DNA of 64,000 bases from an uncultured Verrucomicrobiota bacterium (GTDB lineage: Bacteria > Verrucomicrobiota > Verrucomicrobiia > Opitutales > Opitutaceae), in assembly GCA_903898675.1 (NCBI GenBank), contig CAIUGM010000014.1, positions 310,001 to 374,000 of the forward strand, read 5' to 3'. This document shows, one piece after another, positions 1 through 64,000 of this stretch (its first letter is position 1; each line of letters opens with the position of its first letter). A program made the position numbers and the translations under genes. The notes beneath the pieces are model-generated. The model was not told the DNA's origin and searched no databases. It saw nothing but the letters and a program-made list of their open reading frames with translations.

Positions 1-387
1 CTTCACGTACGGCATGACCGCCATCTCGGTGTAGGTGGTCTCGTCCCGCCAGAACGTGTACTTGGTGCGAAAGAAGATATCGCTCAGGCCCGACGACCGG
101 TCCGCCAGGCCGTTGCTGGTGAATTTCTGGTCGATGAAGAGCTGCGCCCCGACCTGGACATCGAGATCACTGGTCAGGCCGGCCGAGACAAAGGTCCGGG
201 CCACCCCCACCCCCGTGTAATGACCGCCCCCCGGCGCGTCCTGGTCCACCGCGACCGACACGACGTCCATCTTGAGGAGAAAATGCCCGGGCGCGATGGT
301 CTGCGGGGATTCCGTGACCTGCGCGGTCGCCAGCGTCGCGAGTGCCACCATGCCCGCCAGCCAAATTCCCGGTGCGATTCGTTTCAT
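1..387 (-). CDS. Partial exported outer-membrane-type protein (N-terminal 129 residues)
   Basis: The gene starts at the ATG at 387 and runs off the left edge of the window, so only its first 129 codons are visible. Residues 1-22 form a signal peptide: MKR, then a hydrophobic stretch ending ATA before QVTES. The mature part alternates polar and hydrophobic residues (for example HFLLKMDVVSVAVDQ) and continues with QLFIDQKFTSNGL and FFRTKYTFWRDE, which is how porin-like barrels of the transporter or phenol-degradation-meta type look. I infer an outer-membrane barrel but cannot name the substrate. It is divergent from the iron-type ABC permease gene, and a metal-regulator-like palindrome lies between them, so a role in metal uptake is possible. 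Confidence 0.65.
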   Translation of the reverse strand, partial: MKRIAPGIWLAGMVALATLATAQVTESPQTIAPGHFLLKMDVVSVAVDQDAPGGGHYTGVGVARTFVSAGLTSDLDVQVGAQLFIDQKFTSNGLADRSSGLSDIFFRTKYTFWRDETTYTEMAVMPYVK

Positions 388-432
388 GCCGGCCAAACAA
401 GAGGCAACCGGTAATTGGGAGCAATAATAAAG

Positions 433-457
433 TTAGGCTTACCTAATATTTAGGTTA
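433..457. promoter_or_regulatory. Candidate metal-regulator operator (TTAGG-N4-CCTAA plus half site)
   Basis: Bases 433-446 read TTAGGCTTACCTAA, an inverted repeat with 5-bp arms. A further half site, TTTAGGTTA, follows at 449-457. The region is AT-rich in a GC-rich neighbourhood and lies between two divergent genes, one of them an iron-type ABC permease. The arms resemble the TTAGG/CCTAA half sites recognised by DtxR/IdeR/MntR-family metalloregulators. The 4-base spacing differs from the classical 19-bp IdeR box, so the regulator is uncertain. Confidence 0.4.
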
Positions 458-476
458 CATCCACGCCTTTGGAGTG

Positions 477-519
477 CCCGTCTCCTGACGGGCCGCGGAC
501 GGCCGGGAGGCCGTCCCTT
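477..519. repeat. GC-rich palindromic repeat (copy 1 of 2)
   Basis: The 27 bases at 477-503 match 45110-45136 at 26 positions. Both copies begin CCCGTCTCC and continue GACGGGCCGCGGACGGC. The internal arms CCCGTC and GACGGG can fold. Both copies are followed by a GGGAG..CCG..CCCTTC/T-like tail. This copy lies just upstream of the ABC permease gene; the other sits inside the dus coding sequence. Confidence 0.7.
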
Positions 520-575
520 CAGTGAACTCATTCTCCCTTGTCACTCCGGCCGGGCGGGTGCATTTCATCCCCTGC

Positions 576-2270
576 ATGTCGAAAAACTTCGCGCGATCGG
601 TCTTCGCTCTCACGTTGCTGTTTTTCTGCGCCTTCTTCCTCTGGCCGATCCTGCAGATCCTGAAGGGCGGGTTTATCGACGCGGATGGCCGGCTGACCTT
701 CGCCTACCTCGCCTCCCTGCTGACGGATCCGCTCTATCTCGGCGGACTGGCCAATTCCTTTTTGCTCGCGACCACGACCACGGTCTTCGCGCTCCTGATC
801 GCCCTGCCGCTGGCCTTCATTTCCGACCGGTTTCTGTTTCCGGCGAAGGGCTTCCTCGGCTCCCTCATCTTGGTGCCGATGATTTTGCCGCCGTTCGTCG
901 GCGCCATCGGCATCAAGCAGATCCTCGGGCAATACGGCGCGCTGAACGCCCTGTTGATCGATGTCGGCCTGAAACCCCACGGCTGGACCTTCGACTGGCT
1001 GGGTGCGAACCAGTTTCTCGGGATCGCGCTCGTCAACGCCTTCAGCCTCTATCCCATCATCTACCTCAACGCCGTGGCGGCCCTCGCCAACATCGACCCG
1101 GCGATGGAGGAGGCCGCGGAAAATCTCGGCTGCACGGGCTTCCGCCGGTTCTTCAAGATCACCCTGCCGCTGATCAAGTCCGGCCTCTTCGCCGGCGGCA
1201 CGATCGTGTTCATCTGGGCGTTCACCGACCTCGGCGTGGCGCTGATCTTCGACTACGACCGCGTGACCTCCGTGCAGATTTTCTACGGCCTGAAGGATAT
1301 CGGCGGCAACCCGTTCCCCTACGCCCTCGTCGCGGTCATGCTGGTCAGTTCGGTCCTGTTCTACGCGCTCGGCAAGGGCCTGTTCGGTCGCGATTCCTAC
1401 GCGATGATGGCCAAGGCCACGTCCTCGGGCGGACCCAAGGCCCTCTCCCGCGGCCGGGCGTGGCTCTGCACGGCGATGTTCGCGGGCATCACCTTTATCG
1501 CCGTCCTGCCGCACCTCGGGGTTGTGCTCGTGGCTTTCTCGAGCGACTGGTACGCGACGGTCGTCCCGCACAGCCTCAACCTGCATAATTTCGAGATCGC
1601 CCTCGGCCACGACCTCACCGTGCCGGCGATCGCGAACAGCCTGAAATACGCCAGCATCTCCACGGTGATCGACCTGCTGCTGGGGATCGTCCTGGCGTAC
1701 GTGATCGTGCGCTCGAAGCTCGCCGGCCGGCAGATCCTCGACTTCCTCTCCATGCTGCCCCTGGCGGTGCCCGGGCTCGTGCTGGCGTTCGGCTACATTG
1801 CCATGAGCCAGGACGGCAAGTTCTTCGCCTTCCTGAACCCGGTGAAGAACCCCACCATCTTGCTCATCATCGCCTACTCGGTGCGCCGGCTGCCGTACGT
1901 GGTGCGCTCGGCCGCCGCGGGTTTCCAGCAGACCAGCGAGACGCTCGAGGAAGCCGCCCAGAATCTCGGCTGCCCGCCGCTCAAGGCGGTGTACAAGGTG
2001 ACGCTCCCGCTGATCATGGCCAACCTCATCGCGGGCGGCCTGCTCGCCTTCTCGTTCGCCATGCTCGAGGTCTCCGACTCGCTGATCCTCGCCCAGAAGC
2101 AGGCCTATTACCCGATCACCAAGGCGATCTACGAACTCTTCCAGCTGCTCGGCGACGGCAAGTACATCGCCTCGGCCCTCGGCGTGTGGGCGATGGCCTT
2201 CCTCGGCATCACGATCGCCGGCATGACGATCCTCCTCGGCAAGAAGCTCGGCGCGATTTTCCGGGTGTGA
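576..2270 (+). CDS. Iron(III)-type ABC transporter permease, two fused permease domains
   Basis: This is an integral membrane permease of an FbpB/AfuB-like ABC importer. The 564-residue protein (from the ATG at 576) has about 12 hydrophobic segments arranged as two tandem BPD_transp_1 domains. Each domain carries the EAA loop that docks the ATPase: EEAAENLGCTGFRRFF in the first half and EEAAQNLGCPPLKAVYKV in the second. A GTG at 522 would add 18 residues but lies next to a repeat; the ATG gives MSKNFARSVF followed at once by the first membrane segment. The likely partner ATPase and binding protein are 12-15 kb away on the other strand (14478-15551 and 12748-14376), so the assignment of a shared transporter is inference. 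Substrate could be iron(III), thiamine or another small ligand. Confidence 0.85.
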   Translation: MSKNFARSVFALTLLFFCAFFLWPILQILKGGFIDADGRLTFAYLASLLTDPLYLGGLANSFLLATTTTVFALLIALPLAFISDRFLFPAKGFLGSLILVPMILPPFVGAIGIKQILGQYGALNALLIDVGLKPHGWTFDWLGANQFLGIALVNAFSLYPIIYLNAVAALANIDPAMEEAAENLGCTGFRRFFKITLPLIKSGLFAGGTIVFIWAFTDLGVALIFDYDRVTSVQIFYGLKDIGGNPFPYALVAVMLVSSVLFYALGKGLFGRDSYAMMAKATSSGGPKALSRGRAWLCTAMFAGITFIAVLPHLGVVLVAFSSDWYATVVPHSLNLHNFEIALGHDLTVPAIANSLKYASISTVIDLLLGIVLAYVIVRSKLAGRQILDFLSMLPLAVPGLVLAFGYIAMSQDGKFFAFLNPVKNPTILLIIAYSVRRLPYVVRSAAAGFQQTSETLEEAAQNLGCPPLKAVYKVTLPLIMANLIAGGLLAFSFAMLEVSDSLILAQKQAYYPITKAIYELFQLLGDGKYIASALGVWAMAFLGITIAGMTILLGKKLGAIFRV

Positions 2271-2323
2271 AGTAAGGTTTAGGTTTTAAGGTTTAAGTTT
2301 TAAGCCGGAGTGGTTTCAAGAAA

Positions 2324-2404
2324 GTAGCCGCGTTGGAGCGCAGCGACAAGGTGGCCGGCGCAGCAACGCCGGGACCACGCTTTCCCAGACTCAAGCGCGG
2401 CTAC
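2324..2404. repeat. GTAG...CTAC inverted-repeat element, family A
   Basis: This 81-bp element starts GTAGCCGCGTTGGAGC and ends GACTCAAGCGCGGCTAC, so its ends are inverted repeats. The centre holds a second pair, GACAAGGTGG and CCACGCTTTC-like. Four more copies lie at 12671, 18856, 45543 and 56189. The GTAG start and palindromic body fit paired REP units (BIMEs). The rest of the 216-bp gap holds AT-rich copies of TAAGGTTTAAG at 2274-2306 with their complement near 2459-2484. Confidence 0.8.
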
Positions 2405-2486
2405 GAAAACGCATAATCTACCCTAACCTGCAATCGCGGTCACGCTTGCCTGGATCCGAACCTTACGCTCTTAAACCTTACGCCTT

Positions 2487-3335
2487 ATGCTCTACCTGCT
2501 CGCCGTCTCCCTCCTCTGGGCTTTTTCGTTCGGGCTCACCAAGGGTCTGACCGCGGGCCTCGACGGCACCTTCGTCGCGACTGCGCGACTGGGACTGGCG
2601 CTGCTGGTCTTCCTGCCCTTCCTGCGCTGGCGCGGACTCACTCCGCGCACCGCGCTCGCGCTGGCCGGCATCGGCGCAGTGCAGTTCGGGTTCATGTACC
2701 TGGCCTACAATGCCAGCTTCCATTATCTGCCCGCCTATCAGGTCGCGCTCTTCACGATCACCACCCCCATTTTGGTCACGCTGCTGGCCGACGCCCTTGA
2801 CCGCACGCTCCGGTGGCGGGCGCTATGCGCCGCGCTGCTCGCGGTTTTCGGCACCGGGATCGTGGTATTCCAGGCCGGGGCGCCCATCGGGACCTTCACG
2901 GGTTTCGCGCTCGTGCAGCTCGCCAACGTCACCTTCGCGATCGGCCAGGTCGCCTACAAGCGCCTCCGGGCCCGCCAGCCGGCGCTCCGCGACCGGGACA
3001 TCTTCGGCCTGCTTTATGCCGGGGCATTCGTGGTCGCGCTCATCGCGTTGCTGCTGAAGGGCGATCTCTCGATCACGCTCACCAGCAAGTCGCTGCTCAC
3101 GCTGGTCTACCTCGGCGTCATTGCCTCGGGTCTCGGCTTCTTCCTCTGGAACAAGGGCGCCACCCGCGTCAACGCCGGCACGCTCGCCGTGATGAACAAC
3201 GCCAAGGTCCCGCTCGCCGTCGCCTGCTCGCTGCTCTTCTTCGGCGAGACCGCCAACTGGCCGCGCCTGGTGCTGAGCCTCATCATCCTCGCCGCCGCCG
3301 TCTGGCTGGCGGAGAAGCGAAAGACCGCCAGCTAA
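2487..3335 (+). CDS. EamA-family (drug/metabolite superfamily) transporter
   Basis: The 282-residue protein has about ten hydrophobic segments in two similar halves, the usual size and layout of a 10-TMS EamA (DMT) carrier. The first half begins LLWAFSFGLTKGL. The second half ends GASSLLLGE-like in this family; here it reads YLGVIASGLGFFLWNKGA and LLFFGETANWPRL, the typical EamA signature near the last helices. These proteins export or import small metabolites across the inner membrane; the substrate cannot be read from sequence. The gene stands alone between repeat elements, with no obvious pathway partner. Confidence 0.85.
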   Translation: MLYLLAVSLLWAFSFGLTKGLTAGLDGTFVATARLGLALLVFLPFLRWRGLTPRTALALAGIGAVQFGFMYLAYNASFHYLPAYQVALFTITTPILVTLLADALDRTLRWRALCAALLAVFGTGIVVFQAGAPIGTFTGFALVQLANVTFAIGQVAYKRLRARQPALRDRDIFGLLYAGAFVVALIALLLKGDLSITLTSKSLLTLVYLGVIASGLGFFLWNKGATRVNAGTLAVMNNAKVPLAVACSLLFFGETANWPRLVLSLIILAAAVWLAEKRKTAS

Positions 3336-3370
3336 CCTACGCGCTGTAAGAACAGTCTGCCGATTCGAAA

Positions 3371-3724
3371 ATGAAATTCTTCTATCTGGTGTTCTTCTTG
3401 TTAGGCGCGACCGTCTGCAACGCCGCGAATCCCGAAAAGGAAATCGAGTCGCTGCTGCACTATCTGGGCGCTCTCGACGGCGCAGTCTTCATCCGTAACG
3501 GTAGCGAGCACACGGCACCGGAAGCCGAGGCGCACCTGCGCACGAAATGGGAAAAGCAGCAGGACCAGATCCACTCCGCTGAGGATTTCATCCGCCTGTG
3601 CGGCACCCAGTCATCGATGAGCGGCACGCCTTATGAGATCCGGTTCAAGGACGGCAAGCAGATGCCGGCGGCGGAGGTGTTGCGGGCGGAACTGAAGCGG
3701 TTGCGGGGGTTGAAGGAGGTTTGA
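3371..3724 (+). CDS. Small exported DUF5329-family protein
   Basis: A 117-residue protein with a signal peptide (MKFFYLVFFLLGATVCNAA, cleavage after about residue 19). The mature part has the pattern I associate with DUF5329: a short helix EKEIESLLHYL, then FIRNGSEHTAPEAEAHLRTK, SAEDFIRLCGTQSSMSG and PYEIRFKDGK. The family is periplasmic and of unknown function. It has no operon partner; a repeat follows. The family assignment is from memory of the motif order and is fairly confident. Confidence 0.7.
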   Translation: MKFFYLVFFLLGATVCNAANPEKEIESLLHYLGALDGAVFIRNGSEHTAPEAEAHLRTKWEKQQDQIHSAEDFIRLCGTQSSMSGTPYEIRFKDGKQMPAAEVLRAELKRLRGLKEV

Positions 3725-3751
3725 GGTGGGCTCAGGTGATTCATTTTAGCC

Positions 3752-3824
3752 GTAGGGGCGCAGACTTGCTGCGCCCTCGAACGTGATGGCTCGTACGGAG
3801 GGGGCAGCAAGACTGCGCCCCTAC
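3752..3824. repeat. GTAG...CTAC inverted-repeat element, family B
   Basis: A 73-bp element beginning GTAGGGGCGCAGACTTGCTG and ending CAAGACTGCGCCCCTAC, with the ends forming a long imperfect hairpin. It fills the gap between the convergent DUF5329 gene and glmM and could act as a bidirectional transcription stop. Related sequences occur at 11410, 18711, 43812 and 45512. Confidence 0.8.
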
Positions 3825-3847
3825 AACAGGCCAATGGCTCCGGGGTC

Positions 3848-5194
3848 CTAGATCACTTCCAGCTCGGCCCGCGCGGCGGCGGTGAGTTTAGCCAGCGCGG
3901 CCTGGACCACCGCGTTCGTCGGCCCCTCGACCAGCAGCCGCAGTTTCGGCTCGGTGCCGGAGTAGCGCACCAGCACGCGACCGGACGCGCCGAGTTCGTC
4001 CTCGACCGTCTTGATTGCCGCGGGCAGCACGCGCAGCGACTCCAGCGGTTTCTTTTCGCGCACGGTCAGGGCCGCCGACAGCTGGGGAAACTTCACGAGG
4101 ACGCGGCGCAGCTCGGACAGCGGCCGGCCCGTGGCCCGCATCACCTCGATCACCTTCAGCGCCGCCACCAAACCGTCGCCCGTGGGTGAAATGCCCGAGC
4201 AAATGACGTGGCCCGAAGACTCCCCGCCCAGCTCGGCCTTCTCGGCCAGCATGCGCTCGATGACGTAGCGGTCGCCCACCTGCGTGCGGCAAACCCGTCC
4301 GCCCGCCGCCGAGACGGCGGCGTCGACGCCGAGGTTGCTCTGCACCGTAACGACGAGGGTTTTCGCCGCGAGCCGGCCGAGCTTCAGGGCATGTAGGGCC
4401 AGGATCGTGAGGATCTCATCCCCATCGAGCACGTCACCGTGCTCGTCACAGAGCACGCAGCGGTCGGCGTCACCGTCGTGCGCGATCCCCAGCCTGGCTC
4501 CGGTGGCGACCACCTGATGGCTGAGTTTTTCCGGATGCTGGCTGCCCACCCCGGCGTTGATGTTGAGTCCGTCCGGGGCATCGCCGAGCAGCGTGAGCGA
4601 AGCCCCGAGCGATTCCAGGGCCGAGCGGCTGCTGACGCACGCCGCGCCATTGGCGGTATCGAGGACAATTTTCCAACCCTGGAGGCTGGCCGGCGGGAGC
4701 AGGCCGGCGGTCAGGGCGAGGTAACGGGCCAGGGGTGCGGGATAAGCCGTCAGCGCGGCCGGCAGCGGGCCCGCCTCCAGTGACGCCGGCAGCAATTGCT
4801 CGAGATGCAGTTCCTCGTCATCGCTGAGCTTGATGCCGGCGGGGCCGAAAAACTTGATGCCATTGTCCCCGGCCGGATTGTGCGAGGCCGTGATCACCAC
4901 GCCCAGCGCCGCGCGCTGCTCCCGCGTCAACAGGCTGACGACCGGTGTGGGCACGATGCCCAGACTCACCGGCGCCAAACCCTCGGACCGCAGTCCGTCC
5001 GCCAGCGCTGCCTCCAAGGCGGGGCCGGACGCGCGCGTGTCACGCCCGAGGAAAACCTGTCTCGACGCAAAATCCGCCCGCGTCTTGACGAAACGCGCCG
5101 CCGCCGCGCCAAGCCGGCGCGCGAAATCCTCGTTCATGATTGCGCTGCCGTAGGGCCCGCGCACGCCGTCGGTGCCGAAATAGCGACGCTTCAT
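3848..5194 (-). CDS. glmM: Phosphoglucosamine mutase
   Basis: GlmM interconverts glucosamine-6-phosphate and glucosamine-1-phosphate in the cytoplasm, on the way to UDP-GlcNAc for peptidoglycan and LPS. The 448-residue length is normal. Motifs are in order: YFGTDGVRG at the N-terminus, the phosphoserine loop ITASHNPAGDNG (catalytic Ser104), the metal loop DGDADR at 240-245, the sugar loop GGESSGH at 323-329, and the phosphate-binding RYSGTEPKLR near the C-terminus. The SHN loop with a following NGIK separates it from PMM/PGM relatives. Its ATG overlaps the trpD stop codon (ATGA at 5191-5194), so the two are probably translationally coupled. Confidence 0.95.
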   Translation of the reverse strand: MKRRYFGTDGVRGPYGSAIMNEDFARRLGAAAARFVKTRADFASRQVFLGRDTRASGPALEAALADGLRSEGLAPVSLGIVPTPVVSLLTREQRAALGVVITASHNPAGDNGIKFFGPAGIKLSDDEELHLEQLLPASLEAGPLPAALTAYPAPLARYLALTAGLLPPASLQGWKIVLDTANGAACVSSRSALESLGASLTLLGDAPDGLNINAGVGSQHPEKLSHQVVATGARLGIAHDGDADRCVLCDEHGDVLDGDEILTILALHALKLGRLAAKTLVVTVQSNLGVDAAVSAAGGRVCRTQVGDRYVIERMLAEKAELGGESSGHVICSGISPTGDGLVAALKVIEVMRATGRPLSELRRVLVKFPQLSAALTVREKKPLESLRVLPAAIKTVEDELGASGRVLVRYSGTEPKLRLLVEGPTNAVVQAALAKLTAAARAELEVI

Positions 5195-6258
5195 GATTGG
5201 TAGAACTCCCGCGTCGCGGCGATTTTCCGGGCGACCGCGCCGCCAAGCAGCAGCTCGCGAACAGGCGCGAGACCATCGCGGATCGAGGCGGTGCGGCCGG
5301 TCACGTGCAGCCCGACGGCGGCGTTCAACACCACGGTGTCGACCAAGCCGCGCGGACCGTGACCCGCCAAAATGGCCTCAACCGTGGCGACATTCGCCGC
5401 CAGGTCGCCGCCCTGCAATTCGGTGAAGGGCGCCGGCGGCAGGCCCCATTCCCCGGCCCGCCACTCCGCCTGGAGATCACGCAGGCGGCCCACGCCCTGC
5501 ACATGGTTGACGGTCGCGGTGGTGAGTTCGTCGATGCCTTTGCCCGCCTCAATGACCCCGTGCCCGACAAGGCCGGCCGGCTGCCCGAGCTGCTCGAGCG
5601 CCCGGGCCATTTTCCCGACGAGCGGCAGCGAGTACACCCCGAGGAGAATATGCGCCGGCCGGCCGGGATTGATGAGCGGCCCGAGGATATTAAAGACCGA
5701 GCGCCGGCCCTGCGCCGCGAGGGCCTTGCGGACCGGGGCGATATGACGGAAGGCCGGATGATAGTTGGGGGCGAAGAAAAACGTGTAGCCCAGCTCAGCC
5801 AGGGCCAGGCGGGATTTTTCCGGCGTGGCCGCGAGGTCGACGCCGAGGGCCGCCAGCAGATCCGCGCTGCCGCACTTGGAAGTGATGCCGCGGTTGCCAT
5901 GCTTCATCACCGGCACACCCGCGCTGGCCAGCACGAGGACCACCAGGCTGGAAATATTGAAACCACCGGCGTGATCGCCGCCCGTGCCGACAATATCGAT
6001 CGCCGACGAGGCCCAGGCCGCGACGCCCGGATCCACCGCCAGGGAGCGGAAAGCGGCGGCAAAACCGGCCAGCTCCGCGGGAGTTTCACCCTTGTCCGCC
6101 AGGGCGGCGAGGAAGGCGCCCTTGCTTTCATCCGTTTCACCGGCCGTGGCGAGCGTCGTGGCCGCCACCCGGACTTGGTCGGCGGAAAGATCGCGCCCGG
6201 CGGTCAGTTGGGAGGTAAGCTCGGGGAGGACGGGCATCGCGGCGCCGAGCAGAATCAT
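5191..6258 (-). CDS. trpD: Anthranilate phosphoribosyltransferase
   Basis: TrpD transfers the phosphoribosyl group of PRPP to anthranilate in tryptophan synthesis. The sequence shows the family hallmarks: the glycine-rich PRPP loop DIVGTGGDHAGGFNISS, then MKHGNRGITSKCGSADLLAALG, and the FFFAPNYHPA and GRRSVFNILGPLINP segments. From the ATG at 6258 the protein is 355 residues; an ATG at 6237 would give 348 and starts closer to the usual N-terminus (MPVLPELTSQL). The gene sits directly upstream of glmM with a 4-base overlap and is not beside other trp genes here. It is divergent from uppP. Confidence 0.92.
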   Translation of the reverse strand: MILLGAAMPVLPELTSQLTAGRDLSADQVRVAATTLATAGETDESKGAFLAALADKGETPAELAGFAAAFRSLAVDPGVAAWASSAIDIVGTGGDHAGGFNISSLVVLVLASAGVPVMKHGNRGITSKCGSADLLAALGVDLAATPEKSRLALAELGYTFFFAPNYHPAFRHIAPVRKALAAQGRRSVFNILGPLINPGRPAHILLGVYSLPLVGKMARALEQLGQPAGLVGHGVIEAGKGIDELTTATVNHVQGVGRLRDLQAEWRAGEWGLPPAPFTELQGGDLAANVATVEAILAGHGPRGLVDTVVLNAAVGLHVTGRTASIRDGLAPVRELLLGGAVARKIAATREFYQS

Positions 6259-6320
6259 TTCCCTAGGCGGCGCAAAGCATAAAACTCGACAGCCCATGGC
6301 GTTTCTGGGAGCACCAACCG

Positions 6321-7325
6321 GTGAGTTTTTTTCCGCGCAAATTCCTCCCCTGTCTCCTGCTCGGTGCCGGTCTGGTCGCCACCAGCCAAGCCGCGGAGAC
6401 ACCCCGCGAACCCGTCGCCGAGCTCAGCACCGGTGACGCCATCGTCCTTGGCCTGATCGAGGGCCTGACTGAATTCCTGCCCGTTTCCTCCACCGGACAC
6501 CTGATCATTGCCACGGATGCGCTCGGGCTGGAGTCCGAGAAACAACTCACCGACAAGTCGGGCCAGCCGCTCTGGTCCAAGGCGCCCTCGAAGGAAAATC
6601 CCACCGGCGAACCCCTCACGCTCAAACTCGCCGCCGACACCTACACGGTCATCATTCAAGTGGGCGCCATAGCCGCGGTGCTCTTTCTGTATTGGCGCCA
6701 GATCCTGACGATGGTCGCCGGCCTGCTCGGGCGCAGCAGCCCGGGCCTGCGGTTGTTGCGGAATATTATCCTGGCCACCATACCCGTGGTCGTCCTCGGG
6801 CTGCCACTGCATGGTTGGATCGACCGCCATCTCTTTTCGGTTCCGGCCGTGCTCGGCGCCCTGGTCGTGGGCGCGTTCGTGATGATCTGGGCCGAGCGCT
6901 GGCGTTATGCGCACAGCGGTGTCGGCCTTGCCCGGGGCGACGCCGCCGACCTGCCGCCACGCAAGGCGGTCGGAATCGGTTTTGCGCAATGTCTGGCCCT
7001 CTGGCCGGGCACCAGCCGGTCCATGGTGTCGATCGTCGCCGGCTACCTGTCCGGCCTCGGTCCCGCCAAGGCGGCGGAGTTCAGCTTCCTGATCGGCCTG
7101 CCGGCCCTGAGCGGCGCCGCCTTGCTCAAGGCGGTTAAATCGGGTCCGGCCATGATCGAAGTGTTCGGCTGGAGCCATATGCTGCTCGGCTGTGCGGTGG
7201 CCGCGGTTTCCGCCTTGTTCGCGGTCAAATTCCTGGTGCATTTCATCGGGCGATACGGCCTGGTACTTTTCGCGTATTACCGGCTCCTGCTGGCACTTGG
7301 GCTGTTCCTTTGGACGTATCTCTGA
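6321..7325 (+). CDS. uppP: Undecaprenyl-diphosphatase (UppP/BacA)
   Basis: This inner-membrane enzyme removes a phosphate from undecaprenyl diphosphate to recycle the lipid carrier for peptidoglycan and O-antigen. Catalytic signatures are clear: EGLTEFLPVSSTGH at 47-60 and PGTSRS at 229-234. The 334-residue protein is longer than the usual 265-280 because of a signal-like N-terminal extension (residues 1-24, ending TSQAAE) and an inserted polar loop at about 71-105 (KQLTDKSGQPLWSKAP). The GTG start at 6321 is chosen because GGGAG lies 8-9 bases upstream. The gene is divergent from trpD. Confidence 0.93.
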   Translation: MSFFPRKFLPCLLLGAGLVATSQAAETPREPVAELSTGDAIVLGLIEGLTEFLPVSSTGHLIIATDALGLESEKQLTDKSGQPLWSKAPSKENPTGEPLTLKLAADTYTVIIQVGAIAAVLFLYWRQILTMVAGLLGRSSPGLRLLRNIILATIPVVVLGLPLHGWIDRHLFSVPAVLGALVVGAFVMIWAERWRYAHSGVGLARGDAADLPPRKAVGIGFAQCLALWPGTSRSMVSIVAGYLSGLGPAKAAEFSFLIGLPALSGAALLKAVKSGPAMIEVFGWSHMLLGCAVAAVSALFAVKFLVHFIGRYGLVLFAYYRLLLALGLFLWTYL

Positions 7326-7405
7326 CCCGGCGGCGGGGGCCTGACTATAACTCTTGACGGCCCTTCCGCCGAACCTTACGACCCTCGGCTTTATATCACT
7401 AACCT

Positions 7406-7430
7406 GCAGCCTTTTTAATGAACCGGCTGC
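7406..7430 (+). promoter_or_regulatory. Small hairpin just upstream of rpmF
   Basis: GCAGCC at 7406-7411 and GGCTGC at 7425-7430 form a perfect 6-bp stem ending 10 bases before the rpmF start codon. The bases between hairpin and start are pyrimidine-rich and contain CCTCC, with no Shine-Dalgarno sequence. It could tune L32 translation; this is only a structural observation. Confidence 0.25.
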
Positions 7431-7440
7431 ACTCCCTCCT

Positions 7441-7617
7441 ATGGCCAACCCGAAACGCAAACAATCCAAACGCCGCAGCGCCAATCGCCGCGCCGCGAAT
7501 GCCTTTATCGCTCCCGAATTCGCCAAGGACACCGATGGTGGCTCCTTCCGCCCGCACCGCGTCAATCCCAAGACCGGCATTTATCGCGGTCGCCAGGTGC
7601 TGAACGTCGAGGTGTAA
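7441..7617 (+). CDS. rpmF: 50S ribosomal protein L32
   Basis: A 58-residue basic protein. The N-terminus MANPKRKQSKRRSANRRAA matches bacterial L32, and the C-terminal SFRPHRVNPKTGIYRGRQVL matches its HRV-P-TG-Y-G-V core. The cysteines of the zinc-ribbon form of L32 are absent, so this is the zinc-independent type. The gene heads the common rpmF-plsX-fabH order, which links ribosome and fatty-acid synthesis. No Shine-Dalgarno sequence is visible before the ATG. Confidence 0.93.
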   Translation: MANPKRKQSKRRSANRRAANAFIAPEFAKDTDGGSFRPHRVNPKTGIYRGRQVLNVEV

Positions 7618-7699
7618 GGCCCGTTCCGGCAGTTTTTCCGTTATCAACCCCGAGACGGCCAGTACCACACAGGCGCAGGACCGGATTGCGGTTGACGCT

Positions 7700-8731
7700 A
7701 TGGGCGGCGACCTCGGACCGGGCGAAGTGGTCGCGGCCGTCAAGCTGGCCCTCGCCGAGGTGGCGGACCCCATCGTGCTGGTCGGCAACCGGGCGGAGCT
7801 TGAACCGCTGGTCGCCCAGGCCGGACTCACCGGCCACGACCGGCTTTCCATCGTGCACGCCAGCGAGGTGATCACGATGGAGGACAAGCCCCTTCAGGCC
7901 CTGAAGCGCAAGAAGGACTCTTCCATGCTGCGCGCCATCGAACTGGTGAAATCCGGCGAGGCGCGCGTCGCCATCAGCTGCGGCAACACCGGCGCCCTCA
8001 TGGCCGGCGGCACCCTGCGCCTGCGCATGATGAACGGCGTGGACCGCCCGGCCCTGGCCGCGGTCATCCCCCGCACCGGCGGCTACTTCATTTTGATCGA
8101 TGCCGGGGCCAATCCCGAGGCGCGGCCGGAACATCTCGTGCACAACGCCGTGCTCGGCGCGAATTACGCCAAGGTCATCCTGGGGCTCACCACCCCGCGC
8201 GTCGGCCTCATCACCATCGGCACCGAGGAGGGCAAGGGTAACGCCCTGATCGCCGAGACGCACGAACAGCTCAAGAAGATCACCTCCGTCATCAATTACG
8301 TCGGGCCGATCGAGGGCTTCCAGGTTTTCCGCGACACCGTCGACGTGGTGGTGTGCGACGGCTTCGTCGGCAACACGCTGCTCAAGACCTGGGAGTCGCT
8401 CGCCAAGTTCATCACGACGATGCTCAAGGAGGAGCTGCAGCAGAATCCGCTCCGCATGGCCGGCGCCGTCCTCGCCAATGGCGCGTTTGCCTCGCTGAAG
8501 TCCCGCATGAACCCCGACCGCTACGGTGGCGCCCCGCTGCTCGGCGTCCGCGGCAACATCCTCAAGGCCCACGGTTCGAGCAACCGGCACGCCATCGCGA
8601 GCGCAATCCGGGCCGCCGCCAAGATCATCCATCAGGACCTTTATCACCACATCGAACAGGACGTCGCCCGGGCCAACGAGCTTCGGTTGACGGCGCCGGC
8701 CGATGTCTCGGTCAACTCACTTTCCCCATGA
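7700..8731 (+). CDS. plsX: Phosphate acyltransferase PlsX
   Basis: PlsX makes acyl-phosphate from acyl-ACP as the first step of phospholipid synthesis. The protein contains the family motifs DAMGGDLGPGEVV, SCGNTGALMAGG, IDAGANPEARPEHL, VCDGFVGNTLLKTWE and YGGAPLLGVRG. The first canonical in-frame start is the ATG at 7700 (343 residues), but that ATG is the Met inside the conserved VDAMGGD motif. The codons at 7682-7699 encode RIAVDA, exactly what PlsX proteins carry before it. No ATG, GTG, TTG or CTG exists in frame between the stop at 7601 and 7700. The true start may therefore be a rare ATT at 7685 (CAGGA lies just upstream). The stop overlaps the fabH start (ATGA). Confidence 0.9.
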   Translation: MGGDLGPGEVVAAVKLALAEVADPIVLVGNRAELEPLVAQAGLTGHDRLSIVHASEVITMEDKPLQALKRKKDSSMLRAIELVKSGEARVAISCGNTGALMAGGTLRLRMMNGVDRPALAAVIPRTGGYFILIDAGANPEARPEHLVHNAVLGANYAKVILGLTTPRVGLITIGTEEGKGNALIAETHEQLKKITSVINYVGPIEGFQVFRDTVDVVVCDGFVGNTLLKTWESLAKFITTMLKEELQQNPLRMAGAVLANGAFASLKSRMNPDRYGGAPLLGVRGNILKAHGSSNRHAIASAIRAAAKIIHQDLYHHIEQDVARANELRLTAPADVSVNSLSP

Positions 8732-9714
8732 CGTCAGTCATCATCGCCGGAGTCGGCTCCTATGCCCCGCAACGCATTCTCACCAACGAGGACCTCACGA
8801 AGATCGTGGACACCTCGGACGAGTGGATCCGCTCCCGGTCCGGCATCCGGGAACGCCACATCGCGGCGGCCGACGAGGCCACCTCCGACCTGGCGATCAA
8901 GGCCGCCCAGTCCGCGCTGCTGGACGCCAAGATCACGGCCGCTGACATCGACCTGCTGATCGTCGCGACCTGCACTCCCGACTATCCGGTGCCCTCGACG
9001 GCCTGCGTCGTGCAGCACAAGATCGGCATTCCCCCGCATGCCACGTGCTTTGATATTTCCGCCGCGTGCACCGGTTTTCTTTACGCGATGGAGATTGCCT
9101 ACGGCCAGCTCCTCACCGGGCGGTACAAGTGCGCCTTGATCATCGGCGCCGAGAAGCTCTCGTCGATCGTGGACTGGAAGGACCGTACCACGTGCGTCCT
9201 GTTCGGTGATGGCGCGGGTGCCGCCGTCCTGAAGAAGGTCAACCAGCCCGGCGTCGGCATCATCGGGTCCGACTTGGGCGCCGACGGGGAACTGCTTGAA
9301 CTGCTCTATATCCCCGCCGGGGGCAGCCGCTGCCCGGCCTCGCCCCTGACCCTGGAGGCGGGTTCGCACTTCCTGCACATGAAGGGCAAGGAAGTCTTCA
9401 AGAACGCCATCAAGGTCATGGAGACCGTCGCCCGCGAAATGGTGGAACAACATCACCTGACATTTGACCAAATCAGCCTGGTTATTCCCCATCAGGCCAA
9501 TTACCGCATCATCGAAGCGCTCGCCTCCAACCTGGGCGTGCCCCTCGACCGCTTTTACGTGAATCTCGACCGCTACGGCAACACCTCGGCCGCCTCCATC
9601 CCCCTCGCCTTGGACGAGGCCCGCCGGGCCGGCCGGATCAAGCCCGGTGACTATACCTTGCTCGTCGCCTTTGGCGCTGGCTTGACCTACGGTTCCACTC
9701 TTATTCGATGGTAA
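8728..9714 (+). CDS. fabH: Beta-ketoacyl-ACP synthase III
   Basis: FabH condenses acetyl-CoA with malonyl-ACP to start fatty-acid synthesis. The 328-residue length is normal, and the catalytic triad is intact: Cys114 in SAACTGFLYA, His255 in VIPHQANYR and Asn285 in YGNTSAAS. The N-terminus has the typical GVGSYAPQRILTN and DEWIRSRSGIRERH stretches. The ATG at 8728 overlaps the plsX stop by four bases, which fixes the start. The end overlaps the possible start of the following BamD-like gene. Confidence 0.96.
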   Translation: MTSVIIAGVGSYAPQRILTNEDLTKIVDTSDEWIRSRSGIRERHIAAADEATSDLAIKAAQSALLDAKITAADIDLLIVATCTPDYPVPSTACVVQHKIGIPPHATCFDISAACTGFLYAMEIAYGQLLTGRYKCALIIGAEKLSSIVDWKDRTTCVLFGDGAGAAVLKKVNQPGVGIIGSDLGADGELLELLYIPAGGSRCPASPLTLEAGSHFLHMKGKEVFKNAIKVMETVAREMVEQHHLTFDQISLVIPHQANYRIIEALASNLGVPLDRFYVNLDRYGNTSAASIPLALDEARRAGRIKPGDYTLLVAFGAGLTYGSTLIRW

Positions 9715-10784
9715 TCACCCGTTTCATGCGCCGCCTCCCCCTCCTCCTTTCCCTCGCTGCTCTGTCCGGGCTGCTCCTTTCCCCTGCCCGGCTCGCCGCC
9801 GAACTCATCTGGACGCCGCAAGGCGGCTGGCGGGTCGAGGGCGGCGTGCTCGCCGGCCTGGCCACCGAAGACGGCCGCAATGCCCTGGACCTGATGAACA
9901 AGGCCCGCAGTGCGGAGGAAGCCGGTCAGGAAAAGAAGGCCCTCGGCCTGTACGCCAACGTGACCAAGAAGTACCCGAACTCCGTCTTCTCGGCCGAGGC
10001 CCTCTTCCGCACCGGCATGATCCGCGAGAAGCGCCAGGAACTCTACAAGGCGTTCGACTCGTTCCAGATCCTGGTCTCGCGCTACCCGAACTCCGAAAAA
10101 TTCAACCAGGTCATCGGCGAGCAGTATCGCATCGCCAGCATGCTTTTCGCCGGCAAGCGGAATCATTTCTGGGGCTTCTTCCCCGGCTTCCGCAACCGGG
10201 AGAAGGCCCTCGAGTACTACGAGACGATCGTCAACACCGCGCCCTACAGCGACTACGCCCCGCTCTCCCTGATCAACGCCTCGAAGGGTTACAAGCAGAT
10301 CAACGAGACCGAGGCGGCGATCGATGCCCTCGACCGCATGATCAACACCTACCCGCGCAGCGCCCTGACGCCCGACGCCTACCTGAAGATCGCCCAAACC
10401 CACGCTTCACTCGTGGATGGCCCCGCGTACGACCAGGCCTCGACCAAGGAAGCCATCACTTACTACGAGGATTACATGATCCTGTTCCCCGGTGACGCCG
10501 GCATGGTGTCGGCGGAAAAGGGCCTGGCGGACATGAAGAAGATGCTCGCCCGCAGCAAACTGGTCATCGCCGACTACTACCTGAAGTACCGGAAAAATTA
10601 CAAGGCCGCCAAGGTCTTCTACAACGAGGCCATCACCGTTTACCCGGACTCCGACATCGCCGCCCAGGCCCGTGCCAAGCTGGTGCTCGTCGACGCCAAG
10701 CTTGATCAGCAACAGAACATCGCTCCGGCCAAAGGCGCCAAACCCGCCGAGCCGGCGAAGAAAAAGCGCTTCTGGCTGTTTTGA
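9708..10784 (+). CDS. BamD/YfiO-like TPR protein, exported
   Basis: The 358-residue protein has a signal peptide (RRLPLLLSLAALSGLLLSPA, ending RLAAE) and then TPR-like helical repeats such as KKALGLYANVTKKYPNS and KAFDSFQILVSRYPNSEKF. The pattern 'Y..v...yP.s..a..A' is that of BamD, the scaffold of the outer-membrane barrel assembly machine. It lacks the lipobox cysteine of classical BamD, so it is either periplasmic or anchored otherwise. The C-terminus is Ala/Lys/Pro-rich. The ATG at 9708 overlaps the fabH stop; MRRLP at 9726 is an alternative start. lptE follows, which fits an envelope-biogenesis role. Confidence 0.75.
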   Translation: MVITRFMRRLPLLLSLAALSGLLLSPARLAAELIWTPQGGWRVEGGVLAGLATEDGRNALDLMNKARSAEEAGQEKKALGLYANVTKKYPNSVFSAEALFRTGMIREKRQELYKAFDSFQILVSRYPNSEKFNQVIGEQYRIASMLFAGKRNHFWGFFPGFRNREKALEYYETIVNTAPYSDYAPLSLINASKGYKQINETEAAIDALDRMINTYPRSALTPDAYLKIAQTHASLVDGPAYDQASTKEAITYYEDYMILFPGDAGMVSAEKGLADMKKMLARSKLVIADYYLKYRKNYKAAKVFYNEAITVYPDSDIAAQARAKLVLVDAKLDQQQNIAPAKGAKPAEPAKKKRFWLF

Positions 10785-10841
10785 GTGATTCCTTTCGCCG
10801 GACACTCTGCCGCGCGAAATCCTGCCCCGAACCCTTGCCGT

Positions 10842-11393
10842 ATGTCCACCGCCCGCCTCCTGGAGAGTGAACTGCGCGTGGCGAGCCGGTTGCTTCGCGC
10901 CGGCTGGATGATCGGCGGGATTTTAGCCCTCTCGGCGTGCGCGCACTACCAACTCGGCACCGGCTCGAAAGCGAAGTTCACCACCCTTTTCATTGCGCCG
11001 GTGACCAGCACGACAGCGATCCCTCAGGCCCAGGTGCTCGTGACGACCCAGCTGCGCGAAGCGTTCATCCACGACGGCCGCGTCACCTTGGTCAACTCAC
11101 CCGAGGACGCCGATGCCGTGCTGCAGATCTCGCTGTCCGGCTATGACCGGGTCGTGGCGGTTTCCCGCCCCGACGATACCGGCCTGGCCCGGCGGTTCGA
11201 TGTGACGCTGCACGCCAAGGCGACACTGACCGACAACCGCAGCAAGGAAGCCTACTTTGTCCAGCGGCCGCTGACCGCCACACGCGGCGCTTTCACCGAC
11301 AGCGGGCTGGTCCCGGCCGAGTACGCGACCCTGCCGCTGCTGGCCGAACAGCTCGCGAAGGAATCCGTGCACGCGGTGTTGGACGTGTGGTGA
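10842..11393 (+). CDS. lptE: LptE-like LPS-assembly lipoprotein
   Basis: LptE plugs the LptD barrel that inserts LPS into the outer membrane. This 183-residue protein has a hydrophobic segment ending in a lipobox (GGILALSACAHYQLG), giving a lipid-modified cysteine followed by the YxLG motif typical of LptE. The mature part has the family pattern, with FIAPVTSTT, AFIHDGRVTLVN, ADAVLQISLSGY and a DSGLVPAEYATLPLLAEQLA tail. The start at 10842 (MSTAR) is preferred over the in-frame GTG at 10785; MIGGIL at 10908 would give a shorter signal. It ends the rpmF-plsX-fabH-bamD group. Confidence 0.75.
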   Translation: MSTARLLESELRVASRLLRAGWMIGGILALSACAHYQLGTGSKAKFTTLFIAPVTSTTAIPQAQVLVTTQLREAFIHDGRVTLVNSPEDADAVLQISLSGYDRVVAVSRPDDTGLARRFDVTLHAKATLTDNRSKEAYFVQRPLTATRGAFTDSGLVPAEYATLPLLAEQLAKESVHAVLDVW

Positions 11394-11409
11394 GGGTTTA
11401 AATAATCAG

Positions 11410-11465
11410 GTAGGGCCGTTGCCCCCAACGGCCTGATTGAGGCGCTTGAGGGCAAGCGCCCCTAC
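11410..11465. repeat. GTAG...CTAC inverted-repeat element, family B
   Basis: A 56-bp element beginning GTAGGGCCGTTGCCCCCAAC and ending CAAGCGCCCCTAC. It holds two small palindromes, CCGTTGCCCCCAACGG and GGCGCTTGAGGGCAAGCGCC, the layout of two REP units facing each other. It lies between lptE and rpe. Confidence 0.75.
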
Positions 11466-11525
11466 CCCGATAACAAACAAAGATTGAGCCCCTGCCCTTC
11501 TCCGTGCTCCATTCCCTCCAGCTCC

Positions 11526-12188
11526 ATGGCTTTCCCACCCATTCTCGCTCCATCTCTCCTCGCGGGTGATCACGCCCATCTGGCGGACAGTGCAAAAATC
11601 GCTGCCGACGTGGGCACCGACTGGCTGCACCTCGACATCATGGACGGGCATTTCGTGCCGAATTTTTCCTTTGGGCCGGAAGTGCCCGCCGCACTGCGCC
11701 GGGCGGGCTCGAAGCAATTTTTCGATACGCACCTGATGCTGGACGAACCGCAGCGCTACATCGAGCCCTTCGCCAAGGCCGGGGCGGACAGCATCAGCAT
11801 TCACATCGAGCCGGCCTATGACCACGCCGCGACCCTGGCCCGCATCCGGGCACTGGGCTGCCAGTGTGGCCTGGTACTCAACCCCGGCACGCCCGCGACC
11901 GCCATCGAGTCACTGCTCGGACAAGTCGATCTCGTGCTGGTGATGACCGTGCAGCCCGGCTTTGGCGGCCAGCCCTTCCGCCGCGACATGCTGCCGAAGC
12001 TGCAGCAGATCGACCGGTGGCGCCGGGAGAAAAACTTGAAATTCCGGCTCGAGGTTGATGGCGGCATCGACCTGACCACGGCGCAGGAATGCCGCTCGGC
12101 CGGCGCCGATACGTTCGTCGCAGGGACTTCGTTTTTCCGGGCCGGCGACCGCCAGGCCTACGCCGCCGCGATCGCCGGCATGGCCTGA
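11526..12188 (+). CDS. rpe: Ribulose-phosphate 3-epimerase
   Basis: Rpe interconverts ribulose-5-phosphate and xylulose-5-phosphate in the pentose phosphate pathway. The 220-residue TIM barrel has all signatures: APSLLAGDHAHL at the N-terminus, the metal/catalytic HLDIMDGHFVPN, THLMLDEPQRYIEPF, VMTVQPGFGGQPF and LEVDGGIDLTTA, then GTSFFRAGD. Start at the ATG at 11526 (MAFPPILAPSLL), the usual position; upstream codons are non-conserved. The following acetyltransferase starts six bases after the stop. Confidence 0.95.
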   Translation: MAFPPILAPSLLAGDHAHLADSAKIAADVGTDWLHLDIMDGHFVPNFSFGPEVPAALRRAGSKQFFDTHLMLDEPQRYIEPFAKAGADSISIHIEPAYDHAATLARIRALGCQCGLVLNPGTPATAIESLLGQVDLVLVMTVQPGFGGQPFRRDMLPKLQQIDRWRREKNLKFRLEVDGGIDLTTAQECRSAGADTFVAGTSFFRAGDRQAYAAAIAGMA

Positions 12189-12194
12189 CCGACG

Positions 12195-12653
12195 ATGGAG
12201 CAGCAGCACGGCGCGTATTTGGTTTCCGACGATCCCGGGCGCCTTGATGCCGCCGCCGTCCACGCGTACCTGAGCCGCTCCTACTGGTCGGAGAACATTC
12301 CGCTGGCGACCGTGCAGCGCGCCCTGGATGGGTCGCTATGCGTCGGCGCCTATGACCCCGACGGCCGGCAGGTCGGGCTGGTGCGCGTCATCACCGACGA
12401 GGCCACCTTCGCCTATCTCTGCGACGTGTATGTGCTGGAGGCGCACCGCCGCCACGGCCTGTCCAAGGCCATGATCGCACTCGTGCTGCGTCACCCGCGC
12501 CTGCAAGGCCTGCGCAGCTGGAGCCTGCGGACCCGTGATGCGCACGGACTGTACGCCCAATTTGGTTTCAAACCCGTCGAGCATCCCGAAAGCCACATGA
12601 TGCTGCGCTTCCCAAACGTGTACAAGGCAGCGAACGAACAACCCAAGGGCTGA
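12195..12653 (+). CDS. GNAT-family N-acetyltransferase
   Basis: A 152-residue single-domain GNAT protein. The acetyl-CoA site is visible as VYVLEAHRRHGLSKAMI (the R/Q-x-x-G-x-G/A loop, here RRHGLSKA), followed by SLRTRDAHGLYAQFGFKPV, the usual motif-B region with the conserved Tyr and GF. The N-terminal half holds SYWSENIPLATVQRAL, which is typical of a small subgroup annotated as GNAT acetyltransferases acting on unknown small molecules. It follows rpe at six bases and is probably co-transcribed. Substrate unknown. Confidence 0.85.
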   Translation: MEQQHGAYLVSDDPGRLDAAAVHAYLSRSYWSENIPLATVQRALDGSLCVGAYDPDGRQVGLVRVITDEATFAYLCDVYVLEAHRRHGLSKAMIALVLRHPRLQGLRSWSLRTRDAHGLYAQFGFKPVEHPESHMMLRFPNVYKAANEQPKG

Positions 12654-12670
12654 GTGTTCGCGTTGCCCGG

Positions 12671-12744
12671 GTAGCCGCGCTTGAGACAAAGTCGAAAGCG
12701 TGGTCCCGCGCGACCACGTTGTCGCCGCGCTCCAACGCGGCTAC
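12671..12744. repeat. GTAG...CTAC inverted-repeat element, family A
   Basis: A 74-bp element that begins GTAGCCGCGCTTGAG and ends GCTCCAACGCGGCTAC, in the opposite orientation to the copies at 2324 and 18856. It contains the inner pair GAAAGCGTGGTC and GACCACGTTGTC. It separates the convergent acetyltransferase and binding-protein genes. Confidence 0.8.
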
Positions 12745-12747
12745 CGG

Positions 12748-14376
12748 CTAATTCCGGCTGTCGCGCAGGATCCCGGCGGCCCGGACGTAGTGCTGGCGAA
12801 ACTTCTCCGCCAGTTCCTTGGCCAGATGGATTTCATCCACCTTGTTCTTGGAACTCAGGGCCTGCCTGATCTCCTTGGCGGTGCGGTCATAGTCGACAAA
12901 GGAAAGGTCCTGCAGCTCAGCCATGGCCCGCTCCCGGGTGGCGGCGCTGTACCGGTCCGAGCCCATGTCCCGCCACGCCGCCTGCAACTCGGCATGGGTG
13001 TCCTGGCACATGATGCGGATGATAAAGGCCATCTCGCGAAAAACCCCGCCGGTCCATTCCGGCCGGTAGATCAGCGGGTCCTTCTGCGTGAAGGGATTGT
13101 CGGCCGGATCGCTGCGGTAGGAGGTCCACTCGGTGTGCGTGTAGTAATCCTTGCGGACCGGCAGCCGCCGCAGGGCGTAGCGCCCGGGGCCGCCCGGCGT
13201 GCCGGGCTTCTGGTTCCACAACCGCTGGCCCTCGGGGGACAGCACGAACTCAATGAACGCCTCCGCCGCGGCCTTGTGCGGGGCGCCGCGCAGGAGGCCG
13301 ATGGGATCGACCGAGCTGACCGTGCCACCCTCGGGCGACACATACCCGAGCCGGTCCGAGCCGCCGCGCCGCATGGCCGCCTCGGCCTGCGCCCGACCGT
13401 AGAAATCGATGCACATGCCCGCGGCGCAGTTGCCGGCGGCGACATCGATCGGCGGTTTTTGCGAGGTGTCGGTGAAATACCGGGCGTTGGCGCCGATCAG
13501 CTGCAGCAGGCGCAGGCCGTTCACCCAGCCTTCGCGCACCGCCCGGGCCTCCAGTTCCCGGGCCGGGAGGGCGGGATTTTCCGCCCGCAGTTCCTTCAGC
13601 CGGGATTGCATCCGCTGCTGGATGACGTTCTCGAAGGCCTTGGCAATGGAACCGCTCTTGGTCGGGTCACACAGCGCGACTTCGCCGAAATACCGCTGGT
13701 CGACCAGATCCCACCATTGCGCGGGCTCGTGGGTGATGCCCAGCCGCTGGAGGGAATCGCGATTGAAAATAATCCCGTACGAACTCAGCACACACCCGAT
13801 CCACAGACCGTGGCGGTCGCGGTACTCTTCGCCGGCGTAGTTCAACGGGATCACCTCATCGGTGAACCATTCGGGATGCCGGGTCACCACCGTGGTGGGA
13901 ATGAAACGCCCCGCGGTGGCCTGTTTCGCGAAATCATACGTGCCGCCCCCGAAGAAAAGGTCGATGCCACAGCTCACGTCGGAAGCGAGAAACGCCGCCC
14001 GCCCTTCCTGCACGATCGCCGGGGTGTCGGCGGGCAGCCGGCCGTTCTGCGAACCGGCCTGGATCGCCGCGCTCCACGGTTTGCCCAGCTGGTTGACCCA
14101 GTAATTCTGGAAGGCCGTGACGTATTCGCTGTCGAGAAACCGGGCGATTTCGCTCGTGCCGCCCAGCACCCGCCAGTCGATGCCCACCGTCCGGCCGGTG
14201 CGCTCCTTGTACCAGCGCTGGAAGGCCTGCCCGAACTCGTAGCGGATCGCCTCGTTGTGCGGCGTGACAATCACGAGGGTTTCGTCGGCGTTCGCCACCG
14301 CCACTGTCTTGGAACGCAACAGAAACGGCAGCGCCACCACGGCCACCAGCGCGAGGATCAGGACGGCGCGTTTCAT
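12748..14376 (-). CDS. ABC-transporter extracellular solute-binding protein (iron-type)
   Basis: A 542-residue exported protein with an N-terminal signal or anchor (MKRAVLILALVAVVALPFLL). The mature part begins LVIVTPHNEAIRYEFGQAF, the pattern of FbpA/AfuA-like and related class-II binding proteins. It also has DVSCGIDLFFGGGTYDFAKQ, IGCVLSSYGIIFNR and VSPEGGTVSSVDPIGLLRG, typical of this fold. At 542 residues it is longer than standard FbpA (about 340). It lies downstream of the ABC ATPase gene on the same strand, separated by an 80-bp repeat. The partner permease is probably 576-2270. The iron(III) ligand is inferred from the family and not shown. Confidence 0.8.
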   Translation of the reverse strand: MKRAVLILALVAVVALPFLLRSKTVAVANADETLVIVTPHNEAIRYEFGQAFQRWYKERTGRTVGIDWRVLGGTSEIARFLDSEYVTAFQNYWVNQLGKPWSAAIQAGSQNGRLPADTPAIVQEGRAAFLASDVSCGIDLFFGGGTYDFAKQATAGRFIPTTVVTRHPEWFTDEVIPLNYAGEEYRDRHGLWIGCVLSSYGIIFNRDSLQRLGITHEPAQWWDLVDQRYFGEVALCDPTKSGSIAKAFENVIQQRMQSRLKELRAENPALPARELEARAVREGWVNGLRLLQLIGANARYFTDTSQKPPIDVAAGNCAAGMCIDFYGRAQAEAAMRRGGSDRLGYVSPEGGTVSSVDPIGLLRGAPHKAAAEAFIEFVLSPEGQRLWNQKPGTPGGPGRYALRRLPVRKDYYTHTEWTSYRSDPADNPFTQKDPLIYRPEWTGGVFREMAFIIRIMCQDTHAELQAAWRDMGSDRYSAATRERAMAELQDLSFVDYDRTAKEIRQALSSKNKVDEIHLAKELAEKFRQHYVRAAGILRDSRN

Positions 14377-14388
14377 GACGTTATGGTT

Positions 14389-14468
14389 GTCATCCTGAGC
14401 GCAGCGCAGGATCCGGAATGATATGCGCGGGGGTCATGTACTGGATCCTTCGTTTCCCTCAGGATGAC
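14389..14468. repeat. GTCATCCTGAG...CTCAGGATGAC inverted repeat
   Basis: An 80-bp element whose ends are perfect inverted repeats: GTCATCCTGAG at the left and CTCAGGATGAC at the right, with inner arms AGGATCC and GGATCCT. It lies between the ABC ATPase and its binding-protein gene. Similar GTCATCCTGAG repeats are widespread in bacterial intergenic DNA. Confidence 0.75.
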
Positions 14469-14477
14469 AAATGTGTC

Positions 14478-15551
14478 TCAGCCCACCAGCACGACCACGT
14501 CCGCCGGATCAACCGTGGCGTAGAGTTCGCCGCGCGTTGCCCCGTCCACGAAGCGCGGGTTGCGCTCGAAAATCTTCAGCGGCGTGCCGTTGCCGGTGAC
14601 AAACGCGTACTGGGCGACCTCGCCGAGGTAGATGGATTCGCCAATGCGACCCTTGACCACATTCCTCGACTCCGGGTTTTGGTGAAGCTCCCAGCACTCC
14701 GGCCGGATGGAAACGGTGACCTCCGAACCGACGCCGAGGCTCTTGCCCGGGTCGCCCACGATGCCGTCGAAAATTCCGACCGCGGTTTCGACTTTCACCT
14801 CGTGCCCGGCGAGAGCCAGGACCTTGCCGGGCAGGAAATCCGTCTCGCCGATGAAATTGGCCACCGTCTTGCAGTTTGGCCGCTTGTACACCTCGCGGGG
14901 CGTGCCGACCTGCAAAATGTGACCGCTCTCGAGGATGGCCATCCGGTCCGCGATGGAGAGCGCCTCCTTCTGGTCATGGGTGACATAGACCGTGGTGAGT
15001 TGGAATTCCTTGCACACACGGCGGATCTCGGTGCGCATCTCGAGCCGCAGCTTGGCGTCGAGGTTGGACAACGGCTCGTCGAGCAGCAGGCAGCGCGGCC
15101 GGATGACGAGGGCGCGGGCAAGGGCGACGCGTTGCTGCTGGCCGCCGGAAAGCTGGTTGGGTTTGCGGCCGGCGTACTGCTCCATGCGCACGGAGGCCAG
15201 GGCATCGCCCACGCGCCGGGTGATCTCCGGCCGGGCCACCCGGCGTTCCTCCAGGCCGAACGCGACGTTCTCCGCCACGGTCATATGCGGCCACAGCGCG
15301 TAGCTCTGAAACATCATCCCGGTGTTACGCTTGTGCGGCTCGAGGCGGGTGACGTCCTCGTCGCCGAAAAGGATCTGGCCCTTTTCCGGGATATAGAAGC
15401 CGGCGAGGCTGCGTAGCAGCGTGGTCTTGCCGCAACCGCTGGGGCCGAGCAGGAAAAAAAGTTCGCCGGGATTGATCGTCAGGTCGAGGCCGTGGAGCGC
15501 CACCACGTTGCCAAATTGCTTGGTCAGTTGCTTAACCTGGATGGAAATCAT
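14478..15551 (-). CDS. ABC transporter ATP-binding protein (FbpC/PotA-like)
   Basis: A 357-residue cytoplasmic ATPase for an importer. It has Walker [18 protein letters not shown], the Q-loop [11 protein letters not shown], signature [15 protein letters not shown], Walker [13 protein letters not shown] and the H-loop [13 protein letters not shown]-terminal TOBE-like domain (from about residue 240: [23 protein letters not shown]) is typical of FbpC, PotA and CysA. The binding protein follows on the same strand; the permease is likely 576-2270. The 121-bp upstream gap to the divergent hpt gene shows no operator like the one at 433. Confidence 0.9.
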
Positions 15552-15672
15552 CGGAAGGGCGCGCGCCGCCGGCGAGGCAACCGCTCGCCTCTGGCTAAGT
15601 CAAAAAAATAAACCCGCCGGCCCCGGTTGTAACAGATTGCTTTGGCCCGAGGTTGGCGTCTTTCATCACTGC

Positions 15673-16236
15673 ATGCCCGCCCCCAAAGGCCCCCCGGAGT
15701 TAAAGCATCTCGACCACGTCCTCGTCAGCCCGACGGCCATCAAGCGCCGCGTCGCCGAACTCGGCAACCAGCTGAACAAGGAATACGCCAAGAAGGACCT
15801 GATGGTCGTCGCCATCGTCAACGGGGCGCTGATCTTCACGGCGGACCTGCTCCGGGTCATGCGCAGCCCGCTGCGGCTGGACTGCCTGCGCGCCTCCAGC
15901 TACCACACCGGCACGAAGGCCGTGGGCGAGCCCCGGATCATCGACCAGATGAAGCTCGATGTCCGCGGCCACAACGTGCTGCTGGTCGACGACATTCTCG
16001 ACACCGGCAAGACCCTCGCGGCCGTGACCGGCCTCATCAAGGCCAAGGGTGCCCTTTCCGTAAAGACCTGCGTCCTGCTGGACAAGAAGGGCCGCCGGAC
16101 GGTCGAATTCCAGGCCGATTACGTCGGTTTCGACATCCCGAACGAGTTTGTCGTGGGCTACGGCCTGGACTTCAACGAGCGCTACCGGAACCTGCCCTGC
16201 ATCGGCGTGCTGAAGCCGAAATACTACGGCGGCTAA
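15673..16236 (+). CDS. hpt: Hypoxanthine phosphoribosyltransferase
   Basis: This enzyme salvages hypoxanthine or guanine with PRPP to give IMP or GMP. The 187-residue protein has the PRPP loop VLLVDDILDTGKTLAAV, an N-terminal VAIVNGALIFTADLLR and the YVGFDIPNEFVVGYGLDFNE segment that distinguishes HPRT from other PRTases. The start at 15673 (MPAPKGPPELKHLDHVLVS) is chosen from the usual N-terminal position. It is divergent from the ABC ATPase and ends about 57 bases before the tRNA-Ser gene. Confidence 0.93.
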   Translation: MPAPKGPPELKHLDHVLVSPTAIKRRVAELGNQLNKEYAKKDLMVVAIVNGALIFTADLLRVMRSPLRLDCLRASSYHTGTKAVGEPRIIDQMKLDVRGHNVLLVDDILDTGKTLAAVTGLIKAKGALSVKTCVLLDKKGRRTVEFQADYVGFDIPNEFVVGYGLDFNERYRNLPCIGVLKPKYYGG

Positions 16237-16257
16237 GGCAGTAAAATGCCTTGCACT

Positions 16258-16276
16258 CGCCTCCGGCGGGCTTTTT
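16258..16276 (+). terminator. Possible Rho-independent terminator after hpt
   Basis: A short GC stem (CGCC at 16258-16261, GGCG at 16265-16268) is followed by GGGC and a run of five T at 16272-16276. The stem is short, so it is a weak candidate for ending hpt transcription before the tRNA. Confidence 0.4.
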
Positions 16277-16292
16277 CTTGCCCCTCACGTTT

Positions 16293-16382
16293 GGAGGGGT
16301 GGCCGAGTGGTTTAAGGCACATCTTTGCTAAAGATGCGTAGCGGAAACGTTACCGGAGGTTCGAATCCTCTCCCCTCCGCCA
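16293..16382 (+). tRNA. tRNA-Ser (anticodon GCT)
   Basis: A 90-base class II tRNA with an encoded CCA end. The acceptor stem pairs GGAGGGG (16293-16299) with CCCCTCC (16372-16378), discriminator G at 16379 and CCA at 16380-16382. The anticodon stem pairs CATCT with AGATG around a 7-base loop holding GCT at 16327-16329, which reads AGC/AGU serine codons. A long variable arm (GTAGCGGAAACGTTACC) and the T-loop GGTTCGAATCC confirm tRNA-Ser. It stands alone downstream of hpt. Confidence 0.97.
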
Positions 16383-16437
16383 CTTTTCTTTTGGAGGCCA
16401 AAAGAAAGTGCCCGCCGTAGCCTTGGCGAAGACGGGC
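16383..16437. repeat. Two small inverted repeats downstream of the tRNA
   Basis: CACTTTTCTTTTGG (16381-16394) pairs with CCAAAAGAAAGTG (16398-16410), with one bulge, right behind the tRNA end. GCCCG (16410-16414) and CGGGC (16433-16437) flank GCCGTAGCCTTGGCGAAG. The latter, in complement form, reappears at about 18746-18763. The first hairpin could end tRNA transcription. The rest of the gap holds nothing I recognise. Confidence 0.6.
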
Positions 16438-16455
16438 AATCAAACTCGCTCTACT

Positions 16456-17685
16456 TCAAGGCGATTTGTAAACAACCCCGCCCTTCATCACGAGCATCAC
16501 GTGCCAGAGCGCAGTGATGTCCTTCGTCGGATCGCCGTCCACCGCGATCAGATCAGCCAACAGGCCCGGAGCGACGCGACCAATCTTGGTTTCCATATGC
16601 AGAATCCGCGCATCCACCGACGTGGCGGCCTTAAGTGCGTCAACCGGCGACATACCGAACCGCACCATCGCCTCCAACTCGAGCACGTTGGTCCCGTGGG
16701 CAAAGACACCGACATCGCTGCCGTTGCCAATTGTCACACCGGCGGCCAGCGCCGCCTGAAATGATTCCTTCGCGCCGGGCCGAGCCCCCGTCGCCGCGAG
16801 CGTCGGGATGAGCGCGACGCCGTGCTCCTTCATCAGCTTGAAGACTTCCGGCGTCCCGGCGGTGCCGTGCTCGATGGTCTCGACTCCGGCCAGCACGGCG
16901 CGGCGCATGCCCTCGGGCGTCGTCGAATGCGCAGCAACCGGCCGGCCGCTGCTCCGGGCGGTGTCGACGATCAGCTTCAATTCCTCGAGCGAAAAGGTCG
17001 GGGCCGCGGTGTTGTCCGGACTCCAGCGGTAATCGGCGTAAACCTTGATCCAGTCGGCGCCGTGGCCGATTTGGTCGCGCACCACGCGGATCAGTTTGTC
17101 ACCGTCTGCTTCTTCGGCGCCCTGGGGGACATGCCACTCTGCGGCGTAACCCTTGGGGCCGTAGCTGCCGGTCGCGACGATGGCGCGGGTCACCACCAGC
17201 ATGCGAGGGCCGGGAATAATCCCCTGCTCCACCGCCTGCTTCAAGCCCACGTCGGCGTAACCCGCGCCCTCGGTACCGAGGTCGCGAATGGTCGTGAAGC
17301 CGGCAAGTAGAGTGGCGCGCAGGTGATTCGTGGCCCGGGCCACGCGGAGGGCGAGTGATTCATGGGCGACCTGGTCGTTCCAAGACGTCTCGCTGTAAGG
17401 ATGCAGCAGCACGTGCGAGTGCGCCTCAATCAAGCCAGGCAGCAAGGTCAATCCCGGCAGTTCGATGAGCTTGGCGTCTGCGGAAGCTTTCAAGTCCGCG
17501 ATTGGCCCGACTGACTCGATCTTGTCGGCCCGGACCACCGCGCCCCAGCCTTCGTGCGCGACGTCGCCATCGAACACCCGGGCTGGCTTGAGCAAATAAA
17601 CGGTGTCGGCTGCGGCGGCCGGCAACGACAGGATCACGGAAGCTACGAGCGTGAAGAGGAAAAGCACTCGGGTCGTTTTGCGCAT
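16456..17685 (-). CDS. Exported metal-dependent amidohydrolase
   Basis: A 409-residue amidohydrolase with a signal peptide (residues 1-26, ending LPAAAA). The metal site of the amidohydrolase superfamily is present: HSH at His89/His91 in LIEAHSHVLL, a carbamylatable Lys214 in WIKVYADYR, His253 in PVAAHSTTPEG, His273 in IEHGTAG and Asp324 in GNGSDVGVFAH. This set is like the imidazolonepropionase/Xaa-Pro dipeptidase group of exported amidohydrolases. Substrate is unknown, but a peptide or cyclic amide is likely. It stands alone, downstream of a repeat. Confidence 0.85.
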   Translation of the reverse strand: MRKTTRVLFLFTLVASVILSLPAAAADTVYLLKPARVFDGDVAHEGWGAVVRADKIESVGPIADLKASADAKLIELPGLTLLPGLIEAHSHVLLHPYSETSWNDQVAHESLALRVARATNHLRATLLAGFTTIRDLGTEGAGYADVGLKQAVEQGIIPGPRMLVVTRAIVATGSYGPKGYAAEWHVPQGAEEADGDKLIRVVRDQIGHGADWIKVYADYRWSPDNTAAPTFSLEELKLIVDTARSSGRPVAAHSTTPEGMRRAVLAGVETIEHGTAGTPEVFKLMKEHGVALIPTLAATGARPGAKESFQAALAAGVTIGNGSDVGVFAHGTNVLELEAMVRFGMSPVDALKAATSVDARILHMETKIGRVAPGLLADLIAVDGDPTKDITALWHVMLVMKGGVVYKSP

Positions 17686-17746
17686 GGGCTGGAAAGTGAC
17701 GATTGGCCCGCTGATGGCAAAGCGCTTTCGCGTGAGTCATTAAACT

Positions 17747-17829
17747 GAGGTGCCCACGGAACACACGGAACACACGGAAATTCCTGAGGTTTTTGTTCTG
17801 TGTATTCCGTGTGTTCCGTGGGCAACCTC
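17747..17829. repeat. Inverted repeat of CACGGAACACACGGAA type
   Basis: An 83-bp hairpin. The left arm starts GAGGTGCCCACGGAACACAC and the right arm ends GTGTTCCGTGGGCAACCTC, with nearly perfect pairing over more than 20 bases each. The left arm also holds a direct duplication ACACACGGAA. It fills the gap between the divergent amidohydrolase and ABC ATPase genes. Confidence 0.85.
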
Positions 17830-17894
17830 CGATCTGGCATCAGGGAATTTAGCTTGGCGCGGTGGCGGGAGGCGCGTGACATTGAACTCTTATC

Positions 17895-18707
17895 GTGGCC
17901 TTCCCGAAAACACTTCTCATCGACTTCGCCCACCTCACGGTTTTCCTGGGCGACCGGCCGGTTTTGCGGGACCTCACCCTGCAGGTCAAGCGGGGCGAGC
18001 ATCTGGTCATCCTCGGCGCCAATGGCTCGGGCAAATCCACGCTCATCAAGACCATCTTCCGGGAGCTTTATCCGGTCACCGATGTGCCGGGCTTCCGTTT
18101 CAATATTCTGGGGAGCGAACTCTGGGACGTGGCCGATCTGCACAAGAAATTCGGCATCGTCTCCCCTGACCTATTGAGCCGGATCTCGCACGAGGTAACT
18201 GCGCGGCGCGTGACAGCCCGCGAATTCGTGCTCTCCGGTTTCTTCAGCAGCATCGGGCTGTGGCCACATCACAAGATAACCGCCACCCAGGAGCGTCGGG
18301 CCCGGTCGATCATGAAATTCCTGTCCATCAATCATCTCGCCGATCGCCCCCACTCCGCCATGTCGGCCGGCGAGCAGCGCCGGGCACTGATCGGCCGGGC
18401 CCTTGTGCACGATCCCGAGGTGCTCATCCTCGACGAGCCGACCAACAGCCTCGATCCGGGCGCCATGCGCGAATTCCACGCCGTGGTGCGCAAGCTCATC
18501 AGGAGCGGCAAGAGCCTCGTACTGGTCACCCATCATGTGACCGACATCCAGCCGGGCATGGAGCGGGTGATCCTCATGAAGAACGGCCGCATCATGGCCG
18601 ATGGGCCGACGAGGAAGATTCTGACGTCCGCTACGCTGTCGCGGTTGTTTAGGAAGAAGCTGCGGTTGATCAAGAGCCGACTGGGGTATGAGTTGGTGGG
18701 CGGGTAA
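17895..18707 (+). CDS. Stand-alone ABC ATPase (ModF-like)
   Basis: A 270-residue ABC ATPase with Walker A GANGSGKSTLIKTIFREL, Walker B LILDEPTNSLDPGA and an H-loop VLVTHHVTDI. The signature is MSAGEQRRALIGRAL, a variant of LSGGQ. No membrane or binding-protein gene adjoins it. Such single-domain proteins that resemble ModF are common and of uncertain role; it could supply energy to a permease elsewhere or act without transport. The GTG at 17895 is used as start (MAFPKTLLIDFAHLTVF); no stronger start lies nearby. Confidence 0.8.
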   Translation: MAFPKTLLIDFAHLTVFLGDRPVLRDLTLQVKRGEHLVILGANGSGKSTLIKTIFRELYPVTDVPGFRFNILGSELWDVADLHKKFGIVSPDLLSRISHEVTARRVTAREFVLSGFFSSIGLWPHHKITATQERRARSIMKFLSINHLADRPHSAMSAGEQRRALIGRALVHDPEVLILDEPTNSLDPGAMREFHAVVRKLIRSGKSLVLVTHHVTDIQPGMERVILMKNGRIMADGPTRKILTSATLSRLFRKKLRLIKSRLGYELVGG

Positions 18708-18710
18708 CCT

Positions 18711-18834
18711 GTAGGGCTGCCGCTTCAGCCTTCGCCCCTCCTTCGCCAAGCTACGGCCCGACAGGCACGGCTGGCCAGCGGTCTTACGACCGCTGCTACA
18801 TTCGAACCGGCACGGCGACAAGCGCCGGCCCTAC
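18711..18834. repeat. Composite GTAG...CTAC repeat element
   Basis: A 124-bp block beginning GTAGGGCTGCCGC and ending GCCGGCCCTAC. Inside it lies GCGGTCTTACGACCGCTGC followed by TAC, the same palindrome as at 54220-54247, and TCCTTCGCCAAGCTACGGC, the complement of the motif near 16415. It looks like several repeat units nested together. Confidence 0.75.
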
Positions 18835-18855
18835 TATTACCCAGTGAGGTATTTC

Positions 18856-18982
18856 GTAGCCGTGTTGGAGCTTGGCGACAACGTGGCCGGCCGGGCGGCC
18901 GGAACCATCCTTGGTCCGGTTGCCTGCGACCCCGGTCTTGTCGCGCCAAAGGCGCTCGGAACGCAGACGCAAGCGCGGCTAC
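18856..18982. repeat. GTAG...CTAC inverted-repeat element, family A (long copy)
   Basis: A 127-bp copy that begins GTAGCCGTGTTGGAGCTTGG and ends CAAGCGCGGCTAC. Its ends match the 2324 copy, but the middle is about 45 bases longer. It lies just downstream of the cupin gene, in a 281-bp gap that otherwise holds only the composite repeat at 18711. Confidence 0.75.
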
Positions 18983-18988
18983 ACGAAC

Positions 18989-19351
18989 TCAGCTATCCCG
19001 ATGCACCGTGCCGGGCGTGAAAGCCGGGAGGCAGACGGCGATATACTCGCAGCCGTCCGGATGCGGCGTGCTATACTGCACCCATTCGCCCTTCGGCGTG
19101 TGCACGCCCTGGCCGGCTTTGACGGTCAGCGTCTCGGTCTTGGTTTTCACCTGCAGTTCGCCGCGGAGGACGACCGTGTATTCGTCGAACTCGGGCGTCT
19201 GACCGGGTTCGACCCAGCCGCCGGGGCTGCGCATGCGGGCGATGCTGGTGGTTTTCGTGCCGCTGTTCACGCCGCCGAAGTATTCCTCGATCAGCTTGGG
19301 TTTGTTGCCGGCGGCTTCGATGACGGTGGGTTTGGGAATGAGTCGGGCCAT
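18989..19351 (-). CDS. Single-domain cupin protein
   Basis: A 120-residue single cupin barrel. The typical cupin-2 pattern is visible: GQTPEFDEYTVVLRGELQVK corresponds to motif 1, with E, DE and a G but no His, and VKAGQGVHTPKGEWVQY to motif 2 with one His. The metal site therefore looks reduced. The strand MRSPGGWVEPGQTPEFDEYT matches small cupins annotated as ethanolamine-utilisation- or ectoine-like. Function unknown. It follows sahH but is separated from it by a strong terminator, so it is probably transcribed on its own. Confidence 0.8.
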   Translation of the reverse strand: MARLIPKPTVIEAAGNKPKLIEEYFGGVNSGTKTTSIARMRSPGGWVEPGQTPEFDEYTVVLRGELQVKTKTETLTVKAGQGVHTPKGEWVQYSTPHPDGCEYIAVCLPAFTPGTVHRDS

Positions 19352-19420
19352 GGTGGGACGGCGCGTAGCGCCGCAGTTGAAGGTTGTGTGGGTGAAAGTT
19401 GAAAGACGGAAATGAGACGC

Positions 19421-19451
19421 AAAAAAACGCCGCGTCGTGAGACGCGGCGTT
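19421..19451 (-). terminator. Rho-independent terminator of metK-sahH
   Basis: On the minus strand AACGCCGCGTC and GACGCGGCGTT form a perfect 11-bp stem around a 4-base loop, followed by a run of T. It sits eight bases after the sahH stop codon and ends the metK-sahH transcript before the cupin gene. Confidence 0.93.
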
Positions 19452-19459
19452 GGTGGAAA

Positions 19460-20887
19460 TCAGTAGCGGTAGTGCTCGGGCTTGTACGGTCCCTCCAGCG
19501 GCACGCCGAGGTATTCGGCCTGGCTCTTGGTGAGCTTCGTGAGCTTGGCGCCGATCTTCTCCAGGTGGAGCCGGGCGACCTCCTCGTCGAGGTGCTTCGG
19601 CAGGCGGTAGACGCCGATCTTGTACGTGTCCTTGTTTTTCCAGAGATCGAGCTGGGCGAGCGTCTGGTTGGTGAAGCTATTCGACATCACGAACGACGGA
19701 TGGCCGGTGGCGCAGCCGAGATTCACGAGGCGACCCTCGGCCAGCAGGTAGATGCTGTTGCCCTTCGGGAAGGTGTAGAGGTCGTACTGCGGCTTCACGT
19801 TGATGCGCTTGGCGTCGGACGTGTTGAGCAGGTCGACCTGGATCTCGTTGTCGAAGTGGCCGATGTTGCAGACGATGGCCTGGTCCTTCATCTGGCGCAT
19901 GTGCTCCAGCGTGATGATGTCCTTGTTACCGGTCGTGGTGACGTAGATGTCGGCCTTGCCGAGCGTGCTCTCGATCGTGTTGACCTCGAAGCCCTCCATC
20001 GCGGCCTGCAGGGCGTTGATGGGGTCGATCTCGGTGACAATGACGCGGGCACCGAAGCCCTTGAGCGAAAACGCGGAGCCCTTGCCCACGTCGCCGTAGC
20101 CGCAGACGCAGGCGACCTTGCCGGCGATCATGACATCGGTGGCGCGCTTCAGGCCGTCGGCGAGTGACTCGCGGCAGCCGTAGAGATTGTCGAACTTCGA
20201 CTTCGTGACCGAGTCGTTGACGTTGATGGCCGGCACGCGGAGTTTGCCCTTCTCGAGCATCTGGTAGAGGCGGTGCACGCCGGTGGTCGTCTCCTCGGAG
20301 ACGCCACGCCATTCCTTGGCGATCGTGGTCCAGCGGAGCGGGTCCTCCTTGTGGACGCGCTTGAGGACATTCTTGATGACCTGTTCCTCGTGGGAGCCGG
20401 AAGGCGTGTTGACCCAGTCGCTGCCCTCCTCGAGCTCGCAACCCTTGTGGATGAGCAGGGTGACGTCGCCGCCGTCATCGACGACGAGCTGCGGGCCCTT
20501 GCCGCCGGGGAAGAAAATGGCCTTGAGGGTCAGGTCCCAGTATTCCTCGAGCGTCTCGCCCTTCCAGGCGAAGACCGGCGTGCCGGACTTGGCGATGGCC
20601 GCCGCGGCGTGATCCTGCGTCGAGAAGATGTTGCACGAGGCCCAGCGCACATCGGCGCCGAGTTCCTTGAGCGTCTCGATGAGGACGGCGGTCTGGATCG
20701 TCATGTGGAGCGAGCCGGTGATGCGCACATCCTTGAGGGGCTTGCCCGGGCCGAATTTCTTGCGGACGGAAACTAGGCCGGGCATCTCGTGCTCGGCGAT
20801 GGAGATTTCCTTGCGACCCCACTCAGCGAGAGTGATGTCCTTGACGTGGTAGTCGTTCGCCGTGGGCGTGGTAGAAGCGGTAGCCAT
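19460..20887 (-). CDS. sahH: Adenosylhomocysteinase
   Basis: SahH hydrolyses S-adenosylhomocysteine to adenosine and homocysteine with bound NAD, relieving inhibition of methyltransferases. The 475-residue protein has [45 protein letters not shown] and the NAD loop [13 protein letters not shown], and ends in the conserved KPEHYRY. Start at the ATG at 20887 ([20 protein letters not shown]); reading on upstream to 21283 only gives low-complexity shadow of metK. It follows metK by 19 bases and closes the activated methyl cycle. Confidence 0.97.
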
Positions 20888-20906
20888 GGTAGTATAGGTT
20901 GGGAGG

Positions 20907-22073
<1,167 letters not shown>

Positions 22074-22206
22074 AGGTAGACCTTGGACAAAAAGCGGTTC
22101 AACCCTTGGGGCAAGTACAATATCAACATATCTGTATCCCATGATACGTCATTTCAAACATGATTCAGCTCAGTCTGGAGCCTTCTGTGTCGATAGGCCC
22201 AGCATC

Positions 22207-23355
22207 ATGCCTGTGCTTGAGCCGTGCTTAGCGAGCAAGTTTGACCTCAAGGACCGCAAAATCCTGTTGGTCGACGATGATCGTCTCAATTTGCGGATTC
22301 TTGCAGGAATTCTTAAGCCGGAGGGAGTTATCATGGTAGAGGCTGCCTCTGGCGAGGCTGCCCTTGAGCAATACGCCCGGTTCCAGCCCGATCTGGTTCT
22401 CTTGGATGTCGTGATGCCCGGCATCAACGGATTCGAAGCCTGTCGGCAACTCCGGCAGATCTACGGTGAAGGCTGTGCTCCGGTAATCTTCATCACGGCC
22501 AAGCACGAGTCCGACGACATTATCGAGGGACTGGAGGCCGGCGGGGTCGACTATGTGTCCAAGCCGTTTCGCGCCAAGGAGGCCCTCGCCCGCATCCGGA
22601 TTCACCTGCAAAACCGGGTGCTCAACGAGGAGCAGGCCCGGCTCGTCGAGCAGCTCAATCACGCCAGTGCCGCCAAAAACCGCCTGCTGGGCATGGCCGC
22701 GCACGACTTGCGGAATCCCCTCGCCTCGATCCGCGCCCTCGCGGAATTCCTCATGGACGGAACCGTCGGACCACTCGCCACCGAGCAACTGGACCTGGTG
22801 ACCACCATCCACGAGGCCAGCCAGTCGATGCTCACCCTCGTGAACGAGCTCCTTGACGTCTCGGTGATCGAATCGGGGCAGCTGAAGATTTATCTCAAGC
22901 CGGTCTTGCTCAGTGAGCTGGTCGTAAAATCAGTGACGGTGGCGAACATGAACGCCGAAAAGAAGGGCACCACCCTGCGTTTCACCGACGGCACCGCCGG
23001 GGAGCATCTCCTGCTGGATGCGGAGAAGATCAAGCAGGTGGTCGACAACCTCCTGAGCAACGCGGTCAAGTTTTCACCCCCGGGCGCCCTGATCCAGGTG
23101 AGCAGCAAAATCAGCGACGGGCGCGTGGCCGTCTGGGTGCGGGACCAGGGTCCGGGCATACCCGACGCCGACCGGGGCAAGTTGTTCAAGGATTTCGGCC
23201 AGACCTCCGTCAAGCCCACCGGCGGCGAGAAGAGCACGGGCCTCGGTCTGGCGATCTGCAAAAAGCTCATTGAGGCTCACCAAGGGACCATTTGTGCCGA
23301 TAACGAGCCTGATGGCGGCTGCACCTTCAAAATTACCCTCCCCCTGAAACGATGA
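22207..23355 (+). CDS. Response-regulator/histidine-kinase protein (REC-HisKA-HATPase)
   Basis: A 382-residue cytoplasmic kinase with an N-terminal receiver domain (about 15-130; DDD at 23-25, phosphoacceptor Asp67 in LVLLDVVMPG, Lys119 in VSKPF). A DHp helix follows with His166 in MAAHDLRNPLAS. The HATPase domain has the N-box NLLSNAVKFSPPG, G1 box VRDQGPGIPD and G2 box STGLGLAICKKL. No transmembrane segment is present, so its input must be another phosphoprotein or a cytosolic signal. Start at 22207 (MPVLEPCLAS); an ATG at 22141 would add 22 residues. The stop overlaps the next gene (ATGA), the first link in a tight operon with a CheY-like regulator, PilB and HPt genes. Confidence 0.93.
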   Translation: MPVLEPCLASKFDLKDRKILLVDDDRLNLRILAGILKPEGVIMVEAASGEAALEQYARFQPDLVLLDVVMPGINGFEACRQLRQIYGEGCAPVIFITAKHESDDIIEGLEAGGVDYVSKPFRAKEALARIRIHLQNRVLNEEQARLVEQLNHASAAKNRLLGMAAHDLRNPLASIRALAEFLMDGTVGPLATEQLDLVTTIHEASQSMLTLVNELLDVSVIESGQLKIYLKPVLLSELVVKSVTVANMNAEKKGTTLRFTDGTAGEHLLLDAEKIKQVVDNLLSNAVKFSPPGALIQVSSKISDGRVAVWVRDQGPGIPDADRGKLFKDFGQTSVKPTGGEKSTGLGLAICKKLIEAHQGTICADNEPDGGCTFKITLPLKR

Positions 23356-23768
23356 ATTTCACCGGCAAGATCCTACTCGTGGACGACGAGGCCCATATCC
23401 GGAAATTTGTCGGGCTGGTGCTGAAGAAAATCTGCACCCCGACGATTGTCGAGGCGGGCGACGGCCTGATCGCGCTGAGCCTTTACGCGCAGGAAAAACC
23501 CGACCTGGTGCTGCTGGACGTCAACATGCCCAACTTCGACGGACTGCAGACCCTCGAGCGGCTGCGCCAGATCGCGCCCGAGGCGAACGTGGTCATGCTG
23601 ACTTCGCTGACCAACCGGCACACGGTGGAGGAATGCGCGCGGCTTGGCGCGCTGGACTATATCCGCAAGGACACGCCGCGCGAGGAACTCCAGGCCCAGC
23701 TGCAACGGATCATCGAGGAGTGCTTCGACGAGGAAGCCCTGCCCGCGACCGAGCCCAGTCCGTCATGA
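23352..23768 (+). CDS. CheY-like response regulator
   Basis: A 138-residue protein made of one receiver domain: acidic pair DDE at 11-13, phosphoacceptor Asp56 in LVLLDVNMPNFDGLQ, Thr in VVMLTSLTNR and Lys in DYIRKDTPRE. There is no output domain, so it should act by protein contact. The C-terminus is a short acidic tail (EECFDEEALPATEPSPS). It overlaps the kinase gene upstream and the small gene downstream by four bases each (ATGA), so the three are translated together. A likely role is to receive phosphate within the HPt-containing relay encoded in this operon and act on the pilus or secretion ATPase encoded two genes later; this is inference. Confidence 0.92.
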   Translation: MNFTGKILLVDDEAHIRKFVGLVLKKICTPTIVEAGDGLIALSLYAQEKPDLVLLDVNMPNFDGLQTLERLRQIAPEANVVMLTSLTNRHTVEECARLGALDYIRKDTPREELQAQLQRIIEECFDEEALPATEPSPS

Positions 23769-23971
23769 TCGCCCCTTCCAAGAATTCCTCCGGCCAGCCC
23801 AACCCGCTGCCCGGGTTGGCCGAGGTGCGCTATTCGCTGCCGGACCTGCTCCGGGAAGTCCAGCTGGAGCGCAACGCCGCCGCCTACGCCTTCGAAAAGC
23901 TCGACCAGCTGGAAATCGCCAAGCTGTTCAAGAAAAACCGCGCCCACCGTGCCTCCCGCCCTCGAAAATAG
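23765..23971 (+). CDS. Small protein of unknown function within the PilB operon
   Basis: A 68-residue protein with a polar N-terminus (MIAPSKNSSGQPNPLPG) and a predicted helix LPDLLREVQLERNAAAYAFE with LDQLEIAKLFKKNRAHRA, ending basic (SRPRK). The heptad-like leucines suggest a short coiled coil. I do not recognise the family. The gene overlaps the regulator stop by four bases and its 3' end overlaps the GTG start of the PilB-like gene by 23, so it is clearly part of the operon and probably real. It may be an adaptor between the regulator and the ATPase. Confidence 0.65.
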   Translation: MIAPSKNSSGQPNPLPGLAEVRYSLPDLLREVQLERNAAAYAFEKLDQLEIAKLFKKNRAHRASRPRK

Positions 23972-25661
23972 CACCTTCCTCGAGCTGGTCCGGCGGCTGC
24001 CGAAATTCGACTTCGAGAAGGAGCTCGAGGCGCTCGGCCAGCAGCATGGCGCCGGCAGCCTCGCCCAGCTGCAGGCCCTGATCGACCAGAAGCTCATTTC
24101 CAAGGAGGAGGCCACCCGCCAGTGGGCCAACTCCATCGGCATCGCCTACGTGGACGTGCTGTCGTCCGCGATCACCGAGGAGGCCGTGGCTAAAATCCCC
24201 TCGGAGATCGCCAAGAAAGCCAACGTGATCGGCCTCTACATCATTGACGAGGTGCTCACGGTCGCCATGTCGACGCCGCAGGACAACAACCTGGTCCGCC
24301 GGCTCCAGCAGATCACCCAGCTGACGATCAGCCCGGTGTTCAGCCTGCCCTGTGAGATCGATGATGCGCTCTCCATCCAGTACTGCACCGAGAAAAGCCT
24401 CGCGGACAGCCTGGTCGACCTGGAAAAGGACACGCTCTTCAACCGCCCCGAACTGGCCAACCAGAGCATCGAGCTGCTGGCCGAGTCCGAGTCCCTGATC
24501 CGGGTGCTCGACGAGGTCATCTACTTCGCGCTCCGGGAGCGGGCCAGCGACATCCATATCGAACCGCTCGAGAACCACACCCGCATCCGCTTCCGCATCG
24601 ACGGCATGATGCGGGAAATGATCACCTTCTCCCGCAAGCTGCACCGGGCGGTCATCGTCCGCCTCAAGATCCTCTGCAGCGTCAACATCTCAGAGTCCCG
24701 GTTTCCGCAGGACGGCCGCTTCTCGATCGCCATCGGCACGAACAAGGCGGACTTCCGGTTCTCCTGCATTCCCACCGTCAATGGGGAGAAGGCCGTCATC
24801 CGCGTCCTCGCCTCCACAGGCCGCAAGTCGATGATCACGCTGGAGAAGATGCTGATCTCGCAACCCATCCTGCAGCCGCTCAAGCGGCTCATGCAAAGCC
24901 CGAACGGGATTCTTTTTGTCACGGGCCCGACCGGCTCCGGCAAGACCACCACCCTTTACTCGGCGCTGAGCGAGATCAACACCCCGGGCATCAACATCTC
25001 CACCATCGAGGACCCGGTCGAGATCCAGCTGTCCGGCGTCAGCCAGAGCCAGGTCAACGGCCACATCGACCTGAAGTTCTCCACCCTGCTGCGGGCGTTC
25101 CTGCGGCAGGATCCCGATGTCATCCTCATCGGCGAGATCCGCGACCTGGAAACCGCCAAGATCGCCACCGAGGCCGCCCTGACCGGCCACCTCGTGCTCG
25201 CCACCCTCCACACGAACACCGCGGCGCAGGCCATCGTCCGCCTGATGGAAATCGGCGTCGAGTCCTACATGGTCGCACCCTCCGTCATCGGCGTGCTCGC
25301 GCAGCGGCTGGCAGCCCGCATCTGTGAAAAATGCAGCGAGGCATATTACCCGCCCCGCGAGGTGCTGCTGCGCTATTTCGAGGAGGAGGGCCTCACCGAC
25401 GTCCCCTTCTTCCGCGGGCGCGGCTGCCCGCACTGCCGCGGGACCGGTTACCGGGGCCGGGTCGCGTTTCACGAACTCGTGCTCATCACCGAGGAAGTGC
25501 GCCAGCTGATCTCCGAGCGAAAGAGCGCCCAGGAAATCACACGGGCCGCCGCCAAGGTCGGCTACAAGCCGCTTCGCTATGATGGCTTGCGCAAAGTTTT
25601 GCTCGGCCTTACCACCATTGAGGAAATCGAACAGAATACCTCCTCGGAATGGGCCACCTAA
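23949..25661 (+). CDS. PilB/GspE-family assembly ATPase
   Basis: A 570-residue hexameric secretion ATPase of the type IV pilus/type II secretion class. An N-terminal GspE-like domain (residues 1-150) precedes the motor. The motor has Walker A GPTGSGKTTTLYSAL at 326-340, an Asp box with IEDPVE, Walker B ILIGEIRD at 392-399, a His box LATLHTNTA and a four-cysteine zinc site (CEKC at 459-462, CPHC at 493-496). The GTG at 23949 is the likely start because it is within the overlap. No other pilus genes are in the window, so pilus versus secretion cannot be decided. Its place among receiver, kinase and HPt genes suggests that phosphotransfer controls it. Confidence 0.9.
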   Translation: MPPALENSTFLELVRRLPKFDFEKELEALGQQHGAGSLAQLQALIDQKLISKEEATRQWANSIGIAYVDVLSSAITEEAVAKIPSEIAKKANVIGLYIIDEVLTVAMSTPQDNNLVRRLQQITQLTISPVFSLPCEIDDALSIQYCTEKSLADSLVDLEKDTLFNRPELANQSIELLAESESLIRVLDEVIYFALRERASDIHIEPLENHTRIRFRIDGMMREMITFSRKLHRAVIVRLKILCSVNISESRFPQDGRFSIAIGTNKADFRFSCIPTVNGEKAVIRVLASTGRKSMITLEKMLISQPILQPLKRLMQSPNGILFVTGPTGSGKTTTLYSALSEINTPGINISTIEDPVEIQLSGVSQSQVNGHIDLKFSTLLRAFLRQDPDVILIGEIRDLETAKIATEAALTGHLVLATLHTNTAAQAIVRLMEIGVESYMVAPSVIGVLAQRLAARICEKCSEAYYPPREVLLRYFEEEGLTDVPFFRGRGCPHCRGTGYRGRVAFHELVLITEEVRQLISERKSAQEITRAAAKVGYKPLRYDGLRKVLLGLTTIEEIEQNTSSEWAT

Positions 25662-25673
25662 TTCACCGCCACC

Positions 25674-26036
25674 ATGCCTGATGATCCGGTCATCGATCCG
25701 CAGGCGATTGCCAACCTCCGCGAGCTCAGCCCCGACGGGGCCCAGGAATTCCTCTGCGAACTGATCGGCGTGTATCTGGAGGACACCCCGCTGCGCCTGG
25801 CCGAGCTCGACCGCGCGATGGCCGCGCAGGACGCCTCCACCCTCGGCAAGGCCGCGCACACCATCAAGGGCAGCTCGAGTAATTTTGGTGCCATCCGGCT
25901 GTCCAAACTGGCCCAGCAGATCGAACTGCAGGGCAAATCCGGCAATGTGAGCGGGGCGGGCCCGCTGTGCAGCCAGCTGCACGTGGAGTACGACCTGGTG
26001 GCCGCGGCGCTCAAACGCATTGCGGCCGGCGCCTAA
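25674..26036 (+). CDS. Histidine phosphotransfer (HPt) protein
   Basis: A 120-residue four-helix HPt protein with the phosphoacceptor His62 in AAHTIKGSSSNFGA. It shuttles phosphate between receiver domains. The gene follows the PilB-like gene by 12 bases and belongs with the receiver-kinase and CheY-like genes at 22207-23768, completing the parts of a His-Asp-His-Asp relay in one operon. Its length and single domain are typical of free HPt proteins. Confidence 0.92.
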   Translation: MPDDPVIDPQAIANLRELSPDGAQEFLCELIGVYLEDTPLRLAELDRAMAAQDASTLGKAAHTIKGSSSNFGAIRLSKLAQQIELQGKSGNVSGAGPLCSQLHVEYDLVAAALKRIAAGA

Positions 26037-26054
26037 CTGGGCCAGATTAGCGCC

Positions 26055-26717
26055 ATGCGCGCCCGCCAGATTCTCGCCCTCGCCCTGATCGCCCTGCCCC
26101 TGCTGGCGGCTCCCGCCCGGGCCTTGGAATGGAAGACCACGGAGCAGACGGTTACCACCCAGCCTTTCCAGGCCACGCTCGATACCGTCTTTGCCTTCAC
26201 GAACAACCGCGACCAGCCGGTTACGATCCGTGAAATCGAAACGAGCTGCGGCTGCCTGGAGGCGGTCGCCGATGCCAAGGTTTACGCGCCCGGCGCGGCC
26301 GGCCTGATCAAGGCGAGGTTCACCGTCGGCGACCGGGTCGGCCACTATGCCCGGACGATCACGGTGCTGACCGACGAAGCCGGCGATCCCGTGCGGCTGT
26401 CACTGCAGGTCGACGTCCCCGTGCTGGCCGTGCTGACGCCGCGCAGTGTGTCCTGGCTGGTCGGTGAGGCCGCGGCCGGGAAATCCGTCGAGCTCGTGGC
26501 GTCGCCCGGCTTGGAAATCATCTTTGCCGACGCCCAGTCGACCGATGCCGCCTTCACGGCGCGCCTCGAGATTCTGGAAGCGGGCCGGCGCTACCGGCTG
26601 CACCTGACTCCGCGCAACACGACGGAACCGGCCAGCGCCGCGATCCGCATTTTCGGCCGGGAAAAATCCGGCCACGAAGTCATCGTCAGCGCCTACGCCA
26701 GCGTGCAACAGCCTTAG
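26055..26717 (+). CDS. Exported DUF1573-family protein
   Basis: A 220-residue protein with a signal peptide (residues 1-24, ending PARALEW). The mature region has the DUF1573 pattern: TLDTVFAFTNNRDQPVTI followed by IETSCGCLEAVADAKVYAPG, the CGC motif at the end of a beta-strand domain. The second half is another beta-sandwich region. These proteins are usually periplasmic or surface-exposed and uncharacterised. It starts 18 bases after the HPt gene and is probably the last gene of the operon. Its stop overlaps that of the convergent opgH gene by four bases. Confidence 0.8.
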   Translation: MRARQILALALIALPLLAAPARALEWKTTEQTVTTQPFQATLDTVFAFTNNRDQPVTIREIETSCGCLEAVADAKVYAPGAAGLIKARFTVGDRVGHYARTITVLTDEAGDPVRLSLQVDVPVLAVLTPRSVSWLVGEAAAGKSVELVASPGLEIIFADAQSTDAAFTARLEILEAGRRYRLHLTPRNTTEPASAAIRIFGREKSGHEVIVSAYASVQQP

Positions 26718-28864
26718 CGGTAGAGCGCGGTGACCGGCGTGGCGGTCAGGACGTTGTACTGGCGCATCGCCAGCCGCCACCATTCGGCCAGCTGCTCCGA
26801 GGGCTGCTTCCAAAGTTGTTCGTGGAGCCAGATCATCGACTCCGGGTCCAGCAGCAGGGCCATCTTCTCCCGGTGCGTGAGCCGCGCCGGCCCCTCGGCC
26901 AGCAATTTTTTCCGCAGGGTGACAAAATAGGAGCGCACGGCGTGGCTGCCCCGGCGCTGCCGCAGCAGCGACACGTGCACCGCGTTCACATACGGGTCGA
27001 GGACCGCCTGCAGCAGGCCGTAGTCATCGCGCAGCTGGACGATGGGCTGCATGTGCCGGTAGCACTCCTCCATGTGGCGCTCGAGCCGGACCAGCTCCTG
27101 CGGCGGCTGCGTTTCATCCGGGGTCAGGAAGAGCCCGAGCTCGCGCGCGCGCCGGCCGAAACCGGCCTTGCCCAGAAAAATCGACAACGGAGCCGACAGC
27201 ACGAGTCCGGCGAGCACCGGGCTGAGCCACCAGAAAAACGAGGGCACCAAAATGAAGGCCGAGACGCCCCAGACCAGGCCAAAGGACATTTGTCCCGAGT
27301 GCGTGATGATGGCCTCGCGCCAGTCCGTGTCCTCACTGGCCTCGCGCTTTTGCGTCACCCAGGCCACGCCCTGGCCCATCAGGATGTAGAGCACAAACTT
27401 CGTGTTGAACATCATGTTGATCGGCGCGAGCAGCGTCGAGACGATCACCTCGAGCAGCGCGCTCAGCACCAGCCGGAACGCCCCGCCGTAGGCGCGGCCC
27501 CGCTCCTGACGCAGGGCCAGCAGCACCGCGATCACCTTCGGCAGGAAGAGCAGCAGCAGGGTGAACAGGAACAGCGCGAGGGCCTCGGGCACCTCCACGA
27601 CGTAGCCGAAGACCGAGGTGTAGGCCTCCGCATGGTAGATGTTCATGCGGTGGGCCAGGACCTCGCGGAAGGTGTGGATGGTGCTGATCAGCAGAAACAG
27701 CATCCAGAGCGGCGAGGCGACGTAACCCATGATGCCCTGCAGCAGGTGAAACCGGTTGGCCGGATGGAAGCTCCGCTCCGACAGCAGCCAGCTGTGCTGC
27801 ATGTTGCCCTGGCACCAGCGCCGGTCCCGCTTGGCACTGTCGATCAGGGTCGGCGGCCCCTCCTCGTAGCTGCCATCCAGGTCGTAGGCCAGCCAGACAC
27901 CCCAGCCGGCCCCGCGCATCAGCGCCGCCTCCACGAAATCATGGCTGAGGATGCGGCCGCCGAACGGCTCGCGGCCCGGCAGCTCCGGCAGGCAGCAGTA
28001 GTCGATGAAGGGGGCGACGCGGATGACCGCGTTGTGGCCCCAGAAATTGCTTTCGCCCTGGTGCCAGTAATTCAGGCCGGCGAGGAACAGCGGGCTGTAG
28101 AGCCGGTTCGAAAACTGCTGCAGGCGCGAGTAAAGTGTCACGCCATTCACCACGCGCGGAGCCGTCTGCAGGATGCCGACCTTCGGGTTGCGCTCCATCA
28201 TCGCCACCAGCTTGATCAGCGACTCGCCGGTCATGATGCTGTCAGCGTCGAGCACCGCCATGTAGCGGTACTGGCGGCCCCAGCGCCGGAGGAAGTCGGC
28301 GACGTTGCCGCTCTTCTTGTTGATCGAGATGCGCCGCTTGCGGTAAAAGATGCGCCCGAAGCCGTTGAGCTGCTTGCAGAGCTCCACCCAGGCGACCTCC
28401 TCCTGGATCCAGTTGTTCGGGTTGTTCGAGTCGCTGAGGATGAAAAAATCGAAGTTCTCCAGCCGGCCGCTCAGTTCCAGCGAGCGGTAGATCACGCGCA
28501 GGCCCTCGAACACCCGGCTGGGATCCTCGTTGAAGACCGGCATCACGATGGCCGTCGAGGCCATCGGCAAACTGGCGAGGGACTCGCCCTCGATCGAACG
28601 CGTGATGCGATACGGGTCGCCGTTGCGGTTGAGCACATAGAACCCGAGCAGGGCGGTGCTGAAACCGACGGCGATATGCGCGAAGAGAATGGCGAAGAGC
28701 AACAGGATGATCCACTCGAGCACGGTCATGCCGTCGCGCCAGAGCAGGTCGGCCATGAACCAGCTGGCCAGGATGGTCAGCAAAAAGGTCAGGGTGAGAA
28801 ACGTGATGCGCCGCCGCCCCACCCGGGAGCGATCCACCTGTTCGACCGTGAATGGCATGCCCAT
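26714..28864 (-). CDS. opgH: Glucans biosynthesis glucosyltransferase OpgH
   Basis: OpgH builds the beta-glucan backbone of osmoregulated periplasmic glucans from UDP-glucose and spans the inner membrane. The 716-residue protein has several membrane segments around a GT2 domain with DAD at 206-208 in YMAVLDADSIMTGE, FYRKRRISINKKSGN, LSHDFVEAALMRGAGWGVW and the RDRRWCQGN product-binding motif at 344-352. It lacks the roughly 140-residue N-terminal cytoplasmic domain of E. coli OpgH, starting almost at the first membrane helix. The gene upstream encodes a separate cytoplasmic, C-terminally anchored protein that may supply it. opgG lies two genes upstream. Confidence 0.93.
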   Translation of the reverse strand: MGMPFTVEQVDRSRVGRRRITFLTLTFLLTILASWFMADLLWRDGMTVLEWIILLLFAILFAHIAVGFSTALLGFYVLNRNGDPYRITRSIEGESLASLPMASTAIVMPVFNEDPSRVFEGLRVIYRSLELSGRLENFDFFILSDSNNPNNWIQEEVAWVELCKQLNGFGRIFYRKRRISINKKSGNVADFLRRWGRQYRYMAVLDADSIMTGESLIKLVAMMERNPKVGILQTAPRVVNGVTLYSRLQQFSNRLYSPLFLAGLNYWHQGESNFWGHNAVIRVAPFIDYCCLPELPGREPFGGRILSHDFVEAALMRGAGWGVWLAYDLDGSYEEGPPTLIDSAKRDRRWCQGNMQHSWLLSERSFHPANRFHLLQGIMGYVASPLWMLFLLISTIHTFREVLAHRMNIYHAEAYTSVFGYVVEVPEALALFLFTLLLLFLPKVIAVLLALRQERGRAYGGAFRLVLSALLEVIVSTLLAPINMMFNTKFVLYILMGQGVAWVTQKREASEDTDWREAIITHSGQMSFGLVWGVSAFILVPSFFWWLSPVLAGLVLSAPLSIFLGKAGFGRRARELGLFLTPDETQPPQELVRLERHMEECYRHMQPIVQLRDDYGLLQAVLDPYVNAVHVSLLRQRRGSHAVRSYFVTLRKKLLAEGPARLTHREKMALLLDPESMIWLHEQLWKQPSEQLAEWWRLAMRQYNVLTATPVTALYR

Positions 28865-28868
28865 GGGT

Positions 28869-29456
28869 TTAACGCGTGGCGAGAAACACCGCCATCAGCA
28901 CGCCGGCAAACACCGTCCAGAGCAGCATCACGCGGAGCACGGGGAGCCGCTCGATCCGTTCCAGCGTCAGGCCGACGGCCTCGGTGATCGGCCCGAGGTC
29001 GATGTCGCGGGGCACCATGCTGGAGACCGTGAGATCGGGCCCGGCCTGGATGGAGCTCTGCTTGATCGCCTTGGCGAAATCCGCGGGAACCTTGTCCTCC
29101 TCCAGAAAAGCGTACGGCCAGCGCTGCATGCCATCGGCGACCAGCAGCGCGACGCGGCCCTCGGTCGCGATGCGCTCGTGCGGCAGGTCCTTCTCATCGA
29201 GCAACTCGGCAAACCAGCGGTCCATCAACCGGTCCGTTTCCTCCACCGCCAGCGTGGCGGGATCAAGCGCGGGATTCTGTTCGTGCAGGCGCGCGGCGCC
29301 CACCAGCACGCGCTGGATCAGGCGGCTCTGGTGCAGCCGGTTGTGGATGCGGTGGGCGCGCAGGTAGTCCTCCACGCGGACATACGCGGCGTTCCATTGC
29401 TCCAGGGTGCCCGTTTTGGGCCGGAACGAATCTAGTGAGTCCAGAGATAGCTCCAT
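28869..29456 (-). CDS. Unknown tail-anchored membrane protein between opgG and opgH
   Basis: A 195-residue protein with a polar helical N-terminal part and one hydrophobic segment at about 173-193 (VLRVMLLWTVFAGVLMAVFL), so a cytoplasmic domain with a C-terminal membrane anchor. I do not recognise a family. It overlaps the opgG stop by 25 bases and ends four bases before opgH, so it is co-translated with both. The arrangement suggests that it does the job of the missing N-terminal region of OpgH, which in E. coli is cytoplasmic; this is inference. Start at the ATG at 29456 (MELSLDSLDSFRPKTG); an upstream ATG at 29495 lies deeper in opgG. Confidence 0.75.
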   Translation of the reverse strand: MELSLDSLDSFRPKTGTLEQWNAAYVRVEDYLRAHRIHNRLHQSRLIQRVLVGAARLHEQNPALDPATLAVEETDRLMDRWFAELLDEKDLPHERIATEGRVALLVADGMQRWPYAFLEEDKVPADFAKAIKQSSIQAGPDLTVSSMVPRDIDLGPITEAVGLTLERIERLPVLRVMLLWTVFAGVLMAVFLATR

Positions 29457-30934
29457 GTCTCTGTCAGCACATGCTGGCCTTTGCGCAGAAAGCAACGGAG
29501 TTCCACGGGCGAGCCGGCGGGGTCGGGCTTGATTTCAAAGACCACGCGCCAGGCGCCGGAGAAACGGTTCTTCTGCACCACCACCACGCCGGCGGGCTGG
29601 GCCCCGGTGCCGACAGATAGGACCGCCTCGATCGCGGGATCATCGGGCTCGGTCTCCAGGTAGCCGCCCTCGAACTCCACGACGAACCGCTTCAACTCCG
29701 GGTGGTTCATCACATCCGCCAGGCGCGTCGACGAGACAAAGCCCGCGGGCGGGCGGTGCCCGGGATCGTTCATCCAGTGCAGGTCGTATTCAAAGGCGAT
29801 CGGCTCACCCGGCGGCGGCAGTTGCTCGGGCACCCAGAAAGCCACGATGTTGTCGTTGGTCTCGTCGGCGGTCGGCAGTTCCACCAGCCGGACGGAGCCG
29901 GGACCCCAGTTGCCCACCGGCTCAACCCAGGCGCTCGGGCGCAGGTGGTAGTAGGCTTCCAGATCGTCGTAGTGGGCAAACTGCCGGTCGCGCTGCAGCA
30001 GGCCGAAGCCGCGCGGGGTCCGGTCCATGAAGGAGGAAATGCGGATGGACCTGGGGTTGAGCAGCGGCCGCCACACCCACTCGCCCGCCCCGGTCTCCAG
30101 CAGGAGTCCGTCGGAATCATGCACCTCCGGGCGAAAATCGGTGGAGGACCAGCCGGTGTTCTCGCCGTGCGCGTACATGCTCGTGAGCGGGGCGATGCCA
30201 AACACCGCGGGGTTCCTGCGGCAATACACCGCGGCGCGCACTCGCATGACGGTCTCGACCCCGGGGGTGATGATGAACTTGTAGGCGCCGGTCACACTGG
30301 GGCTGTCCATCAGTGCATACACGGTGATGGACTTGGTCAGCGGCTCGGGCTGCTCGATCCAAAACTCCTCGAAGGTCGGGAATTCCTCCCCGCCCGGCTC
30401 GCCGGTGTTGAGGGCCAGACCGCGGGCCGACAGGCCGTAGCGCATATCCTTGCCGAGGGCGCGAAAATAACTCGCCCCCAGGAAGACCGCGAGTTCATCC
30501 ATCTTGTCCGGCTGGTTAAGGGCGTACTCGATGCGGAAGCCTGCGAAGCCGAGATCCGACGGAATCATCCAGGGCCGCTTGCCGCCGTAGATGAACATCT
30601 GCTTGGAGAAATCGATCCGCCGGGCCTGGTGGCCGACGACCTCGTTCAGCTGGACGTTCTTGGTGTAGAGCCAGCCCGGATGGAAGAACTGCAGCTCGAA
30701 CGGCAGGCGTTCGGCGCGCCACCACGAGTGCCCGGCATCAAACTGGATCATCCGGTAGTCGTCGTAGCTGAATTTCTGGAGCGAGGCCGGCGCCCGCGAG
30801 GGCTTCTCCTTGTACGGCTGCGCCGCCAGGTTCTTGGCGCGGAACTGCAGCACCTCGAAGTCAAAGGTGTCCGGGGCCGCGCGCAGCGGCGACCAGACGG
30901 CCAGCAGGAGGAGACAGGGGAAGATTCGGCGCAC
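29432..30934 (-). CDS. opgG: Periplasmic glucans biosynthesis protein OpgG/MdoG
   Basis: OpgG is the periplasmic partner that modifies or branches the glucan made by OpgH. The 500-residue protein has a signal peptide (residues 1-19, ending PLRAAPD) and then the MdoG domain with FDFEVLQFRAKNLAAQPY and QFFHPGWLYTKNVQLNEV. Conserved segments include RYGLSARGLALNTGEP, GEEFPTFEEFWIEQP and NTGWSSTDFRPEVHDSDGL. The tail is an Ig-like domain. Length matches the family. It follows the UDG gene by three bases and overlaps the membrane protein downstream. Confidence 0.95.
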   Translation of the reverse strand: MRRIFPCLLLLAVWSPLRAAPDTFDFEVLQFRAKNLAAQPYKEKPSRAPASLQKFSYDDYRMIQFDAGHSWWRAERLPFELQFFHPGWLYTKNVQLNEVVGHQARRIDFSKQMFIYGGKRPWMIPSDLGFAGFRIEYALNQPDKMDELAVFLGASYFRALGKDMRYGLSARGLALNTGEPGGEEFPTFEEFWIEQPEPLTKSITVYALMDSPSVTGAYKFIITPGVETVMRVRAAVYCRRNPAVFGIAPLTSMYAHGENTGWSSTDFRPEVHDSDGLLLETGAGEWVWRPLLNPRSIRISSFMDRTPRGFGLLQRDRQFAHYDDLEAYYHLRPSAWVEPVGNWGPGSVRLVELPTADETNDNIVAFWVPEQLPPPGEPIAFEYDLHWMNDPGHRPPAGFVSSTRLADVMNHPELKRFVVEFEGGYLETEPDDPAIEAVLSVGTGAQPAGVVVVQKNRFSGAWRVVFEIKPDPAGSPVELRCFLRKGQHVLTETWSYLWTH

Positions 30935-30937
30935 GGC

Positions 30938-31864
30938 TTAGAGGAAGAAATTACGTTGTTTGTCGGAAATCGGCAGGCCCACCCGTTCCATCACCTGCAG
31001 GAGATCCTCCCAGATGGAGCGCTTGGACCGGTTGCTGTTATTCCGCAGGATATACGAGGGATGGTAGGTTACCATGACAGACTTGCCGGCAAACTGGTGC
31101 CAGCGGCCCTTGATTTCACCCAGGGTCTTGAACGTGCCCGCCCCCAGCAGGCCGCCCGCCGCGGTGGCGCCGAGCGCCACGATAAGCTGCGGCTGCACGA
31201 TTTCGATCTGCGCCTTCAGGTACGGCAGGCAGTAGTTCATTTCCTCGGCCGTCGGCGGCCGGTTGCCCACCTGGATCCCGCTCGGTCCGGCCGGTAGCTC
31301 CGGCCGCCAGTTCATGATGTTGCCGATATAAACGTCCTCCCGCTTCAAGCCCATGCCCTGGATCATGCGGGTCAGGAGCTGGCCCGCCGGACCGACAAAG
31401 GGCTCGCCCTGCACTTCCTCCTCCGCGCCGGGCGCCTCGCCACAAAAAAAGATGCGGGACTCGAGGCTGCCCACGCCCAGCACCACCTTCTTCCCGGGCC
31501 GCAGCTGCGCCCGGCAGACCGGGTCGTTCACGACGAGTTCGTGCAGCGCGGCCCAGCGGGCGCGTTTGTCGCCTTCCGGCAGGGTCACCGTCGGGGCCGC
31601 GGGCAACGCCGGAGCCGGAGCGGGCTTCGGCGCAGCGACCGGACGCGATGCGACCGGAGCGGGGGCCGGGGTTGGGCTTGCGGCCAGAAATTGCGGCCCG
31701 GCCACTCGCGCGACCGCCGCGTCGGCCGGGATGGCCGCCGCGGCACTGACGGCCACGCGCAGCTGTTCCATGCTCTCCTCGGTCACCGCCACGCTGCGCT
31801 CGCCACCGCTCCGCAATCGGCGGAGTTCGTCGGTGAGGGCCAAAAGTTGCTCGCGGGTGGGCAC
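30938..31864 (-). CDS. Uracil-DNA glycosylase, family 4-like
   Basis: A 308-residue protein whose C-terminal two thirds is a family-4 uracil-DNA glycosylase domain. It has FFCGEAPGAEEEVQGEPFVG, then NIMNWRPE and the conserved VTYHPSYILRN. The N-terminal 100 residues are an Ala/Pro-rich linker. The Fe-S cluster of family 4 needs four cysteines. The first pair is reduced to one (VNDPVCRAQL), the third is Trp in NIMNWRPE where NVVKCRP is usual, and the last remains in EMNYCLPYLKAQI. The cluster is therefore probably lost or altered. Catalytic function seems likely but is not proven. It sits in a seven-gene operon with ribE, htrA and opgGH. Confidence 0.85.
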   Translation of the reverse strand: MPTREQLLALTDELRRLRSGGERSVAVTEESMEQLRVAVSAAAAIPADAAVARVAGPQFLAASPTPAPAPVASRPVAAPKPAPAPALPAAPTVTLPEGDKRARWAALHELVVNDPVCRAQLRPGKKVVLGVGSLESRIFFCGEAPGAEEEVQGEPFVGPAGQLLTRMIQGMGLKREDVYIGNIMNWRPELPAGPSGIQVGNRPPTAEEMNYCLPYLKAQIEIVQPQLIVALGATAAGGLLGAGTFKTLGEIKGRWHQFAGKSVMVTYHPSYILRNNSNRSKRSIWEDLLQVMERVGLPISDKQRNFFL

Positions 31865-31870
31865 GGTCGG

Positions 31871-32467
31871 TCAGGTGGCGCGGGGCGCGACGAGTTTTTC
31901 CACGTATTTGGCCAGCAGGTCGAATTCCAAGTTGACAGATTCCCCCGCCTTTCGGTCCCGCAGGTTCGTCACCAGCAGCGTATGCGGAATCAGCCAGACG
32001 GCAAAGGAGTCGCCCGCCACTTCCGCCACGGTCAGGGAAATCCCGTCGATCGCGACACTGCCCTTGTAAACCAGGTAGCGGGCAAACCCGCCGGGGACAT
32101 GGACGCGCAGGTAATAATCCTTCCCGCGCGGCTCCAGCTGCTCGATGCGTCCCGGCACATCGATGTGTCCGGTCACAAAGTGTCCGCCCATCCGGCCGTC
32201 GGGCCGGAGGCTGCGCTCCAGGTTCACGGCCGAGCCCGGCGCGAGTTGGGCGAAATTGGTCAGCCGGCGGGTTTCCTCGAGCACGTCAAACCAAAGGTTG
32301 TCGGCGTCGAACCGGGTCACGGTCAGGCAGCAGCCGTTCACGGCGACGCTGTCGCCCAGGGCCACGTCGGCGGACACCAGTTGCGCCGCGATCTGCAGTT
32401 TCCAGGCCGCCGCTTCCGGCGTGAAAGCCACCACGCGGCCGGTTTCCTCGATGATTCCAGTAAACAT
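31871..32467 (-). CDS. ribE: Riboflavin synthase, alpha chain
   Basis: RibE (alpha subunit) dismutates two lumazine molecules into riboflavin. The 198-residue protein shows the two lumazine-binding halves: MFTGIIEETGRVVAFTPE at the N-terminus, LGDSVAVNGCCLTVTRFD, LERSLRPDGRMGGHFVTGHI, then VYKGSVAIDGISLTVAEV in the second half. The start at 32467 is the MFTGII found in all homologues; an upstream ATG two codons earlier is less likely. It begins two bases after the end of the pseudo-protease gene and is followed by the UDG gene six bases later. Confidence 0.95.
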   Translation of the reverse strand: MFTGIIEETGRVVAFTPEAAAWKLQIAAQLVSADVALGDSVAVNGCCLTVTRFDADNLWFDVLEETRRLTNFAQLAPGSAVNLERSLRPDGRMGGHFVTGHIDVPGRIEQLEPRGKDYYLRVHVPGGFARYLVYKGSVAIDGISLTVAEVAGDSFAVWLIPHTLLVTNLRDRKAGESVNLEFDLLAKYVEKLVAPRAT

Positions 32468-32469
32468 AA

Positions 32470-33855
32470 TCAATTGAGTTTGACCCGCAGGACCGACGTC
32501 TCGCCCCCGCGGCTGACCAGTAGCACCACTTCGGGCCGCTGCTTGCCGGCGTCGATGTCATGCAGCTGATTGAGTGCCTGTTCGTAGGTTTTGATCTCCA
32601 CGCCGTCAATCTCCCGCACCCAGTCATCGGGTTGCAGGCCGGCGGTGCCCACCGGGCCGCCGGGTTTCACGAATTGCGCGATCACGCCGGTCTGCTCGGA
32701 CGGCTTGATGCGCTGCGTGATCCCGTCGCTGGCGAGAAATTCCCGCACCGTGAGACCCAGCCGTTCAAAATAGTGGCGCTCGGCTTCGCGCGGCAGCTTG
32801 GGCTCGTCGCCCAGCCTGACCTTGATTTCCTGCCGGTTGCCGTCGCGCAAAACCGTGAGCGCAATCGTGTCCCCGGGCTGGTGGCGCACGATCTCCTGGC
32901 CGAAGAAACCAGGCACCACATGGTCCGGCTTCAGCCGCGGCAAGGGCTGGCCGTCGAGCGCCAGGACAATGTCCCGTTCCTTCAACCCGGCCGCGGCCGC
33001 CGGGCTGCCTTCCATGATGTCACTGAGGACGACCCCGGACTGGTTCTCGAGTTTGAGCAGCTTGGCGACCTCCGGATCCAGGGGTTGCAACCCATAGGCG
33101 CCGAGCCACGCGATCGGCCGGCCGGTCACCGAGCGGGGAATCCGGCCGAGATACGGCAGCACCTCGTCGGCGAGCAGCACCACGCTGCTCTCCTCGACGT
33201 TGACGAGCAGGACCGGATTGCCGTTCTGGTTGCGCGAAAAAAGCAGGTAGCTCTGTCCGAACGAAGTCTGTGCAATGCCCGCCAGTTGCCCGGTGGAGTT
33301 GAAAACCGGCAGGCCCGGCCCCGCGACCTCATTGCCCAGGATGGCGGTTTTCTGGGGCAGCCGGGTGATCAGCGCGACCCGGCCACTGAGAAAATATGGC
33401 ATGAAACTCTCATCGCGGTTGCGCAGGCCGATGCCCCAGAGCTCCTCGCTGAGCGCGGGATCACCCTTGATCGCCGGGTAATTCGTGATCGGGACCAGCT
33501 GGCTGCGGAGCCTTTCCTCGACGCGGATGAAATGCCAGCCGGTCAGGGGATCCTGGCCGAGGTAGACCGCGTTGGCCGCATCGGTGCTGCCCGGCTGGTA
33601 GACCTTGAAATCCTTGAGCTGACCGGGTGACACCGCCGGCAAAATGGAAGCCGGTGGCAGGATGATGGTGCCAGCCGTGTCAATCACCGTGCCCTGCACC
33701 CCGACCGGGTGGCGCTCGAGCTCGTCCTGCACGAAAAACTCCACGGCCACGACCGATTTCAGGCGCTCATTGAACAAGTCGGTCAGCGGCGTCGCCACGG
33801 CGGTCACACCGGCGACCGCGACCAGGAGAAGGGAAAGGCAGCGGCGGAAATTCAT
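32470..33855 (-). CDS. HtrA-like PDZ protein with a degenerate protease domain
   Basis: A 461-residue exported protein: signal peptide, a trypsin-like domain (30-240) and two PDZ domains (about 260-340 and 370-455: SGVVLSDIMEGSPAAAAGL and GPVGTAGLQPDDWVREIDG). The catalytic triad has been lost. The His-bearing motif is replaced by TIILPPASILPAV, the Asp motif by TGWHFIRV and the Ser motif by ILGNEVAGPGLPVFN, where HtrA has GNSGGPL. It therefore cannot be an ordinary serine protease. It overlaps the intact htrA gene upstream by four bases, so the two products probably act together, the inactive one perhaps as scaffold or substrate receptor. The partner function is inference. Confidence 0.85.
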   Translation of the reverse strand: MNFRRCLSLLLVAVAGVTAVATPLTDLFNERLKSVVAVEFFVQDELERHPVGVQGTVIDTAGTIILPPASILPAVSPGQLKDFKVYQPGSTDAANAVYLGQDPLTGWHFIRVEERLRSQLVPITNYPAIKGDPALSEELWGIGLRNRDESFMPYFLSGRVALITRLPQKTAILGNEVAGPGLPVFNSTGQLAGIAQTSFGQSYLLFSRNQNGNPVLLVNVEESSVVLLADEVLPYLGRIPRSVTGRPIAWLGAYGLQPLDPEVAKLLKLENQSGVVLSDIMEGSPAAAAGLKERDIVLALDGQPLPRLKPDHVVPGFFGQEIVRHQPGDTIALTVLRDGNRQEIKVRLGDEPKLPREAERHYFERLGLTVREFLASDGITQRIKPSEQTGVIAQFVKPGGPVGTAGLQPDDWVREIDGVEIKTYEQALNQLHDIDAGKQRPEVVLLVSRGGETSVLRVKLN

Positions 33856-35180
33856 GGCTTGATCACGTAAAGGGAAATGCGGCGGTTGCGTTGGGCCTCG
33901 ATCAGCTGGGGTTCGGGCTTGGCCTCATAGTTGGAGTAGATGGCTTTCAGCCGGTCGAGTTCCCTGACCGGCTCGCTGCCGACCTTGGTGATGATGTCGC
34001 CGCGCGCGAGACCGGCCTCGGCCGCGGGGTAGCCGGGCTGCACGCCGAGCACAATGACGCCGGAATCGTCCGTCAGCTGGTTCTCGCGCGCATAGGCGCG
34101 GGAAACCTTGCGGACGCTCAGGCCCCACTTCTCAAAGGCCCACTCCGCGCCCACCCAGCTTTCAAGTTTTTCCGTGACGGCGCTGAGTTCCAGGGTCTGG
34201 CCGCCCCGCTTGACCCCGAGGCGCACGGTGGATCCGACCGGCAAGCTGGCGATTGCGTTCTGGATCGGGGGCAGTTGCTCGGGGAAACGCCCGTCCAGTT
34301 TCTGTCCGTTCAGGGTGAGGACCACGTCGCTGGGCCGGAGGCCCGCGCGGGCCGCGGGCGAGCCGGGATCCACGCCGTCGACCAGCATCCCGGTGTTGAC
34401 CGCGAGCGCATAGAATTTTTCCAGGTCCTGCAGCTCGCGGGGCACGAGGCCCAGGTAGCTGCGCGTGATGGTCCCGTGGAGCACGAGCTCGGTCGAGACG
34501 CGCCGGGCAATGTTGGAAGGAATGGCGAAGCCCAAGTTTTCCGCGCCGATGTAGGCGCGGGAGTTGATCCCGATGACCTTGCCCTCCTCGGTCACCAGCG
34601 GCCCGCCGCTGTTGCCGGGGTTGATGGCGGCATCGGTCTGCAGCCAGGTGTTGAACAGGCCCGTCTCGTAGCCGTTGACACCCCGCTTGTCCTCAAAGGG
34701 CCGGTTGTTGTTGGAAATGATGCCGCGCGTCAGCGTGCGGGTCAGGCCGTACGGCGTCCCGACGGCGTAAACGGTCTGCCCGGAATAAAGTTCGCTCGAG
34801 TCGCCAAAATCCGCGGACGTGAAACTGAGCTTGCGCCGCCGCACCTCGTCGAGGTCGAGGCGCAGCACGGCCAGATCGGTCCAGTGATCCCAGCCGACGA
34901 GCCTGGCGCTGACGCGTTCCAGGCTGGCGAGGGTCACGGAAATTTCCACCGCCGAGGGGCTGGCCACGTGGGCGTTGGTGAGGATGAGGCCATCGGCGGA
35001 GATGATCACGCCGGAGCCGATGCCCCCGGTGAAACGCTGGGCGCCGTCCTCAAAGGTGATCTCGCGCACATCAATGCGGACGACCGCCTCGAGGAGCCGG
35101 TTAAAGCCCCGGCTCATGGCGGCCTCAGCGGCGCCGGCGAGCACGAACAGCGCCAGGCCCGTAATGGTCAGGCGGCGCAT
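33852..35180 (-). CDS. HtrA/DegP-family periplasmic serine protease
   Basis: A 442-residue exported protease with two PDZ domains. The signal peptide covers about 20 residues (LTITGLALFVLAGAAEA). The catalytic triad is His71 in ILTNAHVAS, Asp102 in HWTDLAVLRL and Ser191 in INPGNSGGPLV. The PDZ regions are around 235-330 (GMLVDGVDPGSPAARAGLRP) and 350-440 (GVIVLGVQPGYPAAEAGLAR). It degrades misfolded periplasmic proteins. The start at 35180 is chosen because MRR and a signal peptide follow; the reading frame stays open upstream through leuS but those codons are shadow. It heads the seven-gene operon that ends with opgH. Confidence 0.93.
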   Translation of the reverse strand: MRRLTITGLALFVLAGAAEAAMSRGFNRLLEAVVRIDVREITFEDGAQRFTGGIGSGVIISADGLILTNAHVASPSAVEISVTLASLERVSARLVGWDHWTDLAVLRLDLDEVRRRKLSFTSADFGDSSELYSGQTVYAVGTPYGLTRTLTRGIISNNNRPFEDKRGVNGYETGLFNTWLQTDAAINPGNSGGPLVTEEGKVIGINSRAYIGAENLGFAIPSNIARRVSTELVLHGTITRSYLGLVPRELQDLEKFYALAVNTGMLVDGVDPGSPAARAGLRPSDVVLTLNGQKLDGRFPEQLPPIQNAIASLPVGSTVRLGVKRGGQTLELSAVTEKLESWVGAEWAFEKWGLSVRKVSRAYARENQLTDDSGVIVLGVQPGYPAAEAGLARGDIITKVGSEPVRELDRLKAIYSNYEAKPEPQLIEAQRNRRISLYVIKP

Positions 35181-35225
35181 GATTGACGGTGCTGGGGAAT
35201 CTCTCAATGTCTCGTTTTTCACTCG

Positions 35226-37790
<2,565 letters not shown>

Positions 37791-37827
37791 AGATACTAAA
37801 GCGTGCTTTCGAAAGACCAGATTCTAC

Positions 37828-37856
37828 TTGTCATAGGGATTACACCCTATTTTATC
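37828..37856 (+). promoter_or_regulatory. Possible sigma-70-type promoter for the exopolysaccharide operon
   Basis: TTGTCA at 37828-37833 is a good -35 box, and TTTATC at 37851-37856 lies 17 bases downstream as a weaker -10. The gene downstream starts at 37914. The 123-base gap is clearly richer in A/T than its surroundings. No other feature was seen in it. Confidence 0.35.
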
Positions 37857-37913
37857 TGGGACAACCAAACCAGCCCACGCCTGCGTCACTGAACGTCCAA
37901 CCCGATCGCTGCC

Positions 37914-38798
37914 ATGAAATCCAAGTTTTTCCACCTGCTCCTGCTGGGTGCCGCCGCCCTCGCAGTGCTGGCGCCAAGCGCTCTGGCGCAGCGGCAGCTC
38001 GGCAAGAAGAAGGGCCCGAACAGCAAAATCTACGTCGCCGAAAGCACGGGTGACTCCCAGATCACGAATGACGACAAGGTCTACACCGCCAAGCAAGCCA
38101 CGGCATTCGATGCGCCGGGTACCGTCATTGAGACGAAGGCGGATTCCCACAACGCCTTTGTGTACTCGAACGGCACCGGCATGTACGTGGACCAAAATAC
38201 CCGCGTGGAGATCAACCGGTTTGTGCAGGAGCCCTTCCAGCCTTCGCGCAACGCCAGTTCAGACAACCCGTACGAACCTTCCGTTTCACAGAGTAATGTC
38301 CATGTGGCCCACGGTGCCGTGGCCATCTGCACGAGCCAGCTCGTGTCGGGCAGCACGATGAACTACACCACGCCCGAGGCCGCGGTGAACATCCGGAACG
38401 GCAAGGTCTCGATCGAAACCAAGGACGACGAAAGCACCATCGATCTGCTCGAGGGCGACATCACGATCCGCGGCGGCGGCAAGGATTCCGGCGGCCAGGT
38501 GCTGCGGCCGGGCGAGCGGGCGGTCATTCGCCCCGGTGCCGCCGGCCAGCCGGCCAGCATCACGATCGGGCCCATCCCACCCGCGGCGCTGCCCGCGCTG
38601 GACGAGAAGGCGAGCATCGCCTGCAATGCCAAGAAGACGGTGAGCTTTGAGGTCATTGAGAAGACCGCCGCACTGGGACCAAACGGAACCGGCTCGGCCG
38701 ATGGCTCCGACCAGGAGATCGTGCCGAAACCCACGGTGCCGGGCGACCTCCCTTCCAACATCACCGTCAGCGTTGATCGCCTGCCGGGTGGCGCGTAA
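37914..38798 (+). CDS. Exported FecR-domain protein of the exopolysaccharide operon
   Basis: A 294-residue exported protein (signal peptide of about 25 residues, ending APSALAQ). The body has a FecR-like beta structure: VIETKADSHNAFVYSNGTGM, VDQNTRVEINRF, SQSNVHVAHGAVAICT, then AAVNIRNGKVSIETKDDES. It ends in a Gly/Pro-rich tail (GDLPSNITVSVDRLPGGA). FecR domains in exopolysaccharide loci are often surface or sensor proteins, not sigma regulators. It heads the operon with an outer-membrane barrel, a Wza-type export protein and a Wzc-type kinase. There is no ECF sigma gene beside it. Confidence 0.75.
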   Translation: MKSKFFHLLLLGAAALAVLAPSALAQRQLGKKKGPNSKIYVAESTGDSQITNDDKVYTAKQATAFDAPGTVIETKADSHNAFVYSNGTGMYVDQNTRVEINRFVQEPFQPSRNASSDNPYEPSVSQSNVHVAHGAVAICTSQLVSGSTMNYTTPEAAVNIRNGKVSIETKDDESTIDLLEGDITIRGGGKDSGGQVLRPGERAVIRPGAAGQPASITIGPIPPAALPALDEKASIACNAKKTVSFEVIEKTAALGPNGTGSADGSDQEIVPKPTVPGDLPSNITVSVDRLPGGA

Positions 38799-38814
38799 TG
38801 TGCGGAGCGAAGAC

Positions 38815-39945
38815 GTGATCCTTTCTCCCAAAGCAAACTACCTGCTACTGACTGTCCTGCTGGTGGCCTTGCCGGCCCGCCCGGCCCGGGCGCTGCTCAA
38901 CCTGGACGGCACCCGCAACCAGGTGTTCGTCTTCGGCAACGTCACCTTCGCCTACAATTCGAATATTTTCTCGAACGCCAGTTCGCCCGGCGACTACACC
39001 GCGACCACCGAGGTCGGCGTCGACCTGAAGCGGCGGGCCGGCATCATCGCGGTCAACATCACCGCCAAGATCGATTACCAGCGGTTTGACCGCTATACGT
39101 CCGAAAGCTCCGTGGATCCGAGCTTCTACCTCGAGCTCAACAAGACCTCCGGGCGCACGACCGGGGCCTTCACGGTCAACTTCTTCCGCGAAAGCCGCTC
39201 CGACAGCGCCGTCAACCTGCGGACCAGCTCCTGGAATATCCCGCTCGGCCTCAGCATCAAATACCCCATCAACGACAAGTTTTACGTCACGTCCGCCACC
39301 GGCTACCTTGAGCGCCGCTACGTCGACAATGCGGCCCTGGCGAACTACACTGACTACAGCGAGTCCGTCGACCTTTTCTACGTCTACACCTCCAAGCTCG
39401 ATCTCGTCAGCGGCTACCGCATCCGCATCTCCCACACCTCGATCGGCCCCGACACCTACGACCACTGGTTCAACGTCGGCGCGATCGGCGTTCTTTTTGG
39501 TAAGCTCAACGGCTCGGTTCGCCTCGGTTACCAAGTCCGTGACGTCAACGGCGGGGGCAGCTTCGGCGATTTCAACGGGGTGGCTGCGCTCAACTGGGTG
39601 GTCACCCGCAAGTTCACCCTCAGCGGCCAGTTCAGCCGTGACTACACCACGATCGCCACCGGCTCATCGGTCGACACGACCACGGTGGGTCTGCGCGCCA
39701 ACTATGTCTTCACGCGCAAGTTCGACGTCGATGGCGGCGTGTCCTACGGGCGGAACAACTTCCTGCAGGGCACCCTGCAGCACCGCCAGGACGAGTTCTA
39801 TGCCTGGGATGTCAGCGCCCGCTACAAGTTCAACGAACACTTGCGGCTCGCGGCCAGCTACAACTACCTGCACAATTATTCCACCATCAGCCTGTCCGAT
39901 TTCGAACGCCACGGATTCTCCCTCGACATCGCGAGCCGCTTTTAA
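38815..39945 (+). CDS. Outer-membrane beta-barrel protein (exopolysaccharide operon)
   Basis: A 376-residue exported barrel. The start is the GTG at 38815, with GGAG eight bases upstream; residues 1-23 form the signal peptide (ILSPKANYLLLTVLLVALPA). The rest is long alternating strands (VFVFGNVTFAYNSNIFSN, FYVTSATGYLERRYVD, FTLSGQFSRDYTTIATG) ending in a C-terminal HGFSLDIASRF, the aromatic-ended strand of outer-membrane barrels. The family is like outer-membrane beta-barrel-2/GumK-type porins found beside Wza homologues. It starts 17 bases after the FecR gene and probably exports or tethers the polymer. Confidence 0.75.
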   Translation: MILSPKANYLLLTVLLVALPARPARALLNLDGTRNQVFVFGNVTFAYNSNIFSNASSPGDYTATTEVGVDLKRRAGIIAVNITAKIDYQRFDRYTSESSVDPSFYLELNKTSGRTTGAFTVNFFRESRSDSAVNLRTSSWNIPLGLSIKYPINDKFYVTSATGYLERRYVDNAALANYTDYSESVDLFYVYTSKLDLVSGYRIRISHTSIGPDTYDHWFNVGAIGVLFGKLNGSVRLGYQVRDVNGGGSFGDFNGVAALNWVVTRKFTLSGQFSRDYTTIATGSSVDTTTVGLRANYVFTRKFDVDGGVSYGRNNFLQGTLQHRQDEFYAWDVSARYKFNEHLRLAASYNYLHNYSTISLSDFERHGFSLDIASRF

Positions 39946-39962
39946 CGCCCTTTGATTCAAAC

Positions 39963-40586
39963 ATGAAATTAACCCGCCCGTTTTTACTGCTGCTTGGCGG
40001 CCTGCTCCTCTGGAGCGGCGCCACCCTGCGCGCGGATAATCCCCAGAACCAGACCAAGAAGAATTACATTCACACCCTGGCACTGGCGGACCGCATCCGC
40101 GTCGCCGTTTACCAGGAGGACGACCTGACCAGCCTGACCCGCATCGATGCGCGCGGCCGCATCAACCTGCCTCTGATCGGGGAAATCACCGTGGGCGGCA
40201 TGACCGTGGTGGAAGCCCAGAACACCATCGAGAACGCCTACAAGGACGGGCGCTTCCTGCGCAACCCGCAGGTGACCGTCAATGTGGAGGAGTACGCTCC
40301 CCGCGAGGTCTCCATCCAGGGCCAGATCCGCAATCCGGGCCGGTATACGCTGCCGATCGAGTCCACCTTCACCGTCGTTGAGCTGGTCACCAAGGCCGGG
40401 GGCATCACCGATATCGGCAAAGGCACGGCCGTGTCGGTCACCCGGGTCCTCCCCGACGGCTCCAAGAAGGTGTTCACGATCGACGTCGACAACGTGATCA
40501 AGGGACGGAAGGACCAGAAGAATGATGACAACACCCTCCTCCTGTTGCCGGGTGACATTGTCTATGTGCCGGAACGCCTGATCTGA
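39963..40586 (+). CDS. Polysaccharide export protein (Wza-like)
   Basis: A 207-residue exported protein with a signal peptide (ends TLRADNPQ). It has the Wza/poly-export domain (LALADRIRVAVYQEDDLTSL, IDARGRINLPLIGEITVGGM) and a SLBB domain (REVSIQGQIRNPGRYTLPIE and VVELVTKAGGITDIGKGTAV). It lacks a clear lipobox and is much shorter than E. coli Wza (379), so it corresponds to the periplasmic domains only. Its place between the barrel protein and the Wzc-like kinase points to an export channel made with the barrel. Confidence 0.88.
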   Translation: MKLTRPFLLLLGGLLLWSGATLRADNPQNQTKKNYIHTLALADRIRVAVYQEDDLTSLTRIDARGRINLPLIGEITVGGMTVVEAQNTIENAYKDGRFLRNPQVTVNVEEYAPREVSIQGQIRNPGRYTLPIESTFTVVELVTKAGGITDIGKGTAVSVTRVLPDGSKKVFTIDVDNVIKGRKDQKNDDNTLLLLPGDIVYVPERLI

Positions 40587-40594
40587 TCCCAGTA

Positions 40595-42775
40595 ATGTCC
40601 GCCTTCGACGCTCCCTCTTCCTCGGCCCCGGGCAATTCCACCGGGCCGTCCATGCACGGCAACGACCACCAGGTCGTGGAGCGTCGTTCGCTGCGGGATT
40701 ACTACGTCATCCTCCGCGAGCGGCTTTGGATCGCCCTGCCGGTCGCCCTCCTGGTCTCGCTCTCGCTGGGCTATTACCAGGCGCAGGAGACCCCGATGTA
40801 TTCGAGCAGCGCCACGATGCAGTTCGAGCGCCCCGAGCGCGTCGTCCTCAACGAGCAGGTCGTGGACACCTCGGTCCGCTCCGACGTCGACCTGAACACC
40901 TACCGCCAGATTCTCACCAGCAGCCGGCTGCGCAGCATGGTGGCGCAGTCCCTGACCCCGGACGAAATCAAGATCCTGCAGCGCCCCTACCTGAAGAACC
41001 TCGCGCCCGGCGCCAATCCACCCGGTGTCGGCTCGCTGCTGGGCACCATGAGCCCGGATTACATCCGCAACAGTTTCCTGCTCAATATCACCGTGACAAA
41101 TCGCGACCCGGAGGGGGCTGCCCTCCTTGCCAACCGTTTTGTCGAGCAGTTCATGCGCTACCTGATCGAAAACGTCGGGGGCAAGAATGAGTTTGCCGTG
41201 GATTATCTCCGCAGCCGGGCCGAGGAATTGCGCAAGGAGTCCGAGGCCGGCGAGGGCAAGCTCCAGGAATACCGCCGCAAGCACAATCTGGTCTCGCTGG
41301 ACAACAGCATGAACATCGTCGGCGAAAGGCTGCGGGCGATCAACTCCACCCTCACCACCGCCCGCCTGGCCCGCATCGATATCGAGACCCTGCTCAGCCA
41401 GATCGAGCAGATGCAGAAATCCGGCGGGAGCCTGCTGGAGATCGGCTACATTTCCGGCTACGGCACGATCGCAACCCTCAAGGCCCAGCTGGCGGAGCTG
41501 ACCAAGCAGCAGTCCATCCTCAGCGAGCGCTACCTGGAGCGGCATCCCAAGATGATCGACCTGGCCAATTCGCTCGATGTCGTCACGGCCCAGCTCCAGC
41601 ACAACATCGAGCAGTCAATCGCGGACCTGCGGACCCAGTACGTGAAACTCAAGGACACCGAGGCCTCGTATGAGCGCGAATACCGCGAGGCCGAGAAGGA
41701 CCAGCTGCGGCTCGGCGAGCTTTCGGTCGAGTTCAAGAGCCTCGAGAACCAGGCCCAGGTGGCGAAAAACAACTACATCCAGATCCTCGACCGGCTCAAC
41801 CAGACCACCACCTCGAAGAACCTGGAAAACATTCCCGTCAAGCCGCTGGACCGCGCCCTGCCCGCCGGTTCACCCTACACGCCGAATCTCCGTAACATCA
41901 TGAAGACCTGCGTCGGGCTGGGCGTGCTCATCTTTGCTGGCGTCGCCATCGGCCTGAGCTTCATTGATGACCGGGTGAAGAGCGCCTGGGACATCGAGGG
42001 CTTCATCGGGGCCAACCTCCTCGGCATCATCCCCGAACTGGGCAACGTGCCGGACGCGGAAAAACATTCCCTGGTCAACAGCAACAAGACCTCCCCCGGT
42101 TCCGAGGCTTTTCTCAGCGTATACAGCGCGGTGAAAATCCAGTCGAAGCTCGACTTCCCGAAGTCGATCCTCGTCACGAGCACCATCCCCGGCGAGGGCA
42201 AGACGATGATCAGCTGCAACCTCGCGGCCTCTTTCGCCCGCCACGGGAAGCGCGTGCTCCTGATCGACTGCGACATGCGCCGGCCGATGCTGCACCGCCA
42301 CTTCAAGCTCACCAACGAGCTCGGCCTGATCGCCTGGTTTGAATCCGGCGCGAAGATTCCCGCCGATCCGCTCACTGACCCGTCGCTCGGCCTCGTCAAG
42401 GTCGACGAGAACCTCTACCTGCTCCGCTCCGGCGGCCGCTCCAAGAGCCCGACCGAGCTGCTCGAGAACCCCATCTTCGGGCAGTTCATTGAGAACATGA
42501 AGCAGCACTTCGATCTCGTGGTCGTGGACTCGCCGCCCATGGGCGCCGTCACCGACGCCCTGCTCATTTCCGAGCGGACCGACGAGGTGCTGTACGTCTG
42601 CCGCTTCAACCGCGCCTACCGGAAACACATCCGCCTTTACATCAAGCAGCTCAAGGAAGGCAAAAACGAGCTGCTCGGCATCGTGCTCAACGGGCTCTCG
42701 GCGCGCCGCATCGAATATTATAGCAATTACCGGTACTACCGCAGCTACAAGAAATACTACGGGTCGCAGTCGTAG
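40595..42775 (+). CDS. Polysaccharide co-polymerase/tyrosine autokinase (Wzc-like)
   Basis: A 726-residue inner-membrane protein that controls polymer length and export. The N-terminal Wzz domain has a membrane helix near 45-65 and long coiled coils (EELRKESEAGEGKLQEYRRK, QQSILSERYLERHPKMIDLA). A second membrane helix lies near 435-450. The C-terminal BY-kinase has Walker A TIPGEGKTMIS at about 531-541, Walker A' LLIDCDMRRP, Walker B LVVVDSPPMG, and a tail of clustered tyrosines (EYYSNYRYYRSYKKYYG) for autophosphorylation. It ends the four-gene exopolysaccharide operon. No polymerase or glycosyltransferase genes are in the window. Confidence 0.93.
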   Translation: MSAFDAPSSSAPGNSTGPSMHGNDHQVVERRSLRDYYVILRERLWIALPVALLVSLSLGYYQAQETPMYSSSATMQFERPERVVLNEQVVDTSVRSDVDLNTYRQILTSSRLRSMVAQSLTPDEIKILQRPYLKNLAPGANPPGVGSLLGTMSPDYIRNSFLLNITVTNRDPEGAALLANRFVEQFMRYLIENVGGKNEFAVDYLRSRAEELRKESEAGEGKLQEYRRKHNLVSLDNSMNIVGERLRAINSTLTTARLARIDIETLLSQIEQMQKSGGSLLEIGYISGYGTIATLKAQLAELTKQQSILSERYLERHPKMIDLANSLDVVTAQLQHNIEQSIADLRTQYVKLKDTEASYEREYREAEKDQLRLGELSVEFKSLENQAQVAKNNYIQILDRLNQTTTSKNLENIPVKPLDRALPAGSPYTPNLRNIMKTCVGLGVLIFAGVAIGLSFIDDRVKSAWDIEGFIGANLLGIIPELGNVPDAEKHSLVNSNKTSPGSEAFLSVYSAVKIQSKLDFPKSILVTSTIPGEGKTMISCNLAASFARHGKRVLLIDCDMRRPMLHRHFKLTNELGLIAWFESGAKIPADPLTDPSLGLVKVDENLYLLRSGGRSKSPTELLENPIFGQFIENMKQHFDLVVVDSPPMGAVTDALLISERTDEVLYVCRFNRAYRKHIRLYIKQLKEGKNELLGIVLNGLSARRIEYYSNYRYYRSYKKYYGSQS

Positions 42776-42906
42776 CAAAGGTCGACGGGCCCACGGGACG
42801 ACTGACTGCTCACCGGGGCTCCCCATCGAAGCAGAGCATGTCGCCAGTCCGGGATTGTCGTCCGGTGATCTGTAGTCCGTAGTCCGGTGGTCTGATTTCG
42901 CCTCCC

Positions 42907-43743
42907 ATGCCTTCCGCCTACCTACCCCGGGACTTTGCCGCCCGCCGTCCGGTCGCCCTGATCGCCGGGCGCGGCAACTACCCGCTGATCACCGCCGCCG
43001 CCATCCGCGCCGCCGGGGTGCCGCTGCGGCTCATCGCGATGGACGATGAGACCGAGCCGAGCCTGATCGCCAGTTTTCCGGAGAAAGAGCGGGTCACACT
43101 AAACGTCGGCCAGGTCGGAAAAATGCTCGATGCGCTGAAGGACTTCGGCGCCGGCTACGCCTTGATGGCGGGCCAGGTTAAGCCCAAGAAACTTTTTCAC
43201 GGGCTGACGCCCGACTTGAAGGCGGCCGCCATCCTGTTTTCGCTCAAACGCCGCAATGCCGAGACCATCTTCGGCGCCATCGCGACGGAGATTGAGAAAA
43301 TCGGCGTCACCCTCCTCGACGCCCGGGCTTTCATCGACGACCAGCTGGCCACCGCCGGTGCCATGAGCGGGAAACTGGGCCTCGACGACGAGTATGTGCA
43401 GCACGGCATCCACATCGCCCGGGAACTCGCCCGGCTCGACATTGGCCAGGGCTGCGTGGTCCGCAAAGGCACGGTGCTCGCCGCGGAAGCCTTCGAGGGC
43501 ACCGACGCCATGCTCCGCCGGGCGGGCACCTTCAAGACCGATGAAACCCTCTTCGTCAAAACGGTGAAGACCCGGCAGGACTTCCGCTTCGATGTGCCCG
43601 TGTTCGGCCTGCGCACCCTTGCGACCATGCATGAGGCCGGCCTGAAGGCCGCCGCCCTCGAGGCTGGCAAGGTCATCATCCTTGATAAGCCGGCCGTCCT
43701 GCAACAGGCCAAGGCCTGGGGCATCGCACTCCACGGTTTCTGA
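42907..43743 (+). CDS. lpxI: UDP-2,3-diacylglucosamine pyrophosphatase LpxI
   Basis: LpxI hydrolyses UDP-2,3-diacylglucosamine to lipid X in lipid A synthesis, replacing LpxH in many non-enterobacterial groups. The 278-residue protein has the family segments: IAGRGNYPLITAAAIRAAG, NVGQVGKMLDALKDFGAGYA and LMAGQVKPKKLFHG. Later come DIGQGCVVRKGTVLAAEAFE with GTDAMLRRAG, then FDVPVFGLRTLATMHEAGLK. The 131-bp gap upstream contains a short imperfect duplication of TAGTCCG but no other feature I recognise. Most likely it is transcribed alone. Confidence 0.93.
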   Translation: MPSAYLPRDFAARRPVALIAGRGNYPLITAAAIRAAGVPLRLIAMDDETEPSLIASFPEKERVTLNVGQVGKMLDALKDFGAGYALMAGQVKPKKLFHGLTPDLKAAAILFSLKRRNAETIFGAIATEIEKIGVTLLDARAFIDDQLATAGAMSGKLGLDDEYVQHGIHIARELARLDIGQGCVVRKGTVLAAEAFEGTDAMLRRAGTFKTDETLFVKTVKTRQDFRFDVPVFGLRTLATMHEAGLKAAALEAGKVIILDKPAVLQQAKAWGIALHGF

Positions 43744-43811
43744 CCTTCAAGCGCCAGTTAGTGCGGCGGGTATCGTCACTGCCAACGAGCCATCCGTTGC
43801 CTTGGTGTTTT

Positions 43812-43837
43812 GTAGGGGCGCAGCCACCACCGGCCCT
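43812..43837 (+). repeat. Single REP-like unit, family B start
   Basis: GTAGGGGCGCAGCCACC matches the beginning of the family-B element at 3752, but no inverted partner follows within the gap. It is a lone half-element upstream of the BFN gene, and the 132-bp gap shows nothing else I recognise. Confidence 0.5.
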
Positions 43838-43875
43838 TGCTTGCACTTTCCCCCCGACTGGCCAACTTTTCCCGC

Positions 43876-44352
43876 ATGCCTGCCGATATCGTCGAAGTCT
43901 CCATCAAAGGCCTGATGCCCACGGCCAACGGCTGCGCCGTGTTCCTCGGCAACGACGAGAAGGTCTTCGTGATCTACGTGGATCCCAGCGTGGGCAGCGC
44001 CATTTCGATGACCATCAACGGGGTCAAGAAGGAGCGCCCGCTGACCCACGACCTGATCGGCAACATGCTGCTCGGCTTTGAGATCACACTCGAGCGCATC
44101 GTCATCAACGATTTCGTCGTCAACGACGGCACCTATTTCGCCCGGATCATCCTGCACATGCAAAACGAGCTGGGGCGCAAGTTTCTCGAGCTCGACGCCC
44201 GGCCCAGCGACTCGATCGTGCTCGCCCTCCAGCAGCGCCGGCCGATTTTTGTCGCCCGCAAGGTTTTTGACCCGGCCGAGGACATGAGCGAAATCCTCGA
44301 GCGCGTGCTCAAGCAGCAGAAGGAAGAGCCCAAGGACGAGGGAGACCAGTAA
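43876..44352 (+). CDS. Bifunctional nuclease (BFN/DUF151) family protein
   Basis: A 158-residue protein of the BFN domain family, which includes plant and Thermotoga nucleases with RNase and DNase activity. The sequence follows the family: VEVSIKGLMPTANGCAVFLG, KVFVIYVDPSVGSAISMTI, RPLTHDLIGNMLLGFEITLE, GTYFARIILHMQNE and LDARPSDSIVLALQQRRPIF, then a charged C-terminal tail (EEPKDEGDQ). Activity is inferred from the family. It starts with the ATG at 43876. dus follows after four bases, so the two are probably co-transcribed. Confidence 0.9.
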   Translation: MPADIVEVSIKGLMPTANGCAVFLGNDEKVFVIYVDPSVGSAISMTINGVKKERPLTHDLIGNMLLGFEITLERIVINDFVVNDGTYFARIILHMQNELGRKFLELDARPSDSIVLALQQRRPIFVARKVFDPAEDMSEILERVLKQQKEEPKDEGDQ

Positions 44353-44356
44353 GGCG

Positions 44357-45508
44357 ATGAGTGTTCCGCCCGCGGCGCAACTTCCTCCCGGCCTCCGGCC
44401 CGGCCAGCCGCTGACCGCGCTGGCGCCGATGCAGGACGTCACCGACCTGCCCTTCATGCGCGTCATCGCGCATTATGGTGCGCCGGATTATTTCTTCACG
44501 GAGTTCTTCCGCGTGCACGCCCAGTCCCGGCCGGAAAAGCACATCCTGCGCTCCATCACCGAGAATCAAACCGGCCGCCCCGTCTTCGCCCAGCTGATCG
44601 GCGAGCATGTCCCCGACATGGTCCGCACCGTGAAGGATCTGCTGCAGTATCCCGTGGCCGGCATCGACCTGAACATGGGCTGCCCGGCCCCCAAGATCTA
44701 CAAGAAGAACGTCGGGGGCGGCCTGCTGCGCGACCCGGCCAAGGTGGACGAGCTGATCGGCCACCTGCGCGACGCCGTGCCCGGGGTGTTCACCGTCAAG
44801 ATGCGCATCGGCTTCGATTCGACGGAAAACTTCGAGCACATCCTCGGCCTGATCAACAAGCACGGCGTCAACCTGCTCAGCGTCCATGGCCGCACCGTGA
44901 AGGAAATGTACCGCAGTGAGGTGCACTATGACTCCATCGGCATCGCCGCCCGCACGGTGCGCTGCCCGGTGCTGGCCAACGGCAATGTCACTTCCGCCGC
45001 CAAGGCCGGCGCGGTCCTCGCGGAGACCGGCGCCGCCGGCGTCATGATCGGCCGCCACGCCATCCGCAACCCGTGGATCTTCCGGCAGGTTCGGGAGTAT
45101 TTTGAAGGGCCCGTCTCCCGACGGGCCGCGGACGGCACCCAGGGCGAAAGCAAGGACGTTCGGGAGACCGCCCCTCCCCAAGTCTTCCAACCCACCCTCG
45201 CCGACGTGCGCGAATACATCGACCGGCTTTACCGGGAAACCCACCAGCCCGGACTGCCCGAAAAAGTGCATGTCGCCAAAATGAAGAAGTACCTGAACTT
45301 CGTCGGCCAGAGTGTGGATGCGGGCAGCCTGTTCCTGCACGACATGCGCCGGGCCATGACCGAGGCCGAACTCTTTGCGGTGTGCGACCGGCATTTGCTT
45401 GCCGAGCCCAGCCGGCACTTCGCCCCCGAGCCCTATCCGGGTGTCATCGCCCGGCCGAATTGCGAGACGCCGTTGCAGACCTGTTCACTGGATACGGTGA
45501 CGGCGTAG
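44357..45508 (+). CDS. dus: tRNA-dihydrouridine synthase
   Basis: This flavoenzyme reduces uridines in tRNA. The 383-residue protein has the Dus signatures: LTALAPMQDVTDLPFMRVIA, IDLNMGCPAPKIYKKNVGGG with the conserved Cys, TVKMRIGFDST, LLSVHGRTVKEMY, ANGNVTSAAKAGAVL and GVMIGRHAIRNPWIF. Residues at about 252-276 (PVSRRAADGTQGESKDVRE) form an inserted, low-conservation stretch that overlaps a palindromic repeat at 45110. The C-terminal domain resumes with LADVREYIDRLYRET. The ATG at 44357 has AAGG upstream. It is directly downstream of the BFN gene. Confidence 0.92.
   Translation: MSVPPAAQLPPGLRPGQPLTALAPMQDVTDLPFMRVIAHYGAPDYFFTEFFRVHAQSRPEKHILRSITENQTGRPVFAQLIGEHVPDMVRTVKDLLQYPVAGIDLNMGCPAPKIYKKNVGGGLLRDPAKVDELIGHLRDAVPGVFTVKMRIGFDSTENFEHILGLINKHGVNLLSVHGRTVKEMYRSEVHYDSIGIAARTVRCPVLANGNVTSAAKAGAVLAETGAAGVMIGRHAIRNPWIFRQVREYFEGPVSRRAADGTQGESKDVRETAPPQVFQPTLADVREYIDRLYRETHQPGLPEKVHVAKMKKYLNFVGQSVDAGSLFLHDMRRAMTEAELFAVCDRHLLAEPSRHFAPEPYPGVIARPNCETPLQTCSLDTVTA
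45110..45178. repeat. Palindromic repeat inside dus (copy 2 of 2)
   Basis: Bases 45110-45136 match 477-503 at 26 of 27 positions. The element continues to CGGGAGACCGCCCCTCC near 45178 as in the other copy. It lies within the dus reading frame, is in frame, and encodes the poorly conserved PVSRRAADG region, so the gene stays open. Confidence 0.7.
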
Positions 45509-45511
45509 TCG

Positions 45512-45621
45512 GTAGGGGCCGTTGCTCCCAACGGCCTGCCCTGTAGCCGCGCTTGAGTCCGCGAAAGGGTGGTTCCGGAAGTGCGGCCGGCCACGTTGTC
45601 GCTTTGCTCCAACGCGGCTAC
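45512..45621. repeat. REP-like unit plus GTAG...CTAC family-A element
   Basis: GTAGGGGCCGTTGCTCCCAA at 45512 is a single family-B unit. It is followed by a full family-A element from 45543 (GTAGCCGCGCTTGAG) to 45621 (CTCCAACGCGGCTAC). Together they fill most of the gap between the convergent dus and sufT-like genes. Confidence 0.78.
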
Positions 45622-45648
45622 ACTTCTGTTGAAACCAACCTGGCTTCC

Positions 45649-46191
45649 CTACTCCAAACCCAAAATCTTCCGGCCCGTCCCGGAAATCATCTGCGGCGTC
45701 CACTGGGGATCCCAGACAATATGCACACGCGCCGACTCGACGCCCGGCAAGGCCGTGATTTTTTGGCGGGCATCCTCGGCGATCACCGGACCCATGCCGC
45801 AACCGGGGGCCGTGAGGGTCATCTTGACCTCCAAAATATTCCGACCCTCGGGCGTCGGCTCGATCGCCAGATCATAAACCAAGCCCAGGTCCACAATGTT
45901 GACGGGGATCTCCGGGTCGAAACAGGTCTTCAGCGCATCCCAGACTGCCTGCTCTGAGAAGGCTGTCTGCCCTGAGCCTGTCGAAGGGCTGACGGCGACC
46001 GGCGTGTAACCGGCAATCGCCGCGGCATCCTCCCGCGCAATCCGGCAGAGTCCCGCGTCCGTCCGGACCGTCACATTGCCGCCGAGCGTCTGGGTGATGT
46101 AGACGCTGGCGCCGGCCTTGAGCACGACCTTGTCGCCCGCCGGGATGATCGTGGCCGGACAATCCCGGGCCAAAGTGTATTCCTGGTTCAT
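45649..46191 (-). CDS. sufT: SufT-like Fe-S assembly protein (DUF59/MIP18 domain)
   Basis: A 180-residue cytoplasmic protein with a MIP18/DUF59 domain in its C-terminal half: ALKTCFDPEIPVNIVDLGLV, YDLAIEPTPEGRN, MTLTAPGCGMGPVIAEDARQ and ESARVHIVWDPQWTPQMIS. The N-terminal half (YTLARDCPATIIPAGDKVVL, VYITQTLGGNVTVRT) is the SufT-specific extension. SufT helps mature Fe-S proteins. Residues 87-97 (VAVSPSTGSGQ) come from a repeat unit described separately and probably form a linker. It is not next to other suf genes here. Confidence 0.88.
   Translation of the reverse strand: MNQEYTLARDCPATIIPAGDKVVLKAGASVYITQTLGGNVTVRTDAGLCRIAREDAAAIAGYTPVAVSPSTGSGQTAFSEQAVWDALKTCFDPEIPVNIVDLGLVYDLAIEPTPEGRNILEVKMTLTAPGCGMGPVIAEDARQKITALPGVESARVHIVWDPQWTPQMISGTGRKILGLE
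45969..45989. repeat. GCCCTGAGCCTGTCGAAGGG-type repeat inside sufT
   Basis: The bases GCCCTGAGCC/TGTCGAAGGGC form an imperfect palindrome lying inside the sufT-like gene and read in frame as part of SPSTGSGQ. Copies of this palindrome are frequent in many bacterial genomes, and it sits between the gene's two domains. Confidence 0.55.
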
Positions 46192-46203
46192 GCGCGGGTG
46201 CGG

Positions 46204-48051
46204 TTACTTCAGGCCCATCTCAAAGGGCAGCCGGGCGTAAAGCCCGCGGGGATCGTTGTACTTGCTCAGGGATTGCACCTGGTTGTTCGCATCGCGCAGG
46301 AAGGCCCCGAACGGGCCGCTGAACGACTGCTCGCGGCGCCGGCCCTCGAAGGCCTCGGACAGGGCCTCGGAAAATTGCTTCTTGCGCGGGTATTCCGCGA
46401 CCCGGAAATCGTAGCCGAGTTTCGCTTTCTGCGCGGCGTACTTGATCGCCGCGGAGAGCCCGCCCAGCTCGTCGACGAGGCCCAGCTTCAGCGCCTCGGA
46501 ACCGGACCAGACCCCGCCCTGGGCAATCTCCTGTACGACGGCGCGGTCCAGCTTGCGGGAATCCGCCACCTTGCTGATGAACTGGTCATAGATCCAGTCG
46601 ACGAAAGTCTGGAAGAGCGCCAGCTCCTCCTCCGTCTTGGGCCGCGCGATGGTCTGGGCATCGGCAAACTTGCCGGTCTTCACCGTGTCAAAGGACAGGC
46701 CCAGCTTCTCGTTGAACAAACCCTGGGCGTTGAAATACAGCCCGAAAACGCCGATCGAGCCCGTGATGGTCGACGACTCGGCAAAGATCCGGTCGGTGTT
46801 GGTGGAAATCCAGTAGCCGCCCGAGGCGGCGACCGTGCCCATGGAGACGACCACCGGCTTCACCTGCTGCATGAGCCGGATCTCCCGCCCGATGGCCTCG
46901 GAGGCGGAGACGCTGCCGCCGGGGCTGTTCACCCGGAGCACGACGGCCTTGATGCTGTCGTCCTGGCGGATTTCCCGGAGCATCCGGGCGGTCTTGGCGC
47001 CATAAACGTAACCCTGGTCGTTGCCGGTGCCGTCGACGATCTCGCCCTCTGCATAGACGATGGCCAGCTTGCCGCTGCCGCCGGAACCCAGTTCGATCTT
47101 GTTTTCGCTCTGGCGCCTGGCCACGAGCCCGCCGCCGGAGACGAGCTTGGCATAATCCTTCACCGCGATCTGCTTGAAGGTCTCCGTGGAGCCCTTGCGG
47201 CCGGTGGCGGCCTTCAGGTCGGCGAGCACCTCGTCAAAGTAGGCGATGCGGTCGATCAGCTTCAGCGCCTTGGCCGCGTCCGGCCGGATGATGCCCTTGT
47301 CGTCGATGATTTTTTGCAACGAGCCCGCGGGCAGCTTGCGCGCCTGCTCGATCGAGCTCGTGAGCGTCAGCCACACGTCATCGAGCAGTTTCTGCGTCTG
47401 TGCCCGGTTCTCCGGGCTCATGTCCTTGCGGGTAAAGGGCTCGACGGCGCTCTTGTACTTGCCGACGCGCGTGACCTGCACGCCGATGCCCAGCTTCTCG
47501 AACAGGCCGGCAAAGAACATCGGCTGGGAGGCCAGGCCGGGCATCAGGATGGCCCCGTAGGGATCGACCGTGATTTCACTGGCGACCGACGCGAGGTAGA
47601 AGTCACGGGTCGTGGCGTAATCGAGGTAGGCCTTGACCGGTTTGCCGGAGGCCTTGAAAGACTCGATCGCCTCGCGCACTTCCTTCAGCGCCGCGAAACC
47701 CGAACCATAGCCCTGGGGGCTGACCTGCCCGGTAATATAAAGGCCGGTGATGGCCTCATCCTTGGCGGCCGCCTGGAGGGCGCGCGTCACCTCGCGCAGT
47801 TGGAGCACATGGGCGCCGTCGCCGCCAAACGCGGCCGTGAACTCCTCGAGTCCGTCCATCTGCGAGGGCGAGTCCTGGATGTTGGCCGACAGGTCGAGCA
47901 CCAAAAAGGAGCCGTTCTGGACGGCGACCGGTTTCTTGTCCCCCATGGCCACCAGGGCGCCCAGGAGCAGGAAAAACATGAGTACGCCGCCCACCGCAAA
48001 AACGATCAGGGCCGTGAGGCTGGCGAAGAAAGAGCTGAAGAAATTCTTCAT
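46204..48051 (-). CDS. sppA: Signal peptide peptidase SppA (67 kDa type)
   Basis: SppA is a membrane serine protease that degrades leftover signal peptides. The 615-residue protein from the ATG at 48051 (MKNFFSSFFASLTALIVF) has an N-terminal membrane segment and two S49 domains. The catalytic dyad is Lys200 in VGKYKSAVEPF and Ser410 in VAASGGYWIST, corresponding to K209 and S409 of the E. coli enzyme. The upstream frame remains open to 48147 but has no membrane-like signal. It is divergent from the unknown gene at 48236. Confidence 0.94.
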   Translation of the reverse strand: MKNFFSSFFASLTALIVFAVGGVLMFFLLLGALVAMGDKKPVAVQNGSFLVLDLSANIQDSPSQMDGLEEFTAAFGGDGAHVLQLREVTRALQAAAKDEAITGLYITGQVSPQGYGSGFAALKEVREAIESFKASGKPVKAYLDYATTRDFYLASVASEITVDPYGAILMPGLASQPMFFAGLFEKLGIGVQVTRVGKYKSAVEPFTRKDMSPENRAQTQKLLDDVWLTLTSSIEQARKLPAGSLQKIIDDKGIIRPDAAKALKLIDRIAYFDEVLADLKAATGRKGSTETFKQIAVKDYAKLVSGGGLVARRQSENKIELGSGGSGKLAIVYAEGEIVDGTGNDQGYVYGAKTARMLREIRQDDSIKAVVLRVNSPGGSVSASEAIGREIRLMQQVKPVVVSMGTVAASGGYWISTNTDRIFAESSTITGSIGVFGLYFNAQGLFNEKLGLSFDTVKTGKFADAQTIARPKTEEELALFQTFVDWIYDQFISKVADSRKLDRAVVQEIAQGGVWSGSEALKLGLVDELGGLSAAIKYAAQKAKLGYDFRVAEYPRKKQFSEALSEAFEGRRREQSFSGPFGAFLRDANNQVQSLSKYNDPRGLYARLPFEMGLK

Positions 48052-48197
48052 GGTGCCGAAGCTAGGCATGCCCCTCTCCATCGCCAGCGAAAAGCGATTG
48101 CTGGTCCGTAACTTGGACAAACGGTCATAGCGCCGACTAAAAGGCATTCATGACGCTTAATAACGCGCCCGACGCGTCGATTTCACCATCCAGTGCT

Positions 48198-48226
48198 TTT
48201 CATTTACCAACGATGCCTTCTATATT
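48198..48226 (+). promoter_or_regulatory. Possible promoter of the unknown gene at 48236
   Basis: TTTCAT at 48198-48203 and TATATT at 48221-48226 are separated by 17 bases. TATATT lies only 10 bases before the ATG at 48236. If used, transcription would start near 48233 and give an almost leaderless mRNA. No Shine-Dalgarno sequence is present. Confidence 0.35.
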
Positions 48227-48235
48227 CGCAGTCCT

Positions 48236-49729
48236 ATGAGTGAGAACAAGGAACTGCTCACAACCAACCGCAAGGCGCTGACCATCAATCTGGATGGCTC
48301 CCGCTACGGAACGATCGCGGAGATCGGCGCCGGGCAGGAGGTGTCGCGCATCTTCTTCCAGGTGGGCGGGGCTTCCGGCGCCATCGCCAAGACCATGTCG
48401 GCCTACGACATGACCTTCAGCGACGCCATCTACGGCAAGGCCCCCCGGTACGTCTCCCGCGAGCGCCTCGAGACCATGCTCAACCACGAGTACCAGCTGC
48501 TCGAGGAACGCCTGGCCGGCAAGCGCGGCGACAAGACCAAGTTCTTCGTCTTCGCCGATACCGTCGCCGCCAAGACCTTCAAGGGCACCACCGACGGCCA
48601 CGGCTGGCTCGGCATCCGTTTCCAGCAGAACCCGCTCGAGGCGCCCAGCGACATCATCATCCACGTCCGCATGTGGGACAAGGAGAACGTCCAGCAGCAG
48701 CAGGCCATCGGCACCGTCGGCGTCAACCTGATCTACAGCGCGTTCAACTACTCCGCCGACCCGCTCCAGCTCATCCAGTCGCTCGTCGACGGCATCGGCA
48801 GCGACCGCGTCGAGGTGGACATGATCCGCGTCAGCGGCCCGGCGTTCCAGCACATCGACAACCGCCTGCTTTCGCTTCGCCTCGTGCAGTTCGGCCTGAC
48901 CAACGCCGTGATGTTCGCCCCCAACGGCGAGGTACTCCAGCCGTCCGAGGCGCTCTACCGCAAGGCCGTGCTCGTCGAGCGCGGCAGCTTCCGGCCGGTC
49001 ACGCACGTCAACGTCGACATGCTCAATTGCGCCACCGCGCAGTTCATGCAGGAGCCCATGGTGAAGGGCAAGGACCTCATCGTCCTCATGGAAATCACCA
49101 TGAACAACCTGCTGGCCGACGGCGACCTCGACGCCGACGACTTCCTCGCGCGCGTCGACATGCTCGGCCACATCGGCTTCACCACGATCATCTCGAACTA
49201 CTCCGAGTTCTACCGCCTCGTCTCCTACTTCCGCCGCTACACCAAGGAAATGATCGGCGTCGCCATGGGCATCAATACCCTCCTCGAGATCTTCAACGAG
49301 AAGTATTACGAAAACCTCGAGGGCGGCATCCTCGAGTCGATGGGCCGCATGTTCCGTCACGCCGTGAAGCTCTATATCTACCCAATGCGGCAGGACGCCT
49401 TCGACCGCTACCTGGCGAACGGCCAGCCACCCGCCGCGGCGCACAACGGCAGCAACCCGTTTTCGTCCGAGGTCATGATCACGGCCCGCAACCTCCAGGT
49501 CTCCGACCGGCTGCGCAACCTGTACGCCCACCTGCTCGAGAACCACAACCTCGACTGCATCGTCGGCAGCAACCCGGATTACCTGAACATCTTCTCCCGC
49601 GACGTGCTGCACCGGATCAAGGCCGGCGACGATTCCTGGGAGCGGCTCGTGCCGGCCAAGGTCGCGGAGATCATCAAGTCACGCCACCTGCTCGGGTACG
49701 GGGCCAAAGCCACCGTGCCGGCGGTTTGA
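48236..49729 (+). CDS. Conserved protein of unknown function (497 residues)
   Basis: A soluble 497-residue protein without a signal peptide or membrane segment. I recall close relatives in Verrucomicrobia and Bacteroidetes, often with unhelpful names such as TonB-dependent receptor or nicotinate adenylyltransferase; neither fits. Conserved-looking stretches are RKALTINLDGSRYGTIAEIG, EVSRIFFQVGGASGAIAKT, YDMTFSDAIYGKAPRYVSRE and LIYSAFNYSADPLQLIQS, then RPVTHVNVDMLNCATAQFMQ and FYRLVSYFRRYTKEMIG. No nucleotide-binding or catalytic motif is obvious to me. The gene is isolated and divergent from sppA. A housekeeping cytoplasmic role is likely. Confidence 0.9.
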   Translation: MSENKELLTTNRKALTINLDGSRYGTIAEIGAGQEVSRIFFQVGGASGAIAKTMSAYDMTFSDAIYGKAPRYVSRERLETMLNHEYQLLEERLAGKRGDKTKFFVFADTVAAKTFKGTTDGHGWLGIRFQQNPLEAPSDIIIHVRMWDKENVQQQQAIGTVGVNLIYSAFNYSADPLQLIQSLVDGIGSDRVEVDMIRVSGPAFQHIDNRLLSLRLVQFGLTNAVMFAPNGEVLQPSEALYRKAVLVERGSFRPVTHVNVDMLNCATAQFMQEPMVKGKDLIVLMEITMNNLLADGDLDADDFLARVDMLGHIGFTTIISNYSEFYRLVSYFRRYTKEMIGVAMGINTLLEIFNEKYYENLEGGILESMGRMFRHAVKLYIYPMRQDAFDRYLANGQPPAAAHNGSNPFSSEVMITARNLQVSDRLRNLYAHLLENHNLDCIVGSNPDYLNIFSRDVLHRIKAGDDSWERLVPAKVAEIIKSRHLLGYGAKATVPAV

Positions 49730-49736
49730 GATTGTT

Positions 49737-49828
49737 CAGCTCTCATCGTTCATCGTTCGGTGTTCATTTGGGTCAAGCCGATGAACGACGATAATTGAAC
49801 AGTGAAAAGTGAACAATAACCCCCGATT
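49737..49828. repeat. Imperfect inverted repeat of GTTCATCGTTC/GAACGACGAT type
   Basis: TCATCGTTCATCGTTCGGTG at 49743 onward pairs with ATGAACGACGATAATTGAAC at 49781 onward, giving a long imperfect hairpin. It is followed by related GTGAAAAGTGAAC motifs. It occupies most of the 143-bp gap before the dapF-like gene. Confidence 0.5.
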
Positions 49829-49872
49829 TTTTCCGTGTGTTCGGCGTGATCCGCAGTTAACCGTCTGCTGGC

Positions 49873-50724
49873 ATGCGCTTCTTTAAATACCACGCCCTGG
49901 GCAACGACTACCTGGTGATGAACCCGGCGGATTATCCGACCTGGACCGCCCCCACCCGCGAGCAGATCCGGGTCATCTGTCACCGCAATTTCGGCGTCGG
50001 CTCGGACGGTATCCTTTGGGGCCCGCTGCCGTCCCGGCAGGCGCAGTTTGGCCTGCGGATCTTCAATCCCGACGGCTCCGAGGCGGAGAAATCCGGCAAC
50101 GGCCTCCGCATCTTCTCCCGTTACCTGCACGACCAGAAGCTCACCGGCGCCGCCCCGTTCACCATCGAGGTGCCCGGCGGCGTGGTGGAATCGAAGGTGA
50201 TGCAGGATGGCCAGCTCATCACCGTCGAGATGGGCCGGGTGTCTTTCCAGAGCGACCGGATTCCCGTGGCCGGCCCGGTGCGCGACGTCCTCAACGAGAG
50301 TTTCACCATCCAGGACCGCACCTTCACCTTCTCCGCCGCCGGGATCGGCAATCCGCACTGCGTCATCGTCCTCCCGGAAATCTCCGCGGACCTCGCGAAG
50401 CAATACGGCCCCGACATTGAGGTGCACCGGAATTTCCCCAACCGGATCAACGTCCAGTTCCTCAAGGTGATCGACCGGCACAACGTGCAGATCGAGATCT
50501 GGGAACGCGGCGCCGGCTACACCCTCGCCTCGGGCAGCAGCTCCAGCGCCTCGGCCGCGGTGGCACACCGGCTCGGCCTGGTCGATGCCAAGGTGACCGT
50601 GCACATGCCCGGCGGCCAGATCGGCATCGAGATCGCACCGGACTTCGCCATTCGGATGAGCGGACCCACGACGCGCGTCGCCGAGGGTGAACTGCATCCG
50701 GAGTTGTTCGCGACGAAGGTCTGA
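49873..50724 (+). CDS. Diaminopimelate epimerase homologue lacking both catalytic cysteines
   Basis: A 283-residue protein with the overall DapF fold: FFKYHALGNDYLVMN at the N-terminus, LRIFNPDGSEAEKSGNGLRI in the first active-site region, GIGNPHCVIVLPE, and GAGYTLASGSSSSASAAVAH in the second. DapF uses two cysteines (C73 and C217 in the H. influenzae enzyme, in QCGNG and ACGSG) as acid and base. Here both are Ser: Ser74 (codon TCC at 50092) and Ser220 (codon TCG at 50530). All other conserved elements are retained. The enzyme is therefore unlikely to be an ordinary DapF; it may catalyse another reaction, work by a serine mechanism, or be inactive. It stands alone, with no lysine-pathway genes nearby. 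Confidence 0.8.
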   Translation: MRFFKYHALGNDYLVMNPADYPTWTAPTREQIRVICHRNFGVGSDGILWGPLPSRQAQFGLRIFNPDGSEAEKSGNGLRIFSRYLHDQKLTGAAPFTIEVPGGVVESKVMQDGQLITVEMGRVSFQSDRIPVAGPVRDVLNESFTIQDRTFTFSAAGIGNPHCVIVLPEISADLAKQYGPDIEVHRNFPNRINVQFLKVIDRHNVQIEIWERGAGYTLASGSSSSASAAVAHRLGLVDAKVTVHMPGGQIGIEIAPDFAIRMSGPTTRVAEGELHPELFATKV

Positions 50725-50729
50725 ACCCA

Positions 50730-50792
50730 TTGCAGGAACGGCTTTATGCCGCGATGGCTTAAGGGGATCGCGGCATAAAGCCGCTCTTGCAA
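50730..50792. repeat. Inverted repeat TTGCAGGAACGGCTTTATGC type
   Basis: The left arm begins TTGCAGGAACGGCTTTATGC and the right arm ends GCATAAAGCCGCTCTTGCAA. They pair over about 25 bases with a small loop of about 12. It lies directly after the dapF-like gene and may act as its terminator. Confidence 0.75.
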
Positions 50793-50866
50793 CCTGGCGT
50801 CCAACCCGGGCCCCTTGCCCGATTGCGCCTTGCGGCATCACGGGCCCGGCCTAGCCTCGCCGGAAA

Positions 50867-52480
50867 ATGACGTCACCCGCCGGCATTTCCCCACCAGCCG
50901 ACCTGCGCGCGCTGCCGGCCGCGACGACAGCGGTGCTGGCTGCGTTGGTGGGATTGATCGCCGCCTTCACGATTTTCCTCTGGCCGGAGTGGTCCCAAAA
51001 CCCGGACCTTTCCCACGGGTTTCTCGTTCCGGCGATTTTTCTGCTGCTCATCTGGGAAAGCAGAAAAAACGGCCCGCGGCGCTGGCTGACCGGCGGCCGG
51101 GGGACGGTCCTGGCCCAGGTGGCCGCCATGGCCGGCGGGTTCCTGCTTTTCGCCCTGGCCGGGTTGCTGGCCGCCTCGGTCGCCTGGACCCATGCCGTGG
51201 TGAGCTTTCTCCTGGCGGCCTCCCTGTGCTCCTTTTTGCTCGGCGGACTGCTGCTGCTGGCCGACGCCCGGGTATGCGTGGTGCCGTTCAACTGGGTGAG
51301 CCTGACGGCGATTTTCCTCTGGCTGCTGGTGGCCCCGTTGCCCACCGGCACTTATGCGCGGATCACCTTCGCCCTGCAGGGCTGGGTCACGAGCGGAGTG
51401 CTGCATTCGCTGCATCTGCTCGGGGTGCCGGCCCGCCAGCATGGCAATATCATCGAACTGGCCACCACCACGGTGGGCGTGGAGGAAGCCTGCAGCGGCA
51501 TCCGCAGCCTGATCTCCTGTGTGTTTGCCGGCTTCTTCTTTGCCGCGTGGCAGGTGCGGCGGCCGGCCGCGCGCCTCGCACTGATCATCGTCGCGCCCGT
51601 GCTTGCCTTGGGAATGAATTTTCTCCGGTCCTTGATTTTGACCCTGCTGGCGAATTCCGGCCGGAACATCGCCGGCGCCTGGCACGATGTGACGGGCTTC
51701 GCCATTTTGGGCCTCACCGCCGCCATCCTCGCGTGGCTCGCCGTGCTGCTTGAAACCAACCAGCCGGCCGCCGTGGTCCCCGGCACCGGCATTGCCCCCG
51801 GGTTTCCGCGTGTCTCCTTGCGGGTGTTCTGGGGCGGGATGGCCACGACTCTCGCGCTCGGTGGCTTTTACTTCGCCAGCTATCAGCCGGCCGCCTTGAC
51901 CGGCCGGCCGGCGCCGGACCTCGCGGCCATGCTGCCGGCGGAGCCCGCCGGATGGGAAGTCAGCACACCAACGAACCTCTACCAATTTGCCGGCATCCTC
52001 CAGACCACCCACTTGATGGAGCGCACCTATGTGCGGGCCGACACCAAGGGCCGGTTGACGCAGCTCACCGTCTATGTCGCCTATTGGCCCGCCGGCCAGA
52101 CCACGGTCAGCCGCGTCGCGTCCCATACCCCCGATGCGTGCTGGCCGGGAACAGGCTGGATCGCCCGGCCGATTCCCGATGTCCGCCAGCTGCTCGAGCT
52201 GCCGGGCCGAAGCCTCCCGCTCGCCGAGCACCGCGTGTTTCAAAATGACGCGGGCCTGCCGCAAAACGTCTGGTTCTGGCACCTGTATGACGGCCGCTCG
52301 ATCACCTACCTCGATCCCTACTCCGTTCCCGCGCTGCTCAAGCTCGCGCTGCGCTACGGGTTTCGCCGGCAGGGCGACCAGTTTTTCATCCGGGTCTCCA
52401 GCAACAAGCCCTGGACGGAACTCGCGGCGGAACCGCTCGTCGGGGACATCTTCACCAACCTCAGCCAACGCGGCCTTTGA
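50867..52480 (+). CDS. Exosortase with C-terminal EpsI domain
   Basis: A 537-residue membrane protein in which an exosortase domain is fused to an EpsI/DUF3485 domain. The exosortase active site is complete: Cys209 in VGVEEACSGIRSLIS, Arg254 in GMNFLRSLILTLLA and His273 in AWHDVTGFAILG. The first 300 residues hold about eight membrane helices. The C-terminal part (about 345-530) has LPAEPAGWEVSTPTNLYQ and VAYWPAGQTTVSRVASHTPD, then ACWPGTGW, which are EpsI-like. Exosortases cut and anchor PEP-CTERM-type proteins, usually with an exopolysaccharide locus. No target protein was found in this window. A tiny membrane-protein gene begins four bases after its stop. Confidence 0.9.
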   Translation: MTSPAGISPPADLRALPAATTAVLAALVGLIAAFTIFLWPEWSQNPDLSHGFLVPAIFLLLIWESRKNGPRRWLTGGRGTVLAQVAAMAGGFLLFALAGLLAASVAWTHAVVSFLLAASLCSFLLGGLLLLADARVCVVPFNWVSLTAIFLWLLVAPLPTGTYARITFALQGWVTSGVLHSLHLLGVPARQHGNIIELATTTVGVEEACSGIRSLISCVFAGFFFAAWQVRRPAARLALIIVAPVLALGMNFLRSLILTLLANSGRNIAGAWHDVTGFAILGLTAAILAWLAVLLETNQPAAVVPGTGIAPGFPRVSLRVFWGGMATTLALGGFYFASYQPAALTGRPAPDLAAMLPAEPAGWEVSTPTNLYQFAGILQTTHLMERTYVRADTKGRLTQLTVYVAYWPAGQTTVSRVASHTPDACWPGTGWIARPIPDVRQLLELPGRSLPLAEHRVFQNDAGLPQNVWFWHLYDGRSITYLDPYSVPALLKLALRYGFRRQGDQFFIRVSSNKPWTELAAEPLVGDIFTNLSQRGL

Positions 52481-52483
52481 TCC

Positions 52484-52576
52484 ATGCCCCTCGCCGTTAC
52501 CAAGAGCGAAAAAGTCATTTTGGGGGTTCTGACCACCCTGCTGGTCCTCGGTTTGGTCGGGCTGCTGGTGCTGTGA
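52484..52576 (+). CDS. 30-residue membrane protein downstream of the exosortase gene
   Basis: A very short open reading frame: ATG at 52484, stop TGA at 52574-52576, 30 residues. Residues 1-10 are polar (MPLAVTKSEK) and the rest is hydrophobic (VILGVLTTLLVLGLVGLLVL), a single membrane helix. It begins three bases after the exosortase stop, so it is probably co-translated. I do not recognise it, but tiny membrane peptides are known companions of membrane enzymes. It could be an exosortase subunit or a chance open frame; the close spacing and ideal helix favour a real product. Confidence 0.55.
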   Translation: MPLAVTKSEKVILGVLTTLLVLGLVGLLVL

Positions 52577-52742
52577 GGACCCGGCCCGCGCATTCCTGTT
52601 GCCAAGCCCCGGCAAATCAAAACCGTAGGCATCCTTCCTGCCAGCATGCGCGTAACACTCATGAATGTTCCTGGTCACAGCCCATCCGTTTGCGCTGCTC
52701 GCGATTGCGTCACCCCGGCGCGAAGCAGAGCTTCCTGAACGC

Positions 52743-53339
52743 ATGACGAGCAGCAACCCAGGCCAGCCCGCCGGCGACGACCAGAGTCGCGAGCAAGCCC
52801 GCTTGCTGGCGGCGATGGCGCAGGGCGACAAGACCGCCCTTGCCCGTCTGTACGATTCACTTTCCCGGCCGCTCTACTCCCTCGCCTTCCGGGTCATCAA
52901 CGATGCCAGCGAGGCCCAGGACATCGTGCAGGATGTGTTTCTGCAGATGTGGCAGAAGGCCGCGACGTATGAGACCAGCCGCGGGTCGGTCTTTGGCTGG
53001 GCTGCCACCCTCACCCGCAACCGCTCCATCGACCGGCTCCGGATGCGCAAGCGCCGGGCCGAGCTGCTGGCGGAATCAGCGCCCGACCTGCAGCCCGCCG
53101 CCCCGGGCGGCGAGGATGACTCCGCGGCATCGCTTTGGGTGCAGGAGAAGGCCACGGCCGTGCGCGCCGCGCTGACCGCCCTCGCTCCCGAACAGCAAAA
53201 AGCCATCGAGCTCGCCTTTTTCCGCGGCCTTACCCAGCAGGAGATCGCCGCCCAACTCAACGAGCCGCTCGGCACGATCAAGGCCCGCATCCGGCGCGGC
53301 CTGCTCAAGCTGCGCGAAACCCTCCCGTCCCGGTTATGA
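52743..53339 (+). CDS. ECF-type RNA polymerase sigma factor
   Basis: A 198-residue sigma-70 family protein of the ECF (SigK-like) class. Region 2 (about residues 20-95) includes ALARLYDSLSRPLYSLAFRV, ASEAQDIVQDVFLQMWQKA and VFGWAATLTRNRSIDRLRMR. Region 4 (about 140-195) includes ALTALAPEQQKAIELAFF, RGLTQQEIAAQLNEPLGTIK and ARIRRGLLKLRE. It overlaps the anti-sigma gene by four bases. Its targets are unknown; the exosortase gene just upstream is a possible candidate but no -35/-10 pattern supports this. Confidence 0.93.
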   Translation: MTSSNPGQPAGDDQSREQARLLAAMAQGDKTALARLYDSLSRPLYSLAFRVINDASEAQDIVQDVFLQMWQKAATYETSRGSVFGWAATLTRNRSIDRLRMRKRRAELLAESAPDLQPAAPGGEDDSAASLWVQEKATAVRAALTALAPEQQKAIELAFFRGLTQQEIAAQLNEPLGTIKARIRRGLLKLRETLPSRL

Positions 53340-54166
53340 TTACCGACCGACAGGAAGAACTCGCCACCCTGCACGCCCTCGACCTCCTCGAGGGCGCGGA
53401 GAAGACCGGTTTTGAGTCAGAGATGGCCGCCAATTCCGAGCTGCGGACCCTGCACGCCGAGTTGCTCGGGGCGGCCGCCCTCGTGGCCCTCACCGTCCCG
53501 CAGCTCAATCCCCCGTCCGACCTCAAGGCCAAGATCCTGGCCGCTTGCACCGCGTCGGCGCCGAGTTCCGCGGCCGCAAGCGGGACCATCACCACCTTCC
53601 CCTTCCAGCGGTTCATCCCTTGGGCGGCCGCGGCGGCCCTGGCCGTGACGGCCACCTGGCTCGCCGGCCAGAACCTGATCCTGCGCCGGGAGGCCAAGGC
53701 CCTGCAAAGTGAACGTCAGCTCGCCGAAGTCGCCTACAAGATGGCGCGGAACGAACTCACCCAGCGCTCCCTGCTGGCCGAGAACATGATCAACGACCTC
53801 GGCGGCAAATTGCGCCATTCCGAGGATCTGGCCCGGCTCAAGGTCACGGCCCTCGCCTCCCTCGCCGGCAACACCGCCGAGGCCAAGGTCATCGCGGTAT
53901 GGGATCCGGAACAGCAGACCGGCCTGCTCACGATGGAAAAGCTGCCCGTGATCGCCGATACGCAGGATTACCAGATTTGGATCGTCGACCCGGCCTACCC
54001 CAACCCGGTCAATGGCGGCGTCTTTCACGTCGGAGCGGATGGCCGGATCGCCCTGCCCTTCAAGCCGGACCAACCCGTCGTCAAGGCGGCCGCCTTCGCC
54101 ATCAGCCTGGAGAAGAAGGGTGGCGTGCCCAAGGCGGAAGGCCCGATCGTGTTGCTGGGGAAGTGA
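53336..54166 (+). CDS. Anti-sigma factor (RskA-like)
   Basis: A 276-residue membrane protein. The N-terminal part (EELATLHALDLLEGAEKTGF) is the sigma-binding domain of the RskA/anti-sigma-K group. A single membrane helix follows at about 99-118 (WAAAAALAVTATWLAGQN), then a periplasmic RskA-like domain with TAEAKVIAVWDPEQQTGLLT, DTQDYQIWIVDPAYPNPV and NGGVFHVGADGRIALPF. No zinc HxxxCxxC motif is seen. Its ATG overlaps the sigma stop, giving a coupled sigma/anti-sigma pair. Confidence 0.92.
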   Translation: MITDRQEELATLHALDLLEGAEKTGFESEMAANSELRTLHAELLGAAALVALTVPQLNPPSDLKAKILAACTASAPSSAAASGTITTFPFQRFIPWAAAAALAVTATWLAGQNLILRREAKALQSERQLAEVAYKMARNELTQRSLLAENMINDLGGKLRHSEDLARLKVTALASLAGNTAEAKVIAVWDPEQQTGLLTMEKLPVIADTQDYQIWIVDPAYPNPVNGGVFHVGADGRIALPFKPDQPVVKAAAFAISLEKKGGVPKAEGPIVLLGK

Positions 54167-54191
54167 AAATATCCGGATCGTGCATTACTTT

Positions 54192-54247
54192 GTAGCAGCC
54201 GTCGTCAGACGGCTTGGATGTAGCAGCGGTCTTACGACCGCTGCTAC
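54192..54247. repeat. Double GTAGCAGC palindromic repeat
   Basis: Two units follow each other. GTAGCAGCCGTC begins at 54192. The second unit, GTAGCAGCGGTC (54220) and GACCGCTGCTAC (to 54247), is a perfect 12-bp inverted repeat around TTAC. A related GCGGTCTTACGACCGCTGC block lies inside 18711-18834. The remaining 140 bases before fabV contain nothing I can identify. Confidence 0.8.
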
Positions 54248-54388
54248 ATCCAAGCCGTAACATGCTCCGAACGATGGACCCAAAGGAATAAACGGACGGA
54301 GTGGTTCGCGTGCGACTGGCGAGCAAAATTTTCCGCGCCGTACTTGGCACTTGTCACTTTTAGGAGTGCCGCAAGGCTTGCCCGCCTG

Positions 54389-55576
54389 ATGATTATCAAA
54401 CCGAAGGTTCGCGGCTTTGTCTGCGTAACCGCCCACCCCACCGGTTGCGCCACGCACATCCAGCAGCAGATCGACTACGTTAAAGCCAAGGGTCCCATCA
54501 AGCACGGCCCGAAGAACGTCTTGGTGATCGGCGCGTCCACCGGCTACGGCCTCGCCTCCCGCATCACCGCCGCCTTCGGCTCGGGTGCGGCCACCCTCGG
54601 CATCTTTTACGAACGGCCCTCCGAGGAAGGCCGGCCCGCCACCCCCGGCTGGTACAACTCCATCGCGATCACCCGCGCCGCGCGCGCCGCCGGGCTCTAC
54701 GCCGGGAACCTGAATGGCGACGCGTTCTCCAACGAGATCAAGCAGCAGGCCCTGGCGATGATCGCCCGCGACATGGGCCCGATCGACCTCGTCGTCTACT
54801 CCCTCGCCTCACCCCGGCGCACCGACCCGAAGACCGGCGTCGTGCACAAGTCCGTGCTGAAGCCCCTCGGCGCACCCTATACGAACAAGACCGTCGACAC
54901 CGACAAGGGCATCGTCAGCGAAATCACCATCGAGCCGGCCAATGAGCTGGAAGCGGCCGACACCGTCGCCGTCATGGGCGGCGAAGACTGGGAACTCTGG
55001 ATGAAGGCCCTGGCCGATGCCAAGCTGCTGGCGCCCGGCGCCACCTCGGTGGCTTATTCCTACATCGGGCCCATCCACACGTGGCCGATCTACAAGGATG
55101 GCACCATCGGCCGGGCCAAGGTCGACCTTGAGCGCGCGGGCCGCGCCATCGACCGCCAGCTCAAGGCCCACGGCGGCGGCCGGGCGTTTATCTCGGTCAA
55201 CAAGGCGCTGGTGACCCAGGCCAGCTCGGCGATCCCGGTGGTCCCGCTCTACATTTCGATCCTCTACAAGATCATGAAGGCGAAAGGCACGCACGAGGGT
55301 TGCATCGAGCAGATCCAGCGCCTGTTTGCCACGCAGCTCTACAACGACGGCAAGCTCCAGTTTGACTCCGAGGGTCGCGTGCGCGTCGACGACTGGGAGA
55401 TGCGGCCGGAAATCCAGGACCCGATCTCCGAGATCTGGCCCCAGGTCACCACGGAAAATCTCGCGGCCCTGACCGACATCGCCGGCTACCGCACCGAGTT
55501 CCTCAAGCTCTTCGGGTTCGGTCTGCCCGGCGTGGACTACGAGGCCGAGGTCGAGCCCCACCAGGCGTTCGACTGA
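54389..55576 (+). CDS. fabV: Trans-2-enoyl-ACP/CoA reductase (FabV-type)
   Basis: FabV reduces enoyl-ACP (or enoyl-CoA) with NADH. The 395-residue protein has the extended SDR layout: IIKPKVRGFVCVTAHPTGC at the N-terminus, then NVLVIGASTGYGLASRI as the NAD loop. IDLVVYSLASPRRTDPKTG and SYIGPIHTWPIYKDGTIG follow, with the conserved Tyr/Lys. The start is the ATG at 54389 because MIIKP is the normal FabV N-terminus. It is monocistronic, with a strong hairpin downstream. Together with fabH and plsX at 7.7-9.7 kb this shows that the organism uses FabV-type reduction. Confidence 0.93.
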   Translation: MIIKPKVRGFVCVTAHPTGCATHIQQQIDYVKAKGPIKHGPKNVLVIGASTGYGLASRITAAFGSGAATLGIFYERPSEEGRPATPGWYNSIAITRAARAAGLYAGNLNGDAFSNEIKQQALAMIARDMGPIDLVVYSLASPRRTDPKTGVVHKSVLKPLGAPYTNKTVDTDKGIVSEITIEPANELEAADTVAVMGGEDWELWMKALADAKLLAPGATSVAYSYIGPIHTWPIYKDGTIGRAKVDLERAGRAIDRQLKAHGGGRAFISVNKALVTQASSAIPVVPLYISILYKIMKAKGTHEGCIEQIQRLFATQLYNDGKLQFDSEGRVRVDDWEMRPEIQDPISEIWPQVTTENLAALTDIAGYRTEFLKLFGFGLPGVDYEAEVEPHQAFD

Positions 55577-55601
55577 CGTCGAACGCAAATAACAAAGCGC
55601 C

Positions 55602-55638
55602 AAAGGCCAAAGCTCCAAAAGCGCTTCGGCCTTTTTTA
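55602..55638 (+). terminator. Rho-independent terminator after fabV (part of an inverted repeat)
   Basis: AAAGGCC at 55602-55608 and GGCCTTT at 55628-55634 form a stem, and T residues continue to 55637. A wider inverted repeat (AAGCGCCAAAGGCCAA from 55595 and its complement TTGGCCTTTGGCGTT to 55675) encloses it. It separates fabV from dtd. Confidence 0.7.
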
Positions 55639-55698
55639 TTGGGGTTGGTCCGCATTTTATTTGGCCTTTGGCGTTTTGGATCTTTGGAGTTTCCGTAA

Positions 55699-56151
55699 AT
55701 GAAAATTGTCCTGCAGCGAGTCTCCTCCGCCAGCGTAACGATCAACGGCCACGTGACCGGGCAGATCAGGGGCGGGCTTGTCGTGCTGGTGGGCATCGAA
55801 CCGGCCGACAGCCCGGAGGATGGCGAGTGGCTCGCGCAGAAGCTGGTGAAGCTGCGGGTTTTCCCCGATGACGCCGGCCCGATGAACCGCAGCGTGACGG
55901 ATATTGCGGGGGAAATCCTGCTTATCAGCCAGTTCACCCTGCTGGCCAGCACGGCCAAGGGCAACCGACCGTCGTTTAATCTGGCCGCCCGACCAGAGCA
56001 CGCCCGGCCGTTGTACGATCAGTTCGTCGCGCAGGTGTCGGCGGCACTGGGCCGGCCGGTGGCGACCGGGGAATTCGGTGCGCACATGGACGTCGCCTTG
56101 GTCAACGACGGCCCGGTGACCCTGGTCATCGACTCGAAACTCCGCGTGTGA
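55699..56151 (+). CDS. dtd: D-aminoacyl-tRNA deacylase
   Basis: Dtd hydrolyses D-aminoacyl-tRNA to prevent D-amino-acid misincorporation. The 150-residue protein has KIVLQRVSSASVTINGHV at the N-terminus, the GEILLISQFTLLAST motif (SQ-T), and the Gly-cisPro motif in NDGPVTLVIDS. These are the conserved family features. The start at 55699 is the only well-placed ATG. A palindromic repeat and the minus-strand fusion gene follow. Confidence 0.95.
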   Translation: MKIVLQRVSSASVTINGHVTGQIRGGLVVLVGIEPADSPEDGEWLAQKLVKLRVFPDDAGPMNRSVTDIAGEILLISQFTLLASTAKGNRPSFNLAARPEHARPLYDQFVAQVSAALGRPVATGEFGAHMDVALVNDGPVTLVIDSKLRV

Positions 56152-56188
56152 GTCCGGCGCAACGACCCGGCCATTAAAGCGGTTTTAT

Positions 56189-56267
56189 GTAGCCGCGCTT
56201 GAGCCTGCGCGAAAGCGTGGTTCCGTGAGCGGCCGACCACGTTGTCGCCAAGCTCCAACGCGGCTGC
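56189..56267. repeat. GTAG...CTGC inverted-repeat element, family A
   Basis: A 79-bp copy that begins GTAGCCGCGCTTGAGCCTGC and ends GCTCCAACGCGGCTGC, so the right end has one substitution in the CTAC. It lies between the convergent dtd and fusion-enzyme genes. Confidence 0.75.
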
Positions 56268-56285
56268 ACCTTTACTGAGCCCGCC

Positions 56286-57404
56286 TCAGCCCTGCCGGGC
56301 CAGATACGGCTCAATGGGTCGAAACCCAGGCAACTGGCAGGCCGCGTCCCGCCCGGCCTTGCCCGGAAAAAGATACAGGGCATAGCCACCAAAGCCGCCC
56401 CCGCAGTACTTCCAGGCAAGCGGCCGGCAAGCCATCAGCTCCGGCGCGGCCGCAGCGCCCGGGTCCATTGGCAGTGCGTCCATGCCCTCGGCGCGCTGCA
56501 CGAGGTAGGAGGCTCGCACGCCGGCCGAGAGCTTTTCCAGGTTTTCCTGCCTCACGCCTTCCCGCGCGAGCGTTCCCGCCCGGACAATGCCCGCATAGTC
56601 CCGGGCCTGGTCTGCCACGCCGGGCGTGGAATGCTGCACCCCGGTCCAGTACAGCGCCATGCAGCCGCCCAGGAAATCCCCGCTGGTCTTGCACTCGAGC
56701 GCTGGCCGCGAGCCGCTGCGCCAGACGCAGAGTCCCGTTTCCGCGATGATCGCCGGATCCTGCCAGCCCACGCCCAGGCCCAGTTCCGAAACGATTCCGT
56801 CCCGCCCGTTGAGCATCGCCCAGGCGGCACTGCCGCCGAGCCCGGCGTTGCGCTCATACGGCCACGCCCGGAGCGAGACCGTCGGCGAGATCGTGCAGTT
56901 GACCACGAAGGCCCCGTCGCGGGCGAAACGAGGCACGTCCAGCCAGCCGCCGCCGAAATCAACCCGCAGCGGCGCTTCCTGCGGGGCCCGGATGAACTTG
57001 ACGATATCGGTGGTCGAGACCGGTTCGAACAGGGGCGGCGTCTTCGGCAAGACCACGTACTGCGCCCCGACCTGCGTGCACAACTCGCGTTTGAGGCCGG
57101 CGTATTTGTCGTCCGCCGTGACCGCCAGGACATCCGGTTTCAGGCGCAGGAAGTTTTCCCGGAAGTCGATGCCTTCCTCCAGTCCGGTCCCGATCACCAC
57201 CTCGTCGACCATGCGGAGTGCCGCCAGCAGGGCGCGCTTGTGGTCGTCGGGCAGCGAACTGCGCCGCTGCTTGTGCAGCCAGAGGACCTCCGCCGAGGCG
57301 AAGGAGACCGTCAGGTGGTCGCCGAGCGCCCGGGCTTCCTCGAAAAACTGCACGTGACCGGCGTGGATGATGTCATAGCAACCCGAGACAAAAATTCGTT
57401 TCAT
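56286..57404 (-). CDS. Fusion of a nucleotidyltransferase and a GHMP-type sugar kinase
   Basis: A 372-residue cytoplasmic protein with two domains. Residues 1-140 are a cytidylyltransferase-like nucleotidyltransferase: MKRIFVSGCYDIIHAGHVQF with HAGH at 14-17, then DVLAVTADDKYAGLKRELC. Residues 145-372 are a GHMP-kinase-like domain with RVDFGGGWLDVPRF (147-160), RNAGLGGSAAWAMLNG (the phosphate loop at 188-194) and YCGGGFGGYALYLF. This resembles HddA-type kinases that phosphorylate heptose or fucose. It could make a nucleotide-activated sugar in one polypeptide, but the substrate is unknown. HldE has a different order and a PfkB-type kinase. Start at the ATG at 57404. Confidence 0.8.
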   Translation of the reverse strand: MKRIFVSGCYDIIHAGHVQFFEEARALGDHLTVSFASAEVLWLHKQRRSSLPDDHKRALLAALRMVDEVVIGTGLEEGIDFRENFLRLKPDVLAVTADDKYAGLKRELCTQVGAQYVVLPKTPPLFEPVSTTDIVKFIRAPQEAPLRVDFGGGWLDVPRFARDGAFVVNCTISPTVSLRAWPYERNAGLGGSAAWAMLNGRDGIVSELGLGVGWQDPAIIAETGLCVWRSGSRPALECKTSGDFLGGCMALYWTGVQHSTPGVADQARDYAGIVRAGTLAREGVRQENLEKLSAGVRASYLVQRAEGMDALPMDPGAAAAPELMACRPLAWKYCGGGFGGYALYLFPGKAGRDAACQLPGFRPIEPYLARQG

Positions 57405-57455
57405 GGGGCGCACCAGCAAGGCGCAACTTCGCGGCGCGGCCAAGCCCGCATTGTC

Positions 57456-58139
57456 TCACTCGCCCAGACCGGGGACGCTGACCGACTGACCGTTCAGCTT
57501 CGGTCCCAAGCCGAGAATAAAGGGCGCCGCCACGCCGGCCCAGGCCTCCGCCTTCGGATAACTTGCGGCGCCGTCACTCCACGCCTGGCGGAGCATGTCG
57601 GTGTCGATGATGCCCGGATTGAGCGGCACGGCGGCCATGCCGGCGGGCAGTTCCTGGGCAAGGGCCCGGGTCAGGCCTTCGATCGCGAATTTGCTGGCGC
57701 AATAGGGCGCGACCTCGGGCGAGGTACTGCGGCCCCAGCCGGAGCTTAGGTTGACGATGACCCCCTGCCCACGCGCCACCATCGCGGGCACGAAGTGCCG
57801 GATGACGTTGGCGACCCCCTTGATGTTCACGTCGATGAGCTGGTTGAAATCGCGGGCCGGAATCTCCCACAGCGGCGCCGGGGTGTTCATCAACGCGGCG
57901 TTGTTGATGAGAAAATCGGGCGCCCCGTGTGTCGCGAGGACCTTCACCGCCCAGAGCGCGACCTTGTTTTCCTCCACCACATCGAGGGCCGTGAAATCAC
58001 TGGGCGCCGGATGCGTGAAGCGCAGGTTCAGGATCTCGGCGCTCCGGCCGCAGCCAATGACGGTGTGACCGTGGGCGATGTACCACTCGGCCAGCGCGCG
58101 CCCGAGGCCGCGGGTGACGCCGGTGATCAGGATCTTCAT
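57456..58139 (-). CDS. Short-chain dehydrogenase/reductase
   Basis: A 227-residue classical SDR. The cofactor loop is MKILITGVTRGLGRALAEWY (TGxxxGxG at 6-13), with NNAALMNTPAPLW, LSSGWGRSTSPEVAPYCASK (Ser and YxxxK) and LNPGIIDTDML. The short length and start fit SDR family members acting on sugars or alcohols. The substrate cannot be read. The start is at 58139 because MKILITG is the common SDR beginning. It is directly upstream of the nucleotidyltransferase-kinase fusion gene (51 bases apart), so it could act on the same sugar. Confidence 0.88.
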   Translation of the reverse strand: MKILITGVTRGLGRALAEWYIAHGHTVIGCGRSAEILNLRFTHPAPSDFTALDVVEENKVALWAVKVLATHGAPDFLINNAALMNTPAPLWEIPARDFNQLIDVNIKGVANVIRHFVPAMVARGQGVIVNLSSGWGRSTSPEVAPYCASKFAIEGLTRALAQELPAGMAAVPLNPGIIDTDMLRQAWSDGAASYPKAEAWAGVAAPFILGLGPKLNGQSVSVPGLGE

Positions 58140-58145
58140 GCGACC

Positions 58146-58235
58146 CAGTTGAGAGTTGAATGAGGAAAGTTGAAAGAGCGGAATTCCCGGCCATGCCTTA
58201 TTCCAGCCGGCTGAACGTCTCTCAACTCTCAACTG
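58146..58235. repeat. Inverted repeat CAGTTGAGAGTTGA...TCAACTCTCAACTG
   Basis: A 90-bp region whose ends are perfect 14-base inverted repeats. The inner part has a shorter pair around GGAATTCCCGGCC. It lies between exbD and the SDR gene and may stop transcription between them. Confidence 0.8.
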
Positions 58236-58248
58236 CTGCAATCCCGCA

Positions 58249-58653
58249 TCAGCGCGATTGCAGCCTGATCTTGTTCAGCCCCTGCTTGCGGCAGGTGTCC
58301 ATGGCCTGCGTGACGTAACGCAACGGAGTGTTTTCATCCGAACGGATGATCACGGTGACATCCTTGCTGACCGACCCAACCTGCCGGACCAGTTCCTGCA
58401 AAGTATCCATGGTCGCATGCTGGTTGTTAAATTCCACCGTGCCCTCCTTCGCGATGCTGATAGTGATGACGTTGTCCTTCAGCTCGCTTTTGCCCGCGGT
58501 CTCCACCTTGGGCAGGGTCAGGTTCATGGTGGAAGCCTGCTTGAACTGCATCGTGACGAACGCAAAGAAGACCAACATGACCAGCACGTCGATCAACGGC
58601 ACGAGGTTCAACTCAGGCCGCTTGCGTTTCCGTTGGTAAAGTCCGCTGCTCAT
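58249..58653 (-). CDS. ExbD/TolR-family proton-channel protein
   Basis: A 134-residue protein with one N-terminal membrane helix at about 18-36 (LVPLIDVLVMLVFFAFV) carrying the conserved Asp22 that carries protons. A periplasmic ExbD/TolR domain follows (VTVIIRSDENTPLRYVTQAM). It pairs with the MotA/TolQ/ExbB protein encoded immediately upstream; the two genes overlap by four bases. The pair energises a TonB or Tol system, but no TonB gene is nearby. Confidence 0.93.
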   Translation of the reverse strand: MSSGLYQRKRKRPELNLVPLIDVLVMLVFFAFVTMQFKQASTMNLTLPKVETAGKSELKDNVITISIAKEGTVEFNNQHATMDTLQELVRQVGSVSKDVTVIIRSDENTPLRYVTQAMDTCRKQGLNKIRLQSR

Positions 58654-59216
58654 AGCTTCTTGGCAGCGCGGGCCAAAATGCGTTCGAGCAAGAGGTCGAT
58701 CTTCACGGCGTAGTTCTCAATCCGGCGGGAAAGGTAGCCGGCGGGCACCAGGGCACCCATGGCCACTACTAGTCCGATGACCGTGGCCGAGAGCGCGAGG
58801 GCCACACCCTGGGTGAAGGCCACCGGATCAGGCAGGCCGGTCTCGGGCGAAATCTGCGAAAACACCTTCAACAGGCCGGTCACGGTACCGGACAGGCCAA
58901 GCAGCGGGGCCAGCGTGTAAATCACGTCGAGGTACGGCACCCCGCGCTCCATCCGGTTGATCTGCAGGCGGGCGAAGGCTTTGATGGCCTCGGGGTCGTC
59001 CTGATGTGCCTGGGCAAAGTCAATGATCCGCGCGAGCACCGAGTGACGCCCGCCGGTGGCGGCGCGGCCTTCCACGACCGCGTCGACCAGGTCATCCGGC
59101 AGGATGGCTGCATTCCGAAGGGCATATAGCCGCTCACAGACAATATAGACGGCAATAATGGAGCAAAGGCCGAGCGGATAGATCAGGAAGCCGGCGCCTT
59201 TAAGGATATCGAGCAT
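58650..59216 (-). CDS. MotA/TolQ/ExbB proton-channel protein
   Basis: A 188-residue inner-membrane protein with three hydrophobic segments. It has the ExbB/TolQ conserved region PYLDVIYTLAPLLGLSGTVT followed by GLLKVFSQIS, and the third segment VALALSATVIGLVVAMGAL. The start at 59216 (MLDILKGAGFLIYPLGL) is preferred to 59255, which adds a polar tail. Its stop overlaps the start of the ExbD gene (four bases). An exported transglutaminase-like gene lies 72 bases upstream on the same strand. Confidence 0.93.
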   Translation of the reverse strand: MLDILKGAGFLIYPLGLCSIIAVYIVCERLYALRNAAILPDDLVDAVVEGRAATGGRHSVLARIIDFAQAHQDDPEAIKAFARLQINRMERGVPYLDVIYTLAPLLGLSGTVTGLLKVFSQISPETGLPDPVAFTQGVALALSATVIGLVVAMGALVPAGYLSRRIENYAVKIDLLLERILARAAKKL

Positions 59217-59288
59217 AAGGGAAAAAGAGTGAAGTGGCGTCTTAGACGCCCACAAGCGGGAAAAGGTTCATCAACCGGCTACTTTTAT

Positions 59289-61079
59289 TCAGTTTCCCCC
59301 ACTTTTGAGCCGTTCCGAGAATGCAGTAAGCGCGCCATCCAGCTGTCCGCCCTTGTCAATCCGGAGGTATTTCCGGGCCCGGTCGACGGCGGAAAGCGCG
59401 GAGGGCAACTGCTGTTGCTTTTGCAAATAAGTCGCGAAGGGGACCACCACGCGGTCAAAAAACTCGTAGCCGGCCCCATGACCGTAGTTTTCGAGCACCT
59501 GCTGGTAGACCCTGACCTGCTGCGGTAAAGCATCCTCCCGCATGGTCCGGTCCATGATATCGGCGGCCTGCTGGCAGCTGATATCGGTCTGGTTGGTCTG
59601 GTAGACCTTGGCCAGATGCTTCTCCTCAAAGTCCGCCGCGCTCGTTTCACCGCGGGCCCGCATGCTCGCCGCCAGCTGATGCGTGAATAAAAGGGTCAGG
59701 TCGGGATATTTCTGAAAGGCCAGGATTGCCTCGCGCAGCAGGCCCTCCGACACCTTGGGGTCCGGGTTGAGCGCCGCCTGGGCCCGCAACAGGACACTCC
59801 AGCCAAGGATATTGCGCCGCTCCCGGTTGACCGACTCGCGGGCCGCCTTCAGGGCCTGGGCATTTTTGCCGTCTTTCAGGTACTCGCCGGCAAACTGCGC
59901 GTGGAGCAGCGACAGCTTGTAGATGGGCAGGGCCCGGAATCGCTCCGACATGAACCGCAGCTCAAAATCAGTGATGGTACCCCAGGTCTGCGGGTCGTAG
60001 GCGATGCCGACATCCAGCCGCTGCTCGGCATAGCGGCCGCAATCGAGCTGCCACTTCTGCTGTCCGTCGAGATAGCCAAACCACGCGTGCCGGCCGTCGA
60101 GACCCTGGCCCAGGAAAATAATCGTGGGGACTCCCTTCGCCTTGCCGCTCACGGCGGCGAAGTAGGCCTGATCCACGCAGATGCCGCCCTGCCCTAAAAT
60201 CGTCGAGAGGTGGTAATCCGGCTGGTCCCACATGAACGCCTTGCGATCCCAGCGATCCTTGCGGTAGCGGATCAGGTCGTACGCCTTCGCCATGTCCGGC
60301 AGGCCCACGGCCACGCTCCGGCGGGCCCAGTCCAGGTCGCCGAACGGCGCGATCTCATCGACGATAAATTTCAGCTCGGAGGCCGGGAGGCGCCGCAGGT
60401 GCTGCAGCGTGAGATTGGCGTGGTCGAGGTTGGTCCAGTAGGCGAACGCCTCCTCCGCGGCGGGCAGCTGGCGGGGCAGCGCGGTGGCACTCACCTGCCC
60501 GTGGGGCCAGCTGGGCGGAGGCGGGACGTCATAGACCACCGCAATCGCGATCGCCAGACTCGGGTAGTCGGCGAACCGGGCGGGATTCGCCCCATGGAGC
60601 CGTTGCAGGATGGACAGCACCTCGCCGGGATTGTCCACCGACTGGAAGGTCGTGAAGAACTCCTCCGAAAAGGAAAATGAGCCCAAGGCGAAAAGCTGCA
60701 GATCCCGGGGCCAGCGCGCCGCCAGCGCACCGGTCCGAGCCGGACCGGCCGGCACCATGTTCGGATGCCCCACCCTCGCCTGGTCGACGGCCTTCGTCCA
60801 GTCCGCCAGCGCCTGGCCCTCGGTCTGACCAAGCAAGTCGGCCCACCGAAAGAGATAGTACCAGGCGGAAGCCGAGCCTCGATTTGCCTCGTAGGCGGAG
60901 ATCGCCGCCTGCCGCAACCCGGCCGCCTCACCGGCCCAGCCCGTGGCGGCGGCGCGATCCACCAGCTGCGCCACGCGCGCGGGCGCCGGGGGACGGCTCA
61001 GCTCGTCCGGCGTATAGTCGGTCGCCTGGGCCGCGGCCAGCAGCGGCAGCACGAGGAGCAGGACAAGGCGGATCAGCAT
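59289..61079 (-). CDS. Exported TPR/transglutaminase-like protein of unknown function
   Basis: A 596-residue exported protein (signal peptide about residues 1-17, LIRLVLLLVLPLLAAAQA). The centre has a transglutaminase-like triad: Cys301 in QGGICVDQAYFAA, His331 in LDGRHAWFGY and Asp346 in KWQLDCGRY. The order and spacing Cys-His-Asp fit that fold. The flanks are alpha-helical repeats (AISAYEANRGSASAWYYL, ESVNRERRNILGWSVLLRAQ) like TPRs. It could be a cysteine protease, crosslinker or peptidoglycan-associated protein. exbB and exbD follow on the same strand, so energised envelope function is possible. I do not know a named family. Confidence 0.8.
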   Translation of the reverse strand: MLIRLVLLLVLPLLAAAQATDYTPDELSRPPAPARVAQLVDRAAATGWAGEAAGLRQAAISAYEANRGSASAWYYLFRWADLLGQTEGQALADWTKAVDQARVGHPNMVPAGPARTGALAARWPRDLQLFALGSFSFSEEFFTTFQSVDNPGEVLSILQRLHGANPARFADYPSLAIAIAVVYDVPPPPSWPHGQVSATALPRQLPAAEEAFAYWTNLDHANLTLQHLRRLPASELKFIVDEIAPFGDLDWARRSVAVGLPDMAKAYDLIRYRKDRWDRKAFMWDQPDYHLSTILGQGGICVDQAYFAAVSGKAKGVPTIIFLGQGLDGRHAWFGYLDGQQKWQLDCGRYAEQRLDVGIAYDPQTWGTITDFELRFMSERFRALPIYKLSLLHAQFAGEYLKDGKNAQALKAARESVNRERRNILGWSVLLRAQAALNPDPKVSEGLLREAILAFQKYPDLTLLFTHQLAASMRARGETSAADFEEKHLAKVYQTNQTDISCQQAADIMDRTMREDALPQQVRVYQQVLENYGHGAGYEFFDRVVVPFATYLQKQQQLPSALSAVDRARKYLRIDKGGQLDGALTAFSERLKSGGN

Positions 61080-61087
61080 GCGGCCAT

Positions 61088-61128
61088 TAAAAACAAAACG
61101 CCGCCGGCACGCAAGGCGCCGGCGGCGG
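61088..61128 (-). terminator. Rho-independent terminator of clpC
   Basis: On the minus strand CGCCGCCGGC (61127-61118) and GCCGGCGGCG (61108-61099) form a 10-bp stem around a 9-base loop, followed by TTTTGTTTTT. It lies 15 bases after the clpC stop codon. Confidence 0.88.
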
Positions 61129-61142
61129 ATGAATCGGAAATC

Positions 61143-63668
<2,526 letters not shown>

Positions 63669-63697
63669 TGGTTCCATCGGCGGTGGTGTTATATCGG

Positions 63698-64000
63698 TTA
63701 GCGGACGGTGTTACTAAAGTCAGGTGACGGCATTTTAGCAAATTCGGCGCGCAGTCTTTCGGCGCGCAGGACGTCGCGCTGGCCGGGTTCGAAGGCGCCC
63801 TTGGCGGCATGCTGCACATGGCCGGGCTGGCATTCGATGAACAGGCGGTCGACCAGCGCGCGCTGGGCATCGGCGAAGATCCCCAGATCGATGCCGAGGC
63901 GGATCAGGGAAAGCAGGTTCATCGCCTCGCCTGAATTGAGCAGGTAGCCGTTTTGCAGGATGCCGAAGGCGCGGCCGATCTTGTCCGAGAGCTTGTTCGG
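63698..64000 (-). CDS. mcsB: Protein-arginine kinase McsB, C-terminal fragment
   Basis: The last 100 codons of a gene whose start lies beyond the right edge. The visible sequence reads PNKLSDKIGRAFGILQNGYL, then SGEAMNLLSLIRLGIDLGIF, then LFIECQPGHVQ, and ends in a basic/acidic tail. This is the C-terminal part of McsB-type ATP:guanido kinases, where the EAMNLLSLIRLGIDLGIF-like stretch and QPAH/GHVQ are conserved. McsB phosphorylates arginine residues and marks proteins for ClpC. clpC starts about 29 bases after the stop, so the two are probably one operon. Confidence 0.88.
   Translation of the reverse strand, partial: PNKLSDKIGRAFGILQNGYLLNSGEAMNLLSLIRLGIDLGIFADAQRALVDRLFIECQPGHVQHAAKGAFEPGQRDVLRAERLRAEFAKMPSPDFSNTVR

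Follow-up and report, generated by a model that had tools for sequence, protein, structure and literature searches.

A large group of bacteria carries a form of the DAP epimerase DapF in which both catalytic cysteines are replaced by serine. This Ser/Ser DapF is a real, conserved variant and, judged from sequence, is most likely the enzyme that epimerizes DAP in the bacteria that carry it. The gene considered here lies in a 64,000-nucleotide stretch of the genome of an uncultured bacterium of the order Opitutales, phylum Verrucomicrobiota (the window), and we hold with good confidence that it encodes the meso-DAP-forming epimerase of this organism, with a Ser/Ser acid-base pair set in a re-tuned active site. 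Because the Ser/Ser form is common to a large bacterial group and mostly the sole copy, it probably does the same job as the classical enzyme with a different acid-base pair. DapF is, of course, the standard example of how a thiol/thiolate pair can take a very weakly acidic proton, and its cysteines are said to be tuned by helix dipoles and the exclusion of water. What is new is a Ser/Ser variant of a known enzyme; the surprise lies in the chemistry.

The window gene and its protein

The open reading frame occupies positions 49873 to 50724 of the window on the forward strand, stop included, starts with ATG, and encodes 283 amino acids. It is a clear DapF homologue, scoring 231.4 bits against the DapF profile TIGR00652 (cut-off 114.65) and 183.6 bits against PF01678 (cut-off 34.7) in profile searches. 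A search of the PDB with the protein returns 17 solved sequences at E<=0.01, and the three PDB DapFs that were aligned have cysteine at both catalytic places. The window protein has Ser74 at the first (codon TCC, 50092 to 50094, forward strand; Cys73 in H. influenzae numbering) and Ser220 at the second (codon TCG, 50530 to 50532, forward strand; Cys217 in H. influenzae numbering), in the contexts AEKSGNGLR and GAGYTLASGSSSS. Rereading the two codons confirms the initial annotation, which had reported the loss of both cysteines, and with Ser74 and Ser220 in these places the protein is not classed as a classical thiol DapF.

The same annotation had called the fold intact, and modeling agrees. 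An AlphaFold2 model built from 55 aligned sequences (mean pLDDT 95.9) predicts the two-domain DapF fold, superposing on P. aeruginosa DapF (8qzy) with Z 36.7 and rmsd 1.8 over 271 residues; Foldseek gives a TM of 0.90. In this model, Ser74 and Ser220 stand directly before helices 75-87 and 221-233. The window protein thus shares with classical DapF (TIGR00652; 8qzy, 4ijz, 9mro, 1gqz; Z 34-37) its fold, its family profile, its DAP-contacting residues, and its place in the pathway, but differs in having serine for both cysteines and in twelve further clade-specific residues, Lys73 among them.

A conserved Ser/Ser clade

Could the two serines be sequencing errors or a sign of recent decay? From 331 ORF hits, 238 distinct relatives were obtained, comprising 196 Ser/Ser, 38 Cys/Cys, and 1 Ser/Cys sequence as well as 3 with one half, counts that are not frequencies because sampling of the loci began with those closest to the window. 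With Ser/Ser in 196 of 238 distinct relatives and in many independent genomes, neither chance nor sequencing error accounts for the form. Both families of serine codons are in use: among 164 distinct Ser/Ser sequences, Ser74 is encoded by TCN in 90 and by AGY in 74, while Ser220 is encoded by TCN in 150 and by AGY in 14. No single base change joins TCN and AGY, which means that serine was either retained or regained as the codons moved from one family to the other. The 196 distinct full Ser/Ser sequences and the two codon families rule out error in the codons or recent decay, the probability of which is practically nil.

The tree tells the same story. With columns 74 and 220 removed, a quick tree of 102 sequences (73 Ser/Ser and 29 Cys/Cys), in which two long plasmid branches meet, has one change between the Ser/Ser and Cys/Cys forms, with support 99. 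The Ser/Ser sequences form a conserved clade, then, even when both catalytic columns are left out. A selected change rather than decay had been proposed from the window gene itself; the single clade, its clade-specific active-site residues, and the two codon families all uphold this.

The clade spans much of Verrucomicrobiota and is scattered in records titled Cyanobacteria, Deltaproteobacteria, Sedimentisphaerales, and Desulfobacteraceae. Within the phylum, DapF is matched in 343 of 387 genomes, the catalytic pair being typed in the fetched sequences, a subset of those 343 genomes. A search of the open-licence PMC literature found no description of a Ser/Ser DapF. The sole mixed pair among the relatives typed is a natural Ser/Cys DapF (L326; AEMSGNG ... 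KSCGSG) in a 1.0-Mb genome of the order (G418). A record titled Akkermansia muciniphila (L088) holds a DapF 74% identical to the window's Opitutales-type DapF; the name of that bin may be wrong.

The active site: what changed and what was kept

Which residues accompany the two serines? Counting as clade-specific those found in at least 95% of Ser/Ser sequences (165 rows, 164 distinct) and in less than 10% of 29 Cys/Cys sequences, the set comprises Ser44, Gly50, Pro51, Pro66, Lys73, Ser74, Ile80, Phe125, Gln195, Glu208, Ile209, Tyr216, Ser220, and Ser223. Lys73 (50089 to 50091, forward strand) adjoins Ser74 and is present in 191 of the 196 Ser/Ser sequences; none of the 29 Cys/Cys sequences has lysine before the first catalytic residue. 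The other five have Ile, Met, or Arg, and because Ile stands there in three of the 196, Lys73 is not strictly needed. Tyr216 (50518 to 50520, forward strand) and Ser223 (50539 to 50541, forward strand; Gly in the 29 Cys/Cys sequences compared) are each found in 193 of 196.

The residues that hold the substrate are another matter. The DapF of C. glutamicum (CgDapF) is reported to contact DAP through Asn15, Asn74, Asn85, Asn159, Asn194, Glu212, and Arg213 (PMC5296763). Located by alignment and by their distance from the catalytic residue, the counterparts are kept almost throughout the 196 Ser/Ser sequences: N11 in 195 (with one gap), N65 in 195, N76 in 196, N160 in 194, N193 in 196, and both E211 and R212, the "ER" pair (50503 to 50508, forward strand), in 196. 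As far as alignment can tell, the DAP site has stayed intact, and the pair of residues that carries the proton has changed.

The DAP pathway in the genome of the window

LysA and MurE require meso-DAP, and Ddh (meso-DAP dehydrogenase) is an enzyme that supplies it. The genome to which the window belongs is 99.95% complete and encodes DapL (559.9 bits), LysA (445.9 bits), and MurE (534.1 bits, with the DNPR motif); Ddh has no match in it at E<=1e-5, so the window gene has its place in the DAP pathway. A second, cysteine-containing DapF, the presence of which the initial annotation had suggested checking, was not found there, either by protein search at E<=10 or by PF01678 above its cut-off; the one weak PF01678 match (G000:C8) reaches 13.6 bits, far under the cut-off of 34.7. 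A sole DapF was half of what that annotation would have taken as evidence against its reading, the other half being normal activity.

The MurE of Verrucomicrobium spinosum is reported to use LL-DAP at <1% of the rate with meso-DAP (PMC3681970). Verrucomicrobial subdivision 4 was earlier described as being without DAP. One study detected DAP in Lacunisphaera and Opitutus terrae at levels nearly 10-fold below E. coli (PMC5303756). In its available passages, that paper gives no stereoisomer for its DAP method and lists a DapF without remark on its residues.

DapF and Ddh across the order

What about the other members of the order? DapF is present in 75 of the 87 order genomes surveyed, of which 62 carry Ser/Ser, 9 Cys/Cys, 1 both, and 1 Ser/Cys, with 2 incomplete. 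Ddh (TIGR01921), an enzyme unrelated to DapF, is found in six of the 87, chiefly in genomes that lack DapF. Four of the 12 DapF-less genomes have it, compared with 2 of the 75 that encode DapF (Fisher p 0.0028); among the 68 LysA-bearing genomes, the corresponding counts are 4 of 6 and 2 of 62 (p 0.00026). Both p-values ignore kinship. Three of the four DapF-less genomes with Ddh belong to one genus (g27), so few independent events are involved. Two LysA-bearing genomes have neither DapF nor Ddh; one is 50% complete, and in the other a stop codon interrupts the LysA-like frame. Thirteen order genomes (11 Ser/Ser, 1 Ser/Cys, and 1 partial) carry DapF yet give no LysA match at E<=1e-20, a pattern that would suit a demand for meso-DAP from the wall and not from lysine synthesis.

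In the order, and even inside a single family, the Ser/Ser and Cys/Cys forms substitute for one another; the family to which the window belongs includes three genomes, all from one genus, with Cys/Cys in place of Ser/Ser. Eighteen genomes of the order are no larger than 1.3 Mb; 10 of them carry Ser/Ser, 1 carries Ser/Cys, 1 has a partial gene, and 6 are without DapF, so retention in small genomes is a weak argument. In one 97% complete genome of the window's family (G283), neither DapF nor Ddh was found. Another member of the order (G449; 2.3 Mb, one contig) has no match to DapF, Ddh, or LysA at the cut-offs applied, which is unusual for its size.

Beyond the order: paralogues and plasmids

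Of 28 genomes outside the order, 27 bear a Ser/Ser gene and one (G290) has Cys/Cys only. Twenty of the 27 have one DapF gene, some of them giving two matches, with both parts held in one frame in the genes inspected; one (G355) has two incomplete pieces, of which one was typed, as Ser/Ser; and six carry a Cys/Cys paralogue in addition. In five of the six paralogues EFG replaces ERG, so that the DAP-contacting Arg is missing. These Cys/Cys DapF-like proteins with EFG for ERG (in L275-L280) are perhaps, to go by this motif, another racemase. At E<=1e-5, Ddh was found in none of 24 Ser/Ser-only genomes outside the order, made up of 21 without a Cys/Cys copy and three of other phyla, the completeness of those three being not known.

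Of eight genomes examined outside the phylum, three carry the Ser/Ser form alone and five carry it together with Cys/Cys. The five are three cyanobacterial genomes, one Planctomycetota MAG, and one Desulfobacteraceae MAG, and the presence of both forms means that the Ser/Ser protein may do something else there. Dulcicalothrix desertica PCC 7102 (G390, L147) has two different Ser/Ser genes and one Cys/Cys dapF.

Plasmids searched with the window protein give no match of at least 60% identity. Among 12 plasmid DapFs typed (L220-L225 and L348-L353), 10 are Cys/Cys, including all of L348-L353, and 2 are Ser/Ser. The latter lack Lys73, Tyr216, and Ser223, and their sequences may have converged on the main clade, their two long branches being those that meet in the tree. 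These diverged genes lie on an Agrobacterium vitis plasmid (L272:10177-16113) and a Streptomyces NBC_01216 plasmid (L273:10308-16006), in the common order iron-containing redox enzyme, 2OG-Fe dioxygenase, dapF, molybdopterin oxidoreductase, aldo/keto reductase. Shared by two unrelated hosts, this row looks like a biosynthetic cluster.

Gene neighborhood

In 120 Ser/Ser loci searched by tblastn with DapA (a 118-residue piece), E. coli DapB, DapL, and LysA, dapA and dapB stand beside Ser/Ser dapF in three (L141, L146, and L152). The arrangements across the three are lysC-dapB-dapA-dapF, dapA-dapB...dapF, and dapF-dapA-dapB, the row in L141 being an aspartate kinase (recognized by eye), dapB, dapA, and dapF. 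Their DapFs are 62% mutually identical, and a crude Poisson estimate puts the chance of at least three such cases at p about 0.008. Two other loci have DapL matches, one short and at the locus edge (L089) and one weak (L256; 29% identity). The dapA of L141 (L141:2463-3375) is interrupted by an in-frame TAG, which could be an error, a pseudogene, or recoding.

The window dapF has no recognized dap genes adjoining it. An exosortase-type gene lies downstream, and directly upstream is a 497-amino-acid ORF (window positions 48236-49729) without a Pfam match at E<=0.001, the cluster of which stands beside dapF in 37 of 81 loci, window included. A conserved neighbor that would explain a special role was considered and rejected, since clustering of the neighboring ORFs in 80 loci plus the window gave mostly Opitutales synteny. 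Eight loci outside Verrucomicrobiota have no common neighbor theme that could be seen by eye; the neighbors in L148 and L153 resemble what we take to be thiamine genes.

Serine in related enzymes

Can serine serve in this fold at all? Some clusters of the proline racemase superfamily are described as being without one or both cysteines (eLife 2014). The 4-hydroxyproline 2-epimerase B9JQV3, which has a Ser93/Cys pair on the same fold, is assigned a two-base epimerization (eLife 2014 e03275); it differs from the window protein in family, in substrate, and in its second residue, a cysteine. The trans-3-hydroxyproline dehydratase described in the same work has Ser90 opposite Thr256, with the same fold and serine as the Cα base. 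Like the window protein, it has no catalytic cysteine on either face, but it belongs to another family and carries out a dehydration by one-base chemistry. The window protein has serine (Ser74) at the first catalytic position of this shared fold. The Asn at +3 that is proposed to position the catalytic serine (eLife 2014) is absent; the window protein reads S74-G75-N76-G77, with Gly at +3 and Asn at +2. At 10-18% identity to proline racemase and the hydroxyproline enzymes (14-15% to 4lb0, the A. vitis hydroxyproline epimerase), the relation to the Ser-type enzymes of that superfamily is likeness, not membership. Among other enzymes, an aspartate/glutamate racemase in which Thr takes the place of one cysteine is reported to work in one direction (PMC8142540).

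Alternative explanations

The initial annotation suggested that the protein might be another kind of enzyme or serve in binding. Might the Ser/Ser DapF be a weak binding or regulatory protein, while some other protein, such as a PLP racemase, makes meso-DAP? Single Cys-to-Ser mutants would lead one to think so: those of PddB are reported to have <0.1% activity, and Mt-DapF is reported to behave alike (PMC8225329). With such mutants nearly dead, a Ser/Ser epimerase is chemically surprising, and two serines would make a very poor catalyst unless compensated. A mere binder fits poorly, however, with the way in which Ser/Ser DapF complements both Ddh and Cys/Cys DapF, with the dap neighbors, and with the almost wholly conserved DAP contacts, and we regard it as distinctly unlikely. 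The chance that the protein performs another Cα-H reaction on a DAP-like substrate (a dehydration, an elimination, or the racemization of another amino acid) seems slimmer still. Such a role would suit the Ser90/Thr256 dehydratase precedent, the Ser/Ser paralogues beside Cys/Cys DapF in cyanobacteria, and the two plasmid genes set between dioxygenase and oxidoreductase; but the plasmid pair lacks three residues typical of the main clade, so its reaction need not match that of the main clade, and in the window's genome the Ser/Ser gene is the sole DapF found, with LysA present and Ddh missing, as in most relatives examined. For the organism of the window neither role finds support, and the occurrence of Ddh mostly where DapF is missing, like the dapA-dapB loci, also speaks against both.

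A subtler alternative keeps the reaction and changes the base: the protein would be a DAP epimerase in which a residue other than serine, such as Lys73, acts on at least one face, with the serines relaying protons or positioning groups. In Anabaena DapF, no basic residue is reported within 4 Å of either thiol (PMC12039745), so a lysine there would be a real change, and Lys73 directly precedes Ser74 in nearly all Ser/Ser sequences and in none of the Cys/Cys ones. Set against this are the five sequences with Ile, Met, or Arg at that place and the fact that no comparable residue stands beside Ser220 in sequence. We consider this version unlikely, if less so than the other two.

How two serines might epimerize DAP

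The preferred reading remains that of a DAP epimerase with serine on both faces, and its parts are not equally secure. That the Ser/Ser DapF epimerizes DAP is very probable. The enzyme would take the LL-DAP to DL-DAP step, after DapL and before LysA and MurE, binding DAP through the same residues as classical DapF, with the Cα between the N termini of two facing helices. Ser74 and Ser220 would stand in for thiolate and thiol as the general acid/base pair; that both are direct proton carriers is a proposition that we lean toward slightly. The re-tuned surround (Lys73, Ser44, Gln195, Glu208, Tyr216, and Ser223) would lower the cost of the exchange, and Lys73 is a candidate helper because the thiols of Anabaena DapF have no basic residue close by. 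The idea that Ser/Ser catalysis is made possible by Lys73 and the rest of the clade-specific set is tentative, somewhat less likely to be right than wrong.

Implications

Is this, then, a widespread thiol-free DAP epimerase, one that carries out the reversible two-base inversion of an unactivated Cα-H with a Ser/Ser pair and a co-evolved second shell? We see the chances of that complete picture as evenly balanced. A slow epimerase may account in part for the small amounts of DAP in verrucomicrobial subdivision 4. If the reading is right, a natural and apparently needed Ser/Ser DapF would offer a direct test of the thiol's share in catalysis, rules that call DapF by its two cysteines would miss a large bacterial group, and cysteine-reactive inhibitors of DapF should fail on bacteria with the Ser/Ser form.
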